From assembly GCF_015207525.1 (NCBI RefSeq), contig NZ_JADEWR010000007.1:205765-269764 (forward strand): DNA of 64,000 bases, written 5' to 3'. The stretch is from Nodosilinea sp. LEGE 06152 (GTDB lineage: Bacteria > Cyanobacteriota > Cyanobacteriia > Phormidesmidales > Phormidesmidaceae). The notes beneath the pieces were generated by a model. That model did no database searches, had not been told where the DNA came from, and saw only the letters and a list, made by a program, of their open reading frames with translations. The position numbers were made by a program, and so were the translations under genes. Positions 1 to 64,000 of the stretch are shown here, in pieces (positions within the stretch are counted from its first letter, which is position 1; each line of letters begins with the position of its first letter).

Positions 1-157
1 CGTAGGTTGGGCACTGCCCACCAATAGCTCTGGGGCTTGATCAGATCGCCTGGAACAACCCTGGGTTGTCGGTGGAGAAGACCAAATCCCAGGGTGCTGG
101 TGCTGGAACTAAAGCCCGGCAGATCGCCCAGAAGAACCCTGGGATCTAACTCTGGAT
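1..157. other. Left-edge non-coding segment with dispersed repeat
   Basis: No convincing gene lies here. Bases 1-27 carry a short GC-rich palindromic motif (TTGGGCACTGCCCACCAA core). A variant of it recurs in the opposite orientation at 1608-1633, so the pair flanks the adaptor gene. Further in, short CCCTGGG repeats recur around 59-66, 89-95 and 137-143. The segment follows the stop codon of the minus-strand adaptor gene. An RND permease partner would be expected downstream, beyond the window. Confidence 0.4.
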
Positions 158-1531
158 CTAGTCACCGAGCGGCCTGACCTGTTGCCCTGGCACCAGCCGA
201 TGGATGCCGCTAGCAACAATGCGATCGCCTCCTTGCAACGTCCCCTGCACCAGCACCCGGTCGCTCTCCTGGTGCAAAATCTCGACCGCTTTGGGCTGCA
301 CCTGGTAAGCGGTGTCACCAAACTCCGTCTCCATGGGCACCACGGCGTAGGCGCTCCACAGGCCGCGAATATCTTGGGTTAGCGCTTCAATCGGTAGCCA
401 CAGGCCGCTGGTGGGAACCGTTTCATTCAGCTCGACTCGAACGGTCTGGCCGGGGCTGACGCGGGTCAGGGCGGCGGGCTCTAGCTGAAGGACCACCACC
501 TGGGTGCGGGTGGTGCCGTTGACCTCCGGCAGCACCGCTTTGATCGTGGCAGGGAAGCTCTCGGTATCAGCATTTACCGTCACCGCTTCCCCGGTCCGCA
601 GGCGGCTGGCGGCGCGGGTGGGCATACCGATGCGGGCCTCGGGGGCAACGCTTTCCACGAGGCGTACCACCGTCTGCCCAGCCGCGACGACCACGCCCTC
701 ATCCACCTGCCGAACGGCGACAATGCCGTCGAAGGGTGCCCGCAGGGTGCTCTGGTTGAGGTCTACGTCGATGCTGGCGATGCTGGCTTCGAGCTGTTGC
801 ACCACCGCCTGCTGGGCCGCCACCTGCTCCGGGCGGGTGCCGTTGAGTAGTTCATCCAGGCTGCTCTGAGCGCTATCGCGGCGAGCGGCCAGAGCATCGG
901 CCCCAAAGCTAAACTCGTCAAGCTGCTCCTTAGAAATCGCCCCCCGCTCGTAGAGAAATTCCCGCCGCTCCCGCTGCTGGCGTTGCAGGGCCAGCTGGTT
1001 GTCCACATCGCGCACCTGGGCCTGGGCGGCGGCGATCGCCTCCTGCCTTGCCCCCCGCTGTAGCTCTAGCAGCTGGGCCTGGGCCTGGGCCAGCTGGGCT
1101 TCGAGCTGGCGGCGCTGGGTGAGCAGGCTCTGAGTATCGAGCTGAGCCAGGGCCTGACCCGATGAGACGCGATCGCCCTCGGCCACCAGCACCTGCACCA
1201 GCTCACCGCTGCGAGTGAAACCCAGGTCGCTGCTGCGCAGGGCAGCAATTTCCCCGGTGTAGGCGCGGGCCACCTCGTAGCTGCTGACGGTATCCACCGT
1301 CAGGGTTTCCACCGCCAGGACGTTGACGGAGCTGGCTTCCGATTGTGAATCCTGAGCTACCAAGCGACTTTGTAGCAGGGGGATACCCACCGCCAGCAGC
1401 AGCCCGGTGGCCCCAAGGCCCAATAGCCAGCGACGATTTAGGTATCGATTGGGCCGAGCTGGGGCACTGGTGTGAACTACAGAGAGAGTTTCCTGAGACT
1501 GGGTGTTCTCGGGCAGGGAGCAGTCAGACAT
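158..1531 (-). CDS. RND efflux periplasmic adaptor (HlyD/AcrA family)
   Basis: Membrane-fusion (adaptor) subunit expected to bridge an inner-membrane RND transporter and an outer-membrane channel. The 457-aa protein has a basic N-terminal tail, one hydrophobic anchor at about residues 35-53, and a first half-lipoyl motif near 118-133 (GDRVSSGQALAQLD). A long Q/A/R-rich coiled-coil hairpin spans about 134-230. The second half-lipoyl segment (LRAPFDGIV..VDEGVVVAAGQ) lies near 262-288, followed by beta-barrel and membrane-proximal domains. Length and order are typical of the family. The start has good hydrophobic-anchor context. No permease is visible in the window. A short dispersed repeat lies on both sides. 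The exported substrate cannot be read from the sequence. Confidence 0.88.
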   Translation of the reverse strand: MSDCSLPENTQSQETLSVVHTSAPARPNRYLNRRWLLGLGATGLLLAVGIPLLQSRLVAQDSQSEASSVNVLAVETLTVDTVSSYEVARAYTGEIAALRSSDLGFTRSGELVQVLVAEGDRVSSGQALAQLDTQSLLTQRRQLEAQLAQAQAQLLELQRGARQEAIAAAQAQVRDVDNQLALQRQQRERREFLYERGAISKEQLDEFSFGADALAARRDSAQSSLDELLNGTRPEQVAAQQAVVQQLEASIASIDVDLNQSTLRAPFDGIVAVRQVDEGVVVAAGQTVVRLVESVAPEARIGMPTRAASRLRTGEAVTVNADTESFPATIKAVLPEVNGTTRTQVVVLQLEPAALTRVSPGQTVRVELNETVPTSGLWLPIEALTQDIRGLWSAYAVVPMETEFGDTAYQVQPKAVEILHQESDRVLVQGTLQGGDRIVASGIHRLVPGQQVRPLGD

Positions 1532-1607
1532 CGGGATTTCTCCGAGAGATGGGTTAAGCGTTGCGGAAATTAAGCAATCGAGTGGACTGGAATATCAGGG
1601 CTTCAGG

Positions 1608-1633
1608 CAATGGTGGGCAGCGCCTACCCTACG
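1608..1633 (-). repeat. Dispersed GC-rich palindromic repeat, second copy
   Basis: On the minus strand this reads CGTAGGGTAGGCGCTGCCCA followed by CCATTG. It aligns with bases 1-27 with only a few mismatches. The two copies face each other across the adaptor gene. Both are internally palindromic. Similar small repeats are common in cyanobacterial intergenic regions. Confidence 0.45.
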
Positions 1634-1648
1634 GGGTTCAAAAAACAT

Positions 1649-2227
1649 TTATGTTTGGGGAACTTTTTTGTTTTGAGCGGCTAAAACCGCCGTTTTTTCA
1701 ATACGTTTGGCGCGGGTTTCAGGTGTCTTGGCTAGCTTGATCCAGCGCAACACATTGCGGCGATTAGACTTCGCAAAGTTCTCAAAGTTTTCCTTGGCAG
1801 GTGGGTGTGACTCTAGCGCTGCTACCAGGTCATCGGGCATGATCAAAGCATCGACGTCGTCCATGAAATTCCATAGACCATTGCGCTTAGATTGCGCGAT
1901 CGCCTCCAGTCCAGCCGGGTGCATCTTTCCTGCTTTGATCAGTTTTTCGGCTCTGTCTTTATAGCTTTTCGCCCAGTGCTGCACCTGGCGCGGCGAGATC
2001 ATCTGCATGGTGCGATCGTCGTCGAGCTGGCGACGAATGCCGTCAACCCAGCCAAAGCAAAGCACCTCATCAAGAATGGCCTGAACCGAGACGTATTTTT
2101 CGCCCGTGTGCTTCTTGTAAGTCACCAGCCAAATGCTGTCTGTTTGGGTGTAGTTTTCCTCTAGCCACCGCCGCAACTGCTGGGCTGAAGTCACCTCTAC
2201 CTGCTCAAAATTTTCGGTTTTGATCAT
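1649..2227 (-). CDS. YdeI/OmpD-associated family protein (OmdA-like)
   Basis: A 192-aa protein of the YdeI/OmdA family, annotated elsewhere as 'bacteriocin-protection'. The N-terminal part has the family pattern of a short alpha/beta domain (LRRWLEENY..SIWLVTYKKHTG, then VLCFGWVDGIRRQLDDDR). A C-terminal helical tail follows (PAKENFENFAKSNRRNVLRWIKLAKTPETRAKRIEKT), typical of the OmdA C-terminal domain. No signal peptide or membrane segment is visible, so it is probably cytoplasmic. The molecular function is not firmly established. It stands alone, with the LysR/DUF2461 pair next to it and the adaptor gene downstream. The start is the first ATG, close to the family's usual N-terminus. Confidence 0.8.
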   Translation of the reverse strand: MIKTENFEQVEVTSAQQLRRWLEENYTQTDSIWLVTYKKHTGEKYVSVQAILDEVLCFGWVDGIRRQLDDDRTMQMISPRQVQHWAKSYKDRAEKLIKAGKMHPAGLEAIAQSKRNGLWNFMDDVDALIMPDDLVAALESHPPAKENFENFAKSNRRNVLRWIKLAKTPETRAKRIEKTAVLAAQNKKVPQT

Positions 2228-2404
2228 GGCAAAACTTTTGTTGAACTGTATGGCGTTTCATTCCCAATTCGAATCACACAACCCCGACTCATAAAAAGCC
2301 AAACCTCAGAGAAATAGGCGTAGCCGAGCAGCGCTCTATCGCATTCACCCTTCAGAATTGGGGGTAGACGAGGAAGATTTAGCGCCCTGTTCTATTAGGC
2401 ACAT

Positions 2405-3079
2405 CTAATCAGTGTCGACAATGCGGCCAAATTTTAGTAGAGAAGCGCAGCTTTTGGCGTAGTCCACAATGCAGTCAACAATGTCGCCGTCGAGCCAGGC
2501 CCCGCGACCGAGGTGAACCATGGTGACAAAACTTTTTAGCTTCAGATAATCAGCGTATTCATGTTCAGAATATGCGTCGTAACCGCGCGGCATTTTAGTC
2601 AGTTTGTCCTCGTCGCTAAAGGACAATCCCGCTGACTCTAAGTCCTTCAGCACGGTGGCAAACTCCTCGGGTTCGTCGACAATTTTGTCGCGAATGGGGC
2701 CGAGGGCGGCGGGGCTGAGTTTGTAGTACCCGCAGGCGATCATTCCGCCGGATGACTCTAGCTGCACGTAGACCAACCCTTCTTTCTCGGCCTTGGTGCC
2801 CGAGGGGGTAAGCACGCCGCTGACGTGGGTGCTGTAGGGCGATTTGTCCTTAGAAAAGCGTACGTCGCGGTTTTGGCGAAACATGGTTTTTGAGCCGCCC
2901 GCCAAGGGCACCGGAGCGCCCGTCAAGCAATCGGTTGCCAGCTCTAACATCATCGCAAAGGGCTGGCGAACGTAGGCATCAAACTCGTCGCGGTGATCGT
3001 CGTACCAGGCTTTTTCGTTGTTAGCCGCCAGCCCTTCAAGCAGTTCAAAGGTTTTGGGGGTGAAATTGAGATCCGTCAT
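2405..3079 (-). CDS. DUF2461 (TIGR02453) family protein
   Basis: Conserved soluble protein of the DUF2461/TIGR02453 family, function unknown. Family hallmarks are the N-terminal pattern NFTPKTFELLEGLAANNEKAWYDD, a central MFRQNRDVRFSKDKSPY stretch, and SSGGMIACGYYKLSPAALGPIRD. I start it at the ATG giving MTDLNFTP, because homologues begin near this motif. An in-frame ATG at 3109 would add ten residues, and neither has a strong ribosome-binding site. It is divergent from the LysR gene across an AT-rich gap of about 225 bp, so that regulator could control it, but this is inference. Confidence 0.8.
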   Translation of the reverse strand: MTDLNFTPKTFELLEGLAANNEKAWYDDHRDEFDAYVRQPFAMMLELATDCLTGAPVPLAGGSKTMFRQNRDVRFSKDKSPYSTHVSGVLTPSGTKAEKEGLVYVQLESSGGMIACGYYKLSPAALGPIRDKIVDEPEEFATVLKDLESAGLSFSDEDKLTKMPRGYDAYSEHEYADYLKLKSFVTMVHLGRGAWLDGDIVDCIVDYAKSCASLLKFGRIVDTD

Positions 3080-3109
3080 GGGCATTAGCAGGGCAGAAAA
3101 TGGATTCAA

Positions 3110-3304
3110 ACCGACAATGCTGGCGCTGCGAGGGGAAATAGTGAGCCTACTTCCCCAGAGAGTTGTCTTCCCTAGAACTCAAGCTTCTAGGGACAATCGA
3201 ACATATAAAAATCTGTATTAAAATCGAACCAATCAATATGTAACATGATATTAATAAGAAAACAAATATCAGTTTTTGATTGATTTATATCCGTTTTGGT
3301 ATTG
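3110..3304. promoter_or_regulatory. AT-rich divergent promoter region, DUF2461 / LysR
   Basis: The gap between the divergent genes is markedly AT-rich compared with both neighbours, especially 3195-3295. It contains interrupted dyads such as ATCAAT (near 3231) with ATTGAT (near 3280) and GATAT..ATATC. LysR regulators usually bind T-N11-A dyads in the gap shared with a divergent target, so an operator here is plausible. No exact site can be assigned by eye. Confidence 0.4.
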
Positions 3305-4159
3305 ATGAATCTAAAAACCCTAACGGCCTTCATTGCCCTGGCGGAGGAGCTGCACTTTGGCCGCGCCGCCCAGCGCTGCGGCATCTCGCAACCAGCCATC
3401 AGCCGCCTGCTGAGCGAGCTAGAGGCAGATATCGGCGTCAAGCTGCTGCACCGCACCTCCCGCGAGGTGTCGCTGACCAGCGCCGGGCGGGGCTTCCTCG
3501 ACTCGGCCCGCAAGGCAGTAGCCTACGCCGATATGGCGGTGCGGGCAGCGCAAGCTGGAGCGGTAGATGGCATCGACTCGCTGACCGTGGGCATGGTGAT
3601 CGGCACCGAGCAGCCCCTGGTGGGCAAGCTAATTGCTGAGTTTAAACGCGCCCACCCCGAAACCCGAGTGGCCCTGCGCCGCATCGATGAGCGCGACATT
3701 GGCGCGGCGCTGACCGATGGCCATATTGATGTGGCGATCGCCTGGGATGTGGCGATTCCCGCTGGTCTACACCATCGCTCCCTGGGCAAGGTGCCCCTGG
3801 CGGTGATGGTGCAGTCAGGCCACGAGCTAGAGAAAAAAGAGCCGGTCACCTGGGCCGACCTGGCGGGCTATCCAATCATTCTGCCCGATCGCGATCGCCA
3901 GCCGATTATCTACGACCACTACAAGCGCTACACTGCCGAGGCAGGCTTTGAACCGCAGATTGCGGTAGATGTATCCACCATGGCCGACGCGCTGGCGATG
4001 GTGGCGGGCGGCGTGGGCGTGGGCAATGCGCCCGTGGTGCCGGGGCTGCGCTACCCAGGGGTGTCGATTTTGCGGCAAGAGCCGCTATTCGAGTTTAGCT
4101 ATGAGCTGGTCTGGGCCCACGCTATTCCTGCGGTTGAAAGTCTGCTCAACCTGTGCTAA
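3305..4159 (+). CDS. LysR-family transcriptional regulator
   Basis: LysR-type regulator of about 284 aa. The N-terminal winged helix-turn-helix is clear (MNLKTLTAFIALAEELHFGRAAQRCGISQPAISRLLSELE, residues 1-40, continuing to the RTSREVSLTSAG wing). It is followed by a periplasmic-binding-protein-like effector domain to the C-terminus. I use the ATG at 3305 rather than the upstream TTG at 3296, because LysR proteins normally begin with MNL-type residues at this point. It is divergent from the DUF2461 gene. The effector is unknown. The end is convergent with pheS, leaving only 25 bp between stop codons. Confidence 0.9.
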   Translation: MNLKTLTAFIALAEELHFGRAAQRCGISQPAISRLLSELEADIGVKLLHRTSREVSLTSAGRGFLDSARKAVAYADMAVRAAQAGAVDGIDSLTVGMVIGTEQPLVGKLIAEFKRAHPETRVALRRIDERDIGAALTDGHIDVAIAWDVAIPAGLHHRSLGKVPLAVMVQSGHELEKKEPVTWADLAGYPIILPDRDRQPIIYDHYKRYTAEAGFEPQIAVDVSTMADALAMVAGGVGVGNAPVVPGLRYPGVSILRQEPLFEFSYELVWAHAIPAVESLLNLC

Positions 4160-4184
4160 CAAGTCGTGCCCCAGCAGTCGGGCC

Positions 4185-5186
4185 CTAAAATTGCCTCAAA
4201 AACCGGAGGTCGCTAGTGTAGAGGCGGCGAATGTCGTCAATCTGGTGCTGCACCATAGCCAGGCGCTCGACCCCCAGCCCAGCGGCAAAACCGCTGTAAA
4301 CTTCGGGGTCGTAGCCGACGGATTTCAGCACGTTAGGATCGATCATGCCGCAGCCCAGCACCTCTAGCCACTTGCCCTGCCACTGCACATCCACCTCAGC
4401 GGAAGGCTCTGTAAACGGGAAATAGCTGGGGCGAAACCGCACCGGAATATCGCCGTAGAGGGCCTCGAGAAAGACCTTGATGGTGCCCCGCAGGTCAGTG
4501 AAGGTGATGTCGGTATCGACGGCAAAAAATTCAATCTGGTGAAATACGGCGGCGTGGGTCGCATCGACCGTATCACGGCGGTAGCAACGACCAATAGCTA
4601 CGGCTCGCAGCGGAGGCTCGTTGGCCTGCATATAGCGAATTTGTGTATTAGACGTATGGGTGCGCATCAGGTGGCCGTTGGGCAGGTAGAGGGTATCCTG
4701 CATGTCGCGGGCCGGGTGATCAGGTAAAAAGTTGAGGGCTTCAAAGTTGTAATAGTCGGTCTCGATTTCGGGCCCATCGGCTACGGTGTAGCCCAGACCC
4801 ACAAAAATATCGACAATGCGATCGATGATGCTGTTAATGGGGTGAATGCGGCCCTGGGGGTGAAAAATACCCGGCATGGTCACATCGAGGGTTTCGGTGG
4901 CGAGCTGAGCCTCAATGCGAGCCGCTTCTAGGGTGGTTTTACCGTGATCGAGCTGAGTCTGAATCAGCTCTTTGACTTCATTGGCCAAGCCACCTATGCG
5001 GGGGCGTTCTTCCGCAGAAAGCTTACCCATGCCTCCCAAAACTTTGGAGAGCTGGCCCTTTTTGCCCAGGTAGCCAATCCGTAGCTGCTCTAGCTCGTCT
5101 AAGGTGGCGGCAGCGGCGATCGCCTTTTGGGCGGCCTGCTTCATGGCGATCAGGTCAGCTTCTAGCTGGGTGGGTGCGGAAGTCAT
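4185..5186 (-). CDS. pheS: Phenylalanyl-tRNA synthetase alpha subunit
   Basis: Alpha subunit of the (alpha-beta)2 class II enzyme charging tRNA-Phe. The N-terminal coiled-coil arm (about residues 1-85) is followed by the class II core. Motif 1 lies near [22 protein letters not shown]. The substrate-pocket region reads [22 protein letters not shown], motif 2 is [15 protein letters not shown], and motif 3 is GLGVERLAM close to the C-terminus. I choose the ATG at 5186 (MTSAPTQ, 333 aa), which matches the usual length. An upstream start at 5225 would add a non-conserved 13-residue leader. pheT is not adjacent, as usual in cyanobacteria. It is divergent from surE with 87 bp between them. Confidence 0.95.
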
Positions 5187-5273
5187 TCTGGGTGTATCGT
5201 GCAACAACAATGGGGCCAGGCCCAACTTGGTATCCCCAAGCTTTGATTATTTTAGTGTGGCGGGGGAACAGTC

Positions 5274-6101
5274 ATGAACATTCTGATTAGTAACGACGAC
5301 GGTATTTTTGCCCTGGGCATGCGGACTCTGGCAACGACCCTGGCGGCAGCAGGGCACCAGGTCACAGTGGTATGCCCCGATCGCGAGCGATCGGCCACTG
5401 GCCACGGCTTGACAATGCACAAGCCGATTCGAGCCGAGGTCATCGAGTCGGTGTTTGACCAAGACATTCATGCCTGGAGCTGCTCGGGCACTCCGGCCGA
5501 CTGTGTCAAGCTCGCCCTGGGGGCGCTGATGACGACCCTACCCGACGTGGTGGTTTCAGGCATTAACCACGGGGCTAATCTGGGTACCGATGTAGTCTAT
5601 TCGGGCACGGTATCGGCAGCGATGGAAGGGGTGATGGAAGGGATCCCTGCGCTCGCCGTTAGCCTGACCAGTTTCACCCAGGGCAGCTTTGCCCCAGCCG
5701 CCGACTTTATTCGCGACCTGCTGGCCGATCGCGATCGCTTCTCTCCAGCCGCCCCGCTGTTGCTCAACATCAATGTGCCAGCGGTAGCTGCCGCCGACAT
5801 CAGAGGAGCCAAAATCACTCGCCAGGGCATTCGCCGCTATTTCGACCAGTTTGAAAAACGCCTTGACCCTCGTGGCAAAACCTACTATTGGCTGGCCGGG
5901 GAGGCGATCGCTGAGGTCGAAGACCCGCTCCCTAACCAGGGCTGGCCCCCCGATTTGAAGCAGTCGCTGGCGGCTATCCCCACCGATGTAGAGGCCATTC
6001 GCGATCGCTACATTTCAGTTACACCGCTGCAGTACAACTTGACCGCCGTGGGTGATCTGTTAGATTTGGCCGAGGGGCGACGGCTCCTGCTGCCAACGTA
6101 A
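5274..6101 (+). CDS. surE: 5'/3'-nucleotidase SurE
   Basis: Stationary-phase survival phosphatase that dephosphorylates nucleoside monophosphates. The metal-binding N-terminus ILISNDDG is perfect, followed by [13 protein letters not shown] and [11 protein letters not shown], and [11 protein letters not shown] carries the conserved Ser/Asn/His pocket. The 275-aa length and GTVSAAMEG motif are typical. It begins with a standard ATG after a GGGGGAAC stretch. It is monocistronic by appearance, with 233 bp before the next gene. Confidence 0.95.
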
Positions 6102-6334
6102 GCCCGTCGGGAACAATTAATGTACGCACCGTGGGATCTCGCCGCGCTTCCGGGCAAACTAGAGACAAACAACCCGCAGCACCTTGCGTTTCTTGAGTAA
6201 GGTGGCTAAACCCACCCTGACCATTTTGAACAGAGTTCATTACTATTAGAGGAATCTCAGGTAAATGCTCTACCCAAAGGCGCATCTATACTTTCTAGCC
6301 TGATGTTCCATGCTTTCCCAACTCCGAGAGATCC

Positions 6335-7225
6335 ATGGCTGAGCTGACCGAGCAATTTTTAGTCCGGTTTTGGGGCGTGCGTGGGAGCATCGCCTGCCCA
6401 GGGGCGTCTACAGTACGCTACGGCGGTAACACTTCCTGTGTTGAGATGCAGGTGGGCGGCCACCGGCTCATTTTTGACGGCGGCACTGGCTTGCGCGAGC
6501 TGGGTCTAACCCTGCTGAGCGAAATGCCGGTCGAGGCCAATCTCTTCTTTACCCACTCCCACTGGGATCACATCCAGGGGTTTCCCTTCTTTGTACCGGC
6601 CTTTGTGCGGGGTAATCGGTTCAACATTTATGGTGCGGTCGCCCCTAACGGCTCCACCATTGAGCAGCGCCTCAATGACCAAATGCTGCACCCCAATTTT
6701 CCGGTACCGCTACAGGTGATGGGGGCCGACCTCAAATTTTGCGACATCGACGTCGGTGAGACCCTCCGCATTGGCGACATTACCGTTGAAAATGCTCTGC
6801 TCAACCATCCCGGCGAGGCCGTAGGCTATCGGGTGACCTGGCAAAATCAAGTGGCCGCCTACGTCACCGACACCGAACATTACCCAGATCGGCTAGATGA
6901 AAACGTCCTGTGGCTCGCTCGAGATGCAGACGTCATGATCTACGATTCCACCTACACCGACGACGAGTACCACGATCCCAAATCTAGCAAGGTGGGCTGG
7001 GGACACTCCACCTGGCAGGAGGCGGTCAAAGTAGCCAAGGCTGCCGGCGTAAAAACGCTGGTGATCTTTCACCATGACCCAGCCCACGACGACGAATTTA
7101 TGGATCAGGTAGCGGCTCAAACCAAAGCCATGTTCCCTGGGGCGGTAGTTGCTCGCGAAGGCCTGGTCTTAAACCTCACCGCCTCTGCCGCCGTTTCAGT
7201 ACCGACCTCAGTGACCAGCGCTTAG
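6335..7225 (+). CDS. Metallo-beta-lactamase-fold hydrolase
   Basis: A 296-aa MBL-fold protein close to the RNase Z / class II cyclic-nucleotide phosphodiesterase / PhnP branch. The N-terminus reads FWGVRGSIACPG, then RYGGNTSCVEM. The metal-binding motif is THSHWDH (near residue 73), and further conserved elements are NHPGEAVGYRV, YVTDTEHYPD, IYDSTYTDDEY and the late HHDPAHDD. All metal ligands expected of the fold appear present. No signal peptide is seen, so it should be cytoplasmic. The substrate is unknown. It is located between surE and ribF in the same orientation, but with gaps of 233 and 139 bp, so co-transcription is not assured. Confidence 0.85.
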   Translation: MAELTEQFLVRFWGVRGSIACPGASTVRYGGNTSCVEMQVGGHRLIFDGGTGLRELGLTLLSEMPVEANLFFTHSHWDHIQGFPFFVPAFVRGNRFNIYGAVAPNGSTIEQRLNDQMLHPNFPVPLQVMGADLKFCDIDVGETLRIGDITVENALLNHPGEAVGYRVTWQNQVAAYVTDTEHYPDRLDENVLWLARDADVMIYDSTYTDDEYHDPKSSKVGWGHSTWQEAVKVAKAAGVKTLVIFHHDPAHDDEFMDQVAAQTKAMFPGAVVAREGLVLNLTASAAVSVPTSVTSA

Positions 7226-7364
7226 CGCGACCTTCGCTAAATTTAGGTTGGCCAAGTGAGTGGGGGCAGGGACGCCGCCAGGGCAATTGGTCAAGCTCAG
7301 GTTCTGGGCAATCGACAAGCCTGACGTCCACTCGGGGGCAGCAGTCTGTGTAAAAATGTAAAGC

Positions 7365-8414
7365 GTGTGGATTACGTCTTCTCTTACGACAGCTATTACC
7401 CCCACGGCCATTGCCCTGGGGAACTTTGATGGCGTGCACTTGGGCCACCAGGCGGTGATTGGCGCAGTTGTACCGATCGCAGGCAAAGCAGCGCCACCGT
7501 CTAGCATTAGTTCCGACCAGCCTGGGGCTGCCCTGCGGGGCCTGAGCAATCGCCAGCGAGTACAGACCAGCATCAGCCCTGCCGAGGCTACGGGGGCACT
7601 GGTAACGCCCGTCCCCACGGTAATGACATTTTTGCCTCACCCCCAGGAGTTTTTTTCGGGCCAGGCCCGGCCGCTGCTCACGCCTTTACCCGAAAAAGCG
7701 GCCCAAATTAGCCGTTTGGGCATTGAGCAACTGGTGCTTTTGCCTTTTGATCAGCACCTCGCCAATCTCTCGCCCGAAGACTTTGTCGAATCGCTGCTGA
7801 TCAACCAGCTGCGGGTCACCAGCATTAGCGTTGGCAAGGATTTTTGCTTTGGTAAACGGCGTCAGGGCAGCGTCGACGACCTGAAGACCCTGGCGGCTCG
7901 CCACGGCGTGCAGGTGCACATTGCGCCGTTGACCTGTTTGGGTACCGAGCGCATTAGCAGCTCGCGCATTCGTCAGGCCCTAGCAACAGCCGATTTAGAA
8001 ACGGTTAGGGCGCTGTTGGGCAGGCCCTATAGCCTCACCGGTCGGGTTGTGCAGGGCCAGCAGCTGGGGCGCACTCTGGGCTTCCCGACCGCGAATCTGC
8101 TGCTGCCAGTCGACAAATTCCTGCCCCAAACCGGGGTTTACAGCGTTTGGGTACAGGGAGCTACCCAAACCCCTTATCCTTTAGTGCCTGCCGTCATGAA
8201 CCTGGGCACCCGTCCAACCGTAAAGGGGTTGGCCCTTACCGTCGAGGTGCATTTGCTGAACTGGACGGGCAATCTCTACGGCAAAACCCTAGACGTGCAT
8301 CTGCATAGCTTCCTGCGGCCGGAGCAAAAATTCGATTCCCTCGACGACCTCAAAGCTCAGATTCAGCGTGATTGTCAACAGGCGCTGGGGGAATTGGCGC
8401 GATCGCCCTACTAA
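7365..8414 (+). CDS. ribF: Bifunctional riboflavin kinase / FAD synthetase
   Basis: Converts riboflavin to FMN and then FAD. The nucleotidyltransferase domain begins with [13 protein letters not shown] and continues through [22 protein letters not shown] and the [10 protein letters not shown] motif. The kinase domain follows from about residue 220 ([20 protein letters not shown], then MNLGTRPTV). Translation starts at a GTG codon. It is unusual in carrying about 45 extra residues between GHQAVIGAV and VPTVMTF (Pro/Ser/Ala-rich, low complexity), where most RibF proteins have only a short helix. The reading frame remains open. The 3' end is not overlapped by the MoxR gene if that gene starts at 8612. 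Confidence 0.93.
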
Positions 8415-8611
8415 CCCCAATTCATGTCCAGAACTGGGGTTTTGCCGGTGGGAAAAGTCAAAACCCTGAGCTGGACTCGGTATGGGGGCTGTCATCGACC
8501 CTTGCTAGTAGGCAGTTGGGGTGCGATCGGGGCATCATAGGCCTACATACATTACGTCTAAGTTCAGCCGAAAACCTTAATCTGAACTTGGCTACAGCAG
8601 GGGTTCACCGC

Positions 8612-9520
8612 ATGCGCGATCGCATTGAGACACTCGTTCAAAACTTAAACAAGACCATTGTTGGCAAATCAGACTCGATTCGGCTCGTGCTGGTGGCGCT
8701 TTTTTCGGGCGGACACGCCCTGCTTGAAGACGTGCCGGGGGTCGGCAAAACGCTGCTGGCTAAGTCCTTGGCCCGCTGCATCGACGGCAAGTTTCAGCGG
8801 ATTCAGTGCACCCCCGATCTGCTGCCCACCGATGTTACCGGCACCAACATCTGGAACCCTAGCAGCGGCGAGTTTCAGTTTATGCCGGGGCCAGTCTTTG
8901 CCAATATTCTGCTGGCCGACGAAATTAATCGGGCGACCCCTCGCACCCAGTCTGCCCTGCTAGAGGTGATGGAGGAGCACCAGGTCACCCTAGACGGGCG
9001 ATCGCGCCCGGTGCCCGACCCATTTTTTGTGATCGCCACCCAAAACCCAGTGGAATACCAGGGCACCTTTCCGCTCCCTGAGGCCCAGATGGATCGCTTC
9101 GCGTTGTCCTTTAGCCTCGGCTACCCCACCGCCGATGAAGAGCTCAACATGCTGCAGCGGCTAGGGGGCCGCCTGTCTCCCCACGACATTCAGCCCTGTA
9201 TCACCCTTGATGAGGTGATGGCGCTGCGACAAGCCTGCGCCCAGGTAACAGTGGAGGAGTCATTACAGCGCTATATTCTAGACCTGGTTAGAGCAACCCG
9301 CAGCCACAGCGAGATTACCCTGGGGGTCAGCCCACGGGGGGCCGTAGCCTTCCATCGGGCAATTCAGGCTCTCGCGTATCTGGAGGGGCGCAGCTACGCC
9401 ATCCCTGACGACGTGAAGCAGCTCGCGCCGCACGTCCTGGCCCACCGCCTCATCCCTGCCGGGCACCATCGGCCCCAGCGCCTGGTGGCCGACCTGCTAG
9501 ATAGCACCCCAATTCCCTAA
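8612..9520 (+). CDS. MoxR-family AAA+ ATPase
   Basis: MoxR-type AAA+ ATPase of about 302 aa. Walker A is LLEDVPGVGKTLLAKSLA, followed by QCTPDLLPTDVTG and ILLADEINRATPRTQSALLEVMEE (Walker B). Sensor 1 is FFVIATQNPVEYQGTFPLPEAQ, and the lid domain reads VSPRGAVAFHRAIQALA. I take the ATG at 8612 (MRDRIETLVQ), preceded by AGGGG. A longer upstream reading from 8372 would overlap ribF and adds a sequence with no family similarity. MoxR ATPases usually act as chaperones for VWA-domain proteins, but none is encoded next to it. The true partner may lie elsewhere. Confidence 0.92.
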   Translation: MRDRIETLVQNLNKTIVGKSDSIRLVLVALFSGGHALLEDVPGVGKTLLAKSLARCIDGKFQRIQCTPDLLPTDVTGTNIWNPSSGEFQFMPGPVFANILLADEINRATPRTQSALLEVMEEHQVTLDGRSRPVPDPFFVIATQNPVEYQGTFPLPEAQMDRFALSFSLGYPTADEELNMLQRLGGRLSPHDIQPCITLDEVMALRQACAQVTVEESLQRYILDLVRATRSHSEITLGVSPRGAVAFHRAIQALAYLEGRSYAIPDDVKQLAPHVLAHRLIPAGHHRPQRLVADLLDSTPIP

Positions 9521-9634
9521 GCCATCGACAAGAAATTGGCCAGGTGGCAAACAGAAAAATCCCTTGAGCAATGGTAGTTTTTGGGGCCGAACAGCCCATA
9601 ATAGGGGCGGTGAACTGAAGGACAGCAATCTCCC

Positions 9635-9889
9635 ATGCCAAGAACGCCCAGTGAGTACATCGTTCACATGCTGCTTGATGGCGGCCACCACGAAGAGGTG
9701 CGTTTTTCCTCCATTCAGGATTTTCAGAAGTGGTACAGCGGCGAGTTGATGCCCAAAGCCACCTCCGAGGAATTTATTACGGTGCCCTTGCCCAAAGTAA
9801 ACCCCGGCGAATACATGGTCATTCGCCCCTCTCGCCTCAGCGCCATTCGGGTTGAGCCAGTCTTTAGCTCTAGTGTTGAACGGTTTTAA
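9635..9889 (+). CDS. Small conserved cyanobacterial protein
   Basis: An 84-aa acidic/neutral soluble protein without recognisable enzymatic motifs. Its sequence begins MPRTPSEYIVHMLLDGGHHE, with FQKWYSGELMPK in the middle and VIRPSRLSAIRVEPVF near the end. I believe similar small proteins occur in other cyanobacteria, but I cannot name a family. The stop codon shares one base with the ATG of mltA (TAATG), so the two are translationally coupled and likely one operon. Confidence 0.7.
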   Translation: MPRTPSEYIVHMLLDGGHHEEVRFSSIQDFQKWYSGELMPKATSEEFITVPLPKVNPGEYMVIRPSRLSAIRVEPVFSSSVERF

Positions 9890-11133
9890 TGGGTGGTCAG
9901 TTTAGGTTTAGCGCAACTATCGGGCAGCTGGTGGCTGGCCTCGGAATGCTGGCACCCTTAGCTATGTTCGATCTGGCTCTGCCCTCGATAGCAGTGGCTG
10001 AGGTGAGCGAGGATCGAGGGGAGCTGGTGGCGGAGCTGGCCCCCGACGCTGAGGCCCCAGCCGAACTACCGCTACGCCTTCTATCAGCGGCGGAAGCAGA
10101 GGCGGTATGGCCTACCCTAACCCTACCCGACGATCGCCAGGCGTTGCTGCAGGCCATTAACCACAGCTTTACGTACCTAGCCACGCCTAAAGCCCGAGAA
10201 GATTACCAACAGCATCCGGTACCAGGAATTACGCGCGATCGCGTCTGGCACAGTTTGCAGCGCCTGCGTCAGCTGGTGGTCAATAGCCCCAACAACCGGG
10301 CTTTCCAGACTGCCCTGCGGCGAGACTTTGACCTCTATGCCTCCATTGGCTCTGACGGGAATGGCACCGTGGCCTACACCGGCTACTTTGAGCCGCAGTA
10401 CCGGGCCAGTACCGTACCCACCGCTGAATACCGCTACCCCCTCTACCGCCGTCCCCCCACGATAGAAACCTGGCCGCAGCCCCACCCCACCCGCCTGGAG
10501 TTGGAGGGGGCAGACGGTTTGGCCGCTAGCGAAGGGCCCCTAGCCGGGCTGGAGTTGGTGTGGCTGGCCAGCCGCCTGGAGGCATTTTTAGTGCAGGTGC
10601 AGGGCTCGGCTCAGCTTCAGCTCACCAACGGGCAGAGCATGTCAGTGGGCTACGCGGGCCGCACCGATTACCCCTACACCAGCATTGGTCGGGCTCTGGT
10701 CAACGACGGCAAAATCGATCCAGACAACCTGTCGCTGCCCAATCTCATCGCCTATTTTGAAGCCCATCCCGAAGACCTAGACCGATATTTGCCCCAGAAC
10801 GAGCGGTTTATTTTCTTTCGTGAGGGTGGCGGTGGGCCACCTACGGGCAGCCTCAGTGTACCGGTCACAGCGGGGTACTCCATCGCCACCGACAAGGCGC
10901 TACTGCCACCGGGGGCGATCGCGGCTATTCAGGTACCGTTGCCTCAGCAAACCGTCGAGGGCACCTGGAGCCGCCAGCTCACCACGCGCCTGGTGCTCGA
11001 TCAAGACACCGGGGGCGCTATCCTGGGACCAGGGCGAGTTGACCTATTCGTGGGAACTGGCCCCCAAGCCGGAGAACTAGCCGGGCGCATAAACACCTCA
11101 GGCCGCTTGTATTACCTACTGTTGCGGCCTTGA
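9889..11133 (+). CDS. mltA: Membrane-bound lytic murein transglycosylase A
   Basis: Peptidoglycan lytic transglycosylase of 414 aa. An N-terminal hydrophobic stretch (about residues 11-36, GQLVAGLGMLAPLAMFDLAL) should act as signal or anchor. The MltA domain is evident from YTGYFEPQYRAS, FLVQVQGSAQLQL..GYAGRTDYPYTSIGRALV and PVTAGYSIATDKALLPPGA. The C-terminal 3D domain has LVLDQDTGGAILGPGRVDLFVGTG, which includes the catalytic Asp region. It overlaps the preceding small gene by one base, suggesting coupled translation. The role is cell-wall turnover in the periplasm. Confidence 0.93.
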   Translation: MGGQFRFSATIGQLVAGLGMLAPLAMFDLALPSIAVAEVSEDRGELVAELAPDAEAPAELPLRLLSAAEAEAVWPTLTLPDDRQALLQAINHSFTYLATPKAREDYQQHPVPGITRDRVWHSLQRLRQLVVNSPNNRAFQTALRRDFDLYASIGSDGNGTVAYTGYFEPQYRASTVPTAEYRYPLYRRPPTIETWPQPHPTRLELEGADGLAASEGPLAGLELVWLASRLEAFLVQVQGSAQLQLTNGQSMSVGYAGRTDYPYTSIGRALVNDGKIDPDNLSLPNLIAYFEAHPEDLDRYLPQNERFIFFREGGGGPPTGSLSVPVTAGYSIATDKALLPPGAIAAIQVPLPQQTVEGTWSRQLTTRLVLDQDTGGAILGPGRVDLFVGTGPQAGELAGRINTSGRLYYLLLRP

Positions 11134-11200
11134 GTGCCCACCCCCAACGTGGCGATAATTCCCCTGGTCTGCCACAGTAGGGGTGTTACCCTATACGCCT

Positions 11201-13234
11201 ATGGATACTTCCTTTGCCCTCACCCTACAAATCGTGCTCACGGTGTTGGCCGGAGTCACCGCACAGGTCATTGGAGAAATCGCTAGGGTTCCCAGCATTA
11301 TTTTCCTGCTGCTGTTTGGCATTGGCCTGGGGCCAGACGGCGTTGGGCTGCTCCATCCCCAGGATTTAGGGGTGGGGCTAGAGGTCATTGTGGCCCTCAG
11401 TGTAGCGCTCATTTTGTTTGAGGGCGGCCTAAGCCTGGAGCTCAGTGAACTGGGCCAGGTGTCAAACAGCCTGCGCAATCTAGTTACCATCGGCATTTTT
11501 GTTACCCTCATCGGCGGCGGCATGGCGGCCCATTGGCTGGGGGAATTTCCCTGGCCTCTTGCCTTTCTCTACGCCTCTTTAGTGGTCGTTACGGGCCCCA
11601 CAGTGATTAGCCCTCTGCTGCGTCAGGTGGAGGTCGATCGCAAGGTCGCCACCCTGCTGGAAGGGGAAGGGGTGCTGATTGACCCCGTCGGTGCCATTCT
11701 AGCCGTGGTGGTGCTAGACATCATTCTCAATGGCGACGCCGATCCAACTACGGTGGTCGGTGGGCTAATCCTGCGGCTGGGCATCGGCACGTTGATTGGG
11801 GTAGTGGGTGGCGGTCTGATTGGGCTTTTGCTCAAGCGAGCCAACTTCTTAGGTGAAGATCTGCGCAATCTGGTGGTGTTGGCGGGGCTATGGGGGCTGT
11901 TTGGGCTGGCTCAGAGCATTCGTAGTGAGTCAGGTCTGATGGCCACAGTGGTGGCGGGCATGATGGTGCGTTGGCTGTCGGTGCCCGACGAGCGCCTGCT
12001 GCGTCGGTTCAAAGGACAGCTGACCGTGCTGGCGGTATCGGTGCTGTTTATTTTGTTGGCGGCTGATTTGTCGATCGCCAGTGTGTTCGCCCTGGGCCGA
12101 GGGGCCGTCTTGACGGTACTGGTGCTAATGGTGGTAGTACGTCCAATTAATATTTGGCTGTGTACTCGCTCCAGCGACTTGAATTGGCGGCAGAAACTGT
12201 TTTTGAGCTGGGTAGCCCCGCGTGGCATTGTCTCGGCTTCGGTGGCGTCTCTATTCGCCATTTTGCTTACCGAACGCAGCATTAGCGGTGGCGACGCCAT
12301 TAAGGCGCTGGTGTTTCTCACCATTATTTTGACCGTGCTGGTACAGGGACTGACGGCACGGCTAGTAGCGCGCTGGCTTGGTATTACTAAAGCTGATGCG
12401 GTGGGCGCGGTGATCGTAGGATGTAGCCCCCTGAGCCTGCTCATGGCCCGCCTTATCAAAGAATATGGTGACCCGGTGGTCATGATCGACACCAATGAAT
12501 CCTCTTGCGCGGACGCTGAGAAGGAGGGTATTGAGCTATTGATCAGCAGTGCCCTCGATCACGATGCCCTCGACAAAGCTGGGCTAGGTAAAGCCGGTAC
12601 CTTTTTGGCGATGACCAAAAATGGTGAAGTGAATGCAGTGGTAGCCCAACGGGCGCTAGAGGAGTTTCAGCCCGCTCGAGTGATCGCCGTAGTACCCCAG
12701 GACAAAAGTGGGGGCGACCTGCCCAACAAGGGACAGCTCAAGGGGGCTCAAACCCCCTATGTATCTTTAAAGCAGTGGAACACCTATCTCAACGATGGCG
12801 AGGTACGCCTGGGTGAAACTCAGCTGCGGCAAGAGAAATTTGACCTTCAAAAGGCTCATTTAGCCACCCTCGTGCAGGGTGGCAGTATGGTGCCGCTGCT
12901 GGTTGAGCGAGGTGATGCGCTACGGGTGACGCTAGGACAGGATGCTTGGGAAGTAGGCGATCGCGTTATTTATCTGTGGCACGACTCTAAACCCAAGTTG
13001 CTAAAGCAGCTAGCTGGCGGTATTCAACCCAGCCGACTCACCCTAGAAACGGTACCGGCGGTTGAGGCGGTTCCTCGCGAACTGCCTCAACCGCTACCTA
13101 AGGCTGAGGCTCTGGCGGCGGTTTTTCCTGACAGCGTGGCGGCTTCTCCCAATGGCTCTGCTCCAGCAGAATCGACCGGGTCGGCCACGAACAGACCCAA
13201 TGATGGGTCTACAGCGGCAGCTGACGTTAGCTGA
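11201..13234 (+). CDS. CPA-type cation/proton antiporter with RCK (TrkA-N) domain
   Basis: Monovalent cation:H+ antiporter of about 677 aa. Roughly the first 390 residues are a series of about a dozen hydrophobic helices. Antiporter signatures include ALILFEGGLSLEL, VTGPTVISPLLR and GEGVLIDPVGAILAVVVLDI (conserved Asp). A cytoplasmic TrkA-N/RCK domain begins at about residue 405 (AVGAVIVGCSPLSLLMARLI..VVMIDTNESSC). Its glycine-rich loop is degenerate (VGCSPL). A second soluble part follows, and the tail is Pro/Ala-rich. I use the ATG at 11201. The GTG at 11183 lies on the only purine-rich stretch that could serve as ribosome-binding site. Ion specificity (Na+ or K+) cannot be read from sequence. 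Confidence 0.88.
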   Translation: MDTSFALTLQIVLTVLAGVTAQVIGEIARVPSIIFLLLFGIGLGPDGVGLLHPQDLGVGLEVIVALSVALILFEGGLSLELSELGQVSNSLRNLVTIGIFVTLIGGGMAAHWLGEFPWPLAFLYASLVVVTGPTVISPLLRQVEVDRKVATLLEGEGVLIDPVGAILAVVVLDIILNGDADPTTVVGGLILRLGIGTLIGVVGGGLIGLLLKRANFLGEDLRNLVVLAGLWGLFGLAQSIRSESGLMATVVAGMMVRWLSVPDERLLRRFKGQLTVLAVSVLFILLAADLSIASVFALGRGAVLTVLVLMVVVRPINIWLCTRSSDLNWRQKLFLSWVAPRGIVSASVASLFAILLTERSISGGDAIKALVFLTIILTVLVQGLTARLVARWLGITKADAVGAVIVGCSPLSLLMARLIKEYGDPVVMIDTNESSCADAEKEGIELLISSALDHDALDKAGLGKAGTFLAMTKNGEVNAVVAQRALEEFQPARVIAVVPQDKSGGDLPNKGQLKGAQTPYVSLKQWNTYLNDGEVRLGETQLRQEKFDLQKAHLATLVQGGSMVPLLVERGDALRVTLGQDAWEVGDRVIYLWHDSKPKLLKQLAGGIQPSRLTLETVPAVEAVPRELPQPLPKAEALAAVFPDSVAASPNGSAPAESTGSATNRPNDGSTAAADVS

Positions 13235-13357
13235 CGTTTTAAATCAATAATTTGTGATCGCTAGAGTAAATGCTCGGCATTTCCCCTTTGCAGCTAAGTT
13301 AGCGGCCTAGCCACAGCTGTGCTGGCAGCGTAGTCTTGTCCCCGTATAGTCACGCGC

Positions 13358-14101
13358 ATGGTGTCTACTTCTGCTCATTCCTCTAAGTCAGGTACCCTCA
13401 CCGGTATTGGCGTTGGCCCAGGCGACCCTGACCTACTTACGATCAAGGCCCTAAAGTGCCTGCAGCATGCTGACGTAGTGGCCTTTCCCCAGGGGCGCAA
13501 CGGCCAGCCAGGATTAGCGCAGCGCATTATCGCGCCGCACTTAGGCCAGCAGCTGCTGCTGCCTCTAAATTTTCCCTACGTCCTCGACCAACACCAGCTT
13601 TCTAATGCTTGGCAGCAGGCAGGCGATCGCATCTGGCAGTGCCTCAGCCAGGGTCAAAATGTAGTGTTTGCCTGCGAAGGAGATCTGAGCTTCTACGGCA
13701 CCTTTAACTATTTGGCTCTCGATCTAGAACGGCGCTACCCGACAGCCAGAGTTTACCGAGTTCCGGGCATTTGTTCCCCCATGGCGGCGGTCAGTGCCTT
13801 GGGCATTCCCCTTACCGTGCAGGCCGACAAGCTTGTAGTGCTGCCGGCCCTCTACGCGCTTGCCGACCTCGAGTCCGCTCTGGGCTGGGCTGATGTGGTA
13901 GTGCTACTCAAAGTAGGGTCGGTATATGCCGAAGCTTGGAAGCTGCTGAAACAGCGGCAGCTGCTGGAGCAAAGCTGGGTTATCGTCAACGCCACCCAGC
14001 CCAATCAAGCCATCTATCGCCCGCTCACGCCTTACCCTGATCTCGATTTACCCTACTTCTCCTTAATGGTCATTAGGTCAGGGGCAAATCCGCTACCCTA
14101 G
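13358..14101 (+). CDS. cobI: Precorrin-2 C20-methyltransferase
   Basis: SAM-dependent methyltransferase of the cobalamin/pseudocobalamin pathway, methylating C-20 of (cobalt-)precorrin-2. The 247-aa protein has the family's N-terminal loop GIGVGPGDPDLLTIKA, the FACEGDLSFYGTF motif, VPGICSPMAAVSALGIPLTVQADKL, and VVLLKVGSVY near the dimer region. These separate CobI/CbiL from the other Cob methyltransferases. The neighbouring genes are not cobalamin genes, consistent with scattered cob genes in cyanobacteria. cobS lies 23 kb away in this window. Confidence 0.93.
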   Translation: MVSTSAHSSKSGTLTGIGVGPGDPDLLTIKALKCLQHADVVAFPQGRNGQPGLAQRIIAPHLGQQLLLPLNFPYVLDQHQLSNAWQQAGDRIWQCLSQGQNVVFACEGDLSFYGTFNYLALDLERRYPTARVYRVPGICSPMAAVSALGIPLTVQADKLVVLPALYALADLESALGWADVVVLLKVGSVYAEAWKLLKQRQLLEQSWVIVNATQPNQAIYRPLTPYPDLDLPYFSLMVIRSGANPLP

Positions 14102-14170
14102 AAAGGAACAGGAACCCAAGCCTACAGGGTCAAGTCAACACATTACGTCCACAGCAGGCGCGCAACCGGC

Positions 14171-15325
14171 ATGAATCCATTTACTGCACCCAGGCTCAGC
14201 CAGTTACTTACCACTATTCGCCAACCTCAATGGATTGCCGCCATTGCGTCGCTGGGGTTCCACGGCGTGTTATTTGCGGCTGGCCCCTCCTTTTCTAGCC
14301 TAAACATGACCGCCCTAGGAAACAGCAATCCAGAGCTGGAAGAGCGTCGAGTGCCGTTAATTGAGCTTACGGCTGAGGAACAGAGCCGCCTCCCAGACTT
14401 TTCTGCCCAGTCCCAGCTATTTCCGAGCAGCAACGACGATTTATTTAGCCTCTTTCCGCCCTCGGGCGATAGCTTGCCCCTCGAGCCCGGTTCAGACTTT
14501 GGTGCATCCATAAGGATACCAGCGCCCCAGCGGCCCTCTACGTCCTTCCCAACCGGGATTTCTCCCTATACCTCACCCGGACGTTCTACAATTAGGCTAT
14601 CTCCCCGTCGGTCTACCCTACCCTCCATTCCCAACAGCACTACTTTAGGACGCCGACCCGAAACACCGACTCAGGGGTCTACACCCCAAGCTTCAACGCC
14701 TACGGCTGCGGCTTCAGAAGGCGCTAACCCGCCCAGAGCTGCTGATTTAGAGCTGGGTCAGGGCGATAACCAGGGGAACACCGCTAACAACGAGCCTTCG
14801 ACCTCAACCAATTCCTCTGCCCTCAACCCTTCAAACAGTGCTGAGCAGACCAGCGACCTGCTGGCTCGGGTTGAATTCAGCGCTGAGCAAACCAGCGCAG
14901 CAGAGGTCGAAACTGCCAAAGCAGCCTGGCTACAAGCGGTCAAGGACAAACTAGGCGACAGCGTTGCTGAAGCCCCTGAACCTCTAACGATTGAAGTGCC
15001 CTACAGCGGTCGGCTGTGCCTAGAGCCTGAGCCTACCGATGGACTGTTAGGAGTCGTCGGTATACCTGATGAAGCTGATGGTCTCAAGCTCTGGACCACA
15101 GTCCTTAAAAGCACGGGCTATCCCTTCCTAAATCAGGCTGCTGAACAGGCTCTGCAAGACCTTCAACAACGGGCAGGTGCAGAAGACGAAAAGCCGATAG
15201 CCATCAACACTCGGTATGAGGTTGTTGTAGAAGTCGATTACAACAACCAGGATTGTATAAGCCGTGAGGCTTTGCTACAGTCCCGTACAGCCGAACCAGC
15301 CCAGCCTGCAGCACCAGTAGAATAA
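14171..15325 (+). CDS. TonB-like envelope protein, Pro/Ser/Thr-rich linker
   Basis: A 384-aa protein with an N-terminal hydrophobic helix (about residues 22-38, IAAIASLGFHGVLFAAGP). A long low-complexity Pro/Ser/Thr/Asn-rich region follows to about residue 230. The compact C-terminal domain (about 255-365) contains LKSTGYPFLNQAAEQALQDL and a late YEVVVEVDYNNQ strand, resembling the TonB C-terminal fold. Architecture and size fit cyanobacterial TonB-related proteins that span the periplasm. No ExbB/ExbD genes are nearby, so coupling to outer-membrane transport is inference. A strong terminator follows at 15379-15424. Confidence 0.6.
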   Translation: MNPFTAPRLSQLLTTIRQPQWIAAIASLGFHGVLFAAGPSFSSLNMTALGNSNPELEERRVPLIELTAEEQSRLPDFSAQSQLFPSSNDDLFSLFPPSGDSLPLEPGSDFGASIRIPAPQRPSTSFPTGISPYTSPGRSTIRLSPRRSTLPSIPNSTTLGRRPETPTQGSTPQASTPTAAASEGANPPRAADLELGQGDNQGNTANNEPSTSTNSSALNPSNSAEQTSDLLARVEFSAEQTSAAEVETAKAAWLQAVKDKLGDSVAEAPEPLTIEVPYSGRLCLEPEPTDGLLGVVGIPDEADGLKLWTTVLKSTGYPFLNQAAEQALQDLQQRAGAEDEKPIAINTRYEVVVEVDYNNQDCISREALLQSRTAEPAQPAAPVE

Positions 15326-15378
15326 GCTGCTTATGGCAATGGGCCGCAAGTACTGAAGCTGTTCTAAAACTAGTTTTA

Positions 15379-15424
15379 GCCGAAGGTTGGACGTCTGAAG
15401 CATCACAACCTTCGGCCATTTTTT
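15379..15424 (+). terminator. Rho-independent terminator after TonB-like gene
   Basis: A perfect 11-bp stem (GCCGAAGGTTG at 15379-15389 with CAACCTTCGGC at 15406-15416) has a 16-nt loop and is followed directly by CATTTTTTG. The T tract is on the plus strand, so it terminates the TonB-like gene. The minus-strand ABC gene ends 40 bp further on without an equivalent T tract. Confidence 0.85.
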
Positions 15425-15463
15425 GTCAGCAAAAAGCGATACCCAAATCCTCTAAATAGCCAG

Positions 15464-17263
15464 TTAGGCTTGAGGAGCAAGAACGACATCAGCGTAAGTT
15501 CCAGAGCGAGCTACGGTGCCCTTCTCAAGTACGTAAATGCGATCGCAATGTTCGATAGTAGATAGGCGGTGAGCAATAATAATTAAGGTTTTAGACCCAG
15601 CCAAAGCCCTAATCGAATTACTGATTAACTGCTCAGTCTCATTATCCAAAGCAGACGTGGCCTCATCTAGCACCAAAATTTCTCTTTGATGATATAAAGC
15701 CCGAGCAATTCCAATGCGCTGACGTTGACCACCTGAGAGCCTTACACCTCGCTCCCCGACAGAAGTATCGATTCCATCAGGCAGGTCTGCAATAAAGGAG
15801 TCTAGCTGAGCTGCTTTGATTGCGTACCACAACTGGCTTTGGTCAATCTGATTACTTGGAACCCCAAAGGCAATGTTTTTTTCGATGGTGTCATCAGTCA
15901 AGAAGATAGACTGAGGAATGTAACCCACCAAATTTCGCCATTCTGGCAAATTTTTGTAGATGGACTGTCCATCGACTAAGATATCTCCCTGCTGCGGGGT
16001 TAGAAGACCAAGTATTACGTCAACCAGAGTTGTTTTTCCTGCTCCAGACTTTCCAATTAAACCTATAGACTCGCCTTTCTTAATTTCCAAAGAGATACCA
16101 GTTAAAGAAGGCTTAGTGGAGCTAGGGTATTGATAAATGACATCAGTGATCTTCAAGTCTGTAGAGTAGCTTGGTGTCGGCTTTGACTTTGAAGCCTTGT
16201 TAGTATCAATTGTCTGAAGAGAAGTTGTTTGCACTTTCCAACCTTCGTCTTCAATATCCTTTAAATCCAAGTAAACAACATCAAGAGTATGTGAGGAGTT
16301 ACGTAGACTACCAATGCACTGGGCCAAGTTACTAGCAACAGGAATTAAACGTAATGATGCAACAGCAAAAACGCCCATGCTAGAGAGAGTAGACTGAAAA
16401 TCTTGGTCTGCCGATAGCTGTGAAGCACATATGAACCCGACGATGGCAATTACCAAGAGAGCCTCAATCATTATCCTAGGAATATATTGAGCACTTTGAA
16501 ATAGGACTTGGAGTTTAGCTTCTTGATACACATGCTGTTTAAGATCCTTGCGAAAGTAATCTTCGCAGCCAAAAACCCGAGTTTCCTTGATACCTCCCAA
16601 TCCATGATTAACGGCTTTGATGGTTTCTTCACGGGCAATAGTAGATAGGCGGCCCCAAGTCTTTAGCCGCTTCATTAAAAAGGAAAGAGCCAAGAACGCA
16701 GGCAGAAGAGAGACCAATGAAGTGACTAAAAGCAAAATATTGGTTCTTGCCATTAGTGCTAGGAGCGTCACAATTAAAATTATGTGAGAAAACGACTCCA
16801 CCATTGGCAGGGCAAACATAAACCCAAATCTTTGTGCTTCACCAGCTATCTTGTTTGTATAGTCTGCTGTATTTCGAGTTAAGTGAAAGTCGTAAGGAGC
16901 AAGAATATACGTATCAAACAGACGCTCTTGAATAACAGCTACTTGGTAAAAAAGGATCTTGTACGAGTAACGCTTACTTAAGAAATAAATGATGCTTTTA
17001 AGTATAAATACAACAATTATAAAGAAACCGAACCGAACCACCAAATCAGAGGGTTCCGAAAGTTCAAAAGCCTGATAAGCCCATGTAAAAATACGACTGT
17101 CCTGAACGACCTTCGATGGATCCCCAGCTAAATTTAGAAAAGGTCCAAGTAAGCCTATGCCGAAAGCTTCCAAAATCGACGTAAGCAGGAATATGAGAAT
17201 CAGAAAAAGGAGTTGACGACGATTCCCAGAAAAAACGTATAAGAATTTTTGAAAGAGAGCCAC
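15464..17263 (-). CDS. ABC transporter, fused permease-ATPase (polysaccharide/lipid exporter)
   Basis: Half-size ABC exporter of 599 aa (MsbA/HepA-like). Six membrane helices lie in the first ~320 residues and the nucleotide-binding domain in the last ~240. It has Walker A GLIGKSGAGKTT, Q-loop GYIPQSIFL, signature VRLSGGQRQRIG, Walker B ILVLDEATSALD and the H-loop IIIAHRLST, so it should be catalytically competent. Translation starts at GTG with a good GAGGAAT Shine-Dalgarno. It is the last gene of the minus-strand exopolysaccharide block, consistent with flipping of a lipid-linked glycan. The DNA is AT-richer than the flanking housekeeping genes. Substrate unknown. Confidence 0.88.
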   Translation of the reverse strand: MALFQKFLYVFSGNRRQLLFLILIFLLTSILEAFGIGLLGPFLNLAGDPSKVVQDSRIFTWAYQAFELSEPSDLVVRFGFFIIVVFILKSIIYFLSKRYSYKILFYQVAVIQERLFDTYILAPYDFHLTRNTADYTNKIAGEAQRFGFMFALPMVESFSHIILIVTLLALMARTNILLLVTSLVSLLPAFLALSFLMKRLKTWGRLSTIAREETIKAVNHGLGGIKETRVFGCEDYFRKDLKQHVYQEAKLQVLFQSAQYIPRIMIEALLVIAIVGFICASQLSADQDFQSTLSSMGVFAVASLRLIPVASNLAQCIGSLRNSSHTLDVVYLDLKDIEDEGWKVQTTSLQTIDTNKASKSKPTPSYSTDLKITDVIYQYPSSTKPSLTGISLEIKKGESIGLIGKSGAGKTTLVDVILGLLTPQQGDILVDGQSIYKNLPEWRNLVGYIPQSIFLTDDTIEKNIAFGVPSNQIDQSQLWYAIKAAQLDSFIADLPDGIDTSVGERGVRLSGGQRQRIGIARALYHQREILVLDEATSALDNETEQLISNSIRALAGSKTLIIIAHRLSTIEHCDRIYVLEKGTVARSGTYADVVLAPQA

Positions 17264-17410
17264 AATTTATTCCTCAAAACTACTAGCAGACAAAGTCAGC
17301 TTTTCCTGATACTTCAAAATACTTAAAAAGCCTCCAAGAAGTTGAGCATGGATCCATAAAGGCAAAATAACAAACTCGATCTTAGGCTTTAGTCAACACG
17401 AAATGGACAG

Positions 17411-18685
17411 TTAATTTGATGCCCTTAGACAAAACGGCTTTTGACTTAGTGACAAGGCTATTGCAATAAATAGTACCCAATTTATGTTGGGAAATAGGAT
17501 CAGATAACTTTCGAAGAGATTGAACAGAATCATCATTGACAAAAAGATGGCCGGCCATAGGTAGGATGCTTTTTTAAAGTTATATGCCAGCCTAATAGCT
17601 CTTATGTAAGCTATGAACCATGTTATGAGGAATAGCGCAAAGCCAATCAAACCAGCCTCTAGGATTAAATCTAAAAAGCCATTGTGTGAATGTGCTGGAA
17701 TATGAAACGCCGCATACTCAAAACCGGATATTAGCCTTTCCGAACTCCAAAAAGCTCCTTTTCCATAACCAAGATACGGGTGAGGTGGAATTTTAGTGGT
17801 TATAACATAATTCCAAATTAGGGTACGTGCGGAAAGTGTTGGATCCCTGCCGAAAAAGGTAAGGATTTCAATCCAGCTAGACACAATCACGTAGAAAAAA
17901 CTTATTGAAAATAAAGTAGAAAGATTAACCAAAAGTACAGACTTCTTTCCTATCCACCTGAACTTTTGATAGAGTGACACCAAAAGCAAGCTTACCACAG
18001 ATAAAACTAGGGCAGTAAGAGAACTGCTGATCATGAGAATGGCAAAGCAGAAAATCAACAGTGCAAAAGTCCATCTCTGCTTTTTTTCTGCATAATTTGT
18101 CAACATAAATAGTGTTACCAACAATGTGGCAGCAGTTGCCCCAAACCTATTTTTATCGCCAAAAGCTCCTCTCAAACTTCCTGCATACGCGCCAGTTTGA
18201 TGAATACCTATACTTGGCATGGCAACTGCCAAAAGAATACTAAAAAAGAATGCTATCAATAAAGCTTGGATGGCTAAACTGAACTGCTGCTCGATTGTAA
18301 ATCTAGATGCCATGTAGAGGCTTAGCAAAAACATTGGAATCAATTCTTTCCAAACAACATTCACTGTTGTGGATGGATCTTGAGACCACAAAAAAGAAAT
18401 ACTAATAAAAAAGACTAGGCACAAAACCCATTTATTGCTGAGAGCAGTCTTTAGCGTATTATTGATGCGAAATGCTAACAACAGTAAGGTAACTGCGTAA
18501 GTGCTATATCTAATTAGGGTTATTATTGAACTAGGAATAACACCTGTTTCAGAGTCGTCAGGCCCAAAGCCAAACACCCCCATAAAAAAGAGCAAAGAGA
18601 AAACTGTGAATGCTTTCTCTGCAAAATCCAGCCTATTTTGCGATGAGATTTTATCCAAACCAAAACTGGGATTCTGAGCTTCCAT
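17411..18685 (-). CDS. O-antigen ligase / Wzy-like polysaccharide polymerase
   Basis: Polytopic membrane protein of 424 aa with about ten to twelve hydrophobic segments. The Wzy_C / O-antigen ligase signature is visible near residue 325 (HSHNGFLDLILEAGLIGFALF), inside the large loop region preceded by GYGKGAFWSSERL. Such proteins polymerise or ligate lipid-linked sugar repeat units at the outer face of the inner membrane. The context of Wza, Wzc, a glycosyltransferase and an ABC exporter supports exopolysaccharide synthesis. It is notably AT-rich: the 60 bases 18061-18120 contain only 20 G/C. Sequence alone cannot decide between polymerase and ligase. Confidence 0.82.
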   Translation of the reverse strand: MEAQNPSFGLDKISSQNRLDFAEKAFTVFSLLFFMGVFGFGPDDSETGVIPSSIITLIRYSTYAVTLLLLAFRINNTLKTALSNKWVLCLVFFISISFLWSQDPSTTVNVVWKELIPMFLLSLYMASRFTIEQQFSLAIQALLIAFFFSILLAVAMPSIGIHQTGAYAGSLRGAFGDKNRFGATAATLLVTLFMLTNYAEKKQRWTFALLIFCFAILMISSSLTALVLSVVSLLLVSLYQKFRWIGKKSVLLVNLSTLFSISFFYVIVSSWIEILTFFGRDPTLSARTLIWNYVITTKIPPHPYLGYGKGAFWSSERLISGFEYAAFHIPAHSHNGFLDLILEAGLIGFALFLITWFIAYIRAIRLAYNFKKASYLWPAIFLSMMILFNLFESYLILFPNINWVLFIAIALSLSQKPFCLRASN

Positions 18686-18927
18686 AGGGCTAAGGTAAGT
18701 TGGCTAATTGTAATAAGCCGTTTAGGGATTAGCAAAACAGTTGTAGTCTTAACCGGTAAAAGGTCGACGTGGCTTATACGGCTACAAACTAAGGATTAGA
18801 CGGTTAGAAGATCCCTCACCAATTAGTTGAGTACCTCATTGAGCATTGTTGCGTTATCTTCAGGGAGATTGACAAGAAGTAACCTACAGTTCCATTCAAT
18901 ACTTCTAATGCCGCCTCTGATACATGG

Positions 18928-19980
18928 CTATACGTAACGACCCGAAATAATGTATTTTCCATGGGAGCGATGGTAGGTCGCCTCTCTCATAGAAAATTTG
19001 TGTTGAGGAAATCTCAATAAAAAATTGGTCATTCGTTCTAACTTTGTTTTTTTTCTCCACTGTCTATACTGATTAGCTATGGGCCCTGACAGCACTTCAA
19101 CCCATTTCCTAATCATATTCTCTACTGTGAATTCCTCAGCCCGTTTCAACCCGTTGGCTACCATTCTGCGATACAAATCAGGATTTGACTTGAGCTTTTG
19201 GATTGCTTCAAGCGCCTCTTGTGTTGACTTAATCTCAATGTAGTCAAAAGTTGACTGTTTAAAGTCTTGGAAAGCTGGTTCAGGGCCAAGTAAAGCTGGC
19301 ACCCCAGCGATCCAAGCATTGACTAGTTTGCTCGCAGGTTTAACTAAGACGTCGCTTTCAGTAAGATCCCGAACAGCCAAAACTAAGTCGTCAGTACTGT
19401 AGTCATGCCATGAAACGGTTCCTTGCGCAGAACCAACATTAATTCTAAAATCTAAGCCAAGTTTCTCTAACTCTCGTTTAAATTCAGAAGAATGAAATGG
19501 CTCGTATAAATTTCTTGCATTGCCTTTAAAGGTAAGATTTTCTATCATATTTCCCCTCTTTTGAGACCTAGGGATTAGGCCTGGTTGGGGCCAGTGGGGA
19601 ATAAATGCATCCGTTTCGGAGTCTAATTGAAACCTGTTCTGCACTATAACGAAGTCACAGAGGGATGGCTTGAACCCATCACTGCGAGTTCCAACGACAA
19701 AAGAGTTGAAAGCCAGATCTTTCGCACTGTAGTCTAAGGAACTAACTACATTGATCTGACCAGGCGTAAATTTGTCAGATATTAGTACATCAAGTTCTTT
19801 ACTCTTTAGATATAAATAAGTGGTGACAATCCAGCAATCCTCGTTAGTCTTAATTCGCGCATGTAGTGAAGCAGGATCAAGAGTTGATGATTCAGAAAAT
19901 AACTCAGGCCATCTCTCAGGATACTTAAGTACAAATGTAACAGGATAGGGAAGATTGTATTCAGCCCTACTATATTTCAT
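18928..19980 (-). CDS. Glycosyltransferase-like protein
   Basis: A 350-aa protein in the exopolysaccharide block. The C-terminal half resembles a GT-B donor-binding domain: KPASKLVNAWIAGVPALLGPEPAFQ is followed by a helix-rich segment (STQEALEAIQKLKSNPDLYRRMVANGLKRA). The N-terminal half has no obvious signature. No membrane segment is seen. The ATG is preceded by GAGGAAATTC, a good ribosome-binding site. It is AT-rich like its neighbours. Assignment as a glycosyltransferase rests on the donor-site motif and context; donor and acceptor are unknown. Confidence 0.65.
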   Translation of the reverse strand: MKYSRAEYNLPYPVTFVLKYPERWPELFSESSTLDPASLHARIKTNEDCWIVTTYLYLKSKELDVLISDKFTPGQINVVSSLDYSAKDLAFNSFVVGTRSDGFKPSLCDFVIVQNRFQLDSETDAFIPHWPQPGLIPRSQKRGNMIENLTFKGNARNLYEPFHSSEFKRELEKLGLDFRINVGSAQGTVSWHDYSTDDLVLAVRDLTESDVLVKPASKLVNAWIAGVPALLGPEPAFQDFKQSTFDYIEIKSTQEALEAIQKLKSNPDLYRRMVANGLKRAEEFTVENMIRKWVEVLSGPIANQYRQWRKKTKLERMTNFLLRFPQHKFSMREATYHRSHGKYIISGRYV

Positions 19981-20237
19981 GAATTTCCTCTGCTAAGCTT
20001 TTGGGCTTTTTCATCCTCTATTATGTTTACTGTTCTTGATTGATGTAAGAGTCGTCAAACTGGCTCGCAAATTTCTATTTAACTTTGGACGTTAGTTTCA
20101 GCTGTGAAGTAGTTGAAGCTCTACATTAATTATTTCCTTGTTCTAGTATCACCTAGTTGACAAAAAGAAGTCGTATTTAGCTATTTGTTTTAGATTGCTT
20201 TTCCAAACTTTCAAGGACAGCGCAGACCAAAAATCTA

Positions 20238-21374
20238 CTAGTCGTCGTTAAACAGGTTGAAAATGTTTAAAACGGCTCCAAGCGGACCAAGGAGCGGTGA
20301 TAGAGCACGGCCAACATTGTCGATGCCAACCAAGTAACCTTTTTTGGGTACCAGAATTACATCTCCATCCTGAATTTGGTAGTTATCCACCAAACTAGAA
20401 AGATCGACTTTTTGATCTTCAACTTGACCGGTTTCTGAAAGCCGCACGAGCCGAACTTCGCGGAGGGCAGCATCGGAATTTGGCCCTCCTGCCGCAGCGA
20501 TCGCGCCAGCTACAGAGCTATTTGGCTGCACCTGCACTTCCCCTGGACGAACAACACCATCCCCAATTACTCGCACCCGGACATTATCTGGGGCAATACT
20601 CGAACTGGCTACCAATGCCGGGTCTATCTCTGCCCCAAGTTGTGCTCTTGGGACAAAGATAGAGTCACCATCCCTGAGCACCAAATTGTCCCCTGGTCCG
20701 CCACTCGAAATTGCGTTCCACAGGTTTACAGAGATGTCTTGTGCTCCACCATTGGGTAGCCGTCGTCGCACAATAACTGAACGAATATCTGCGGTGCGAC
20801 GTATGCCTCCTGCAGATACCAGAGCTGAGGATAGAGTAGGTGTAGTAGTAGCTGCGGTAATTCGTGCGTTTACATCTAGCTGTGTTTGAGCGGTCGTCAA
20901 ACTACTCAGTTGTACAGGGCCAGGGCGATAAACTTCACCAGCGACATCAACCACCACTGGGCGCAGGGCTGTTAGGCTAACATTGACGACTGGGTTTACC
21001 AGATAGGCATTGAGCCCTTGTGTAATTTCCTCAGACAAAGCGTCAACGGTTTTCCCTCCGGCCTGAATAGATCCCAGAAATGGGAAAGGCATGGTACCGT
21101 CGGGTAAAACTACCCGTGAGCCGGTAAATTCCTCGTATCCGAACACTTCAATTGCAATTTGATCTCCAGAGCCCAGAACGTAGTTTCCAGGCGCTTCGGA
21201 ACCCGGCAGATTAATAACTGGAGTATTAATGTCTTGGGAGTCTGGTAGCTCAATAGCCGAAGGGTTAAACTCTGTGGATTGCTGAGCCTTGACTGGTCCC
21301 ACATTCCATAGACAGCTGTGAGCTAGTGCAGCTGAGAGCGAAAGTAGTGCAATAGAACGTTTATCTAGTTTCAT
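20238..21374 (-). CDS. Wza-like polysaccharide export protein (Poly_export/SLBB)
   Basis: Periplasmic/outer-membrane polysaccharide export protein of about 378 aa. The N-terminus is a typical signal peptide (MKLDKRSIALLSLSAALAHS, cleaving near VKAQQ). Then come the Poly_export domain (YVLGSGDQIAIEVFGYEEF..VVLPDGTMPFPFLGSIQAGG) and SLBB-type repeats (VVDVAGEVYRPGPVQL; VRVRVIGDGVVRPGEVQV). It ends in a hydrophobic C-terminus. I start at the ATG at 21374, because the upstream reading to 21470 would overlap wzc and place 32 residues ahead of the signal peptide. The 16-bp gap after wzc implies one operon. Confidence 0.9.
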   Translation of the reverse strand: MKLDKRSIALLSLSAALAHSCLWNVGPVKAQQSTEFNPSAIELPDSQDINTPVINLPGSEAPGNYVLGSGDQIAIEVFGYEEFTGSRVVLPDGTMPFPFLGSIQAGGKTVDALSEEITQGLNAYLVNPVVNVSLTALRPVVVDVAGEVYRPGPVQLSSLTTAQTQLDVNARITAATTTPTLSSALVSAGGIRRTADIRSVIVRRRLPNGGAQDISVNLWNAISSGGPGDNLVLRDGDSIFVPRAQLGAEIDPALVASSSIAPDNVRVRVIGDGVVRPGEVQVQPNSSVAGAIAAAGGPNSDAALREVRLVRLSETGQVEDQKVDLSSLVDNYQIQDGDVILVPKKGYLVGIDNVGRALSPLLGPLGAVLNIFNLFNDD

Positions 21375-21390
21375 AGTCTTAGAAATAAGT

Positions 21391-23595
21391 CTAACGAACC
21401 GTTGTTTGCATTTCTGAGAGAGGTACTTTGCCGTATTCGCCGGCTCTAATACGAGACACGTAGTCGCCATGCTCGTTGTTGATATCTACTCCATTAGCGA
21501 CTACACCCAAGACATTGGCTTGAGAGCGCTCCAAGAAGGATTTAGCCGCTAGAGCATTGGCAGAGTCGACCTTTCTAGGCCTTAGAACGAGCAAAACACC
21601 ATCTGACATCCGCCCCATTACGGCAGCATCTGCTGCTCCTAGCAGGGGAGGGGTATCAATCAGGATGTAATCGTACTGGCGCTTTAACTGCTGCAGTAAG
21701 TCTGCCATCCGTTCAGAATCTAGTATAGCCAAGGGATTGGGAGGAAGAGCCCCTGCTGTCATTAGGGTAAGATTTTCAAAGACTTGATGGGTCACATCCT
21801 GCTGAGTTTCTTCTCTAATCAGTACTTGGCTCAGTCCAGCTCGGTTAACGACATCCCAGATGTGGTGCTGGGAAGGCGATCGTAGATCGGCATCAATCAG
21901 CAAAACTTGCTTGCCTGAATGGGCTAAAGTTGCCGCCAGGTTAGCCGAAACCTCAGACTTACCTTCTTCAGAAACTGAACTGGTAATGGTAATGATGCGA
22001 TGAGACGTGTCTGAACTAGTAAACTTTAGATTTGCCTGCAGCATTTGAAAGGCGGCGGAAACCATTGGCTGGTCTCGATCTAAAGCCGGAATATAGGCAG
22101 AGAGACCTGATGTACCTAGCCTACTTGCCAAGTAAGTCGTTGAGCCATCGCTACCTCTGGAGCGAAACTTAGGCACCAAACCTAGCAAGGTGTAGCCAAG
22201 CAGCATTTCCCCGTCTTTAGCGGTCTTGACTGATTTATCGACCAAATCTAAGAAGAACGCACAAGCAACACCCAACAAACTACCAACGAAAGTTCCAGCC
22301 ACCAAAGCAGGAATAAGTAAGCTGCCGGCTCCCTCGGCAGGTTCTGCTCTTTCTAAAATCTCGGCACTACCAACGGTTTGGTTTTCAGCTAGCTGCGTCT
22401 GCTGAAAAGCAGCCAAAAGATTTTCATAGTTCAGCTGGGCTGCTTGCAAACGCTGGGTTAACTCGAGCTGGCGCTTTTCAAGGGCAGGAAAGGCCTGAAT
22501 TCGCTCAGCATAGCGATTGCGGGATTCGACTAAGCTTTGAAGCTGACTAGCCAAACTAGAGCGATTGACTTCTGCTGTAGCCAAGTCTGTAGTGAGCTGC
22601 TGATCTAGGGGACTCATTTGCAAATTGCCAAGACCAGAGAGAGACGTTGTGCCAACAATCTCTTCGACTCGATCGCTCAAAAGGCTTTGCAGCGACGCAA
22701 CTCGGCGCTCCAAATTGATGATTGTAGGGTGTGTGTCTCGGTACAAGCTGCGCTGGCTAGCTAGCTCAGCTTGGGCTAATTGCAAGTCTTCTAATGCCTG
22801 CTGAACAGCCGTCGACTGGCTTAGAGTTTCAATTTGCTTGGCCTGTGCAAGGGGAATAGACAGTTGCTCTTGTAGCTCGCTGGCCTGGGTATTAGCGCTG
22901 GCGAGCGTAGAGGACACATCACGAATTTGGGTATCTAACCGCGCAATCTCAGTGACTGCGACAGTAGCCTCATCTTCGAGTACAACAATTCCATTAGCAT
23001 CTTTGAACTGCTGTAGTGCAGCGGCGGCGCGATCAAGATCAGCTTCAGCAATTGGAAGTTGTCGTTCGATGAATTCGCGAGCTGTAGCGGCTTTTAGACG
23101 ATTGCTGAGAACATCTCTGGCTAGATAAGCATCCATCACCGCGTTGACGACCGCAGCAGCTTCCTCTGGATCATCCGCGTTATAGGAAACCTGTAGAATA
23201 TCTGCCTGTTCGGCGGACTCTACTTCTATTTTGCTACTCAGGGCTGTTGGCTTTAGAGGCAAGCCCTCATCATCTGTAAGATCTAAGTTGTCAATAACAG
23301 ACTGCATGACTGCAGTCGACAATAGAACAGAACTTTGATTTTGTAGGTTGTTTATAGAAATAGGTAGTTCACGCAGATCTCTCCCGACTCCAGTCAGTGT
23401 CGGCGTCAGGTCTGGTCTTACTAGTATGGTGCCCTCCGCGCTGTAGGCCGGTTCTCGCGTCAGGGCAACAAATACCGAACCTGCTACACAAGTGCCTAGC
23501 ACAAGAGTTGCTGGAAGCCATCGCCGTTTGAGCACAAGCCAATAGCGTTGCAGGTCAATTTCTTCAACGTAATCTTGGTAGGTCTTACTAGTCAT
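21391..23595 (-). CDS. Wzc-like chain-length determinant / BY-type tyrosine kinase
   Basis: A 734-aa co-polymerase with autokinase domain. The Wzz domain begins with IDLQRYWLVLKRRWLPATLVLGTC (first membrane helix). A long periplasmic coiled-coil region (about 160-420) follows, then a second helix near 430-450 (LLIPALVAGTFVGSLLGVACAFFLDL). The cytoplasmic kinase has P-loop SSVSEEGKSEVSANLAATLA, Walker A' VLLIDADLRSPSQ and Walker B YILIDTPPLLGAAD. The P-loop reads GKSE where the textbook form is GKST. The tail has only two tyrosines (GDYVS, GEYGK) rather than a long Tyr cluster. It controls length and export of the polysaccharide with Wza. Confidence 0.9.
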   Translation of the reverse strand: MTSKTYQDYVEEIDLQRYWLVLKRRWLPATLVLGTCVAGSVFVALTREPAYSAEGTILVRPDLTPTLTGVGRDLRELPISINNLQNQSSVLLSTAVMQSVIDNLDLTDDEGLPLKPTALSSKIEVESAEQADILQVSYNADDPEEAAAVVNAVMDAYLARDVLSNRLKAATAREFIERQLPIAEADLDRAAAALQQFKDANGIVVLEDEATVAVTEIARLDTQIRDVSSTLASANTQASELQEQLSIPLAQAKQIETLSQSTAVQQALEDLQLAQAELASQRSLYRDTHPTIINLERRVASLQSLLSDRVEEIVGTTSLSGLGNLQMSPLDQQLTTDLATAEVNRSSLASQLQSLVESRNRYAERIQAFPALEKRQLELTQRLQAAQLNYENLLAAFQQTQLAENQTVGSAEILERAEPAEGAGSLLIPALVAGTFVGSLLGVACAFFLDLVDKSVKTAKDGEMLLGYTLLGLVPKFRSRGSDGSTTYLASRLGTSGLSAYIPALDRDQPMVSAAFQMLQANLKFTSSDTSHRIITITSSVSEEGKSEVSANLAATLAHSGKQVLLIDADLRSPSQHHIWDVVNRAGLSQVLIREETQQDVTHQVFENLTLMTAGALPPNPLAILDSERMADLLQQLKRQYDYILIDTPPLLGAADAAVMGRMSDGVLLVLRPRKVDSANALAAKSFLERSQANVLGVVANGVDINNEHGDYVSRIRAGEYGKVPLSEMQTTVR

Positions 23596-24124
23596 AGACG
23601 GATAGAAATGAAATACGTCTGAAAACGGTCTGTCTACTCACGGAAGCGGTTAGGGAGAGGTTGCCTTGGCCGAGATACCCTAGCAGAACCCAAAACCTCG
23701 ATTAAGAGCATGAGCCAGCGGTATGTGGTCAAGGTTTCCCAATTGTGAATAGGTGAACAGCTGGTAGAGCTTAAATATGAGTCAAGAACTCGTATAACTA
23801 CCTATCTAATTTAATATAGACGCACAACCCTTTGAGTCAGCATATCCTAAGAAGGCGAGAGCGGGGGCGGTTGGTAGAATCACCTAGCCTTGTCTTAATA
23901 ATGATGACGATTCTGTAATGCTAGAGAGAATCGCTCTTAAAACACTAGGGTACCCAAGTAGGGGAAGCAGCTATCACAGCGCCCAAAAGCAGCTTTCCAG
24001 ATACCATACCGACAGTTCACCTCAGACAAGCACCTGATTTTAAGGGAAAAGCCAACCTAGCGAGTCAGTTTACACGGTTGACTCATTAGGTTGGCTTTCA
24101 GCCTAAATCAGATTCAGATTCGCA
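23596..24124. other. 529-bp non-coding gap between wzc and ndhJ
   Basis: No ORF with coding character. The part near 23600-23830 should hold the promoter of the minus-strand wzc-wza block. The part near 24048-24098 holds the ndhJ terminator. I see no tRNA or other RNA signature. It probably marks the boundary of the exopolysaccharide block. Confidence 0.5.
24048..24098 (-). terminator. Rho-independent terminator after ndhJ
   Basis: Stem AAAGCCAACCT (24048-24058) with AGGTTGGCTTT (24088-24098), extended inwards by GAGTCA/TGACTC pairing. On the minus strand the stem ends in GGCTTTTCCC, giving a short T tract. It lies about 27 bp past the ndhJ stop codon. Confidence 0.75.
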
Positions 24125-24679
24125 TCAATAGGCGTCTTGAAGTTCGTAGAAGTCGGGAGAAATGTAGTCTTTGCGAAGCGGCCAACCAACCCAGTCTTCA
24201 GGCATGAGTAACCGCTTAAGGTTAGGATGTCCCTCATAAACGATGCCGTACATGTCGTAGCTCTCGCGCTCCTGCCAGTCGGCTGCTTTCCAGATCCAGT
24301 AAACAGAAGGCACTCGAGGATTATCGCGGGGCAAAGACACTTTTACCCTAACCTCCTCTGGCTGGTCGGCATTATCGTCCAGCTTGATGAGATGGTAAAA
24401 ACTCACCAGCTCTTTACCAGGACCATCATCGTAGGCCCCTTGACACTGAAGATAATTAAAGCCGTAGGCGTACAGCGCGGTGCAAATTGGAATAAGAAAC
24501 TGAGGAGACACAGAGATCACTTCTATACCCAAGTGATCTCTTGGGGCTAGCCCGTGGTCAAATCCATTTTCTGTCAACCAGCTTGAAACAGCACCAGCTT
24601 CAGCCAGGGGAGCCCCGGCTTCTGAACCGGGTGTAGATGATTGCTCAGGTGGGGATGCTTGAGATTCTGCTTCAGCCAT
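24125..24679 (-). CDS. ndhJ: NAD(P)H-quinone oxidoreductase subunit J
   Basis: Peripheral-arm subunit of cyanobacterial NDH-1 (homologue of the 30-kDa NuoC), used in respiration and photosystem I cyclic electron flow. The 184-aa protein carries the family block [20 protein letters not shown] followed by [18 protein letters not shown]. The N-terminal ~30 residues are a non-conserved Ser/Ala/Pro-rich extension. Its ATG follows the ndhK stop codon with no gap, so it is the last gene of the ndhC-ndhK-ndhJ operon. Confidence 0.95.
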
Positions 24680-25423
24680 TTAACTTTCCTTCTCTTCAGG
24701 AGCAAACTCGGCAATTGCCTCGGGTATTGGCATGCCCATCGCCTCCATAAGCTCTTTCGGAGGCATCGCATGAGTACCAGTCTGTAGGTATTGGCCCGTC
24801 AGGATCGGAGGTACTGGCTTAAGAGCATGGCTGCGCTCATAGAAACGGTGGGTCTGCAGAGTGTACGCCCTATCCTGCATCGACTCGGTAGCCACCTTCT
24901 TGCGCAACTTAATGATGGCGTCAATGATGGCTTCAGGTCGAGGTGGACAACCAGGGATGTAAACATCTACGGGAATTAGCTTGTCGACACCACGCACCGC
25001 AGTGGTAGAGTCACTGCTAAACATACCGCCGGTGATAGTACAAGCACCCATAGCAATAACGTACTTTGGATCAGGCATTTGCTCATAAAGCCTGACCAGG
25101 GCTGGAGCCATCTTCATGTTGATGGTGCCAGCCGTAATGATTAGATCTGCCTGCCTAGGACTAGCCCTAGGCAGCAACCCAAAGCGATCAAAGTCGAATC
25201 GAGAGCCGATCAGGGCGGCGAACTCGATGAAACAACAGGCTGTGCCGTACAACAACGGGAACAAGCTGGACAGCCGACACCAGTTATATAAGTCATCGAC
25301 TGTCGTCAGAATGACGTTTTCCGACAGCCCATGGGTGATTGCAGGAGGGGCTGAGGGGTTAATCAGGCTCTCTCCGGGGGCCAGGGAAACCTTATCGCTA
25401 GCTGCAGCGGAGTTTAAGACCAT
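24680..25423 (-). CDS. ndhK: NAD(P)H-quinone oxidoreductase subunit K
   Basis: NDH-1 subunit carrying the N2 [4Fe-4S] cluster near the plastoquinone site. Cluster ligands are visible in [29 protein letters not shown] and [14 protein letters not shown]. The conserved [22 protein letters not shown] stretch confirms the family. Length is 247 aa. It overlaps the ndhC 3' end by 10 bp and abuts ndhJ directly, indicating tight translational coupling. Confidence 0.97.
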
Positions 25424-25776
25424 TCCAGGGCTCCTTTACGCCAGGCGTACACAAGACCAACAACTAAAATAGCAATGAAAACAAGTGCCTCGATGAAGGC
25501 TAGTAGGCCCAGCTGATTGAAAGCTACGGCCCAGGGGTACAAGAACACAGTCTCTACGTCGAAAATGACGAAGACTAGAGCAAACATGTAATAGCGAATG
25601 TTGAACTGAATCCAGGCTCCGCCGATGGGCTCCATGCCAGATTCGTAGGTAGTTCTGCGCGCTGGCCCACGACTGACAGGGCGCAGGAGCCTTGATGCCG
25701 TTAGAGCCGCTACGGGCACCAGACAAGACACCAAGAGAAAGACCAGGAAGTATTCGTAGCCGGATAAAACGAACAC
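25414..25776 (-). CDS. ndhC: NAD(P)H-quinone oxidoreductase subunit 3
   Basis: Small membrane subunit of NDH-1 with three hydrophobic helices. The start is best placed at the GTG at 25776 ([14 protein letters not shown], 120 aa), which matches the usual NdhC length and N-terminus. A GTG at 25803 would add nine non-conserved residues. Conserved features are [32 protein letters not shown] and the acidic helix [15 protein letters not shown]. It is the first gene of ndhC-ndhK-ndhJ and is divergent from the rubredoxin gene. Confidence 0.95.
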
Positions 25777-26095
25777 GAGTTCACCACTGCGAAAGGCTAG
25801 CACTCAAGCGTATAGCCTGAGTTTAGATCTCAACAGCCCACAGGCTCAGATGTCATCTTAAGACACTTTAACGGAAAAGCCCGTACAAGGGGAGTAATTA
25901 GCACGCAGCCAGGAAACCATTCCGCCAAGCATTGTGCCAATGAGACGCCAGGCAAAATGAGAGTGATGACCTGACTATGTCATAATTGTTTACAACGAAC
26001 GTTCTACTGCCTGTGGGCTAGTGGTATGTCGGTGAACTAGAGGGTGCGGCGATCGCCCCAGCTTGCTCTTGTTGGATTTAAGGTGCCTGAGTCTT
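25777..26095. promoter_or_regulatory. Divergent promoter region, ndhCKJ / rubA-ycf48-psbEFLJ
   Basis: A 319-bp gap from which NDH-1 genes run left and photosystem II assembly genes run right. No coding sequence is seen. A relatively AT-rich patch around 25976-26000 (TATGTCATAATTGTTTACAA) is a plausible promoter for the plus-strand genes. I cannot assign individual boxes. Confidence 0.5.
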
Positions 26096-26521
26096 ATGAG
26101 TACTGAATCTGAGCCTACAGCTAATTCACCAGAATCAGTGGATGTAGAAATGCCTGAAGGATCAGAAATCTCCAAGGGAGATGCTGCTAGGGCAGTTGCT
26201 CTTTCTCCTCAAGACATGGATCGTTACGAGTGCCGAGCCTGTGGCTATTCGTATGAGCCGACGAAGGGAGACAGTCAGGCTAAGGTTCCTGTGGGCGTGG
26301 CCTTTGAAGATTTACCTTTGAACTGGCGTTGTCCGGTGTGTAGTGCCCCGAAGAAACAGTTCAGCAATATTGGCCCGGCTGGCTCGCCGTCTGGCTTCAA
26401 GGAAAATTTGAACTACGGCCTGGGGGTCAATCGCTTGACGCCTGGGCAGAAGAACATTCTAATTTTTAGCGCTCTGGCTATGGGCTTCTTGTTTTTTATC
26501 AGTCTCTACGGCTTGAAGTAG
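26096..26521 (+). CDS. rubA: Membrane-anchored rubredoxin
   Basis: Iron protein of about 141 aa required in phototrophs for photosystem assembly. An acidic N-terminal extension leads to the rubredoxin fold with two CxxC pairs (YECRACGYSYEP and NWRCPVCSAPKKQF). A C-terminal transmembrane helix (NILIFSALAMGFLFFISLYGL) anchors it, as in cyanobacterial and plastid RubA. I use the ATG at 26096. The reading frame can be extended 11 residues upstream without family support. It precedes ycf48 and psbEFLJ, the conserved cyanobacterial order. Confidence 0.95.
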   Translation: MSTESEPTANSPESVDVEMPEGSEISKGDAARAVALSPQDMDRYECRACGYSYEPTKGDSQAKVPVGVAFEDLPLNWRCPVCSAPKKQFSNIGPAGSPSGFKENLNYGLGVNRLTPGQKNILIFSALAMGFLFFISLYGLK

Positions 26522-26645
26522 CGTAACGAGCGTTCTAGCCGGGTTAACAGCAGGACGTTGCTGTGGCGAGGAGCAGCTGTCGGTGTACACCAACCGACGT
26601 ATTGTGATTTGAGTGTTGTTTAGCAAGTACGGATACAAGTTACTT

Positions 26646-27650
26646 ATGCACGCTGCGTTTAACTGGTTAAAACGAGGGCTGGTCATGCTAGTGGCTGTGG
26701 CCCTGGCAACTGGCTGTTCTGGTTATTTTTTAGCGGACGCAGATGTGCATCCCTGGGAAGCGATTCAGGTGCCGGTTGACTCTACCCTATCGGATGTGGC
26801 GTTTACCCAGGACCCCAGCCACGGCTGGATTGTGGGCAGTCGCAACACGCTGCTGGAAAGTCAGGACGGCGGCAATACTTGGCAGGTGCGAGAGCTAGCG
26901 CTGGGAGATCAGCCCTACACGTTTACTTCCATTGACTTTGCAGGGAACGAAGGTTGGGTAACGGGTATTCCGTCGGTGCTCTTGCATACGGGCGACGGCG
27001 GCAAGACCTGGGAGAATGTGCCTTTGAGCAAAGAGTTGCCAGGCACACCTTTTCTGATTACAGCGGTTGGGCCTAAGTCAGCTGAACTGGCTACCGATAT
27101 TGGTGCCATCTATCGTACTGAAGACGGTGGACGCACCTGGAAAGCGTTGGTTCAAGGCGCAGTTGGGGTTGTGCGCAACATGGTGCGCTCTGAGGATGGT
27201 CGCTACGTAGCGGTATCTTCGCGGGGCAACTTTTACTCAACCTGGGCAATGGGGCAGGACCAGTGGATTCCCCACAACCGTCAGAATTCTAGGCGCTTGC
27301 AGAATATGGGCTTTGACAAAGACGGCAAGCTCTGGGTCATTGCCCGGGGTGGCCAGGTAAGGTTTTCTAACTCTCGTGCTTCCGACGACTTTACTGACGC
27401 GATTAGCCCTGAGTTTGGAACGAGCTGGGGGCTACTTGATATGGCCTTTCGTACCGCTAGTGAAGTTTGGGTGACGGGAGGCGGTGGCAACCTGCTGTGC
27501 AGTTTTGACGGTGGTCAAACTTGGTACAAGGACAAGTCGGTGGAAGATGTGCCATCAAACTTCTACAGGGTGAAGTTTGTGGGACCTGAGATGGGCTTCA
27601 TTTTGGGACAGCAAGGCACTATTCTCAGGTATCGCCCTGAGACCGTTTAG
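26646..27650 (+). CDS. ycf48: Photosystem II assembly factor Ycf48 (HCF136-like)
   Basis: Lumenal assembly factor that binds newly made D1 and helps form the photosystem II reaction centre. The protein of about 334 aa starts with a lipoprotein signal peptide; the cysteine in LATGC (residue 24 from this ATG) fits lipidation. It continues as a seven-bladed BNR/propeller repeat protein (GNTWQVRE, GKTWENVP, GRTWKALV, GQTWYKDK at regular spacing). I use the ATG at 26646 because it puts the signal peptide at the N-terminus. It lies between rubA and psbE, as in other cyanobacteria. Confidence 0.95.
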   Translation: MHAAFNWLKRGLVMLVAVALATGCSGYFLADADVHPWEAIQVPVDSTLSDVAFTQDPSHGWIVGSRNTLLESQDGGNTWQVRELALGDQPYTFTSIDFAGNEGWVTGIPSVLLHTGDGGKTWENVPLSKELPGTPFLITAVGPKSAELATDIGAIYRTEDGGRTWKALVQGAVGVVRNMVRSEDGRYVAVSSRGNFYSTWAMGQDQWIPHNRQNSRRLQNMGFDKDGKLWVIARGGQVRFSNSRASDDFTDAISPEFGTSWGLLDMAFRTASEVWVTGGGGNLLCSFDGGQTWYKDKSVEDVPSNFYRVKFVGPEMGFILGQQGTILRYRPETV

Positions 27651-27747
27651 GAAAAATTCGGAGATCTTAGCTGAAATAGCTTGTTAGGGTTTCCGGGGTT
27701 CTCTATGATTAGATTAGATTCTTCGTGTTCAGAGAGGAGACGTTGAT

Positions 27748-27996
27748 ATGGCAGGTTCTACAGGGGAGCGCCCCTTTGGCGATATCGTTACCAGTGTTCG
27801 CTACTGGATTATTCACAGCATTACTATCCCTATGCTGTTTATTGCGGGCTGGCTATTTGTCAGCACTGGCTTGGCCTACGATGCCTTTGGCACCCCCCGA
27901 CCCAACGATTATTATCCGGATAACCAGATGCAGCTGCCGATTGTGACCGATCGCTTTGAGGCGAAGGATCAGATCGACATGTTCTCGAATCGATAA
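27748..27996 (+). CDS. psbE: Cytochrome b559 alpha subunit
   Basis: An 82-aa photosystem II core subunit with one transmembrane helix. The haem-ligand histidine is His23 in [11 protein letters not shown], followed by [23 protein letters not shown]. The ATG has a GAGGAG ribosome-binding site. It is the first gene of the psbEFLJ operon. Confidence 0.98.
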
Positions 27997-28028
27997 CACT
28001 TTAGTTATTCCAACGTTTGATTGAACCT

Positions 28029-28163
28029 ATGCAAACCAATTCTCCTAACGAGCAGATTACTTACCCGATCTTCACCGTGCGCTGGCTAGCTGTTCATACC
28101 CTAGGGGTGCCCAGTGTGTTTTTTCTGGGAGCGATCGCGGCAATGCAGTTTATTCAACGATAA
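28029..28163 (+). CDS. psbF: Cytochrome b559 beta subunit
   Basis: 44 codons plus stop starting [20 protein letters not shown]. It is a single-helix haem-binding subunit whose histidine is His23 ([20 protein letters not shown]). Length and motif match PsbF exactly. It lies 32 bp after psbE and 9 bp before psbL. Confidence 0.98.
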
Positions 28164-28172
28164 GAGAAACCC

Positions 28173-28292
28173 ATGGACCGTACTCCAAATCCTAATAAGC
28201 AACCGGTAGAACTAAACCGCACCTCCCTATTTTTGGGCCTGCTGATGGTTTTTGTGCTAGGTCTGCTATTTTCTAGCTACTTCTTTAACTAG
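28173..28292 (+). CDS. psbL: Photosystem II protein L
   Basis: 39 codons plus stop: [20 protein letters not shown] followed by a hydrophobic helix ending SSYFFN. This is the canonical PsbL length and sequence; the protein is needed for quinone-side function and dimer stability. It is third in the psbEFLJ operon. Confidence 0.98.
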
Positions 28293-28374
28293 GCTAGGCT
28301 TTTTGCTGATGCGGCGTTAGCCGTTTGCTTAAGCTGTGTTGATGTTTTTACAAAATCAGTAGGAGGTCGAGGTT

Positions 28375-28494
28375 ATGCTTCAGAGTGGACGGATTCCGTT
28401 GTGGATTGTGGCAACCGTTGCCGGCACGGGTGTGCTGGTAGTGGTTGGTCTATTTTTCTATGGTGCCTATGCTGGTGTAGGCTCGGCCATGTAG
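28375..28494 (+). CDS. psbJ: Photosystem II protein J
   Basis: 39 codons plus stop: [20 protein letters not shown] then a hydrophobic helix ending [11 protein letters not shown]. It is a single-helix subunit near the plastoquinone exchange channel. It is preceded by AGGAGGTCGAGG, a very strong ribosome-binding site. The 82-bp gap after psbL is longer than the others in the operon. Confidence 0.98.
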
Positions 28495-28521
28495 CCCTTT
28501 TCAAACCCTCTTCAAGGGGTA

Positions 28522-28567
28522 AAAAAGCTGGGGTGAACAGGTTTTGTCTTGTTCGCCCCAGCTTTTT
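28522..28567. terminator. Bidirectional terminator, psbJ / nanE
   Basis: A 17-bp near-perfect stem (AAAAAGCTGGGGTGAAC at 28522-28538 with GTTCGCCCCAGCTTTTT at 28551-28567), loop about 12 nt. It ends in runs of T on both strands. It closes psbEFLJ on the plus strand and the epimerase gene on the minus strand. The epimerase stop codon overlaps the last bases of the stem. Confidence 0.88.
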
Positions 28568-29255
28568 AAATATGACCGATACCTTGGAGGTAGCTCGTTA
28601 CCAAATTATCGACCCCGGTGATAGCGGTACCAACGACAACAGCGAAAGCACCCAGTTCCAAGGCCTGACGGGCTTGAGTTGGAGAAGCGATGCCCCCTTC
28701 ACAAATGACCGGGACAGGGCATTGGGCAACCATTGTGCTCAGCAAATCAAACCCTGGCGGCGTGTGGTGCTGGGTATCTTCGGTATAGCCGTAGAGGGTC
28801 GTGCCAACGCAGTCTGCCCCCGCTTCTACCGCCCTGAGGGCGTTATCAAGGGTGTCAACATCGGCCATGACGGCTTTACCTAGGTGGTCATGGATACGCT
28901 GAATAATTTGGGCCAGGGTCTCACCGTAAGGACGGGGGCGCTGGGTAGCATCGATGGCAATGATGTCGCTACCGGCCTGGGCTACAGCCTCGGCGTGGTG
29001 AAACTGCGGGGTGATGTAGACCGCCGAGGGAGGTATGACCTGCTTCCACAGGCCGATGATGGGGCTGTCGCAACGCGATCGCACAGCTTGAATATGAGCG
29101 GGGGTGTCAATGCGAACCCCAACAGCTCCGCGCTTGAGGGCGGCCTCGGCCATTGCGGCAATGACCGAAGCGTTGTGCAGCGGCGAGTCAACTGGGGCCT
29201 GGCACGATACCACCAAGCCGCCCTGCAAAGTTTCAAAAATGGTCTTCAATGGCAA
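28566..29255 (-). CDS. nanE: Putative N-acetylmannosamine-6-phosphate 2-epimerase
   Basis: A 229-aa TIM-barrel protein of the NanE family, which interconverts ManNAc-6-P and GlcNAc-6-P. Visible family blocks are GGLVVSCQAPVDSPLHN (N-terminal), GAVGVRIDTPAHIQAVR, PIIGLWKQV, IIAIDATQRPRP, VMADVDTLDNALRAVEAGAD, GTTLYGYTEDT, and VICEGGIASPTQARQALELGAFAVVVGTAITG. Translation most likely starts at TTG (29255), supported by GGAG five bases upstream. No other sialic-acid or amino-sugar genes are nearby. Confidence 0.9.
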   Translation of the reverse strand: MPLKTIFETLQGGLVVSCQAPVDSPLHNASVIAAMAEAALKRGAVGVRIDTPAHIQAVRSRCDSPIIGLWKQVIPPSAVYITPQFHHAEAVAQAGSDIIAIDATQRPRPYGETLAQIIQRIHDHLGKAVMADVDTLDNALRAVEAGADCVGTTLYGYTEDTQHHTPPGFDLLSTMVAQCPVPVICEGGIASPTQARQALELGAFAVVVGTAITGVDNLVTSYLQGIGHI

Positions 29256-29308
29256 GAGTGCTCCTACGGTAGTGCTGACCTGAGCTTTAAACTAGGTTGT
29301 CTAATTTT

Positions 29309-29806
29309 ATGGCGGTACGGATCTCGAAAACCCTTCTGGTTGCGGCTATTGGCCTGCTCGCTTTGGTCATTGTGATCAACAATCTGACCGACTATAACGC
29401 CAACTTCAAATATATTCAGCACGTGCTGAGTATGGACACGGTCTTTCCAGACAGCCAGTTGACCTGGCGGGCGATCGCGTCTCCAGGGCTGCAAAAGGCT
29501 TTCTACGGAGTCATTATTGCTACAGAAACCACCATTGCAGTCCTTTGCCTAGCGGGGGCCGTAAGGCTGGCCCAGGCCGTACCTAGCCGTGGCATAGATT
29601 TTGACCAGGCCAAGACTCTAGCGCTCTATGGCCTCACCCTGGCCTTCTTATTTTGGTTTGTGGGCTTTATGGTGGTGGCTGGAGAGTGGTTTACGATGTG
29701 GCAGTCTGTCGACTGGAATGGGCAGCAGCCCGCCTTTCGCTTTATTGGCTGCGTCGGATTTGTGCTGCTCTATCTCAGCCAGAGCGATCGCGACGTGAAC
29801 CCCTAA
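29309..29806 (+). CDS. DUF2165 small membrane protein
   Basis: A protein of about 165 aa with four predicted membrane helices and the DUF2165 signature NNLTDYNANFKYIQHVLSMDTVFPDSQLTWRAI. Helices lie near residues 9-25, 68-88, 110-130 and 143-158. The late motif GEWFTMWQSVDWNGQQPAFRF is also conserved. Its function is not known. I start it at the ATG giving MAVRISKTLL; a start four residues upstream is possible. It is divergent from nanE across about 50 bp. Confidence 0.85.
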   Translation: MAVRISKTLLVAAIGLLALVIVINNLTDYNANFKYIQHVLSMDTVFPDSQLTWRAIASPGLQKAFYGVIIATETTIAVLCLAGAVRLAQAVPSRGIDFDQAKTLALYGLTLAFLFWFVGFMVVAGEWFTMWQSVDWNGQQPAFRFIGCVGFVLLYLSQSDRDVNP

Positions 29807-29846
29807 CGTCTCTAAAATGCTGAGCTAGCAAGTTGAACCGAGGTGC

Positions 29847-30446
29847 CTAAACTCGCGCCAGGGTAACCTGTTCGGCCTGGTCTTGATATTTACCCCGGCG
29901 GGTTTCATAGCTGACCTGACAGGGTTCACCCTCAAAGAAGATAAGCTGGACTACTCCCTCGCTGGCGTAGATTCGGCAGTCGGCGCTGGAGGAATTCGAA
30001 AACTCAAGGGTGAGGTGACCTCGCCAACCGGCCTCGGCGGGCGTGAGGTTAGCAATGATGCCGCAGCGGGCATAGGTTGACTTACCAATGCAAATAACGC
30101 TGATGTTATTGGGAACAGAGATTTTTTCGAGGGCCACCCCTAGCCCGTAGGAATGGGCAGGCAGAATAAAGTAGCTACCGCTGGCGTCAGTTTTTAGTTC
30201 AGTGGGCTCCAGGTTAGCAGGGCTAAAGTTTTTCGGATCAACCACGGTGCCAGGAATGTGGCGAAAGATTCTAAACTCAGCTGGAGAAAGGCGAATGTCA
30301 TAGCCGTAGGACGATAAGCCATAGCTAATCACGGGTTGCCCCAAGCTTTTGTCAGTTTGATCTAGCTGCCGTACCAGGGAGGGCTGAAAGGGGTCAATCA
30401 TGCCCTCATTGGCCATTTTGGCAATCCAGGCGTCGTTTTTAATCAT
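29847..30446 (-). CDS. dcd: dCTP deaminase
   Basis: Deaminates dCTP to dUTP on the route to dTTP. The 199-aa protein has the trimeric dUTPase-like fold. Motifs are SYGLSSYGYDIRLSPAEF, the active-site block ICIGKSTYARCGIIANLTPAEAGWRGH (with the catalytic Glu in PAEAGW), LEFSNSSSADCRIYASEGVVQLIFFEG, and the C-terminal Tyr/Gln-rich lid GKYQDQ. It appears complete. The gene lies 20 bp after the CobA-like gene on the same strand, so the two may be co-transcribed. Confidence 0.95.
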   Translation of the reverse strand: MIKNDAWIAKMANEGMIDPFQPSLVRQLDQTDKSLGQPVISYGLSSYGYDIRLSPAEFRIFRHIPGTVVDPKNFSPANLEPTELKTDASGSYFILPAHSYGLGVALEKISVPNNISVICIGKSTYARCGIIANLTPAEAGWRGHLTLEFSNSSSADCRIYASEGVVQLIFFEGEPCQVSYETRRGKYQDQAEQVTLARV

Positions 30447-30466
30447 GGCAATGGGTGCTTGAGGGG

Positions 30467-31021
30467 TTAGGGCAAAATATTACGACGAAATTCTGTCACC
30501 TGGTCGGCGATGTTGAGCAGCGGTGCTGGCATATCGGGGCCAGTCAAAATAACATCGACCTGGGGCGGGCGCTGCTGCAGAAAATCCACCACATCCTGAG
30601 TGGGAATCAGACCATAGTTGACGGCTAGACTGAGTTCGTCCAACACAACAAGGCCATAGCGGCCCCTAGCGATCGCGGCCTTGGTCTGAGCCCACAGGTC
30701 TTTAATCGCATCCCGTTCGCTGGGGCTGACCTCAGGGCCGTGAATGCAGCGGGGCATATCGGCGCGAACCCAGTCGAGGTTTTGGCCAAACTGCATAGGC
30801 TGAGTCGGCCCCTGGTGAATGCCACCCTTAAGAAACTGCACAATGAGCACGGCCTTTCCCTGATCGGCGCTGCGCATCGCCTGCACCATAACATTGGTAA
30901 AGAAATTGCGGTGTACGGCGGTGAAGACCTGCACCGTGCCCTCTACCGTTTGCAAAAGCGGATGCCGAACGATAGAGGTAGGAGATGGGCTCAGGGAAAG
31001 CGGCTGGAGCTGAGAGACCAT
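30467..31021 (-). CDS. CobA/CobO-like adenosyltransferase paralogue lacking the P-loop
   Basis: A 184-aa protein collinear with corrinoid adenosyltransferase CobA/CobO. It retains VLIVQFLKGG, LVVLDELSLAVNYGLIP (Walker B and following helix), DVVDFLQQRPPQVDVILTGPDMP and LLNIADQVTEFR. At the N-terminus, where CobA has GNGKGKTTAA, it reads AVHRNFFTNVMVQAM, so the ATP-binding P-loop is absent. Conventional adenosyltransferase activity is therefore doubtful. I use the ATG at 31021 rather than the TTG two codons upstream. It is followed by dcd after 20 bp. Confidence 0.75.
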   Translation of the reverse strand: MVSQLQPLSLSPSPTSIVRHPLLQTVEGTVQVFTAVHRNFFTNVMVQAMRSADQGKAVLIVQFLKGGIHQGPTQPMQFGQNLDWVRADMPRCIHGPEVSPSERDAIKDLWAQTKAAIARGRYGLVVLDELSLAVNYGLIPTQDVVDFLQQRPPQVDVILTGPDMPAPLLNIADQVTEFRRNILP

Positions 31022-31323
31022 GGGCAATTACAGCAGAGGCAACGAAAGGGGGTGCCATCACCTACACCAAGGGTAGAGCAGCCTGGAGTAAGCTACCGAC
31101 TTTTGGGTAGGCCTGATGGCTGGGCTAAATATAGCGTGATTTCCCCCAAATGAATCGACGAATTACTCTATATGTATTCATTGGTGCAAGCGCACTACAG
31201 GGAGCCGAGGCCCGCGCTGCCACGGTCTGGGGCCAATCTAGAAGGAAGCTGAAAAACCGGGCCGACCGCGATCGGGTGCTGTATTCTAGGTAGGGCAAAT
31301 CGGCATCACCTGAGGCATCTTGT

Positions 31324-32040
31324 ATGGTTTGGCAACGTCCAGACGGGCGACAACCCCATCAGCTGCGTCCTGTCAGCTTTGAGCGCCAGTTTACGACCTT
31401 TTCAGCGGGGTCTGTGCTGACTCGGTGCGGCAATACCCAGGTGCTTTGTACCGTCTCAGTCGAAGAGGGCGTGCCCCGGTTTTTGCAGGGGTCGGGCCGG
31501 GGCTGGCTAACGGCGGAGTATCGCATGCTGCCTGGGGCTACTCCCCAGCGACAGCCTCGCGAGATTATGAAGCTGTCGGGCCGCACCCAAGAAATTCAGC
31601 GCCTGATTGGGCGTAGCCTGCGATCGACCCTAGATTTTGAGCGGTTGGGTGAGCGCACTCTGCTAGTAGATGCCGACGTGATTCAAGCCGATGCAGGCAC
31701 TCGCACAGCCTCGATTACAGGTAGCTATGTGGCCCTTGTGGACGCGGTGCAAAGTCTAGTAGCGCAGGGAATGCTGGCGCGATCGCCCCTGGTACACAGC
31801 GTCGCCGCCGTATCGGTGGGGTTGATTGAAGATGACGTTTTTCTCGATTTGCAGTACGACGAAGATGTGGCTGCCGCCGTAGACTTCAACCTAGTGCTTA
31901 ACGAGAGCCTTAATATTATTGAAGTGCAGGGCACTGCTGAAGAAGGCAGCTTTAGCCGTCAGCAGATGAATCAAATTCTAGAGGTAGGAGAACTGGGCGT
32001 GAAACAACTGCTAGCAGCTCAGCAGGAGGCATTTCTGTAG
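31324..32040 (+). CDS. rph: Ribonuclease PH
   Basis: Phosphorolytic 3'-5' exoribonuclease trimming tRNA 3' ends. The 238-aa protein shows all family motifs: [61 protein letters not shown], the [23 protein letters not shown] core with catalytic Asp, and [18 protein letters not shown]. The start ATG is well placed. Confidence 0.97.
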
Positions 32041-32098
32041 ATGCTTCACCAAAGCTGACTGCTTCGACTGATCAACTAAATCAGCAATTGCAATTAAA

Positions 32099-32134
32099 CG
32101 TAGGATAGGCACGCGCTGCTTTGCTTATCCTACG
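32099..32134. repeat. Small intergenic hairpin after rph
   Basis: CGTAGGATAGGCA (32099-32111) pairs with TGCTTATCCTACG (32122-32134) with a single mismatch, loop of 10 nt. There is no long T tract. It could be a terminator-like or dispersed repeat structure downstream of rph. Confidence 0.5.
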
Positions 32135-32173
32135 AAGGTTTCAATTTAATCACGCCTTCCTATTCACTGAACT

Positions 32174-32289
32174 AACGCAATGGGGTTGCTAAACTGAGGC
32201 ATAAATTTGGGTAAGGGCAAACGGTCATTTGCCCCTACGAGAGGCATTGAACTTCTGGTTCAACCTGCATTCAGCAACCCCAACGCAAT
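32174..32289. mobile_element. MITE-like element with 8-bp target-site duplication
   Basis: A 100-bp non-coding segment (32182-32281) begins GGGGTTGCT and ends AGCAACCCC, a perfect 9-bp terminal inverted repeat that continues imperfectly to about 18 bp. It is flanked on both sides by the identical octamer AACGCAAT (32174-32181 and 32282-32289), as expected for a target-site duplication. The interior has its own stem (GGGCAAA..TTTGCCC around 32215-32234). No transposase is encoded, so it would have been mobilised in trans. It sits between rph and the acyltransferase gene. Confidence 0.7.
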
Positions 32290-32300
32290 AGCAATTTACG

Positions 32301-32996
32301 CTAGTCGTCAGGGTGGGTTTTCCGGTTTTCCAAAACCTTAGCAGGCACACCTACAGCTACAGAGTAGGGAGGAATATCTTTAGTGACTACGGCCCCAGCA
32401 CCAACAGCGCTGCCGTAGCCGATCGTGACACCGTCTAAAACCTTGGCACCGCTGCCAATCCAACACTTATCTTCGATAGTGATGCCCTTTTCACTAGAGC
32501 CAACATGGTGGTGCTGATTGGCATAGATGCCAACCATAGATGCAATCATGCAGTCACGACCAATCTTGACGTGGCCGGGTCCAGATAAACAGGAGTAAGG
32601 GCCTATGTAGGTATCATCCCCAATATCAATAGTACAGTTATCGCCTGACCGAATGCTAACACCTCGATCGAGGGAGACGTTGTTGCCTAACCTAAGCAGG
32701 CTATTCTCAAAATTGCAGTTTAAAATAGAATTCCTGAGGATTCTAACGTTGTCACCGACAGCAATATTATCAGCACCCAGAATTTCAACCCAAGCCTGAA
32801 TGTAAGGATTTTTACCCCATTCCCCCGATAGAAGGGGGTAAGTAAACTTTCTTAGCGCCGTCCCTAACGGACGAGGGATCGGCTCAAGCAGCAGGAACGC
32901 TAGTCTCCCTAACGAACCTTTTGGCGATTGTTTGGATAAAACTTTTACTGGCTGCTGCTTAGGGTTTTCAATCGTCGCTTTTTCTTGAACAGTCAT
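32301..32996 (-). CDS. Left-handed beta-helix (hexapeptide) acyltransferase
   Basis: A 231-aa protein whose middle and C-terminal parts consist of hexapeptide repeats. They run from about residue 70 (ADNIAVGDNVRI..NNVSLDRGVSI..GDDTYIGPYSCL) to KCWIGSGAKVLDGVTIGYGSAVGAGAVVTKDI. This is typical of sugar O-acyltransferases of the WcaF/maltose-acetyltransferase type. A catalytic His is plausible in YANQHHHVGSS. The N-terminus is basic with no secretion signal. The acceptor sugar is unknown, and no glycosyltransferase is immediately adjacent. The MITE-like element ends 20 bp from its stop codon. Confidence 0.82.
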   Translation of the reverse strand: MTVQEKATIENPKQQPVKVLSKQSPKGSLGRLAFLLLEPIPRPLGTALRKFTYPLLSGEWGKNPYIQAWVEILGADNIAVGDNVRILRNSILNCNFENSLLRLGNNVSLDRGVSIRSGDNCTIDIGDDTYIGPYSCLSGPGHVKIGRDCMIASMVGIYANQHHHVGSSEKGITIEDKCWIGSGAKVLDGVTIGYGSAVGAGAVVTKDIPPYSVAVGVPAKVLENRKTHPDD

Positions 32997-34812
32997 TTCA
33001 GCAACTCCTAGAATTCAATAAACTCTGGCTAAACTGAGTTGTGGGCAGCGCTACCTCACAAAAAAGCCGTTTCTCAAAACTAAATTGGAACGAGTCTGGT
33101 AAGTAGGAATTGCATAAGCAAAACCTGACCAATCAAGTAGAGTTCTGTTCTAAATACGCAATTTGGCCTGCCAATATCAACTTCTGAATCTAGGCTGACT
33201 ATGACTTGAGCGAAGACAGCAGTAGCTTTGGTTCAAGTTTGTTAAACCAAAGCTACGTTCAGAAGCGAAGTTTTACCTGCGGAAAAACCCTAGCTTCCGA
33301 GCTGAGGTTGGCATCCTATCCTCACACCCAACAATCCTTGTCATGCACATTTAGATCTACTGCTGCTCTTGTGACAAAGCGGTAGTATTTTCTGCCCTTA
33401 GCGACAAAAAACCTGTGCAATAGCTATAGATTATTGCTCTAGAGTGCTAGCAGCTTAAAGCCAAAGAAAAAAGCAGCTGTGAAGGAAAGAACCGATACAA
33501 CTCGGCTTAACTTATCCCGATTGCTGAATGGGTTTAATCTGAAGGGCTCAAGCTGCTAAGAAGCTCTGCACGACGTCAACTCTGGCTGGCAAAGCGCTTA
33601 GCACGTTGTGACTGGGTTATGGGGGAGTCAAGCCGCCTGCGAATCTAACCGTTGAGACAGGCAGCCGTACCAGGCTTAAACGAGCCAGTCGTAGCCCTTT
33701 CAGCGGCGGCTGATAAATGTTGGCGTAGAAGTATGATTTATTGAAAGTTGAAACGAACATATATCAACTTCATACACGCTTTACACTATGCTCAAAGACC
33801 GTAGGTCAAGGCCTTAGCTAAGTTGCTCTCAGTGTACTGCTAAACTTTTGCGGCGACAACAAGAATTGGTTTTGGCAGCGGGTAAAAGCGTGGTTAGGTG
33901 GCATGAATGGCTGCATGCCATAGGTGATTTCTTTAGGAGAGGTTGCTGAAACCTCCTGTTTCGGAGGGCATCGCTGCTAGATGCTTGGGTGCGATCACAA
34001 CGCTCTGCTGCATTCATAATTGCTGTAACGTTAGCTCCGTAACAGGCGCTTAATTTTGGCTTTAAAGACGGTCGCACTCTAGCCATAGCCTCACCTATCT
34101 GACAGAACTGCCCTGGTGCGATCGGTTGCCCCTGGCTAAACTGGCTCGAACGGGACCAGTGCCGCTTGTCCAGTGCAGCAGCAGTCAACCTGCAGGAGGT
34201 CAGTTTTGCTTGGCTTAAAGATGGGACAGGCGCGATCGCCAGACCTTAGCCGTTGCTATACGTCTAAGAGGCTAGAGAACCTGTGCTTAAGCCTTTGTGA
34301 AGACATCGGGGAAATACCTAAAAAGCGATGAACTTCGCAGGCTACCCCTGATGTTCGCTGTTTGCCTATGCCACCATCAGAACTATCGCAGGGAACGCAA
34401 CGCGATCGTAGTCACTGCCTACCTTCGCCCTCGCACCTATCTAGACCTGTTGCCAGGGGGTTGACTAAAGTTATGCGGCGTCTGTGGAGTTTGGGCCATG
34501 AGTTTCAGGGCCTGCTCCAGGGCTCACCATTAGTCATTCACCTAAGTCTCTTGGGCTAAAGCTAGCGGGAACCTTTTAAGCATCATTTGTGCCTTTGCCT
34601 GCCAAGGGCACAGATAGGTGATTAAACAGCCTCCATGCTGCCCAAGGTCAATGGTTACAAAAATCCTGGTTCAGCCGGCTTTACCAGCCGGAAAACAATC
34701 GTCCCTATTAATCCAGAGGCATCAAAAGCTGCTGTTGGGTAGAGGTTTCTACCGGCGGCTACTTTTTGATGCCCAGACTACCGTAAACAATTATCGAAAA
34801 CTGTAGGTTGAT
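32997..34812. other. 1.8-kb gene-poor region
   Basis: No ORF in this stretch has convincing protein character. The longest (33829-34188, minus) is low-complexity and resembles nothing. The sequence contains several hairpins: GTAGCTTTGGTT/AACCAAAGCTAC at 33222-33256, GGCATG/CATGCC near 33900-33919, and a cluster at 34588-34772. It may hold decayed genes, a long 5' untranslated region for the phosphorylase, or an unrecognised RNA. No tRNA-like structure was seen. Confidence 0.5.
34588..34772 (+). promoter_or_regulatory. Hairpin cluster upstream of sugar phosphorylase
   Basis: Three consecutive stems precede the gene: TGTGCCTTTG/CAAGGGCACA (34588-34612), CCGGCT/AGCCGG (34675-34691), and a large interrupted stem GCATCAAAA..TTTTTGATGC (34719-34772). 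The tip of the last contains the palindrome GTAGAGGTTTCTAC, which also fits the NtcA consensus GTA-N8-TAC. The last stem ends about 40 bp before the start codon. A TAC-N3-T type -10 box lies about 26 bp after the palindrome, longer than the usual 22-23. Function is not established. Confidence 0.4.
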
Positions 34813-36696
34813 ATGACCGTAGCTAAAAACCGTACTAAGCAATCTGCATCTGGGCAGCACCCGGAGTTCGCGGGTCAAACGACTGCTTCAAATTACTCTA
34901 TAAATAAGCTAGATATCGCCGTAGATAGCCCCCCCTTTTGTCGCGTGACCAACAACATCAAACCTCTGCTAGAGAGGGTTTACCCTCCCGACACCGCCGA
35001 ACGGTTGACCACAGAAATTTTTGCTTTGATCAAAGACACGCTGTGCCCCTCTGGCCGCGAAGATCTTAAAAAGTGGAACCACAACAACGTTCTGCTGATT
35101 ACCTACGGCGACACCATCTGTGACGGCGATCGCCCTCCTCTGTCAGTACTGGCCGAGTTTCTCGAAACCCACCTCTACGACACGATTACAGGCGTCCACA
35201 TTCTGCCCTTCTTCCCCTACAGCTCTGACGATGGCTTTGCCATTATCGACTACCTCAAAGTCAACCCCGAGCTGGGCAGCTGGGCCGATATCAAGCGCAT
35301 TGCCACCAACTTTAACCTGATGGCCGACCTGGTTATTAACCACATCTCCAGCCAGCACGAGTGGTTTGAGCAGTTTAAGCAAAACGAGTTGCCCGGCCGC
35401 AACTACTTCATCACTGCCGACCCTAAAGAAGACTTATCGCAGGTAGTGCGCCCCCGCAGTTCGCCGCTGCTGACCCCGGTCGAGACTACCGAGGGTGAAA
35501 AGCATGTCTGGACAACCTTCAGCGCTGACCAGGTCGACGTCAACTTTGAGAACCCTGACGTGCTGATCGAGTACGTCAAAATCATCCTGGCCTACGTGGA
35601 GGCTGGGGCACGCTACATTCGCCTCGACGCCGTAGGCTTTTTGTGGAAGAAGCACGGCACCAACTGCATGCACCTGCCCGAAACCCATGCCGTGGTGCGT
35701 CTGTTTCGCGAAATTTTGCAGCTGGTTGACCCCGGCATTTCGCTGATTACCGAAACCAACGTGCCCAACCGGGAGAACCTGAGCTACTTCGGCAACCGCA
35801 ACGAAGCTCACATGATTTACAACTTCAGCCTGCCGCCGCTGCTGCTGAATGCGCTTATGCAGGGCCGCTCAGACCACCTCAAAACCTGGATGATGAGCAT
35901 GCCGCCCGCCCCCATTGGCTGCGCCTACTTCAACTTCACCGCCTCCCACGACGGTATTGGCATGCGCCCTGCCGAGGGGCTGCTGGCGGCCGACGAGTAC
36001 GAGCAGCTAATCGCCGCTATGCGGAATTTTGGCGGCAGAATTAGCATGCGCAGTCGCCCCGATGGCACCGAATCGCCCTACGAGATCAACATCTCGCTGT
36101 TTGACGCTCTCAAGGGCACGGTCAAGGGCGAAGACCAGTGGCAGGTAGAGCGCTTTCTCTGCTCCCAGACCATCATGATGGCGCTGGAGGGGATTCCGGC
36201 CTTTTACATTCACAGTCTGTTGGCCACCCACAACTACACCGAAGGTGTAGACGAAACCGGCCACAACCGCACCATCAACCGCTATAAGTGGGATCTAAAA
36301 ACGTTGGAAACGGCCCTGTCTGACCCAACCACTCCCCACGCCAGGGTGCTCAACGAACTCAAACGCCTGATCAAAATTCGCCGCCAGCAAACAGCGTTTC
36401 ACCCCAACGCTACCCAGTACACGCTGCACCCGCTAAACCCGGCGCTGTTCGCCTTCTGGCGGCAAAGCCTGACCCGCGATCAGAGCATTTTCTCGGTGCA
36501 CAACCTGAGCGATCAGCCCCAGGAGTTACACCTGAGTGATCTCAACCTGGTCAGCACTGACGATTGGTACGATTTGATCAGCGGTGACAAATTCCCTGAC
36601 CTGGATATGGCCTATTTGCTAAAGCCTTATCAGTCGGTCTGGATTACCAACAAGCCCAACGCGGCTCACGACGACACCATGCCAACGCTGCTGTAA
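34813..36696 (+). CDS. GH13_18 sugar phosphorylase (sucrose/glucosylglycerate-phosphorylase-like)
   Basis: A 627-aa alpha-amylase-family protein of the sucrose phosphorylase branch. Key blocks are LITYGDTICDGDRPPLSVL, GVHILPFFPYSSDDGFAIIDY, LVINHISSQHEWFEQF, the nucleophile region YIRLDAVGFLWKKHGT (Asp near 271), the acid/base region SLITETNVP (Glu near 314) and TASHDGIGMRPAEG (Asp near 380). The N-terminal ~45 residues look like a non-conserved extension. Members cleave sucrose, glucosylglycerol or glucosylglycerate with phosphate. The exact substrate cannot be told here, but all are relevant to cyanobacterial compatible solutes. Confidence 0.85.
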   Translation: MTVAKNRTKQSASGQHPEFAGQTTASNYSINKLDIAVDSPPFCRVTNNIKPLLERVYPPDTAERLTTEIFALIKDTLCPSGREDLKKWNHNNVLLITYGDTICDGDRPPLSVLAEFLETHLYDTITGVHILPFFPYSSDDGFAIIDYLKVNPELGSWADIKRIATNFNLMADLVINHISSQHEWFEQFKQNELPGRNYFITADPKEDLSQVVRPRSSPLLTPVETTEGEKHVWTTFSADQVDVNFENPDVLIEYVKIILAYVEAGARYIRLDAVGFLWKKHGTNCMHLPETHAVVRLFREILQLVDPGISLITETNVPNRENLSYFGNRNEAHMIYNFSLPPLLLNALMQGRSDHLKTWMMSMPPAPIGCAYFNFTASHDGIGMRPAEGLLAADEYEQLIAAMRNFGGRISMRSRPDGTESPYEINISLFDALKGTVKGEDQWQVERFLCSQTIMMALEGIPAFYIHSLLATHNYTEGVDETGHNRTINRYKWDLKTLETALSDPTTPHARVLNELKRLIKIRRQQTAFHPNATQYTLHPLNPALFAFWRQSLTRDQSIFSVHNLSDQPQELHLSDLNLVSTDDWYDLISGDKFPDLDMAYLLKPYQSVWITNKPNAAHDDTMPTLL

Positions 36697-36712
36697 GCTC
36701 AGAGGCAACCTT

Positions 36713-36752
36713 AAAGGGAAACGGCCTCAGCTAAGTGGGGCCGTTTCCCTTT
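36713..36752 (+). terminator. Terminator after sugar phosphorylase
   Basis: Perfect 14-bp stem AAAGGGAAACGGCC (36713-36726) with GGCCGTTTCCCTTT (36739-36752), loop 12 nt, 16 bp after the stop codon. The T tract is short (CCTTT). Confidence 0.75.
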
Positions 36753-36780
36753 GCACTGAGTCTTCTGAGTTGAACCAAAT

Positions 36781-36833
36781 TCAAGGCCAGCGGTGGAATT
36801 TGCTGATGAGGCAAATTCCACCGCTGGCCTTGA
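36781..36833 (-). terminator. 23-bp perfect inverted repeat, likely terminator
   Basis: The arms (36781-36803 and 36811-36833) match over 23 bp without mismatch around a 7-nt loop (TGATGAG). It lies 6 bp beyond the stop codon of the minus-strand 151-aa gene, so a termination or mRNA-stabilising role for that gene is likely. There is only a weak T tract. Together with the stem at 36713-36752 it separates two convergent genes. Confidence 0.6.
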
Positions 36834-36839
36834 TACAAA

Positions 36840-37295
36840 TTACTCTAAAAAGTTGTGGTCGTCGTCAAGGCAGGCATCCCAACTGGCGGAGAGCGCGTCG
36901 GCAACCATGGCCTCTAGAGCTGCAGTGTTGACCGATCGCGTAACGTGGTCGTGCATGGGATCTGACAGCGGAATGAGGCGTAGCCGTCGGTTGTCTTGCA
37001 CTAGATCAAAGTGGCTGCCATCGGCATCGGTTTGACCAATTTCAAGATAATCGAAGCTGTAAACGTTGATATAGAGTGTATGATTAGCCACGAGTGTGGC
37101 CTGCTGGCTATCAGCGAACACTTCCATGACCAACCCCTGGCCCTCAGAGAGCGGAATGCTGTCTTGAAGGTGCCGGTATCGCACCTGCCCCAGGTCTTGC
37201 AGTAGCCTGAGCATGTCGGTTTTGTTGACAACGACCCCGCTATCGATTAAACAGGGAGCGGGGATGCTCAAATTGCTGGCACGCTCGCGATTCAT
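36840..37295 (-). CDS. Conserved hypothetical protein, 151 aa
   Basis: I do not recognise a named family. The 151-aa soluble protein has an N-terminal MNRERASNLSIPAPCLIDSG, a central block GQGLVMEVFADSQQATLVAN, and a C-terminal acidic segment (SASWDACLDDDHNFLE). Composition and codon use look coding, and the gene has a strong inverted repeat after its stop codon. I infer it to be a cyanobacterial conserved protein. No membrane segment or catalytic motif is visible. Confidence 0.65.
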   Translation of the reverse strand: MNRERASNLSIPAPCLIDSGVVVNKTDMLRLLQDLGQVRYRHLQDSIPLSEGQGLVMEVFADSQQATLVANHTLYINVYSFDYLEIGQTDADGSHFDLVQDNRRLRLIPLSDPMHDHVTRSVNTAALEAMVADALSASWDACLDDDHNFLE

Positions 37296-37527
37296 GGGTT
37301 TTTAACCACGCTACGTTGGCGGTTGGAGCGAGGCTCGCGGCGATCGCTCCTGTGGGTCTATATCCACGATACTCGATATCGCTGGGAATGATCTGTCCGG
37401 CGATCGCTCAGCTCTGTGGAAAATTCTGAGCTAATTCTGCCAAAAGCCCTACGGCCAAGCATTCCGCGAGAATGCTGAAGTCTGCGTAATTTTGCTGAAA
37501 TGTTTTGCCCTGCGCAGAGGTGGATCC

Positions 37528-38322
37528 ATGACTCCATTGCCCCCAGCGAAACCCGGCGAAACTTCCCCCCGACCCGGCTGGTTTGCTCGCCTGGGAGGAT
37601 CCATTTTATTCTACACAAAGCTGCCGTTGCCGTCGGGGTGGCAGCCGCGCTTTGAGGGCATCGCCCCGCTGGCTCCGGTGGTCGGACTGGCCTTGGGCCT
37701 CGGCTTAGTGGGCGTCGATTTTGCCCTGGGGCAGTTGGGTATGCCGACGCTGACCCGCAGCGCTTTAGTAATTGGGCTGGGGGTGTGGGTAACGGGCGGC
37801 CTGCACCTGGATGGGGCGATGGATACCGCCGATGGGCTAGCGGTCATGGACCCTGAGCGGCGACTGGCGGCAATGGCCGACAGCCACAGCGGGGCCTTTG
37901 GGGTGATGGCGGCGATCGCCATTCTCGGCCTTAAAACTTTGGCCCTGGCCGAGCTAGCCACTGGGCGCGGCGGGGTGCTGGTGGCGGCGATGGTGTGGGG
38001 TCGCTGGGGGCAGGTGGTGGCGATCGCCCGCTACCCCTACCTGCGAGCCGAAGGCAAGGGGGCGCTGCATCGGGAACATTTGCGATCGCCCCAGGACTGG
38101 CTGTTGGGGTTAGGACTAGCGCTGGCGGTTCACGGTATCTGGGCCTGGAGGTGTCCTGACCAACTGCTGCTGGTTGGGATTAGCCTAGTTGGTGGTCTGG
38201 GTCTGGCTCTAGCTACCGGGGCCTGGCTCGATCGCTGCCTGGGGGGCCACACTGGCGATACCTACGGGGCCACGGTGGAATGGACGGAAACACTGCTGCT
38301 GTGCTTGGCTACGCTGGCTTGA
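37528..38322 (+). CDS. cobS: Adenosylcobinamide-GDP ribazoletransferase (cobalamin synthase)
   Basis: Polytopic membrane enzyme joining adenosylcobinamide-GDP and alpha-ribazole in the last steps of cobamide assembly. About 264 aa from the ATG at 37528. CobS motifs are FYTKLPLP near the N-terminus, GGLHLDGAMDTADGLAVMDPERRLAAMADSHSGAFG (metal-binding Asp-rich block), WGRWGQVVAIARYPYLRAEGKG, and the C-terminal GGHTGDTYGATVEWTE. An ATG at 37492 would add 12 unsupported residues. Multiple Gly/Ala/Leu-rich helices follow. Cyanobacteria usually make pseudocobalamin with this enzyme. Confidence 0.93.
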   Translation: MTPLPPAKPGETSPRPGWFARLGGSILFYTKLPLPSGWQPRFEGIAPLAPVVGLALGLGLVGVDFALGQLGMPTLTRSALVIGLGVWVTGGLHLDGAMDTADGLAVMDPERRLAAMADSHSGAFGVMAAIAILGLKTLALAELATGRGGVLVAAMVWGRWGQVVAIARYPYLRAEGKGALHREHLRSPQDWLLGLGLALAVHGIWAWRCPDQLLLVGISLVGGLGLALATGAWLDRCLGGHTGDTYGATVEWTETLLLCLATLA

Positions 38323-38735
38323 GCCTGGATCTGTCGCGATCGCTCAAAGCGCTGTCTAACTCTTCCTTCTCTTTCTCTAGATAGAGAAACGCTGGCTGGA
38401 GAAACCAATTGCTGTCCTTCTTCGTACTGAGGGCGGTGCTGGGTTTGGCCTATTGCCTAGCAAAGTTATGTCCTCTGGCGCTGCCTTTGGTCATACCTCT
38501 GTGGCAGCCGACTTAGAGCTTTACCGGCCCCTCGGCCCTAGTATTCAGTTCGGTTGTGACATCGTCAGGCTGAGCCTTAAACAGCTGGGCTGTAGGTTGT
38601 CCTGGCGTTGTGCTGGTCAGCTTGCGCCACTCCTTAAACTTTGCTGGCTATGGCCCTAACAGCACCGCGAGATTGCTCAAGGCAATTGAAAGCCCAATCA
38701 ACGTTTCGATGCTGCGTCTACAAACGAGGACATCT
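38323..38735. other. 413-bp gap between cobS and DUF4394/CHRD gene
   Basis: No convincing coding sequence if the downstream gene starts at 38736. A small dyad TTTCTCT/AGAGAAA lies at 38372-38389. The ribosome-binding sequence ACGAGGACATCT directly precedes the ATG at 38736. Promoter elements presumably lie here but cannot be assigned. Confidence 0.45.
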
Positions 38736-40550
38736 ATGCAACGTCTTATTGCTCTGACTGACAACAACTCGCTGATTTCTATTGACCCCCAAGATCTCAG
38801 CTCAGCAACGTCTACTCCAGTCACCGGCATTGATGGCACCCTAATTGGCATTGACACCCGCCCAGCCGACGGGTTGATCTACGGTCTCACTACAGCCAAT
38901 CAGCTCTATACCCTCAACCCCGATGGGTTTAGCTCTGGCGACTTCAGCGGTCTGTTCACGCTAACTCAAGACGAAGCCGCCGTGCTGCTAGACGACGGCT
39001 TTTACCTCAACCTGCACACCGCAGCCTTTGGCGGCGGCGAACTGCGCGGGCAGCTCAATGTTCAACCCGAAAACGATATCGTTGCCTTTGGCCTGCCCCT
39101 AGAGGAAGCCCAGGAAGTTGGCGCTATGGCACCGCCGCCGGATGGTCCAGCCATGGGCCGTTTCGACGTGGTCTATGACGACGCTTCCAACACCCTGCAG
39201 ATCAGCGGCACCTTTAGTGATTTAACCGCAGGGCTCATGCCCGTTGGCAACACTGACGTCGAAGGTAACCCCCAAAGTTCTATTCATCTCCATCGCGGGG
39301 TAGCGGGTGAAAATGGCCCCATTCTGCGCAACTTTACCGTAAATGACGACGGCAGCTTCGGCGGCACCTTTACTCTGACGGAAGAAGAAGAGGCTCTGCT
39401 GCTCGATCAGGCTCTATACGTCAATCTCCACACCGACAGTTTTGGCGGGGGCGAACTGCGCGGTCAAGTCGCTGTCGCCGTGGAGGGCGATGTAGTTGAG
39501 CTGGGGGTGCCGATTGAAGAAGCTCAGCAGGTGGGCACTGCAGTACCCGATGGGCCTGCTACCGGCTCCTTTGATGCTATTTATGACGTTGCTACTGGCC
39601 AGCTGGGGGTGCAGGGTACCTTTGCTGGTCTGAGTGCCCCTCTCTTGCCTGTCGGTGGGGCAGACAGTGAGGGCAATCCTCAGAGTGCCATTCACCTGCA
39701 CCAGGGTATGGCCGGGGAGAATGGCCCCATTGTGCGCAACCTTGCCGCTACTAATGATGTGGCCACTCTGGTTAGCACCCTGTCGGTGCCTTTCGAAGGC
39801 GGCGTGGTGTCGGGCTTTGACTTTAACCCCGTAGCCGATCGCCTGCGGCTGGTGGGCGACAACGACCAGAACTTCCGCATCAATGTGGAGACTGGAGCGG
39901 TGATTGAAGACGGCACCTTGGCCTTTGCTATGGAGGACGCCAACGCTGGGGTTAACCCTAACGTAACGGCGGCAGCCTATACCAATTCCTTTGCTGGCAC
40001 CACCAGCACGGCGCTGTACAACATCGATCCGCTGCTCGACCAGCTGCTGCTGCAAAGCCCCCCGAACGACGGCACCCTGGTGACGGTGGGGGATCTAGGA
40101 GTTGATTTTGACGTGGTCGGCGGGTTCGATATTTTCTCCACCGCCGAGGGTGACAACGCTGCCTTTGCGGTGTCTGACAGCACCCTCTACGCCATCGACC
40201 TTGAGACTGGAGCCGCCACCAGCCTGGGCACCCTTGGCGGTGGCGTTGGCAATCTGCTTGGTTTCGTGGCCATGGCCAACCCAGTGGTGGGCGAGAAGCC
40301 CGACGATCTGACCAACCCTGGGAATGGCGGTGTGGAACTACCCCTGCCCGAGGGGATTCCCGGCGGGCCAGCGATAATCGACAACCTGAGAGACCTGTTA
40401 GACACTCTGTCTATGTCGCCGCTGGGGCAGGACTTGGCAGCGCTGGGATCGACTATTGCGAGCAGCACTGTTGACCTGGCGGCCCTGCTGCCAACGGAAG
40501 CTGAGCTTAATGCTGCGATCGCCGATCTGTCTGCATCCTTGGGCTTCTAG
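38736..40550 (+). CDS. DUF4394 protein with nested, permuted CHRD pair
   Basis: A 604-aa protein from the ATG at 38736 (GAGG 8 nt upstream). Residues 1-63 are the start of a DUF4394 domain (RLIALTDNNSLISIDPQ..PADGLIYGLTTANQLYTLNP). Residues about 64-341 (38925-39758) interrupt it with CHRD-type sequence. The order is a CHRD C-half (FYLNLHTAAFGGGELRGQL), one complete CHRD (SIHLHRGVAGENGPILRN..VNLHTDSFGGGELRGQV), and a CHRD N-half (AIHLHQGMAGENGPIVRN). DUF4394 then resumes (VATLVSTLSVPFEGGVVSGF..DFNPVADRLRLVGD) to about residue 517. A Leu/Ala-rich tail follows. There is no clear signal peptide. Its function is unknown; both domain families are typical of extracellular or surface proteins. Confidence 0.85.
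   Translation: MQRLIALTDNNSLISIDPQDLSSATSTPVTGIDGTLIGIDTRPADGLIYGLTTANQLYTLNPDGFSSGDFSGLFTLTQDEAAVLLDDGFYLNLHTAAFGGGELRGQLNVQPENDIVAFGLPLEEAQEVGAMAPPPDGPAMGRFDVVYDDASNTLQISGTFSDLTAGLMPVGNTDVEGNPQSSIHLHRGVAGENGPILRNFTVNDDGSFGGTFTLTEEEEALLLDQALYVNLHTDSFGGGELRGQVAVAVEGDVVELGVPIEEAQQVGTAVPDGPATGSFDAIYDVATGQLGVQGTFAGLSAPLLPVGGADSEGNPQSAIHLHQGMAGENGPIVRNLAATNDVATLVSTLSVPFEGGVVSGFDFNPVADRLRLVGDNDQNFRINVETGAVIEDGTLAFAMEDANAGVNPNVTAAAYTNSFAGTTSTALYNIDPLLDQLLLQSPPNDGTLVTVGDLGVDFDVVGGFDIFSTAEGDNAAFAVSDSTLYAIDLETGAATSLGTLGGGVGNLLGFVAMANPVVGEKPDDLTNPGNGGVELPLPEGIPGGPAIIDNLRDLLDTLSMSPLGQDLAALGSTIASSTVDLAALLPTEAELNAAIADLSASLGF
38925..39758 (+). repeat. Two CHRD periods in circularly permuted register
   Basis: The insert is 278 codons. 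The GGGELRGQ elements are 138 codons apart, and the G(R/S)FD(V/A)(V/I)YD elements 136 codons apart, so the insert equals two repeat periods. The break falls in the same loop at both ends: the last residues (GPIVRNLAATND) would join directly to the first (GFSSGDFSGLFTLT) to rebuild a full CHRD, as in GPILRNFTVNDDGSFGGTFTLT in the intact copy. Confidence 0.8.
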
Positions 40551-40594
40551 GCTGCTGATACGATAACCAAACGGGGGCTAAACGGCGGCTTAAT

Positions 40595-41260
40595 CTACCG
40601 AATGGCCCCCAGCGTATTTTTCCAGCTTAGCTCTTTGCCCAGCACCATCAGCGCCTTTTGGTCGGCCCCGGTAAACAGACCGCTGTCTACCAATTCGGCC
40701 AGCACTTGTTGGGCGAGCTGGGCGGCAAACATACCCCCTGACCGAAGCAGGTGGCTGTAGTAGCTGAACTGCGTTTGCCCATCCTGATTGCAGTGAAAGC
40801 TGTGAACCTGCTCCGGCGATAGGCAGTACACAGGCGTGTTGGCTGGCACCACCACCCGAGGAATGCCGTGTTTGCCGTAGCGCTGGTTGCCCTCGCCCTC
40901 AAGGGTACCCACCAGCACTACCCCCAGCAGGGTGCGAGTTTCCTGCACCAGGTCGGGGGTAAACAGCGGGTCGGGTTCGCTAGAGAGCCGAGGTCCGCTG
41001 TTAAAGAATAGCGGATTGAATAACTGCGAGTTGTACACCAGCCCCACGGCCCAGTGACGGCTGTCGTTGTCAAAGCTGACGAACTGACCAAAGCCGCAGT
41101 CTTCCGGCGTTGGCGGCGAACAGACATCCTGGGCATCGTCAACCTGTACCACGTAGTCGCAGTGGGAATTAGACTTCACCACTTTGCCAAGGCGACAGGG
41201 GGGCAGGGCCGTAGCGAACAAATCCATAGGGCGCTCTAGGGGTGGAACATGGGTACTCAT
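40595..41260 (-). CDS. Conserved hypothetical protein, possible HerA/HAS-barrel-like N-terminus
   Basis: A 221-aa soluble protein. The N-terminal ~90 residues (LGKVVKSNSHCDYVVQVDDAQD..CGFGQFVSFDNDSRHWAVGLVYNSQLFNPLF) look like a small beta-barrel of the type found at the N-terminus of HerA-like ATPases, but no ATPase motifs follow. The C-terminal part is helical (GMFAAQLAQQVLAELVDSGLF). The fold suggestion is weak inference. An alternative start is the ATG at 41227. The flanking genes do not reveal a role. Confidence 0.6.
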   Translation of the reverse strand: MSTHVPPLERPMDLFATALPPCRLGKVVKSNSHCDYVVQVDDAQDVCSPPTPEDCGFGQFVSFDNDSRHWAVGLVYNSQLFNPLFFNSGPRLSSEPDPLFTPDLVQETRTLLGVVLVGTLEGEGNQRYGKHGIPRVVVPANTPVYCLSPEQVHSFHCNQDGQTQFSYYSHLLRSGGMFAAQLAQQVLAELVDSGLFTGADQKALMVLGKELSWKNTLGAIR

Positions 41261-41291
41261 TGTAGACCGTTCCGCCGCAGGTGAGCACGCT

Positions 41292-41410
41292 GGCTTCGAC
41301 TTCGCTCAGCCACCAGGCTTCGGCTGCATTCAGCCACTAGGCCTCGACTTCGCTCAGTCACCAGGCTTTGGCTGCATTCAGTTACCGGGCTTCGACTTCG
41401 CTTAGCCAGA
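41292..41410. repeat. Five-copy 24-bp tandem repeat
   Basis: Five head-to-tail units of 24 bp (41292, 41316, 41340, 41364, 41388) read GGCTTCGACTTCGCTCAGCC-ACCA in odd copies and GGCTTCGGCTGCATTCAGCC-ACTA in even copies, each with a few substitutions. The alternation suggests amplification of a 48-bp dimer. It lies in the intergenic region between two minus-strand genes, upstream of the 221-aa gene. One plus-strand frame stays open through it, but it has no start context or family. Confidence 0.8.
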
Positions 41411-41419
41411 GTTAGCGGG

Positions 41420-42112
41420 CTACAGCGCAAAGCTCTCGTCGAAGTCGCTGCGGGTCATGGGCTGGCTGACTTCAAGCCCCTCGCCGCCCAGCAGGGTCAG
41501 CGGTTTGCCGTCTACCGAAATCCACACGGGAGCATCGGGGTTAAACGCGGTAGCGGTGTAGATCACCTGGCCCAAACGACCCATCATCGCAGCGCTGCCG
41601 CCGCCGGTTTCAAACTCACTCGACAAATCGACGTGGACACCGTCGGCCTCGACGGAGGCGTCAAGCAGCTGGGTTTGTTCAGGAATGGTGCTAAACGCCT
41701 GCTGGCTGGGGTCGCCTGACTTGGAGAGCAGATCGCCAAAGGCTGCGGTAACCTGCTCTGAGGGCGAGGCACTGGCTGCGACGGTAATAGGCTGAGCCAC
41801 CAGTTCAAAGCTTGTCCCGTTGTCTTTGAGCCAGTAGACCTGGCCGGTCACTTCGGCTGGGGCGGGCTGGGTGACAGGGTCTTTGGGAGCCGTTTCTTCA
41901 ACGCTGGGGGTCGTTAATGGGGCCGAAACCTCTGGCAGCGCCAGCATAGGATCGGTCTCGATGTCGATATTTGGAAACTCGGCTACCGGGGGCGTTGGGT
42001 TGAGGGCACGCCAGGTAAACCAGGCCACAGATCCGCCCGAGGCCAGCACTAGGGTGGTCAAACCAGCCAGAATGCCGAGGGGAATTTGCCGTAGCTTATT
42101 TCTGTAGTGCAT
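41420..42112 (-). CDS. GerMN-domain lipoprotein-like/secreted protein
   Basis: A 230-aa protein with an N-terminal basic/hydrophobic signal-anchor (residues 8-32, PLGILAGLTTLVLASGGSVAW) and a Pro/Thr/Glu-rich linker. The GerMN domain spans about 90-210 (VYWLKDNGTSFELVAQPITV, then AFGDLLSK, TIPEQTQLLDASVEADGVHVDLSSEF, GRLGQVIYTATAFN, VWISVDGKPL). GerMN domains occur in periplasmic/cell-wall-associated proteins of spore formers and cyanobacteria. The biochemical role is unclear. It is followed on the other side by the DUF2993 gene in the same orientation. Confidence 0.85.
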   Translation of the reverse strand: MHYRNKLRQIPLGILAGLTTLVLASGGSVAWFTWRALNPTPPVAEFPNIDIETDPMLALPEVSAPLTTPSVEETAPKDPVTQPAPAEVTGQVYWLKDNGTSFELVAQPITVAASASPSEQVTAAFGDLLSKSGDPSQQAFSTIPEQTQLLDASVEADGVHVDLSSEFETGGGSAAMMGRLGQVIYTATAFNPDAPVWISVDGKPLTLLGGEGLEVSQPMTRSDFDESFAL

Positions 42113-42165
42113 GGTGAGTTACCAAACGGAAGTCACATTCTAAGCCTAGGTCACCCCAAGCGAGC

Positions 42166-43002
42166 TTAGGGCAGAGGAGGGACAGCTTCTTGAGCTGGCT
42201 GTCGAGATAACAAGGGGGAGGTTGGATCTATTCTGGCAAAAATGGCAATATCTAGCTCATTGTCACGCACTTTGAAGTTGATCACGCGGGCAACCACGCC
42301 CAGCGCCTCTAGCCGCCGCAGGGTAAGGCGTTCCTGTGCCCCCTGCACAAACGATTCGAGCAGCTGGGGCGGGGTGTCTTCGCCGTCTACGGTAATGATG
42401 GGGTCGACTAGGGCAAACCGATGGCCGTTGAGAACAGTCAGCCCCAGGTCGATGCTAATGGCAATGTTTTCCTGGGTAACCCGATCTTGGAGATCGACCA
42501 CAACACGAAAGCGATCGCCCTCTAGAAACTTCAGCGACGGGTTGGCCAGGCCGTAGCGGTTTTGTTCACGCTCCCCCACGGCCCCCGGCAGGTTAAATTG
42601 CAGCGTATCGAGCCAGCCCTGCACTAGGGGCGACTGAAGGAAGGCATTCAAATCGTCGTCGTTCAGGCGCAGACGCAGCGCCGCCTGGGCCGGTTCATCC
42701 AGCACCAGTTCGCCCTGGCGCAGGCGACCGAGATCGACATCTACGGCGTCGGTTTCTATATCTATAGAGTCAATGCGCAGGCCGGGCAGCTGCCGGGTTT
42801 CGACCCCCCGGGCGGCGATCCGGGTGTGGTCGATGCGACCGCCTGCCAGCTGGTAGTTGGGCACATTGTCGATGCGCACCTCTAAGGTTTCGGCCCCGGC
42901 TAGCTGATCGCGCAGGGCAGCCTCGGCCAGGGTGTCGACCACCACGCCTCCACTACCCACCACCCCCAGCAGGGCCGAGAGAATTATGGTGATCAGTTCC
43001 AT
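42166..43002 (-). CDS. DUF2993 (LmeA-like) protein
   Basis: A protein of about 278 aa beginning MELITIILSALLGVVGSGGV, a signal or membrane segment. The DUF2993 region follows (VRIDNVPNYQLAGGRIDHTRIAARGV, then TDAVDVDLGRLRQG, LNDDDLNAFLQSP, and RRLEALGVVARVINFKVRDNELDIAIFARI). I use the ATG at 43002; the longer reading to 43053 overlaps proS. DUF2993 members are bacterial envelope proteins, and one mycobacterial member (LmeA) is a mannosyltransferase-associated factor. The function in cyanobacteria is unknown. It is located 22 bp past the proS stop codon on the same strand. Confidence 0.85.
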   Translation of the reverse strand: MELITIILSALLGVVGSGGVVVDTLAEAALRDQLAGAETLEVRIDNVPNYQLAGGRIDHTRIAARGVETRQLPGLRIDSIDIETDAVDVDLGRLRQGELVLDEPAQAALRLRLNDDDLNAFLQSPLVQGWLDTLQFNLPGAVGEREQNRYGLANPSLKFLEGDRFRVVVDLQDRVTQENIAISIDLGLTVLNGHRFALVDPIITVDGEDTPPQLLESFVQGAQERLTLRRLEALGVVARVINFKVRDNELDIAIFARIDPTSPLLSRQPAQEAVPPLP

Positions 43003-43024
43003 AGTCCGTCCTAGGTAGGTGGGG

Positions 43025-44839
43025 CTAGCGACTGGCCAGCAGTTCGTCGTCAATCCAGCCCTTGACCAGGGCCACGACCTCGGCCAGGGCTACTTCTTGC
43101 ACAATGCCGGTGGACCGCTCGACCACCTCAACCTTGCCATCGCCCAGGGCGCGCCCGGTGACAATGCGGTAGGGAATGCCAATCAGGTCAGCGTCTTTGA
43201 ACTTGACCCCGGCTCGCTCGTCGCGATCGTCGAGCAGCGCCTCGACTCCCACCGCCAGCAGCTCTTTGTAGATCGCCTTGGCGGCTTCGACCTGCAGGTC
43301 GTCGCCCATGTTGGGAATCACCACGATCGCCTGGTAGGGCGCGATCGCCACCGGCCACACAATGCCGTTTTTGTCGTAGGACTGCTCCACCGCCGCCTGG
43401 GCCAGGCGCGACACCCCCACCCCGTAGCAGCCCATCACCAGGGGGTGCTCAGCGCCGCTTTCGCTGGTGTAGGTGGCCCCCAACGCCTGGGAGTATTTGG
43501 TACCCAGCTGAAAAATGTGGCCAATCTCGATACCGCGCGCGGTTTGCAGGGTTTGGCTGGGGTCGTGCAGGGCGCGATCGCCCGCCGCCGCCTTGCGCAC
43601 ATCGACCACGATTTTGGGCAGGGTAAAGTCTTTGCCCCAGTTGCCGCCCACGGTGTGGTAGCCCGACTCGTTGGAGCCGGTGACAAAGTTTTTCAGGGGT
43701 TCAGCGGTGCGATCGCACAGTCGCAGAAACTTAGGCTCAATATCTTTGCCGCCCTTAATATAGTCGTCGCCCAGGTCGGGGGCCATATAGCCCAGGGGCA
43801 GGGGCTGGGCCGCCCACTGGCGCTGGGCCTCCTCGTCGGGCACTGCCAGCGACAGCACGGCGGTACCGCCGTAGTCAGTGGCCAATTTGGCTAGCTCATT
43901 GGTGAGCTTCACCTCGTTGACATCCTGGTCGCCGCGAATGCTGACGATCACCAGCAGCACCCGGCCATTGTCAAATACCGCCTGGTACAGCACGTTCTTC
44001 ACGATCTGAGTGGGCGAGCACTTGAGAAACGTGGCCAGCGACTCAATCGTGGGGGTATTGGGCGTATCGAGTTTTTCAAACTTAGTAAAGGTTGAAGGCA
44101 CTGCATCGACGGGGCGCGACACGGCCTTCTCTACGTTGGCGGCGTACTTGCCGTCTTCGGTGTAGAGCACTTCGTCTTCGCCCGCCTCAGCTAGCACCAT
44201 AAACTCGGTCGAGCCCGACCCACCGATCGCCCCCGAATCCGCATCCACCGCCCGAAACTCCAGGCCACAGCGGCGCAGAATGTTGCTGTAGGCGGTGTAC
44301 ATTTCCTGGTAAGTCTCTTTGAGGCTGCTCTCGTCGGTATGGAACGAGTAGCCGTCTTTCATAATGAACTCGCGGCCGCGCATAAGGCCAAAGCGGGGCC
44401 GAATCTCATCGCGAAACTTGGTCTGAATCTGGTAGAGATGCAGCGGTAGCTGTCGGTAGGAGCGCACCATGTCGCGGGCGATCGTGGTGATCACCTCCTC
44501 GTGGGTAGGGCCAAGGCCAACCTCCTGCTGGCGGCGATCGACCAGCGAGAACATAATGCCCTCGGCCTTGGTATAGGTGTCCCACCGGCCCGACTCTCGC
44601 CACAGCTCAGCAGGCTGAAGCTGGGGCAGCAGGCACTCCTGTGCGCCGGTCGCGTTCATTTCGTCGCGCACAATGTCGGAAATTTTGTTCAGCACCCGCC
44701 AGAGCAGGGGCAGATAGGCGTAGACCCCGCTGGTGATCCGCCGCATATAGCCCGCCCGCAGCAGCAGCTTATGGCTAGGAATCTCAGCCTCGGCCGGTTC
44801 TTCCCGCAGGGTGACAAACAGCATTTGGGATAGACGCAT
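43025..44839 (-). CDS. proS: Prolyl-tRNA synthetase
   Basis: Class II synthetase of 604 aa. The catalytic core starts at the N-terminus ([45 protein letters not shown]). Motif 2 is around [32 protein letters not shown], with [10 protein letters not shown] ahead of it. The central INS editing domain (about 225-400) is present, so this is the bacterial long form, able to edit Ala-tRNA-Pro. Motif 3 is [18 protein letters not shown], and the anticodon-binding domain forms the C-terminus. The gene is complete. Confidence 0.96.
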
Positions 44840-45284
44840 GGGGGCTCCTGAGGTGACGGGGCGGGCTTAATGGTAGCAACTCATAGGCCATAGTAAACGA
44901 GGACGGGCAGCCCTGATCTAGCCCTGGCTGCACAGCTGTAGCCATCGCCAGTATGGTAAGACCTTCCAGAGTTTCTGAAGCGATGGCTATACGCCAGTTC
45001 GCCGCCCGAGTTTTTGCTAATGACGGCCAACAATGTCCTCAGCGAACGGGCCACCGCTATACTTTTCAGGAATTAGAAGGAAATCCGCTACAGTGTCTAA
45101 ACAGCCATTCTAGGATTGTGGTCGGGGCATTGTCTCGAAAGTCCGCAGAATTGCTGTGTTCCCAGGAATTGACATCTATTTTGCGTTCCTGAAAATAGCC
45201 CGACCCAGGCCGTAAACCCGCACCAGCGGGCGTCCTCACCGTTTCTGTGGGTCGGGCACACTGTCCCACGTGTCGCCCTACTTT
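44840..45284. other. 445-bp gap between proS and PhoH gene
   Basis: Short overlapping ORFs here look non-coding. The last ~90 bp form the leader of the PhoH gene and include the strong hairpin at 45198-45257. The direct repeats GGAATTAGAAGG and GGAATTGACA near 45070 and 45165 are probably coincidental. Confidence 0.5.
45198..45257 (+). promoter_or_regulatory. Structured leader before PIN-PhoH gene
   Basis: GCCCGACCCA (45198-45207) pairs perfectly with TGGGTCGGGC (45248-45257). A second stem, CCCGC/GCGGG with loop ACCA, is nested at 45217-45230. The outer stem ends 27 bp before the phoH ATG. There is no T tract, so it is more likely a 5'-UTR structure or operator than a terminator. Confidence 0.5.
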
Positions 45285-46610
45285 ATGAAAAAAGTATTCG
45301 TTCTCGATACCAACGTATTGCTTCACGATCCGATGGCAATGTTCAGGTTTGAGGACAATGATGTGGTGCTACCCATCACCATTATCGAAGAGCTCGATCG
45401 CTTTAAAAAGGGCACCGCTGACACCGGCCGCAACGCCCGCTACGTGTCGCGCACGCTGGATGAACTGCGCCAGCAGGGCTCGCTGGTGCAGGGCGTTCCC
45501 CTGGAGCAGGGCGGCACCCTGAAAGTAGCCCTGTGCCACCGCGACACTCTGCGCCAGCTGCCCGCTGAGCTGGAGGGCGACCAGGGCGACAACGCCATTC
45601 TCGCTGTGGCAATGGAGTACAAGCACCACCACGATATGCCCGTGGTGCTGGTCAGCAAAGACACCAACCTGCGCATTAAGGCCGATGCCGTGGGCCTGGT
45701 GGCTGAAGACTACGAAACTGACAAGGTCGATATTGACGACCTTTACACTGGCACCCTGGAGGTGATGACCTCCGCCGAGGCGATTAGCCAGCTGTTTGGC
45801 GACGGTCACCTGAGGCTGGATGTGCCGCTGTACCCCAATCAGGCCATTACCCTGGTGGATGAGGCCAACCCCACCCACACCGCCCTGGCCCTGGTGCAGG
45901 GCAGCAGCGGCAAGCTGGTGCCCCTGGGCAAACTGCCCCACGCTGGGGTGTCGCGGGTGCAGCCCCGCAACCGTGAGCAGCGCTTTGCCTTTGAGCTGCT
46001 GTTGCAGGATTCAATTTCGATGGTGACGCTGGTGGGTAAGGCGGGTACGGGCAAGACGCTGCTTGCGATCGCCGCCGGGGTGCAAAAGGTGGCCGACGAG
46101 CGCCTCTACTCGCGCCTGCTGATCGCTCGCCCGATCGTGCCTTTGGGCCGCGACATTGGCTATTTGCCCGGCGATATTCGCGACAAGCTCAACCCCTGGA
46201 TGCAGCCCCTCTACGACAACTTTGACCTGATTTTTGGCACCCAGGATATGCGCGGTCGCCCCGAACACTGGCGGCGCGGTCACGAAGAAATGATCGAGCA
46301 GGGGCTATTGCAGATTGAGCCCTTGACATACATTCGCGGGCGATCGATTCCCAAGCAGTTTCTCGTTGTGGATGAGGCGCAAAACCTTACCCCCCACGAG
46401 GTCAAAACCATTCTCACCCGAGCCGGGGAAGGCACCAAAATTATTCTCACAGGCGACCCCGAGCAGATCGATAACCCCTACGTCGATGCGTCGAGCAACG
46501 GCCTCACCTACGTAGTCGAGCGTTTCAAGGGTGAAGCCCTGGCAGGGCACATCAGCCTAACTAAAGGGGAGCGATCGAGCCTGGCCGAGCGGGCTGCAAT
46601 GCTGCTGTAA
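45285..46610 (+). CDS. PIN-PhoH fusion protein (PhoH2 type)
   Basis: A protein of about 441 aa joining an N-terminal PIN ribonuclease domain to a PhoH ATPase. PIN (residues about 1-135): MKKVFVLDTNVLLHDP, IEELDRFKKG, and acidic residues in QGDNAILAVA and VLVSKDTNLRIKAD. PhoH begins near residue 240, with Walker A LVGKAGTGKTLLAIAAG, LIARPIVPLGRDIGYLPGD, PLTYIRGRSIP, Walker B FLVVDEAQNLTPHEVKTILTRAG and ILTGDPEQID. I use the ATG at 45285; a GTG at 45270 is possible. PhoH2 proteins are RNA helicase/RNases. Two small genes follow in the same orientation. Confidence 0.9.
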   Translation: MKKVFVLDTNVLLHDPMAMFRFEDNDVVLPITIIEELDRFKKGTADTGRNARYVSRTLDELRQQGSLVQGVPLEQGGTLKVALCHRDTLRQLPAELEGDQGDNAILAVAMEYKHHHDMPVVLVSKDTNLRIKADAVGLVAEDYETDKVDIDDLYTGTLEVMTSAEAISQLFGDGHLRLDVPLYPNQAITLVDEANPTHTALALVQGSSGKLVPLGKLPHAGVSRVQPRNREQRFAFELLLQDSISMVTLVGKAGTGKTLLAIAAGVQKVADERLYSRLLIARPIVPLGRDIGYLPGDIRDKLNPWMQPLYDNFDLIFGTQDMRGRPEHWRRGHEEMIEQGLLQIEPLTYIRGRSIPKQFLVVDEAQNLTPHEVKTILTRAGEGTKIILTGDPEQIDNPYVDASSNGLTYVVERFKGEALAGHISLTKGERSSLAERAAMLL

Positions 46611-46651
46611 GGTTGGCGTAGCGGAGCCAATTTGGTTTTAAGGATAGACGC

Positions 46652-46981
46652 ATGAAGTTGCCAAATGGAGCGTACGCGGTTATCCCTATAGATAAACTAA
46701 CGAATTATTGCCTAAATCCAAATCATTCGTCGGGTAAGCACAAAGCTAGAGTCTTTGCATCAGCGTTAGGCATCACAGTTGATAACGCCGATGAATTGCA
46801 ACAGCTTATTGCTCAAGCGGCAGCTGAAGGAGAAGTCGTTCAGCAGGATAGAACTGCGTTTGGCCAGCTGTATAAGGTAGATTGGGCAATAGACAATCAA
46901 GGCTCTGTTGTGCTACGAGCCCTTTGGGAAATTCGCGTTGATCAATCTAACCCTCGTTTAGTGTCAGCCTTTATTAAGTAA
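46652..46981 (+). CDS. DUF6883 domain protein
   Basis: A 109-aa soluble protein matching the DUF6883 pattern. It begins with MKLPNGAYAVIPIDKLTNYC, followed by LNPNHSSGKHKARVFASALG, and ends in a LWEIRVDQSNPRLVSAFI strand. This module also occurs at the C-terminus of phage minor-head and polymorphic-toxin-like proteins, which has led to the idea that it is an effector domain, but activity is unproven. Only 5 bp separate it from the DUF4926 gene, indicating an operon pair. It begins 41 bp after the PIN-PhoH gene. The base composition is AT-richer than its neighbour. Confidence 0.8.
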   Translation: MKLPNGAYAVIPIDKLTNYCLNPNHSSGKHKARVFASALGITVDNADELQQLIAQAAAEGEVVQQDRTAFGQLYKVDWAIDNQGSVVLRALWEIRVDQSNPRLVSAFIK

Positions 46982-46986
46982 GTCTT

Positions 46987-47247
46987 ATGCCAGCCCTGAC
47001 TAGCCTTGATACGGTTGCAAACCTAAAGCCGATCGCTCGCGATCGCCTGACTTTAGTTGAGTCTGAGTATCAATCTATTCAGCACTTACCGGTTGGGCAA
47101 GTCGGCACTGTGCTAGAGGTCTATGCTGGCGATCAGCCCAGCTACTTGGTTGAATTCGCCGATTCAAAGGGACGTGAATACGCCGTAGCGATTCTAAAAC
47201 CAGACGAGTTGCTAGCGCTGCACTACGAACTAGCGTTAGCGAGCTGA
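46987..47247 (+). CDS. DUF4926 domain protein
   Basis: An 86-aa protein with the DUF4926 core (HLPVGQVGTVLEVYAGDQPS, then YLVEFADSKGREYAVAILKPDELLAL). This is a small SH3-like beta-barrel. It follows the DUF6883 gene after 5 bp. DUF4926 genes are frequently found beside small uncharacterised genes, and an antidote or accessory role is possible but not shown. It ends at 47247, before a 360-bp gap. Confidence 0.82.
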   Translation: MPALTSLDTVANLKPIARDRLTLVESEYQSIQHLPVGQVGTVLEVYAGDQPSYLVEFADSKGREYAVAILKPDELLALHYELALAS

Positions 47248-47607
47248 CTGTTAATTCTGTTCTGCCAATATGTAGCTAGTAAGTACGCGCACAACCTTGT
47301 TGATGCGCACAGTGGGCTATGACGCGCTCCACTCGCGTACTTCGGTAAAATTGGCGATCGCATTACCGCTTCAGTTGCCCACCGTCTCCGCTTGATCTAA
47401 ACGCCATGAACCCCTCACACTGTTGAGCTGTTGTAATAAAACGCTATTCAAATCAACGCCAAACGGCATTGACGGAAACAGACAGTGCCCCTGTACGCAC
47501 GTTTTTTTTAACTCTTCTTGAATAGAAATTAACCTTTATACGTGCTTCCCATAGCCTCCCCTCAAGTTGTTAGGATCACCACGAAACCCAATAGCAACGG
47601 AGATCCT
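47248..47607. other. 360-bp gap with interrupted inverted repeat
   Basis: No gene is visible. AAGTACGCG (47281-47289) and CGCGTACTT (47334-47342) form an interrupted dyad enclosing a GTGCGCA/TGCGCAC-like core. This could be a terminator-like end for the DUF4926 gene. The sequence becomes AT-rich near 47500-47545, a likely promoter region for the next gene. GGAGATC precedes the ATG at 47608. Confidence 0.45.
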
Positions 47608-48120
47608 ATGACTCGCTTCCTCGTAGCCGTAGTGGATGGTGCCAAAGCTCGGTTCTTAACGCTAGAACCCCTAGAAGCCCCCGAGTTAGAGTCTGGTCCT
47701 GACCTGACCGAACGTTGCGAATTGCTCAACCCAGCGATAGAAATGGCGGGCCAAGACCTGTGGGCCAATACCAAGACGGGCCGCAACCGAGGCAGCGGCG
47801 GCGGCGGCCACAGCTATGACGACCACCGCAGCAATCATCTGGTGGAATTTGAGCGCCGCTTTGCCCAGGCGATCGCGGCGCAGATGGAGTCTCTGGCGAC
47901 AGCCTACGAACTCAACACCCTGGTGCTGGTGGCAGAGCCGCAGATTTTAGGTATTTTGCGCGACTGTTTGGCGGGGGCAAACGGGCGGCTGCAGGTGCAA
48001 GAACTGGCCAAAGACCTGTGCAAGATGACGCCCCGCCAGCTGCAAGACTATCTGGCCCAGCGCAGCCTGTTGCCCACCCGCCAGGTGGCGATCGCCGCCG
48101 GCCGCTCTAGGCGGGGTTAA
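47608..48120 (+). CDS. Host attachment family protein (baeRF-like)
   Basis: A 170-aa protein of the 'required for attachment to host cells' family (PF10116), related to archaeo-eukaryotic release-factor-like domains. It begins MTRFLVAVVDGAKARFLTLE and ends with VQELAKDLCKMTPRQLQDYL. A Gly/Ser/Asn-rich loop (TGRNRGSGGGGHSYDDHRSN) lies in the middle. I choose the ATG at 47608, which has a GGAGAT ribosome-binding site. The 3' end overlaps the convergent EAL gene by 14 bp. The family name derives from a plant-associated bacterium, and the role here is unknown. Confidence 0.85.
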   Translation: MTRFLVAVVDGAKARFLTLEPLEAPELESGPDLTERCELLNPAIEMAGQDLWANTKTGRNRGSGGGGHSYDDHRSNHLVEFERRFAQAIAAQMESLATAYELNTLVLVAEPQILGILRDCLAGANGRLQVQELAKDLCKMTPRQLQDYLAQRSLLPTRQVAIAAGRSRRG

Positions 48121-49462
48121 CCGGAGCGATCGCCAGGGGCTGGCCCACCAGCCCTAACGCCTCCGTCAGCGGCAGGGGATGGCTGAACAAGAAGCCCTGA
48201 CCAATCTCGCAGCCCATAGCCTGCAGAGCCACCATCTGGGCTGGGGTTTCTATGCCTTCGGCCACGGTGGGTAGGCCCAGCTGGCGGGCGATGTCGATGA
48301 TTGCGCTGACCAAGATTTTGGCGCGATCGCTGGTACACAGCTTTTGAATAAACGACCTGTCGATCTTGAGGCAGTCAATTTCGCAACGCTCTAGATAGTT
48401 GAGGCTGGAGTAGCCGGTGCCAAAGTCGTCGAGCGAAACCTCAAACCCGGCGGCTCTGCACTTACCAATCGAATCGATTGCTTCTATCTCATCTAAAAAG
48501 ACGCGCTCGGTGACCTCAAGCTTAATTTGTTGGGCCTTAACTTGATGGCGCTGGGTGCAGGCCATGAGCCGATCAAAAAAGTCGGGCTGCTGAAACTGCC
48601 GCACTGAAATATTGATACTAATAAAAAAATCGGCGCTGCTCTGGCCAATGCGATCGAGCTGGTCTTGAAAACGCCGCAAATCGGCGCAGGAATGCTCTAA
48701 TATCCAGTCGCCCATAGGCAAAATCAGCGTTGTTTCTTCCGCCAGTGCAATAAATTGTTGGGGGTTCACCAAACCTCGCTGGGGGCATTGCCACCGCAGC
48801 AGCGACTCAAACCCAATTACCCTTCGATTGTGCAGATTTAGAAGCGGCTGATACACCAGAAAAAGCTCGTCGTTGCGCACGGCATTTTGCAGATCGGCCT
48901 CTAGTTTAATATCGTCTAAAATTTGCTGGTACTGCTGATTTTTGGCGTAGGTTTTTTCGGAGACGGCGGGGCGAGGCAGGCCTACGTGAGGGGTGGCTAG
49001 CGCTTTAAGGTAGGCATTGTAGGCCCGGTTGCGGTGCAGCGACATAGAAATAAACAGCCGCACCATGGGCGATGACGATTCTATGCGCTCGGCCACCTGG
49101 GCCGCAGATACTACAATGCAGCGGCAGGGGCAGATGGCCTTGGCTGAGGCCGACCGGGGCGCGGCATCGATAATGCCCATTTCACCAAAAATGTCGCCTG
49201 GCCCCAGCACGCTGAGCTGCAGGGAATCTTCCCCAGAACCCACAAAAATTTCGACGTAGCCCGACTCGATAATGTAGGCCCGGTCGGCAGAGCTGCCCTC
49301 TGTGAAAATGGTGTCGCCAGCACTGAAGAGACGAATGGTGCACTCCGGCGATACGGCAATATCGGCCACTAGAGCACTGCTATCGTGATCGGGTGGAACA
49401 GCTTCTGCAGGAACTACCCCCGCCGCCACTAGGGGGCCGTTTAGGGAGGCGATATTTTTCAT
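48107..49462 (-). CDS. Cyclic-nucleotide-binding / EAL c-di-GMP phosphodiesterase
   Basis: A 451-aa signalling protein without membrane segments. Residues about 38-155 form a cNMP-binding domain, with the phosphate-binding cassette FGEMGIIDAAPRSASAKA. Residues about 195-440 form an EAL domain. Active-site elements look intact: FESLLRW (ESL variant of EAL), KLEVTERVFLD, LDDFGTGYSSLNYL, CLKIDRSFI, PTVAEGIET and the late IGQGFLFSHPL. It should hydrolyse c-di-GMP under control of cAMP or cGMP. It is convergent with the host-attachment gene, overlapping it by 14 bp, and divergent from mdh. Confidence 0.9.
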   Translation of the reverse strand: MKNIASLNGPLVAAGVVPAEAVPPDHDSSALVADIAVSPECTIRLFSAGDTIFTEGSSADRAYIIESGYVEIFVGSGEDSLQLSVLGPGDIFGEMGIIDAAPRSASAKAICPCRCIVVSAAQVAERIESSSPMVRLFISMSLHRNRAYNAYLKALATPHVGLPRPAVSEKTYAKNQQYQQILDDIKLEADLQNAVRNDELFLVYQPLLNLHNRRVIGFESLLRWQCPQRGLVNPQQFIALAEETTLILPMGDWILEHSCADLRRFQDQLDRIGQSSADFFISINISVRQFQQPDFFDRLMACTQRHQVKAQQIKLEVTERVFLDEIEAIDSIGKCRAAGFEVSLDDFGTGYSSLNYLERCEIDCLKIDRSFIQKLCTSDRAKILVSAIIDIARQLGLPTVAEGIETPAQMVALQAMGCEIGQGFLFSHPLPLTEALGLVGQPLAIAPVNPA

Positions 49463-49859
49463 AGCAGGAACGCTTTTGAGGAACGATTTTCAGGAGCGAC
49501 GGCAATCGGAATTGGTTTGTGAATAGAAACCAGGCATCCTGCCCGTACAGGCGGGATACCTATCCTACAAATTTTCACGATGTACGGGGATCACCATATG
49601 TCTAAGCATCCCCTATTTTTCTGAAGTCGCTGATGACTAGATTATGAAGTGTCAGTAAGCATTTTCAGAAGGGCTGGGCAATCACAAAAGCGCAGTGTAT
49701 CGGTCACCTGGGGTCATGATCTAAATCACAACGGAGGGGGGCTAAACGGCCTGACATCCGCCAAAATATGGGCGTATCTCTGCTGACCTGGTTGCCCAAA
49801 CGGCCGGGCCGCGCGATCGCTACTATCTCGACCTACTCCTAAAAATCCCTATTAACGCC
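49463..49859. promoter_or_regulatory. 397-bp divergent promoter region, EAL / mdh
   Basis: No gene is visible. It contains a stem-loop AGGCATCCTGCCC/GGCGGGATACCT (49532-49561) of a kind dispersed in cyanobacterial intergenic DNA. Both genes must be transcribed from within this gap. No specific promoter boxes can be assigned. Confidence 0.45.
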
Positions 49860-50828
49860 ATGACCGCTCACTCTGTTTCGTCTGTTCACTCGTCTAGACA
49901 GGTCACAGTCGTGGGGGCTGGCAACGTGGGCAGCACCCTGGCCCAGCGCGTGCTCGAACACAACTTAGCCAACGTGGTGCTGATCGACATCGTGGCGGGG
50001 AGACCCCAGGGCGTAGCGCTAGATTTGGCCCAGGCGGCGGGTAGCGAAGGCCACAACCGCACCATTGTGGGCACCAACGATTACCAGGACACCGCCAATT
50101 CCGACATTGTGGTAATTACCGCCGGGCTGCCCCGCCGCCCTGGCATGACCCGCGACGACCTCACCCAGACCAACGGCAAGATTGTGATCGAGACGGTGCG
50201 CCAGGCCCTGTCGGTGTCACCCCTAGCCAGCATTATCGTGGTGACCAATCCGCTCGATGTGATGGCCTACCTGGCTTGGAAAGCCAGCGGGCTGCCCTCC
50301 CAGCGGGTGATAGGCATGGCCGGGGTGCTCGACTCGGCCCGGTTTCAACGCTTTATCGCCTGGGAACTGGGAGTACCCCCCCAGGATGTATCGGCGATGG
50401 TGTTGGGTGGTCACGGCGACTTAATGGTGCCCCTGCCCCGCTACACTACCGTCAGCGGCATTCCGGTGGGCGAGCTGATCAGCGCCGATCGCCTGGCCAC
50501 GCTCATCGATCGCACCCGCAACGGCGGCGCTGAGATTGTGCAGCTGCTCAAGCAGGGCGGTGCTTACTACGCCCCAGCCTCGTCGGCCTGCGTGATGGTG
50601 GAGGCGATACTGCGGCATCAGCGACGCATTCTGCCCCTGGCGGCCCGCTTGAGCGGCCAGTACGGCCTCGACGACCTATACCTGGGGGTGCCCTGTCGCC
50701 TGGGGCAGGGGGGCGTTGAAGAGATTTTCGAACTGTCGCTGACGGCCGATGAGCAGGAGGCGCTGGCGCGATCGGCGGACTCGGTTAAAGAGCAGCTGCA
50801 GGGGGCTTTGGCCCTGCTGGATGTATGA
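49860..50828 (+). CDS. mdh: Malate dehydrogenase
   Basis: NAD-dependent malate/oxaloacetate oxidoreductase of the LDH-like MDH type, 322 aa. The Rossmann fold begins VTVVGAGNVGSTLAQRV. The substrate loop reads ITAGLPRRPGMTRDDL, where the arginine after Leu-Pro-Arg favours malate over lactate. VVTNPLDVM and the catalytic-His region VLGGHGDLMVPLPRYTTV follow. The C-terminal part contains APASSACVMVEAI. The first ~12 residues are a non-conserved Ser-rich leader. Confidence 0.94.
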   Translation: MTAHSVSSVHSSRQVTVVGAGNVGSTLAQRVLEHNLANVVLIDIVAGRPQGVALDLAQAAGSEGHNRTIVGTNDYQDTANSDIVVITAGLPRRPGMTRDDLTQTNGKIVIETVRQALSVSPLASIIVVTNPLDVMAYLAWKASGLPSQRVIGMAGVLDSARFQRFIAWELGVPPQDVSAMVLGGHGDLMVPLPRYTTVSGIPVGELISADRLATLIDRTRNGGAEIVQLLKQGGAYYAPASSACVMVEAILRHQRRILPLAARLSGQYGLDDLYLGVPCRLGQGGVEEIFELSLTADEQEALARSADSVKEQLQGALALLDV

Positions 50829-50954
50829 GGATTGGGCGATCGCCGTCAGCCAGGAGCGCCGAGGCAACCGCCAGGGACCGAACAACAGTTATTAAAATGG
50901 CAGAATCGATAGGTACACTGTCTGTTAACACGGTTCCACGCTCCAGGTTTTGCG

Positions 50955-53900
50955 ATGACGGCCTCCATTCCCGCCCTTTCTGCCCAGTATGACCCCACTC
51001 AAACCGAGACGAAGTGGCAAACTCGGTGGGAGTCAAACCAGGTCTTTAAAGCCGACCCCGACCATCCGGGCGAGCCCTACTGCGTGGTGATTCCGCCGCC
51101 GAACGTGACCGGCAGCCTGCACATGGGCCACGCCTTTGAGAACGCCCTGATCGATACTCTGGTACGCTACCAGCGCATGGCCGGGCGCAACACCCTGTGG
51201 CTGCCCGGCACCGACCACGCCAGCATTGCGGTCAGCGCAATTTTAGATCGGCAGTTCCAGGCCGAGGGGTTGAAGAAGGAGGATGTGGGGCGCGATCGCT
51301 ATCTGGAGCGCGCCTGGGAATGGAAGGCTGAGTCGGGCGGCACCATCGTCAACCAGCTGCGCAAGCTGGGCGTCTCGGTCGACTGGAGCCGCGAGCGCTT
51401 CACCATGGATGAAGGGCTCAACACTGCGGTGCTGACCGCCTTTACCCAGCTCTACGACGAGGAGCTGATCTACCGGGGCAACTACATGGTCAACTGGTGC
51501 CCCGCCAGCCAGTCGGCGGTATCTGACCTGGAGGTGGAGCAGCGGGAGGTGGACGGCCATCTGTGGCACTTCCGCTACCCCTTCACCGACGGCTCCGGCT
51601 ACCTAGAAGTAGCCACCACCCGCCCCGAAACGATGCTGGGCGACACGGCGGTGGCGGTTAACCCCAACGACGATCGCTACCGCGATATGGTGGGCAAAAC
51701 CCTGACGCTGCCGATTGTCAACCGCGAAATTCCGGTGATTGCCGATGAGTATGTGGATGCCGACTTTGGCACCGGCTGTGTCAAAGTCACCCCCGCCCAC
51801 GACCTCAACGACTTTGCCATGGGCCAGCGCCACAACCTGCCCATGATCACCGTCATGAACAAAGACGGCACCATGAACGAAAACACCGCCCACTTTCAGG
51901 GGCTAGACCGCTTCGAGGCCCGCAGTGCGGTGGTGCGTCAGCTCGATAACGAGGGTTTTTTGGTGCGTATCGAGGACTACCGCCACACGGTGCCCTACAG
52001 CGATCGCGGCAAGGTGCCCATCGAGCCACTGCTCTCAACTCAGTGGTTCGTGAAGATTCGCCCCCTGGCAGACAAAGCGCTCGACTATCTCGACAACCGC
52101 CAGGAACCTAAGTTTGTGCCCGAGCGCTGGACTAAGGTTTACCGCGACTGGCTGGTGAACCTTAAAGACTGGTGCATCTCGCGCCAGCTCTGGTGGGGCC
52201 ACCAGATTCCCGCCTGGTATGCCGTGAGCGAAACCAACGGCGAAATCACCGACGACACGCCCTTTGTGGTGGCCGCGACGGAAGCAGAGGCCAGGGCCAA
52301 GGCCACCGAGCGCTTTGGCGAATGGGTGGATCTGGTGCGCGACCCCGACGTGCTCGACACCTGGTTTTCGTCAGGTCTGTGGCCCTTTTCCACCATGGGC
52401 TGGCCCGACGAATCGGCTCAGGATTTCCAGACCTACTACCCCACCACCACCCTGGTCACCGGCTTCGATATCATCTTTTTCTGGGTGGCTCGCATGACCC
52501 TGATGGCCGGGCATTTTACCGACACCATGCCCTTCGAGACCGTCTACATTCACGGCCTGGTGCGGGACGAAAACAACAAAAAAATGTCGAAGTCGGCCAA
52601 CAACGGCATTGACCCGCTGGTGCTGATCAATAAGTACGGCACCGACGCCCTGCGCTACACGCTGATTCGCGAAGTCACCGGAGCGGGTCAGGACATTCGC
52701 CTGGAGTACGATCGCAACACCGACGAATCGGCCTCAGTCGAAGCCAGCCGCAACTTCACCAACAAGCTGTGGAACGCCTCCCGCTTTGTGATGATGAACC
52801 TGGGCGGGCAGTCTCCCGCCAGCCTGGGCGCGCCCGATCTAGACAGGCTGGAGCTGGCCGATCGCTGGATTCTCTCCCGCTTTAACCGGGTGGTGCAGAG
52901 CGTGCGCGACAACCTCGACCAGTACGGCATGGGCGAAGCCGCTAAGGAACTCTACGAATTTGTCTGGGGCGACTTCTGCGACTGGTACATCGAGCTGGTC
53001 AAGCCGCGCCTGCAGGGCGAGGGATCGGAAAAGTTTACCGCAGCTCAGCAGACCCTGGCCTTTGTGCTCGATGGCATTCTCAAGCTGCTGCACCCGTTTA
53101 TGCCCCACATTACCGAGGAGCTGTGGCACACCCTCAACCAGGTGGGCGACGACCAGTTTTTGGCCGTGCAGCCCTACCCAGCGGTGCAGCCTGACCGTAT
53201 TGACGATGCCCTAGAGCAGCAGTTTGCCCTGGTGTTTAACACCGTGCGCACCGTGCGCAACCTGCGGGCCGAGGCGGGCATCAAGCCCAGCCTGCGCATC
53301 GAAACCATTCTGGAAAGCGACAGCGCCGCCGAGCGCCACATTCTGCACGACACCGCCGACTACATCAAAGACCTGGGCAAAATCGACACCCTGGTCATTT
53401 TGGGTGGCAAGCAGCCCGTTTCCACCGCCCACGCCCTCGAAGCGGGGGCAGAACCCAGTCCTTTGGCAAAGCTCAGCGACAACCCCGTGGTGGCCGAGGT
53501 GCAGGATTTTTGGCACACCATGCTGCCTCTGTTTGAAGAGCCCCTGCACTACGCCGGGTCCTTCTTTGCCGACATTCGCCGTCCGGCTTTTACCCTGCTG
53601 TGGATTTTTGCCGGGCTGGTGGGGCTCAAGTTTGCCGGGGCTTTGGTGACAGCCGTAGACAGCACCCCGATTTTTGGCCCGCTGATGGAGCTGGTCGGCT
53701 TTTGGGTCGTGTTTAACTTTGTGCGGCAGAATTTGCTCACGGGGAGCGATCGCCAGCGGCTCGGCCAAACCTACCAGACCTGGCGACGCAGGGTGCTAGG
53801 CGCTGACTCGCCATCCTCTCAACTGACCCCGCCCCGATCGCGGCCCGTTCCTGCACCTATAGAGTCGCAAAACGGCAGTAGCGGCGCGATCGCCCCGGCC

Positions 53901-54182
53901 GCAGAAACAACTGAACCGCCCCAAAAGCTATTTGCTGGAGTAACCGGCACGGTGCAGGTGCTAATTCCCCTGACTGGCGTGGTCGATGTCGACGCCCTCA
54001 GGGCCAAAGTCGAGAAAGACCTGGGCAAAGTCGAGGCCGAAATCAAGTCGCTCTCGGGGCGGCTGAGCAATGCTGGCTTTGTCGATAAGGCCCCGGCTGA
54101 CGTTGTCCAGGGGGCGCGCGATGCCCTGGCCGAGGCCGAGGCCCAGGCGGCCATTCTAAAGTCGCGACTGGCCATGCTCTAG
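50955..54182 (+). CDS. valS: Valyl-tRNA synthetase with CAAD membrane domain
   Basis: Class I synthetase of 1075 aa, longer than the usual ~900. HIGH is [13 protein letters not shown], the editing domain is central ([21 protein letters not shown]), and KMSKS is [14 protein letters not shown]. Residues about 838-950 are extra and match the cyanobacterial CAAD domain. They comprise [20 protein letters not shown], a first hydrophobic helix ([20 protein letters not shown]) and a second ([19 protein letters not shown]). A Pro/Ala linker leads to the normal C-terminal coiled-coil arm ([21 protein letters not shown]). CAAD is known to place synthetases on thylakoid membranes. Confidence 0.96.
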
Positions 54183-54219
54183 CGGCTCACGTCTCACTAT
54201 ATTGGGCTCGATCTAGCCG

Positions 54220-55596
54220 ATGCACACACGCGAGCGATCCAAGGCCCAGGCTAAAACCAGCTTAGAAGTGCGAGCCTTTTTGACGCTGGCCATGCCGCTG
54301 GCCGGGGCTCAGGTAGCCCAGGCGGCGGTGGGCTTTGTCGATACCCTAATGATGGGGCGGCTGGGGGCTAGTACCCTGGCGGCTGGCGGGCTGGCCGCTA
54401 TTTGCTTTCAGCTGCTGATCGCCGTTTTGGGCGGGTTTGTGATGGCGGTGGGGCCGCTGGTGGCCCAGGCCTTTGGCGCGGGGCAAAAGTCAGACATTGA
54501 GGCGATCGCCCGCCAGGGCTTTTGGCTATCGCTGGGGCTGAGTCTGCCGCTGATGGCCATACTCAGCCAGATGGACGGGGTGCTGCGGCTGCTGGGTCAA
54601 CCCCCTGCGATCGCCGATTTGACCGCGCCCTACTTCCAGTGGATTTTGTGGGGCGCACTGCCAGCGCTGGGCTTTGCCATGCTGCGGGGCTATGCCTCGG
54701 CACTGGCCCAGGCTCAGGTGGTGATTGTGATCGTGCTGATAGGCACGGCGTTTAATATTGCGGGCAACTACGCTTTGGGCTTCGGCAAATGGGGCTTTCC
54801 GGCTTTGGGGCTGGGCGGGCTGGGGCTGGCCAGCGGCCTGAGCTACTGGCTGATGTTTGGCCTGTTTTTGCTCTACACCCTCAAACACCCCAGCCTGAAG
54901 GAGTATCAGTTTTGGCGGCGGTGGTACCGGGTGCAGCCTCCGCTGATCGGGCGCATGGTGGTAATGGGGGCAGAGCTGGCGGTTACCATTGCCCTGGAGT
55001 TTAGCCTGTTTGCCGTCGTTACGTTTCTAATGGGCATTTTGGGTCCCGAGGTGCTGGCCGCCCACCAAACCGTCTACCAGACGATTTACCTGATTTTTAT
55101 GGTGCCGCTGGGCATGTCCTACGCGGCGACGGCGCGGGTGGGGCTGGCCCTGGGGCAGCAGAATATGGCCCAAACGCGGCGGGCAGGGACGGTGGCGATC
55201 GCGATCGCCGCCGCCTTTATGCTGCTGGCGACCCTAGGGCTGCTGCTATTTCGCCAGTCCATTATTGGCCTCTACCTAAACTTAGACGATCCGGCCAGCG
55301 CGACCGTGGTGGCCCTGGCCCTGCCGATGCTTTTCGTGGCGGCTTTGGCCCAGCTCACCGATGGCGTGCAGCGGGTGGCCTCGGGGGCGCTCTACGGCCT
55401 GCAAGATACCCGCGTTCCGATGGTACTCAGCGGCCTGGCCTTTGGGGGCGTGGGCCTCACCACAGGGTACGTGCTGGGCTTTCCGCTGGGGCTGGGGGGC
55501 GTGGGCCTGTGGATTGGGCAGTCGCTTGGAGTGGCTACGGCTGGAATAATTTTTGTGGTCCGCTTCTACCGGCTGACGCGCCCTAGCCCGTCGTAA
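54220..55596 (+). CDS. MATE-family multidrug efflux transporter
   Basis: A 458-aa polytopic membrane protein with about twelve helices in two homologous halves. MATE features include LAMPLAGAQVAQAAVGFVDTLMMGRLG at the N-terminus, VAQAFGAGQKSDI, and GYASALAQAQVVIVIVLIGTAFNIAGNYALGF. The second half contains EVLAAHQTVYQTIYLIFMVPLGMSYAATARVG. It is likely driven by Na+ or H+. It begins 37 bp after valS on the same strand and may be co-transcribed. The drug or metabolite specificity is not readable. Confidence 0.9.
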   Translation: MHTRERSKAQAKTSLEVRAFLTLAMPLAGAQVAQAAVGFVDTLMMGRLGASTLAAGGLAAICFQLLIAVLGGFVMAVGPLVAQAFGAGQKSDIEAIARQGFWLSLGLSLPLMAILSQMDGVLRLLGQPPAIADLTAPYFQWILWGALPALGFAMLRGYASALAQAQVVIVIVLIGTAFNIAGNYALGFGKWGFPALGLGGLGLASGLSYWLMFGLFLLYTLKHPSLKEYQFWRRWYRVQPPLIGRMVVMGAELAVTIALEFSLFAVVTFLMGILGPEVLAAHQTVYQTIYLIFMVPLGMSYAATARVGLALGQQNMAQTRRAGTVAIAIAAAFMLLATLGLLLFRQSIIGLYLNLDDPASATVVALALPMLFVAALAQLTDGVQRVASGALYGLQDTRVPMVLSGLAFGGVGLTTGYVLGFPLGLGGVGLWIGQSLGVATAGIIFVVRFYRLTRPSPS

Positions 55597-55689
55597 ATTA
55601 GTACACATAAACTATTAGACTGCTAGGTATCCCCTCCCAGAGCAGCCGGGTTTGACGCACAATTAGAGCTACCCCACTTCCGCAGCGCC

Positions 55690-58527
55690 ATGGTTCAGAA
55701 TCTCAAGTTTGATACGGTCAGCGATCGCCTCCCTCCCCAGAATATTGAGGCCGAAGAGGCCATTCTGGGCGGCATTTTGCTAGATCCTGAAGCCCTGGGC
55801 CGGGTGATGGAGATTCTCACCCCCGACGCCTTTTATATCGGTGCCCACCGGGATCTCTACAAAGGGGCGTTAGCCCTCCACGCCAAGGGGCAGCCCGCCG
55901 ACCTGATGACCCTGGCGGTGTGGCTCAAAGACAACGGCAAGCTGGAGCAGGTAGGCGGCCAAACCCGGCTGGCTCAACTGGTCGATCGCACCATTAGCGC
56001 CGCCAACATCGACCAGTACGCCACCCTGGTGATGGACAAGTACACTCGCCGCATGCTAATTCAAACCGGCGGCGAGATTGCCCAGCTGGGCTACGACACC
56101 ACGCTGCCCCTGGAGAACGTGCTCGACCAGTCGGAGCAAAAGCTGTTTGGCATTACCCAAGTGCGGCCCCAGGGCGGGTTAACCGCCACCTCAGATATTT
56201 TGATCGACACTTTTTCGGAGATCGAGCAGCGATCGCTCGGCGTGGTGCTGCCCGGCATTCCCTGCGGCTTCTACGACCTCGACGCCATGACCCAGGGTTT
56301 TCAGCGCTCAGACCTAATTATTGCCGCTGCACGTCCGTCAATGGGTAAGTGCCTGAGTGCCGATGCTCAGATTGTGCTGGCCGACGGCAGCCTTCAGACC
56401 ATTGGCGATATCTACCAGCAACAAACCGCCTCCCTACTCACCCTGGGGAATGACTGGCGTTTCAGGTTTGCTGAACCCAGCGCCTATGTGGATGATGGCG
56501 TTAAACCTGTGTTTCGGGTGAGGACGCGATCGGGGCGGGAGATTGAGACTACCCTCACCCACCCCTACCTGACGATTCAGGGCTGGTGTCCCCTGGCTGA
56601 GCTGACAGTGGGCACCAAAATTGCCGTACCCAGAACGCTGCCAGTGTTTGGCACCGAGACTCTGCCGGAGCACCAGGTCAAACTCCTGGCCTACCTGATC
56701 GGCGATGGTTGCCTAACGGGTGCCTCGCCGCAGTTCACTAACGAAAATCCTCAAATTCAGGACGATTTCACCGCATCGGCGCTGCAATTTCGGGGGGTAA
56801 AAGTTCGCCCTCAAACCTCCCAGGGCACTCGCACCCCAAGCTTTTATATCAGCGCCGATGGAGAGGACGTGCAGCGTGCCCGCACTGTTTTTGGTCAATC
56901 GCTACGGACGTTGATCAAAGCCAGCGGCCACCCGGCTCGGTGGTTTGCCCAAACGTTAGGGGTTGCCCCTAGCCTGGTGACGCTGTGGCAACAGGGGGAA
57001 TGCGCGCCTAATCCAGATACCTTTGAACGGCTTTGTCAACTGCTTCAAGTGGCTCCAGAACAACTGGCTCCCGGTGGTCTCGCTACCATTCGCTGGATGA
57101 GCCAGAATACCGTTACCCTCTGGTTACAGGATCAGCAACTCTGGGGCAAATCAGCACATCAAAAAACAATTCCAGAGGCTGTGTTTCGGCTTAGAAAATC
57201 ACTTCTGGCCCTTTTTCTCAACCGTCTATTTGCCACTGATGGCTGGGCCACCGTCCTTACTTCTGGTCAGGCGCAGCTGGGATTTGCCAGCGTGAGCGAA
57301 ACGCTAGCTCGCCAGGTGCAGCACCTGCTGCTGCGGTTTGGTATTTTGGCTCAGCTCAAGTTGCGATCGGTGAAGTATCTCGACAGCCGTCGCCCCGCTT
57401 GGCAAATCGATATCACCGATGCCCCCTCGATCAAAACGTTCCTCAGCGAAATCGGCATCTTCGGCAAGGAAACGGCCTTGGCTAAGGTCGAGACCGCCCT
57501 AGCCAGCCGCCGATACCAGACCAATCGCGATCTGATTCCCGTCGAAATTTGGGAATCTCTTCGCGCTGCTAAGGGCGATGAATCCTGGGTATCCCTAGCC
57601 ACCCGTGCCGGATTTCAGAGCACCAGCAATATCCACGCTGGCAAACGCGCTCCCACCCGCAATCGCCTCTTTGCCCTAGCCACCGCCCTAGAGCACCTAG
57701 AACTTCAGCACATCGCCACCAGCGATGTCTACTGGGATGAAATTGTCGCGATCGAACCTCAAGGTACTAAACAGGTCTACGATCTCACCATCCCCGGTAC
57801 CCACAACTTTGTGGCCAACGATATCTGTGTCCACAACACCAGCTTTGTGCTGAATATTGCTCGTAATATCGCCGCTTTGCAGAAGCTGCCGGTCGCGGTC
57901 TACAGCCTGGAGATGTCGAAGGTGCAGCTGGTCTACCGCCTGCTCTCCAGCGAAGTGGAGATGGAGAGCAGCCGCCTGCGCACCGGCCGCATTGCCCAAA
58001 ACGAGTGGGAAAAGCTGGGCCATGCCATCAGCGTACTGTCTCAAATGCCGATTTTTATCGACGATACGCCAAACATTTCGGTCACCGAAATTCGCTCTCG
58101 CTGTCGCCGTCTACAAGCCGAGCAAGGCGGTGCCCTGGGCCTGATCTTGATCGACTACCTGCAGCTGATGGAGGGCGGCGGCGACAACCGGGTGCAGGAA
58201 TTGTCGAAAATGACGCGATCGCTCAAAGGTCTCGCCCGTGAGCTAAACGTGCCAATTATCGCCCTCTCTCAGCTCAGCCGTGGCGTTGAGTCGCGCACCA
58301 ACAAACGCCCAATGATGAGCGATTTACGCGAAAGTGGAGCGATCGAGCAGGACGCCGACTTGATTATGATGCTCTATCGCGAAGAGTACTACGACCCCGA
58401 CACCCCCGATCGCGGCATTGCTGAGATCATCCTTACCAAGCACCGTAACGGGCCGACCGGCACCGTCAAGCTGCTGTTCGAGCCGCAGTTTACCCGCTTT
58501 CGCAACCTGGCTACACCGGGTATGTAG
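55690..58527 (+). CDS. dnaB: Replicative DNA helicase with intein in the P-loop
   Basis: DnaB precursor of 945 aa. The N-extein is residues 1-220 (PPQNIEAEEAILGGILLDPE..TISAANIDQYATLVM..ARPSMGK). The intein is 221-716 and the C-extein starts TSFVLNIARNIA, so the exteins sum to 449 aa, normal for DnaB. The split falls inside Walker A (PSMGK/TSF), so helicase activity depends on splicing. C-extein motifs SLEMSKVQLVYRLLSSE, LILIDYLQLMEGGG and SQLSRGVESRTNKRPMMSDLRESGAIEQDAD are intact. The gene begins 94 bp after the MATE gene. Confidence 0.95.
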   Translation: MVQNLKFDTVSDRLPPQNIEAEEAILGGILLDPEALGRVMEILTPDAFYIGAHRDLYKGALALHAKGQPADLMTLAVWLKDNGKLEQVGGQTRLAQLVDRTISAANIDQYATLVMDKYTRRMLIQTGGEIAQLGYDTTLPLENVLDQSEQKLFGITQVRPQGGLTATSDILIDTFSEIEQRSLGVVLPGIPCGFYDLDAMTQGFQRSDLIIAAARPSMGKCLSADAQIVLADGSLQTIGDIYQQQTASLLTLGNDWRFRFAEPSAYVDDGVKPVFRVRTRSGREIETTLTHPYLTIQGWCPLAELTVGTKIAVPRTLPVFGTETLPEHQVKLLAYLIGDGCLTGASPQFTNENPQIQDDFTASALQFRGVKVRPQTSQGTRTPSFYISADGEDVQRARTVFGQSLRTLIKASGHPARWFAQTLGVAPSLVTLWQQGECAPNPDTFERLCQLLQVAPEQLAPGGLATIRWMSQNTVTLWLQDQQLWGKSAHQKTIPEAVFRLRKSLLALFLNRLFATDGWATVLTSGQAQLGFASVSETLARQVQHLLLRFGILAQLKLRSVKYLDSRRPAWQIDITDAPSIKTFLSEIGIFGKETALAKVETALASRRYQTNRDLIPVEIWESLRAAKGDESWVSLATRAGFQSTSNIHAGKRAPTRNRLFALATALEHLELQHIATSDVYWDEIVAIEPQGTKQVYDLTIPGTHNFVANDICVHNTSFVLNIARNIAALQKLPVAVYSLEMSKVQLVYRLLSSEVEMESSRLRTGRIAQNEWEKLGHAISVLSQMPIFIDDTPNISVTEIRSRCRRLQAEQGGALGLILIDYLQLMEGGGDNRVQELSKMTRSLKGLARELNVPIIALSQLSRGVESRTNKRPMMSDLRESGAIEQDADLIMMLYREEYYDPDTPDRGIAEIILTKHRNGPTGTVKLLFEPQFTRFRNLATPGM
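56350..57837 (+). mobile_element. DnaB intein with LAGLIDADG endonuclease and HTH segment
   Basis: A 496-residue intein. Block A starts with the splicing nucleophile Cys (CLSADAQIVLADGSLQTIGD). Block B has TTLTHPYLTIQGW. Block F/G ends VYDLTIPGTHNFVANDICVHN with the terminal His-Asn, and the +1 extein residue is Thr. Two LAGLIDADG helices are visible (LLAYLIGDGC near 333 and LFLNRLFATDG near 508 of the precursor), so a homing endonuclease is present. Between them, about residues 403-462 resemble an XRE-type helix-turn-helix (ARWFAQTLGVAPSLVTLWQQ). All splicing residues appear intact. Confidence 0.92.
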
Positions 58528-58649
58528 AGGATCTAGGCACATGCCGTAGAAGCGCGATCGCTAGACTACCTAGCAAGTTACACCGAATTCTGCCTGTATA
58601 CCCCCTACGAGAGCTCTGTTTTGAATGGGGGTTTCTCAAGGCAGATTTG

Positions 58650-59369
58650 CTATTGTACTGTGTCAGGATCAATGCCCTGGGCACGGAGTAGATCAGCTAG
58701 GCGATCGGCCCGCTGGCGCTCGGCCTCAGCCTGTTCTGAACTCCAGAACAGCAGGTTGCCGTCGGCATTCCACCAGCGCAGCCAGTGGAGGGTTTGGCCC
58801 AGCCGCTCACCCTGCCACACGCCCAGAAACAGCTCCAGGGGCGGCACCCAAAAATAGCCCTGAGCGTTGGGTTGTTGGGGCACATAGCGGCCACCTTCTA
58901 GGCAGCGCACTTCTAGTTTGGCTACCGCCGGGTCGTAGATGACGTAGGTTGGCACCTGCAAAATTTGCTCATAGATGTAGAGCTTGCCGTAGGGCTTAGT
59001 AGAGCGCAGCGACAGCTCGCCATTGTCCTCTGTCGAGAGAAACTCCATCACTACCGCAACGGGGTCACCCTCTAAGTGGGGAGTGTAGCTACGGCGAACG
59101 ACGTCGGACGGAAACGGATTGACCCGAGGTACGTAAAACCAGTCTGGAGCCTTGACGACCACCTCACCATCGATTCTGACAACCAGACCAAAGTTGGAAC
59201 CGATCAGCATCTCCGGCTGAATCCGCCGAGCGGCACCCAGGGCGTCGGTTAGGGCAGCGGCCAGGGGCGGCTGTTGAATGTTTTCCACTGGGTCATCGGG
59301 TAGCTTAAAGTCGTCAGGCAGAGGCTCCCAGGTGATAACTGGGCCGACGCGGGGTTGAGCTTGAACCAT
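58650..59369 (-). CDS. Uma2-family (PD-(D/E)XK-like) putative nuclease
   Basis: A 239-aa protein of the Uma2/DUF820 family, very abundant in cyanobacteria. Core elements are VVRIDGEVVVKAPDWFYVPRV, the Glu/Lys strand VAVVMEFLSTEDNGELSLRSTKPYGKLYIYEQI, and VPTYVIYDPAVAKLEVRCL. The C-terminus is helical with an RAxxLxxLLRAQGIDP pattern (QRADRLADLLRAQGIDP), common in this family. The residues of a PD-(D/E)XK nuclease centre appear present, but activity is generally unproven. It is an isolated gene. Confidence 0.85.
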   Translation of the reverse strand: MVQAQPRVGPVITWEPLPDDFKLPDDPVENIQQPPLAAALTDALGAARRIQPEMLIGSNFGLVVRIDGEVVVKAPDWFYVPRVNPFPSDVVRRSYTPHLEGDPVAVVMEFLSTEDNGELSLRSTKPYGKLYIYEQILQVPTYVIYDPAVAKLEVRCLEGGRYVPQQPNAQGYFWVPPLELFLGVWQGERLGQTLHWLRWWNADGNLLFWSSEQAEAERQRADRLADLLRAQGIDPDTVQ

Positions 59370-59470
59370 GGCAAGCTTGTCCTGGGCGAAGTAGGGGGCA
59401 ACGGCGGTGCGATCGCTGCTTCTATCCTAATCGCTGGCTTCGTAGGCCTAACGGAACTCCGGGAAAAATT

Positions 59471-59542
59471 AGCCAGCGCCCGTTCCCTAGCCCCTCTGGG
59501 GCGGCAGAGCCTATGACTCCGCTCAGGGAACGGGCGCTGGCT
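59471..59542 (-). terminator. Terminator after DUF561/Ycf23 gene
   Basis: Perfect 18-bp stem (59471-59488 AGCCAGCGCCCGTTCCCT with 59525-59542) and a 36-nt loop that has its own CCCCTCTGGGG hairpin. On the minus strand it is followed by AATTTTTCC. It lies 29 bp past the stop codon. Confidence 0.85.
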
Positions 59543-59570
59543 GAGGTCAAGCTAGCCTAACCGCGAGGGC

Positions 59571-60311
59571 CTAGCGCACCGCGCCGACGCGCACGGTTTG
59601 CAGGCTCTCGGCCAGCTGGCGCACCACGGCCACCATCGCCAGATCGTTGTCGAGCTTATTGACTGCCGAGCCGACGCCGACGCCCGCCGCACCAGCCGCG
59701 ATCGCCATCGGAGCCGTCACATCTGACAGACCCGAGGCGCACAGCACCGGCACCGCTACGGCGCGCGAAATGGCGTGGGCGGCGGCCAGGGTGGGGGCCG
59801 CTTTCTCAATTAGGCCCAGGGTGCCGGGGTGGACGGGCTGGCTGCTGGTGCCCCCCTCGGTTTGGATGATGTCGGCCCCAGCCGCCACCAGGGCTTCGGC
59901 CAGGCTGACCTGCTCATCGAGGGCCAGAATGTGGGGTACCGTCACCGACAGGGTGATCGCAGGCAGCAGGGCGCGGGTGCGGCGGGTGAGGTCGATCACC
60001 TCGGGCGCTTCAAACTGGCGGCCCTGGGCGTAGAAGGCGTCGAAGTTGCCGATTTCGATCAAATCGGCCCCGGCGGCGACGGGGGCCAAAAAGGCCTCTG
60101 GCTCTACGGCCGAGACACAGATGGGCAGAGTGGTTTGGGTTTGGGCCAGGCGCACCAGGTCGGCATCGGCGGCGATATCGACAAAGGTGGCCCCGCCCTG
60201 GTCGGCGGCTTTGACTACCGCTGCGACCCGCTGGTGGTCGTAGTTGGTGAGACCGCTGATGATTTTTAGAACTGTGTGGGTCTCAAAAGCCCGCTGCAAA
60301 TCAGAACGCAT
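59571..60311 (-). CDS. DUF561 / Ycf23-like TIM-barrel protein
   Basis: A protein of about 246 aa related to Ycf23, which is conserved in cyanobacteria and some plastids. It is TIM-barrel-like with phosphate-binding style loops: LKIISGLTNYDHQRVAAVVKAADQGGATFVDIAAD, LPICVSAVEPEAFLAPVAAGADLIEIGNFD, ALVAAGADIIQTEGGTSSQP, VPVLCASGLSDVTAPMAIAAGAAGVGVGSAVN. I use the ATG at 60311 (MRSDLQRAFE). The frame extends 33 codons upstream with an unrelated basic/Cys-rich sequence that looks non-coding. The reaction is unknown. Confidence 0.85.
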   Translation of the reverse strand: MRSDLQRAFETHTVLKIISGLTNYDHQRVAAVVKAADQGGATFVDIAADADLVRLAQTQTTLPICVSAVEPEAFLAPVAAGADLIEIGNFDAFYAQGRQFEAPEVIDLTRRTRALLPAITLSVTVPHILALDEQVSLAEALVAAGADIIQTEGGTSSQPVHPGTLGLIEKAAPTLAAAHAISRAVAVPVLCASGLSDVTAPMAIAAGAAGVGVGSAVNKLDNDLAMVAVVRQLAESLQTVRVGAVR

Positions 60312-60587
60312 AGGTATTATTCTCAATCGCTGGTGGTCGCCCAGTTTAGGCTGGTGGCAACGGCCATGGCCCCACCGCCTGCACTGGGATGATTGGCAAT
60401 ATTGTCGCATCCTGGGCGGGGTTGCGGAGGCCGATGTCAGAGAAAGCCAGAATCTTATACCGCATCCTATGTGGTTGCATCTGGTTGGTAGGGGCAGTGC
60501 AGTGCAATGCCCCCACGAGGTGCCTGTTTGAAATCAGGGTTGAGCGATACGGATTTGCGCTGAAAATTGCGTTGAAATAAGGTGCCC

Positions 60588-62432
60588 CTATTCCATAATG
60601 ACAATCACGCCCTGGGCCTGGTTGTCAGAACGCATTAGGGGAGTGCAGGTGACCCGGCAGGTGATATTGCGGCCCTTGCGGTTGACCGCTTCCAGCGTGA
60701 CTTCGGCGACATTGCCGTCGGCCAGGGCCAGGCAGTTGCGAATGGGCTGACGCAGCTGCTCTACCGGCAGGCCGATATCGAGGTTGAGAAAGTTTTGGCC
60801 GACGACTTCTTCGGGGCGCAGGCCCCAGAGATCCTGGGCTTTTTGGTTCCAGATCTGCACCTGAAAGTCGGGGTTGACCACCACCACGCCTCCCTTGAGG
60901 CTGGTAAACACACATTCTAAAAAGGCGTTGCTGTGGTTGAGATCATCGCTGCTGCGCTGCAGCTCATCGTTCACGGTTTGCAGTTCTTCGTTGGCCGACT
61001 GGAGTTCTTCGTTCATGGTCTCCAGTTCTTCGTTGGTCGATTGCAACTCTTCGTTGGTGGTCTCCAGTTCTTCGTTGGTCGATTGCAACTCTTCGTTGGT
61101 GGTCTCTAGCTCTTCGTTGGTCGATTGCAGCTCTTCGTAGGCCATCTCCAACTCCTGGTTGGAGTGTTCTAGCTCAGCCTGGAGCCGCTGAAACCGGGTG
61201 ACATCGAGGAAGCTAATGCTGGCTCCCAAAATGGTGTTGTCGCTCGCAAAGATGGGGGTAACCTGCACTTCTAAAAAAACAGGTTCGCCGCGCGAGTTTT
61301 GCCAGGCGACCTCTGACAGGCTGACGGTGCGGCGCTTTTCGTAAGCTTCTTCGATGCACGATCGCAGCTCTACGGGCCGGTACGAGAGTTCTAAATCTTG
61401 CAGGGGCCGCCCCACATCGCGCTGGGCGAGGCCAAACAGCGCCCGCACCCGCTGGTTGGCCATCGCCAAAGTGCCGTCTTGCTCTAGCACAATGCGGGCC
61501 ACCGGGCTAATGTCAAAGGCGGCCTCGCGCAGCCGCAGCTGGTCTGATAGATGGTCAGCGGCGTCTTCGTTGCCAGTTTGAGCCATAATCAGCAGGCGAT
61601 CGCGCACGTTGGTTCGAGGTACTTTAGAAAAAATTCGCCCCTTGAGCTGTACTGGGCTAAACATATTGCTGTGGGTTAGCAACATTTCGGCTTTGCCCAA
61701 AAACAAGTAGCCGTTGTTTCGCAGGGCAAAGTGAAACCGGGCCAAAATTCGGCTCTGGGTTTCGGCATTAAAGTACATCAGCGTATTGCGGCACAGCAGC
61801 AGATCGACCTTAGAGATGGGGGCATCTTGAATCAGGTCGTGGCGACCAAAAATGACCAGTCGCCGCAGGTCTTTGCGAAAGGTGTAAAGCCCTTCTTTTT
61901 GCTCAAAAAACTGCTCCAGCTGCGTATCTGAGAGCCCCTCCACCTTTTGCTGCGAGTAGGTGGCCTGACGGGCCTCGGCCAGGGCCTCGTCGTCTAGGTC
62001 GGTGGCATAAATTTTGACCCGCTCTTGAAACGCCTCAACACCCAGCAGCTCGGCCAGCAAAATCGCCATTGAATAGGCTTCTTCGCCCGAGGCGCAGCCA
62101 GCACTCCACACCCGAATCATATCGTGATCGCTTTTGGTGCTCAAAATAGCGGGCACAATTTCGGTTCGCAGTGTATTCCAGGCACTAGGATCGCGAAAGA
62201 AAGCCGTGACGTTGATCAGCAGCGTGTTAAATAACTGGCGAAACTCATCGGGATGCACCTCTAAATAGTCGATATAGTCGCTAAAGGTGCTGACATTAAT
62301 CATTTGCAGGCGGCGATTTACTCGGCGCATGAGGCTGGAGCGCTTGTAGCCGGTAAAATCGAATCCTCGACTGGTATGTACGTAATCGAGCAGGGCATCA
62401 AAGGCAGGATTGTTTTCTGAATTAGCAGTCAC
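60588..62432 (-). CDS. CheR-type methyltransferase with coiled coil and PAS domains
   Basis: A 614-aa protein. Residues about 8-270 are CheR: the N-terminal helical part (FDFTGYKRSSLMRRVNRRL), then the SAM-binding core (VWSAGCASGEEAYSMAILLAELLG, KIYATDLDDEAL, LLLCRNTLMYFNAETQ, GYLFLGKAEML). A PAS-like domain spans about 300-415. A heptad-repeat helix built of NEELET/NEELQS units (about 420-490) follows, then a second PAS (FQVQIWNQKAQDLWGLRPEEVVGQ) to the end. Translation starts at GTG three bases after the cheB stop codon. The combination suggests a regulatory methyltransferase or histidine-kinase-like sensor lacking a kinase. Confidence 0.9.
   Translation of the reverse strand: MTANSENNPAFDALLDYVHTSRGFDFTGYKRSSLMRRVNRRLQMINVSTFSDYIDYLEVHPDEFRQLFNTLLINVTAFFRDPSAWNTLRTEIVPAILSTKSDHDMIRVWSAGCASGEEAYSMAILLAELLGVEAFQERVKIYATDLDDEALAEARQATYSQQKVEGLSDTQLEQFFEQKEGLYTFRKDLRRLVIFGRHDLIQDAPISKVDLLLCRNTLMYFNAETQSRILARFHFALRNNGYLFLGKAEMLLTHSNMFSPVQLKGRIFSKVPRTNVRDRLLIMAQTGNEDAADHLSDQLRLREAAFDISPVARIVLEQDGTLAMANQRVRALFGLAQRDVGRPLQDLELSYRPVELRSCIEEAYEKRRTVSLSEVAWQNSRGEPVFLEVQVTPIFASDNTILGASISFLDVTRFQRLQAELEHSNQELEMAYEELQSTNEELETTNEELQSTNEELETTNEELQSTNEELETMNEELQSANEELQTVNDELQRSSDDLNHSNAFLECVFTSLKGGVVVVNPDFQVQIWNQKAQDLWGLRPEEVVGQNFLNLDIGLPVEQLRQPIRNCLALADGNVAEVTLEAVNRKGRNITCRVTCTPLMRSDNQAQGVIVIME
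60985..61140. repeat. 42-bp tandem repeats encoding NEELQS/NEELET heptads
   Basis: The minus-strand CheR-PAS gene contains near-identical 42-bp repeats here, read on the plus strand as alternating TCTTCGTTGGTCGATTGCA and TCTTCGTTGGTGGTCTCCA units. They code for a continuous coiled coil. The nucleotide identity between copies is high, more than the protein would need. Confidence 0.8.
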
Positions 62433-62435
62433 AAA

Positions 62436-63050
62436 CTATTTCCCATCTTGCTGCACTAGTTTAACCAAGGCGGGCGAAATTTGGTCGATCGGCAAAACCC
62501 AATCTACCTGGCATGTGTCAATGGCGGTCTGCGGCATGCTGGCTACAGTAGCGGTGGCTGGATCTTGCACAATCACCCGACCGCCGCCCTGCTTAATCGC
62601 TTTTACGCCCAAGGCCCCGTCGCGACCGTAGCCGGTGAGCACAACGGCGATCGCCCGGCTCCCAAAGCACTCGGCTACCGACGTCAGCGTGGCATCGGCG
62701 GCGGGGCGGGTGTAGTTAACTTTTTTGGTTTGGGTAAGATGCAGCCTGCGATCGCTCCTCACCAGCAGGTGATAGTCGGGGGGCGCAGTGTAAATTGTTC
62801 CAGCTTTAATCGCCTCCCCGGCCTCGGCATCTTTCACAGTCAAAGAAGTCATCCGGCTCAAAATTCCAGGCAGCAGGCTAGCAGTATCAGAACTAAGGTG
62901 CATGACAATGATCAGGGCGGCGGCAAAATTAGTAGGTAGCTGGGGCAACAGCTGCCCCAGGGTTTTAAGACCTCCTGCCGACGTAGCAATAATGACGACA
63001 TCAAATTGCAAGGATGGAAATAGGGCAACTGGAGGTGGCAAATTGGCCAT
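62436..63050 (-). CDS. Stand-alone CheB methylesterase domain
   Basis: A 204-aa CheB catalytic domain without a receiver domain. The Ser-His-Asp triad is recognisable: VVIIATSAGGLKTLGQL (Ser), LIIVMHLSSD (His) and VVLTGYGRDGALG (Asp), with AGEAIKAGTIYTAPPDYHLLV between them. The last ~40 residues are typical of the fold. It is followed after 3 bp by the CheR-PAS gene, so the two are coupled. No chemoreceptor or CheA/CheW gene is in the window. It probably acts in a non-chemotactic two-protein module. Confidence 0.9.
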   Translation of the reverse strand: MANLPPPVALFPSLQFDVVIIATSAGGLKTLGQLLPQLPTNFAAALIIVMHLSSDTASLLPGILSRMTSLTVKDAEAGEAIKAGTIYTAPPDYHLLVRSDRRLHLTQTKKVNYTRPAADATLTSVAECFGSRAIAVVLTGYGRDGALGVKAIKQGGGRVIVQDPATATVASMPQTAIDTCQVDWVLPIDQISPALVKLVQQDGK

Positions 63051-63441
63051 AGTTTCGCTCTAGAAATTACCCTTACATTGGGTAAAAGCTGAATAGAACC
63101 GATCGCAATCAGACAATTGCTGAATCGGGGTAGTTTTTAACTTGGGCCAAAGCCATTGTAGGGGTGAGCCAAATGAGCAGCAGTGTTCAGCCCAACATTA
63201 GCCAGCGCGACTGTAAATTTCTGCTCCTTAATTCCAGAAAAATTTGGCCAAAATGATGCTCATCTAGCCAGCGTTTGGTTCAGCTAAAACAAATTTAAGC
63301 AAAATCTTTTAGGAGACCCAGACCTACCCTAACCCGTAAACTCGATTTACAACGTTAGGTCAATAAATCGTAGGAACTACCGCCAAAACCGCCACCGAAA
63401 TTGCTATAGAAATTGCCCTTACCCCAGCGCCACGCTACGGG
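63051..63441. other. 391-bp gap between zinc-ribbon gene and cheB
   Basis: I see no ORF with coding character and no strong hairpin. It presumably carries the cheB promoter. The sequence is AT-richer than the flanking genes around 63230-63330. Confidence 0.4.
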
Positions 63442-63963
63442 TTAAAGGTCAGGCTTCAGGTCAGCGTCTGAGGTGGAGGCACCGCTGTTGCCCTGAAGAC
63501 GCATTTCTTGCTGCCGCAAAATAATTTGCTTGATCAAGCTGACGTTTTGTTCGGCGTCGGCAGCTCGCCTGGCAAACTGCTCTGCCGATTTAGGCCGATT
63601 TTGCTCGACGGCATGGGCCTCTAGCCGCCGCGACAGCGCAGCCCGTTCTTCAATCGATCGCACAGCCGTCCACAGCACGCGCTCTAGATCGTCAGACTGT
63701 TCGGCAATCAGGCTGTCTGCCGAGTAGGCGTGGCCCACGTGGCAGCGAAACCGCAGCAGGTTGCCGTCTCGCAGTTCCCACAGTACGCCGCCACAGTCGG
63801 GGCAGGTCAGGGGCGAGGCGGCATTTGAGCGGGCCCCATGCTCTGCCGCTGCCTTTTCTTCAGCGACGACTTCGTCTTCAAGCTTAGGTTGATTAGCAGG
63901 CTGAGTCGTTTTTTGCTCAAACTCCTGCTTAGAAAGCTCTCTAGGAGTCTGCTCAGAGGTCAT
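63442..63963 (-). CDS. CheB-associated zinc-ribbon protein
   Basis: A protein of about 173 aa. The N-terminal ~55 residues are polar and Glu/Ala/Gln-rich. A zinc-ribbon-like block follows: LTCPDCGGVLWELRDGNLLR then FRCHVGHAYSADSLI (Cys-x2-Cys, Cys-x2-His-x2-His). A helical segment (LERVLWTAVRSIEERAALSRRLEAHA) closes it. This module is normally found fused to the C-terminus of some CheB proteins; here it is a separate gene on the same strand upstream of cheB. I use the ATG at 63963. The frame remains open to about 63996 and could begin beyond the window edge. Confidence 0.75.
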   Translation of the reverse strand: MTSEQTPRELSKQEFEQKTTQPANQPKLEDEVVAEEKAAAEHGARSNAASPLTCPDCGGVLWELRDGNLLRFRCHVGHAYSADSLIAEQSDDLERVLWTAVRSIEERAALSRRLEAHAVEQNRPKSAEQFARRAADAEQNVSLIKQIILRQQEMRLQGNSGASTSDADLKPDL

Positions 63964-64000
63964 TGAAAAGTTATCTGTAGAACAGGTTAAGGTCACAATT

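Follow-up and report, generated by a model that had tools for sequence, protein, structure and literature searches.

The window, a 64,000-nucleotide stretch of DNA from Nodosilinea sp. LEGE 06152, encodes a protein in which a DUF4394 domain is interrupted by CHRD sequence in circularly permuted order. Sequence comparison shows that relatives have this re-ordered insert too, in one or two whole units, which indicates that the architecture is genuine and inherited and did not come from faulty sequencing or annotation. We consider it likely that the protein is a DUF4394 propeller carrying a permuted guest with the superoxide dismutase (SOD)-like fold of CHRD domains, that the terminal halves of the insert close one barrel with a second barrel held in the linker between them, and that the arrangement originated once and now resides in several hosts.

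Domain layout of the window protein

The first-pass annotation of this DNA had proposed that a DUF4394 domain is split by a CHRD-type stretch, and a Pfam scan of the translated frame matched both families above their curated cutoffs in the expected order (Table 1). DUF4394 (PF14339) was found in two stretches, with profile positions 2-58 at 38772-38933 and 52-223 at 39741-40244 (230 profile positions in all; 254.5 bits against a cutoff of 29.6; E of 1e-75 overall). CHRD (PF07452) was found in three stretches (146.7 bits against a cutoff of 24.1; E of 6.6e-43), comprising a C-half (profile positions 80-117), one complete copy (4-117, spanning 39096-39470), and an N-half (from position 5 onwards), which is the order first proposed. 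The two DUF4394 pieces thus do flank CHRD sequence, but their borders had to be moved to residues 1-62 and 343-503, and the insert, given at first as 278 residues, measures 280 (residues 63-342) once its junctions are set by orthologues that lack it. The insert spans two periods with the spacings originally reported, 138 codons between equivalent C-half motifs (FTLT at 74 and 212, ELRGQ at 102 and 240) and 136 codons between equivalent N-half motifs (HLH at about 183 and 319, NGPI starting at 193 and 329). The ATG at 38736, with AGGA just 5' of it, is a sensible start, and the frame is already open from a GTG at 38610.

Table 1. Features of the DUF4394/CHRD gene in window coordinates
Feature	Position	Strand	Basis
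Whole gene, 604 aa: DUF4394 propeller (predicted), nested permuted CHRD insert, C-terminal tail	38736..40550	+	Pfam scan, translated frame
DUF4394 start (residues 1-62): opening strands of the propeller, the last being LYTLNP	38736..38921	+	DUF4394 profile 2-58; DSSP strands
Insert CHRD C-half no. 1 (C1), residues 63-110, with NLHT and GELRGQ	38922..39065	+	CHRD profile 80-117
Insert CHRD N-half no. 2 (N2), residues 111-203, opening part of whole CHRD	39066..39344	+	CHRD profile 4-117
Insert CHRD C-half no. 2 (C2), residues 204-248, closing part of whole CHRD	39345..39479	+	CHRD profile 4-117
Insert CHRD N-half no. 3 (N3), residues 249-342; its end is the hairpin turn where C-half no. 1 starts	39480..39761	+	CHRD profile from 5
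DUF4394 remainder, residues 343-503, restarts with ATLVSTLS	39762..40244	+	Profile 52-223, 216 bits; alignment with intact orthologues
C-terminal tail, without a Pfam family match	40245..40550	+	Pfam scan

The insert cost the host no residue

DUF4394 copies without the insert occupy the syntenic locus in three genomes (G002, G024, and G016). In the alignment, the insert-less orthologues read YTIDPS directly followed by SGAATLVSTLS, and the window protein reads YTLNP-DGFSSGDF...(280 aa)...VRNLAATNDV-ATLVSTLS. Since the insert-less copies align straight across the junction, the insert was gained without the loss of a single host residue, and the comparison with insert-less homologues called for in the first-pass annotation has thereby mapped the junction. 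The downstream neighbours of the gene (40595-41260, 41420-42112, and 42166-43053) are conserved in G002, G004, G016, and G024, and the upstream genes of the locus are conserved as well in G002 and G024. In a tree of the neighbouring genes, the window genome (G000) and G004, both of which bear the insert at this locus, are sisters with modest support (80/79), which fits a single gain at the locus.

G004 has two DUF4394 copies, with the insert in the first, and the window gene has one. On the 3' side of the insert (39762-40550), the window DNA is closer to the second G004 copy than to the first, as seen in 60-base blocks (e.g., 97% versus 80% and 90% versus 68%), and looks like the product of a deletion by recombination between copies. 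The window gene is thus probably a fusion of two DUF4394 copies, one copy having been lost through recombination. Separately, the insert-less orthologue of Nodosilinea sp. LEGE 07298 (L031, G016:C71, ~6200-6500) has a frame that is broken near the same hairpin turn, giving frames of 112 aa and 272 aa; this copy would be either a pseudogene or an assembly error.

The same insert recurs in four families of cyanobacteria

A profile built from three insert-bearing proteins was compared with ~700 distinct cyanobacterial genomes (handles running to at least G711), with the best candidates per genome being scored in the two largest searches. The insert was found in the same host turn in at least 9 of these genomes, the window genome included, and these genomes belong to four families: G000, G004, and G007 are of the same genus, G029 and G031 of the same family, and G273, G230, G539, and G691 of three other families. 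Eight of the nine carry two-unit inserts of 279 to 284 aa, namely, the window genome (280 aa), G004, G007, G029, G031, G230, G273, and G539. Named records with the insert include those of filamentous cyanobacterium CCT1 and Nodosilinea sp. P-1105 (accessions include PYER01000028.1 and NZ_SMDQ01000004.1). No insert was found among the 42 genomes of the order to which G142 belongs, and a scan of viral contigs for CHRD and for the whole protein returned no relatives.

These recurrences bear directly on whether the arrangement is a misassembly or an annotation artefact, an explanation for which the CHRD repeat itself, and nothing further, would speak. Given that matching junctions are present in at least eight other genomes from independent assemblies, among them PYER01000028.1, NZ_SMDQ01000004.1, and the single-contig assembly of G230, we give an artefact virtually no credence, in agreement with the first-pass annotation, which had judged one unlikely.

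The remaining carrier, G691, differs in unit number. Its insert is 144 aa long and consists of one unit, a C-half followed by an N-half, in a gene on the minus strand (L112:4578-6107; 510 aa) that reads ...LYTIDP-SSFDDGTFTGTFTLT...GELRGQ...SAIHIHNGVAGQNGPIIRSLTTSDGV-ATLASTLS.... Together with the insert-less syntenic orthologues, this one-unit homologue corroborates the proposal that an integral number of CHRD repeats sits in the host in permuted register. Since the C-half and N-half of G691 have no alternative partner in the chain, the terminal halves of an insert would belong together, and we regard this sequence as the strongest evidence for their pairing.

G539 (L111:3386-6211) and G111 (L100) encode proteins that are alike in having two DUF4394 domains each and similar C-terminal repeats. 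Of the two, only the G539 protein carries the permuted insert, which lies in its second DUF4394 domain.

The permutation likely arose once and resides in several hosts

When 17 permuted units were compared with 11 normal-register CHRDs of the same phylum, the permuted units formed one clade (ultrafast bootstrap, 100; SH-aLRT, 99) relative to this sample, which is small and was chosen by similarity. The clade was recovered from the N-halves alone (99/97) and, less firmly, from the C-halves alone (94/90). The hosts behave otherwise: with the insert removed, insert-bearing DUF4394 domains are scattered among insert-less ones in the host tree, and a single clade of insert hosts is rejected (AU test, P = 0.003 with eight rows, the recombinant G000 having been left out; P = 0.035 when G539 is dropped as well). 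Given that the permuted units are monophyletic and their hosts are not, the data point to one permutation in several hosts. In our reading, the permutation happened once, and the cassette then either passed from one DUF4394 gene to another, which would have proceeded by recombination through the conserved flanks, or was lost through recombination with insert-less copies.

The scatter of the hosts could also reflect several independent insertions of CHRD into DUF4394, with the common register being set by the geometry of the host turn, and rejection of a single host clade is what such a history would produce. The permuted units nevertheless form one clade, also from each half separately, and share an identical junction and nearly equal lengths, such that one origin with later transfer or partial loss is the more economical account; we therefore consider independent insertions improbable.

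For a single origin, the most likely source would be a tandem array of ordinary CHRDs, from which a piece that began midway through one domain and ended midway through the next landed once in the host turn. Tandem normal-register CHRDs with short linkers do exist, as in G059, which has three copies. The number of units would have changed afterwards by tandem duplication or recombination. We also considered an excised circle of two CHRDs that re-integrated, which fits the register but is superfluous: since a mid-CHRD-to-mid-CHRD piece of a tandem array already has the order seen, a circular intermediate is unneeded. In comparisons of individual units, the G691 C-half is nearest the C2 copies, and its N-half leans towards the N2 copies.

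Predicted fold and proposed closure of the terminal halves

The full-length protein was modelled with AlphaFold2 from a shallow, 12-row alignment, giving a low-confidence model (mean pLDDT, 59; pTM, 0.50), with region 401-453 being poorly modelled. The host part of this model (range 1-515) resembles the six-bladed YWTD propeller of LRP6 (Z score, 12.7; 173 residues; root mean square deviation [RMSD], 3.7), and the DUF4394 host is accordingly predicted to be a six-bladed propeller of the LRP6 type. When the sequences of solved structures were searched, the DUF4394 profile gave no convincing relative, and the CHRD profile gave chordin as its sole significant match. DSSP assigned host strands at 3-8, 12-17, 20-28, 36-41, 48-52, and 56-60 ahead of the insert, which lies between host strands 56-60 and 343-348; the guest strand 332-341 ends one residue from the latter. 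By our assignment on this model, the insert site would be the turn between the third and fourth strands of one blade.

We also modelled one C-half/N-half unit by itself (residues 203-342), using an alignment of six such units. The resulting model, likewise from a shallow alignment, was of middling confidence (mean pLDDT, 64; pTM, 0.63; 6 rows), and both programs ranked an engineered permutant of human SOD1, 5J0F, as its top match among solved structures (VIA Z score, 8.0 over 96 residues with an RMSD of 2.8, the next match having a Z score of 5.8; the Foldseek E of 0.01 is weak). Residues 1-122 of the fragment model aligned to residues 12-114 of the 5J0F chain, leaving the last guest strand unmatched, which fits a barrel opened one hairpin further along than in 5J0F. 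A single C/N unit is thus predicted to fold as a permuted barrel.

These models suggest how the two folds could be joined. The guest CHRD, a SOD-like Greek-key barrel, would be circularly permuted at its beta5/beta6 turn and placed in the turn of one propeller blade, such that host strand C leads into guest beta6 and guest beta5 leads into host strand D, splicing two hairpins end to end. Within the window insert, C1 and N3 would close into one permuted barrel, and the second, whole CHRD, which G691 does not have, would be strung in the linker between them. That the terminal halves rebuild a whole CHRD, as initially suggested, is supported by G691, by core residues conserved alike in terminal and inner halves, and by the predicted SOD-like permutant fold. 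The accompanying idea of a "ring-like" or "velcro" module holds only in part: the terminal halves most likely do close one barrel, but there is no sign of a multibarrel ring, and the closure would be ordinary hairpin pairing at the beta5/beta6 turn, with the propeller not being closed by the insert. The N-terminal ~62 residues belong to DUF4394, the two halves of the unit modelled alone are predicted to fold together, and the repeat recurs in independent assemblies; none of the three outcomes that the first-pass annotation had named as grounds for abandoning its proposal was seen.

The halves could instead pair in a shifted manner, C1 with N2 and C2 with N3, or they could pair between molecules to give domain-swapped dimers or fibres. 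Either pairing draws on identical elements, and the C-N-C-N order permits the shifted one on paper. A lone C-N unit is predicted to fold, such that both are feasible in physical terms. The full-length model, being of low confidence, does not discriminate between them, and the unit trees did not tell C1+N2/C2+N3 pairing from N2+C2/N3+C1 pairing. Under shifted pairing, however, the short NDDGS turn of the N2/C2 hairpin would have to bridge two barrels, yet it has the length found in ordinary CHRDs, and the single C-half and N-half of G691 are tethered to one host turn, where mutual closure is simplest. We therefore regard shifted or intermolecular pairing as unlikely.

Conserved core and candidate metal site

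The motifs HxH, NGPI, YxNxH, and GELRGQ are invariant in 17/17 permuted units, with the terminal halves being the same as the inner ones. Since decay would otherwise be expected, this invariant core suggests that C-half no. 1 and N-half no. 3 form a domain. It also speaks to the idea that the gene is decayed or chimeric and that its half-CHRDs are functionless remnants of a rearrangement, kept by chance. Although the window copy is itself recombinant and the frame of the related G016 copy is interrupted close to this turn, the window gene has an open frame, and every core invariant is retained in the terminal halves at 50 to 70% identity across four families, leaving decay with only the slimmest of chances.

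Within this core, three histidines (HxH plus NxH) are invariant in 17/17 units, corresponding to residues 94, 184, 186, 232, 320, and 322 of the window protein. SOD has four copper ligands, three of which these histidines resemble, and this set may constitute a metal site. If the window insert closes as proposed, its barrel would combine H94, near the start of the insert, with H320 and H322, near its end. An active Cu,Zn superoxide dismutase is recognized by four copper-ligand histidines together with metal-binding loops IV and VII, whereas the permuted units have three invariant histidines and metal loops that are too short; they may instead bind copper only. A bolder scheme, which we view as doubtful, is that a permuted three-histidine barrel, possibly copper binding and assembled from segments more than 220 residues apart, is hairpin-spliced onto a blade, coupling binding at either fold to its neighbour, with the cassette spreading by recombination and varying in unit number.

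Both domain types, DUF4394 and CHRD, are usually extracellular. The window protein has no obvious N-terminal leader, and two relatives (G273 and G230) carry RTX repeats. The Pfam scan found no such repeats in the window protein, which therefore lacks the C-terminal hallmark of a type I secreted RTX protein. Because of the RTX repeats in these relatives, the missing leader, and the usual extracellular setting, our guess is that this is an exported, probably leaderless and type I-like, surface protein whose barrels would serve as a rigid lateral arm for binding a ligand or matrix.

Relation to known systems

Engineered switches such as cpGFP sensors and permuted beta-lactamase in maltose-binding protein carry, within a loop of the host, a guest domain in circularly permuted form, so that both folds are coupled. 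The window protein likewise has a permuted guest spliced into a host loop, but its architecture is natural and common to several families, and the resemblance is one of architecture. Its hairpin-to-hairpin splice would be a natural version of the trick that designers of switch proteins use artificially; under the bolder, doubtful scheme of coupled binding, the window protein would be a natural counterpart of these constructs.

Among natural proteins, some of the insertional domains of RNA polymerase have been described as circularly permuted themselves (Protein Sci. 2026, PMC13114784), and they share with the window protein the combination of domain insertion and circular permutation. The CHRD guest differs from them in that its units, single or paired in tandem, occupy one and the same turn of the host and apparently stem from one event. 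It also resides in hosts of several backgrounds and architectures, including RTX tails and a second DUF4394 domain. The laboratory Cu,Zn-SOD permutant P4/5 (5J0F) is, like the modelled CHRD unit, a SOD-like Greek-key barrel whose chain is cut in one loop and joined up at another place; it is engineered, free-standing, and opened at beta4/beta5, in contrast to the natural CHRD guest, which lies within a host domain and would be opened at beta5/beta6 by our own strand assignment. The CHRD domains of chordin have been solved as tandem SOD-like eight-stranded Greek-key barrels (PDB 9RD6; PMC13382577) and are of the same family as the insert. Chordin has four normal-register CHRDs outside any other domain, whereas the insert is permuted and nested, and the chordin barrels do not have conserved metal-site histidines, whereas the permuted units keep three.

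Among the open papers searched, we found none that mentions DUF4394, none that joins "CHRD domain" with "circular permutation," and none that joins circular permutation, domain insertion, and beta-propeller. Nor did we find a report of the DUF4394/CHRD pair, of a natural permutant with a variable unit number at one site, or of one permutation across several hosts. The combination of insertion and permutation is already known; what is new to us is that the number of units varies and that one apparent origin is spread over several hosts. This clean natural case offers for comparison the insert-less host, the one-unit and two-unit forms, and related CHRDs arranged in tandem in normal register, such that the path from tandem repeat through circular permutation to domain insertion is directly testable.

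Normal-register CHRDs also occur inside large proteins of G054 (L106), G056 (L107), and G059 (C18, L105) that resemble extracellular nucleotidases or phosphatases. CHRD thus seems to have been used as an inserted domain more than once.
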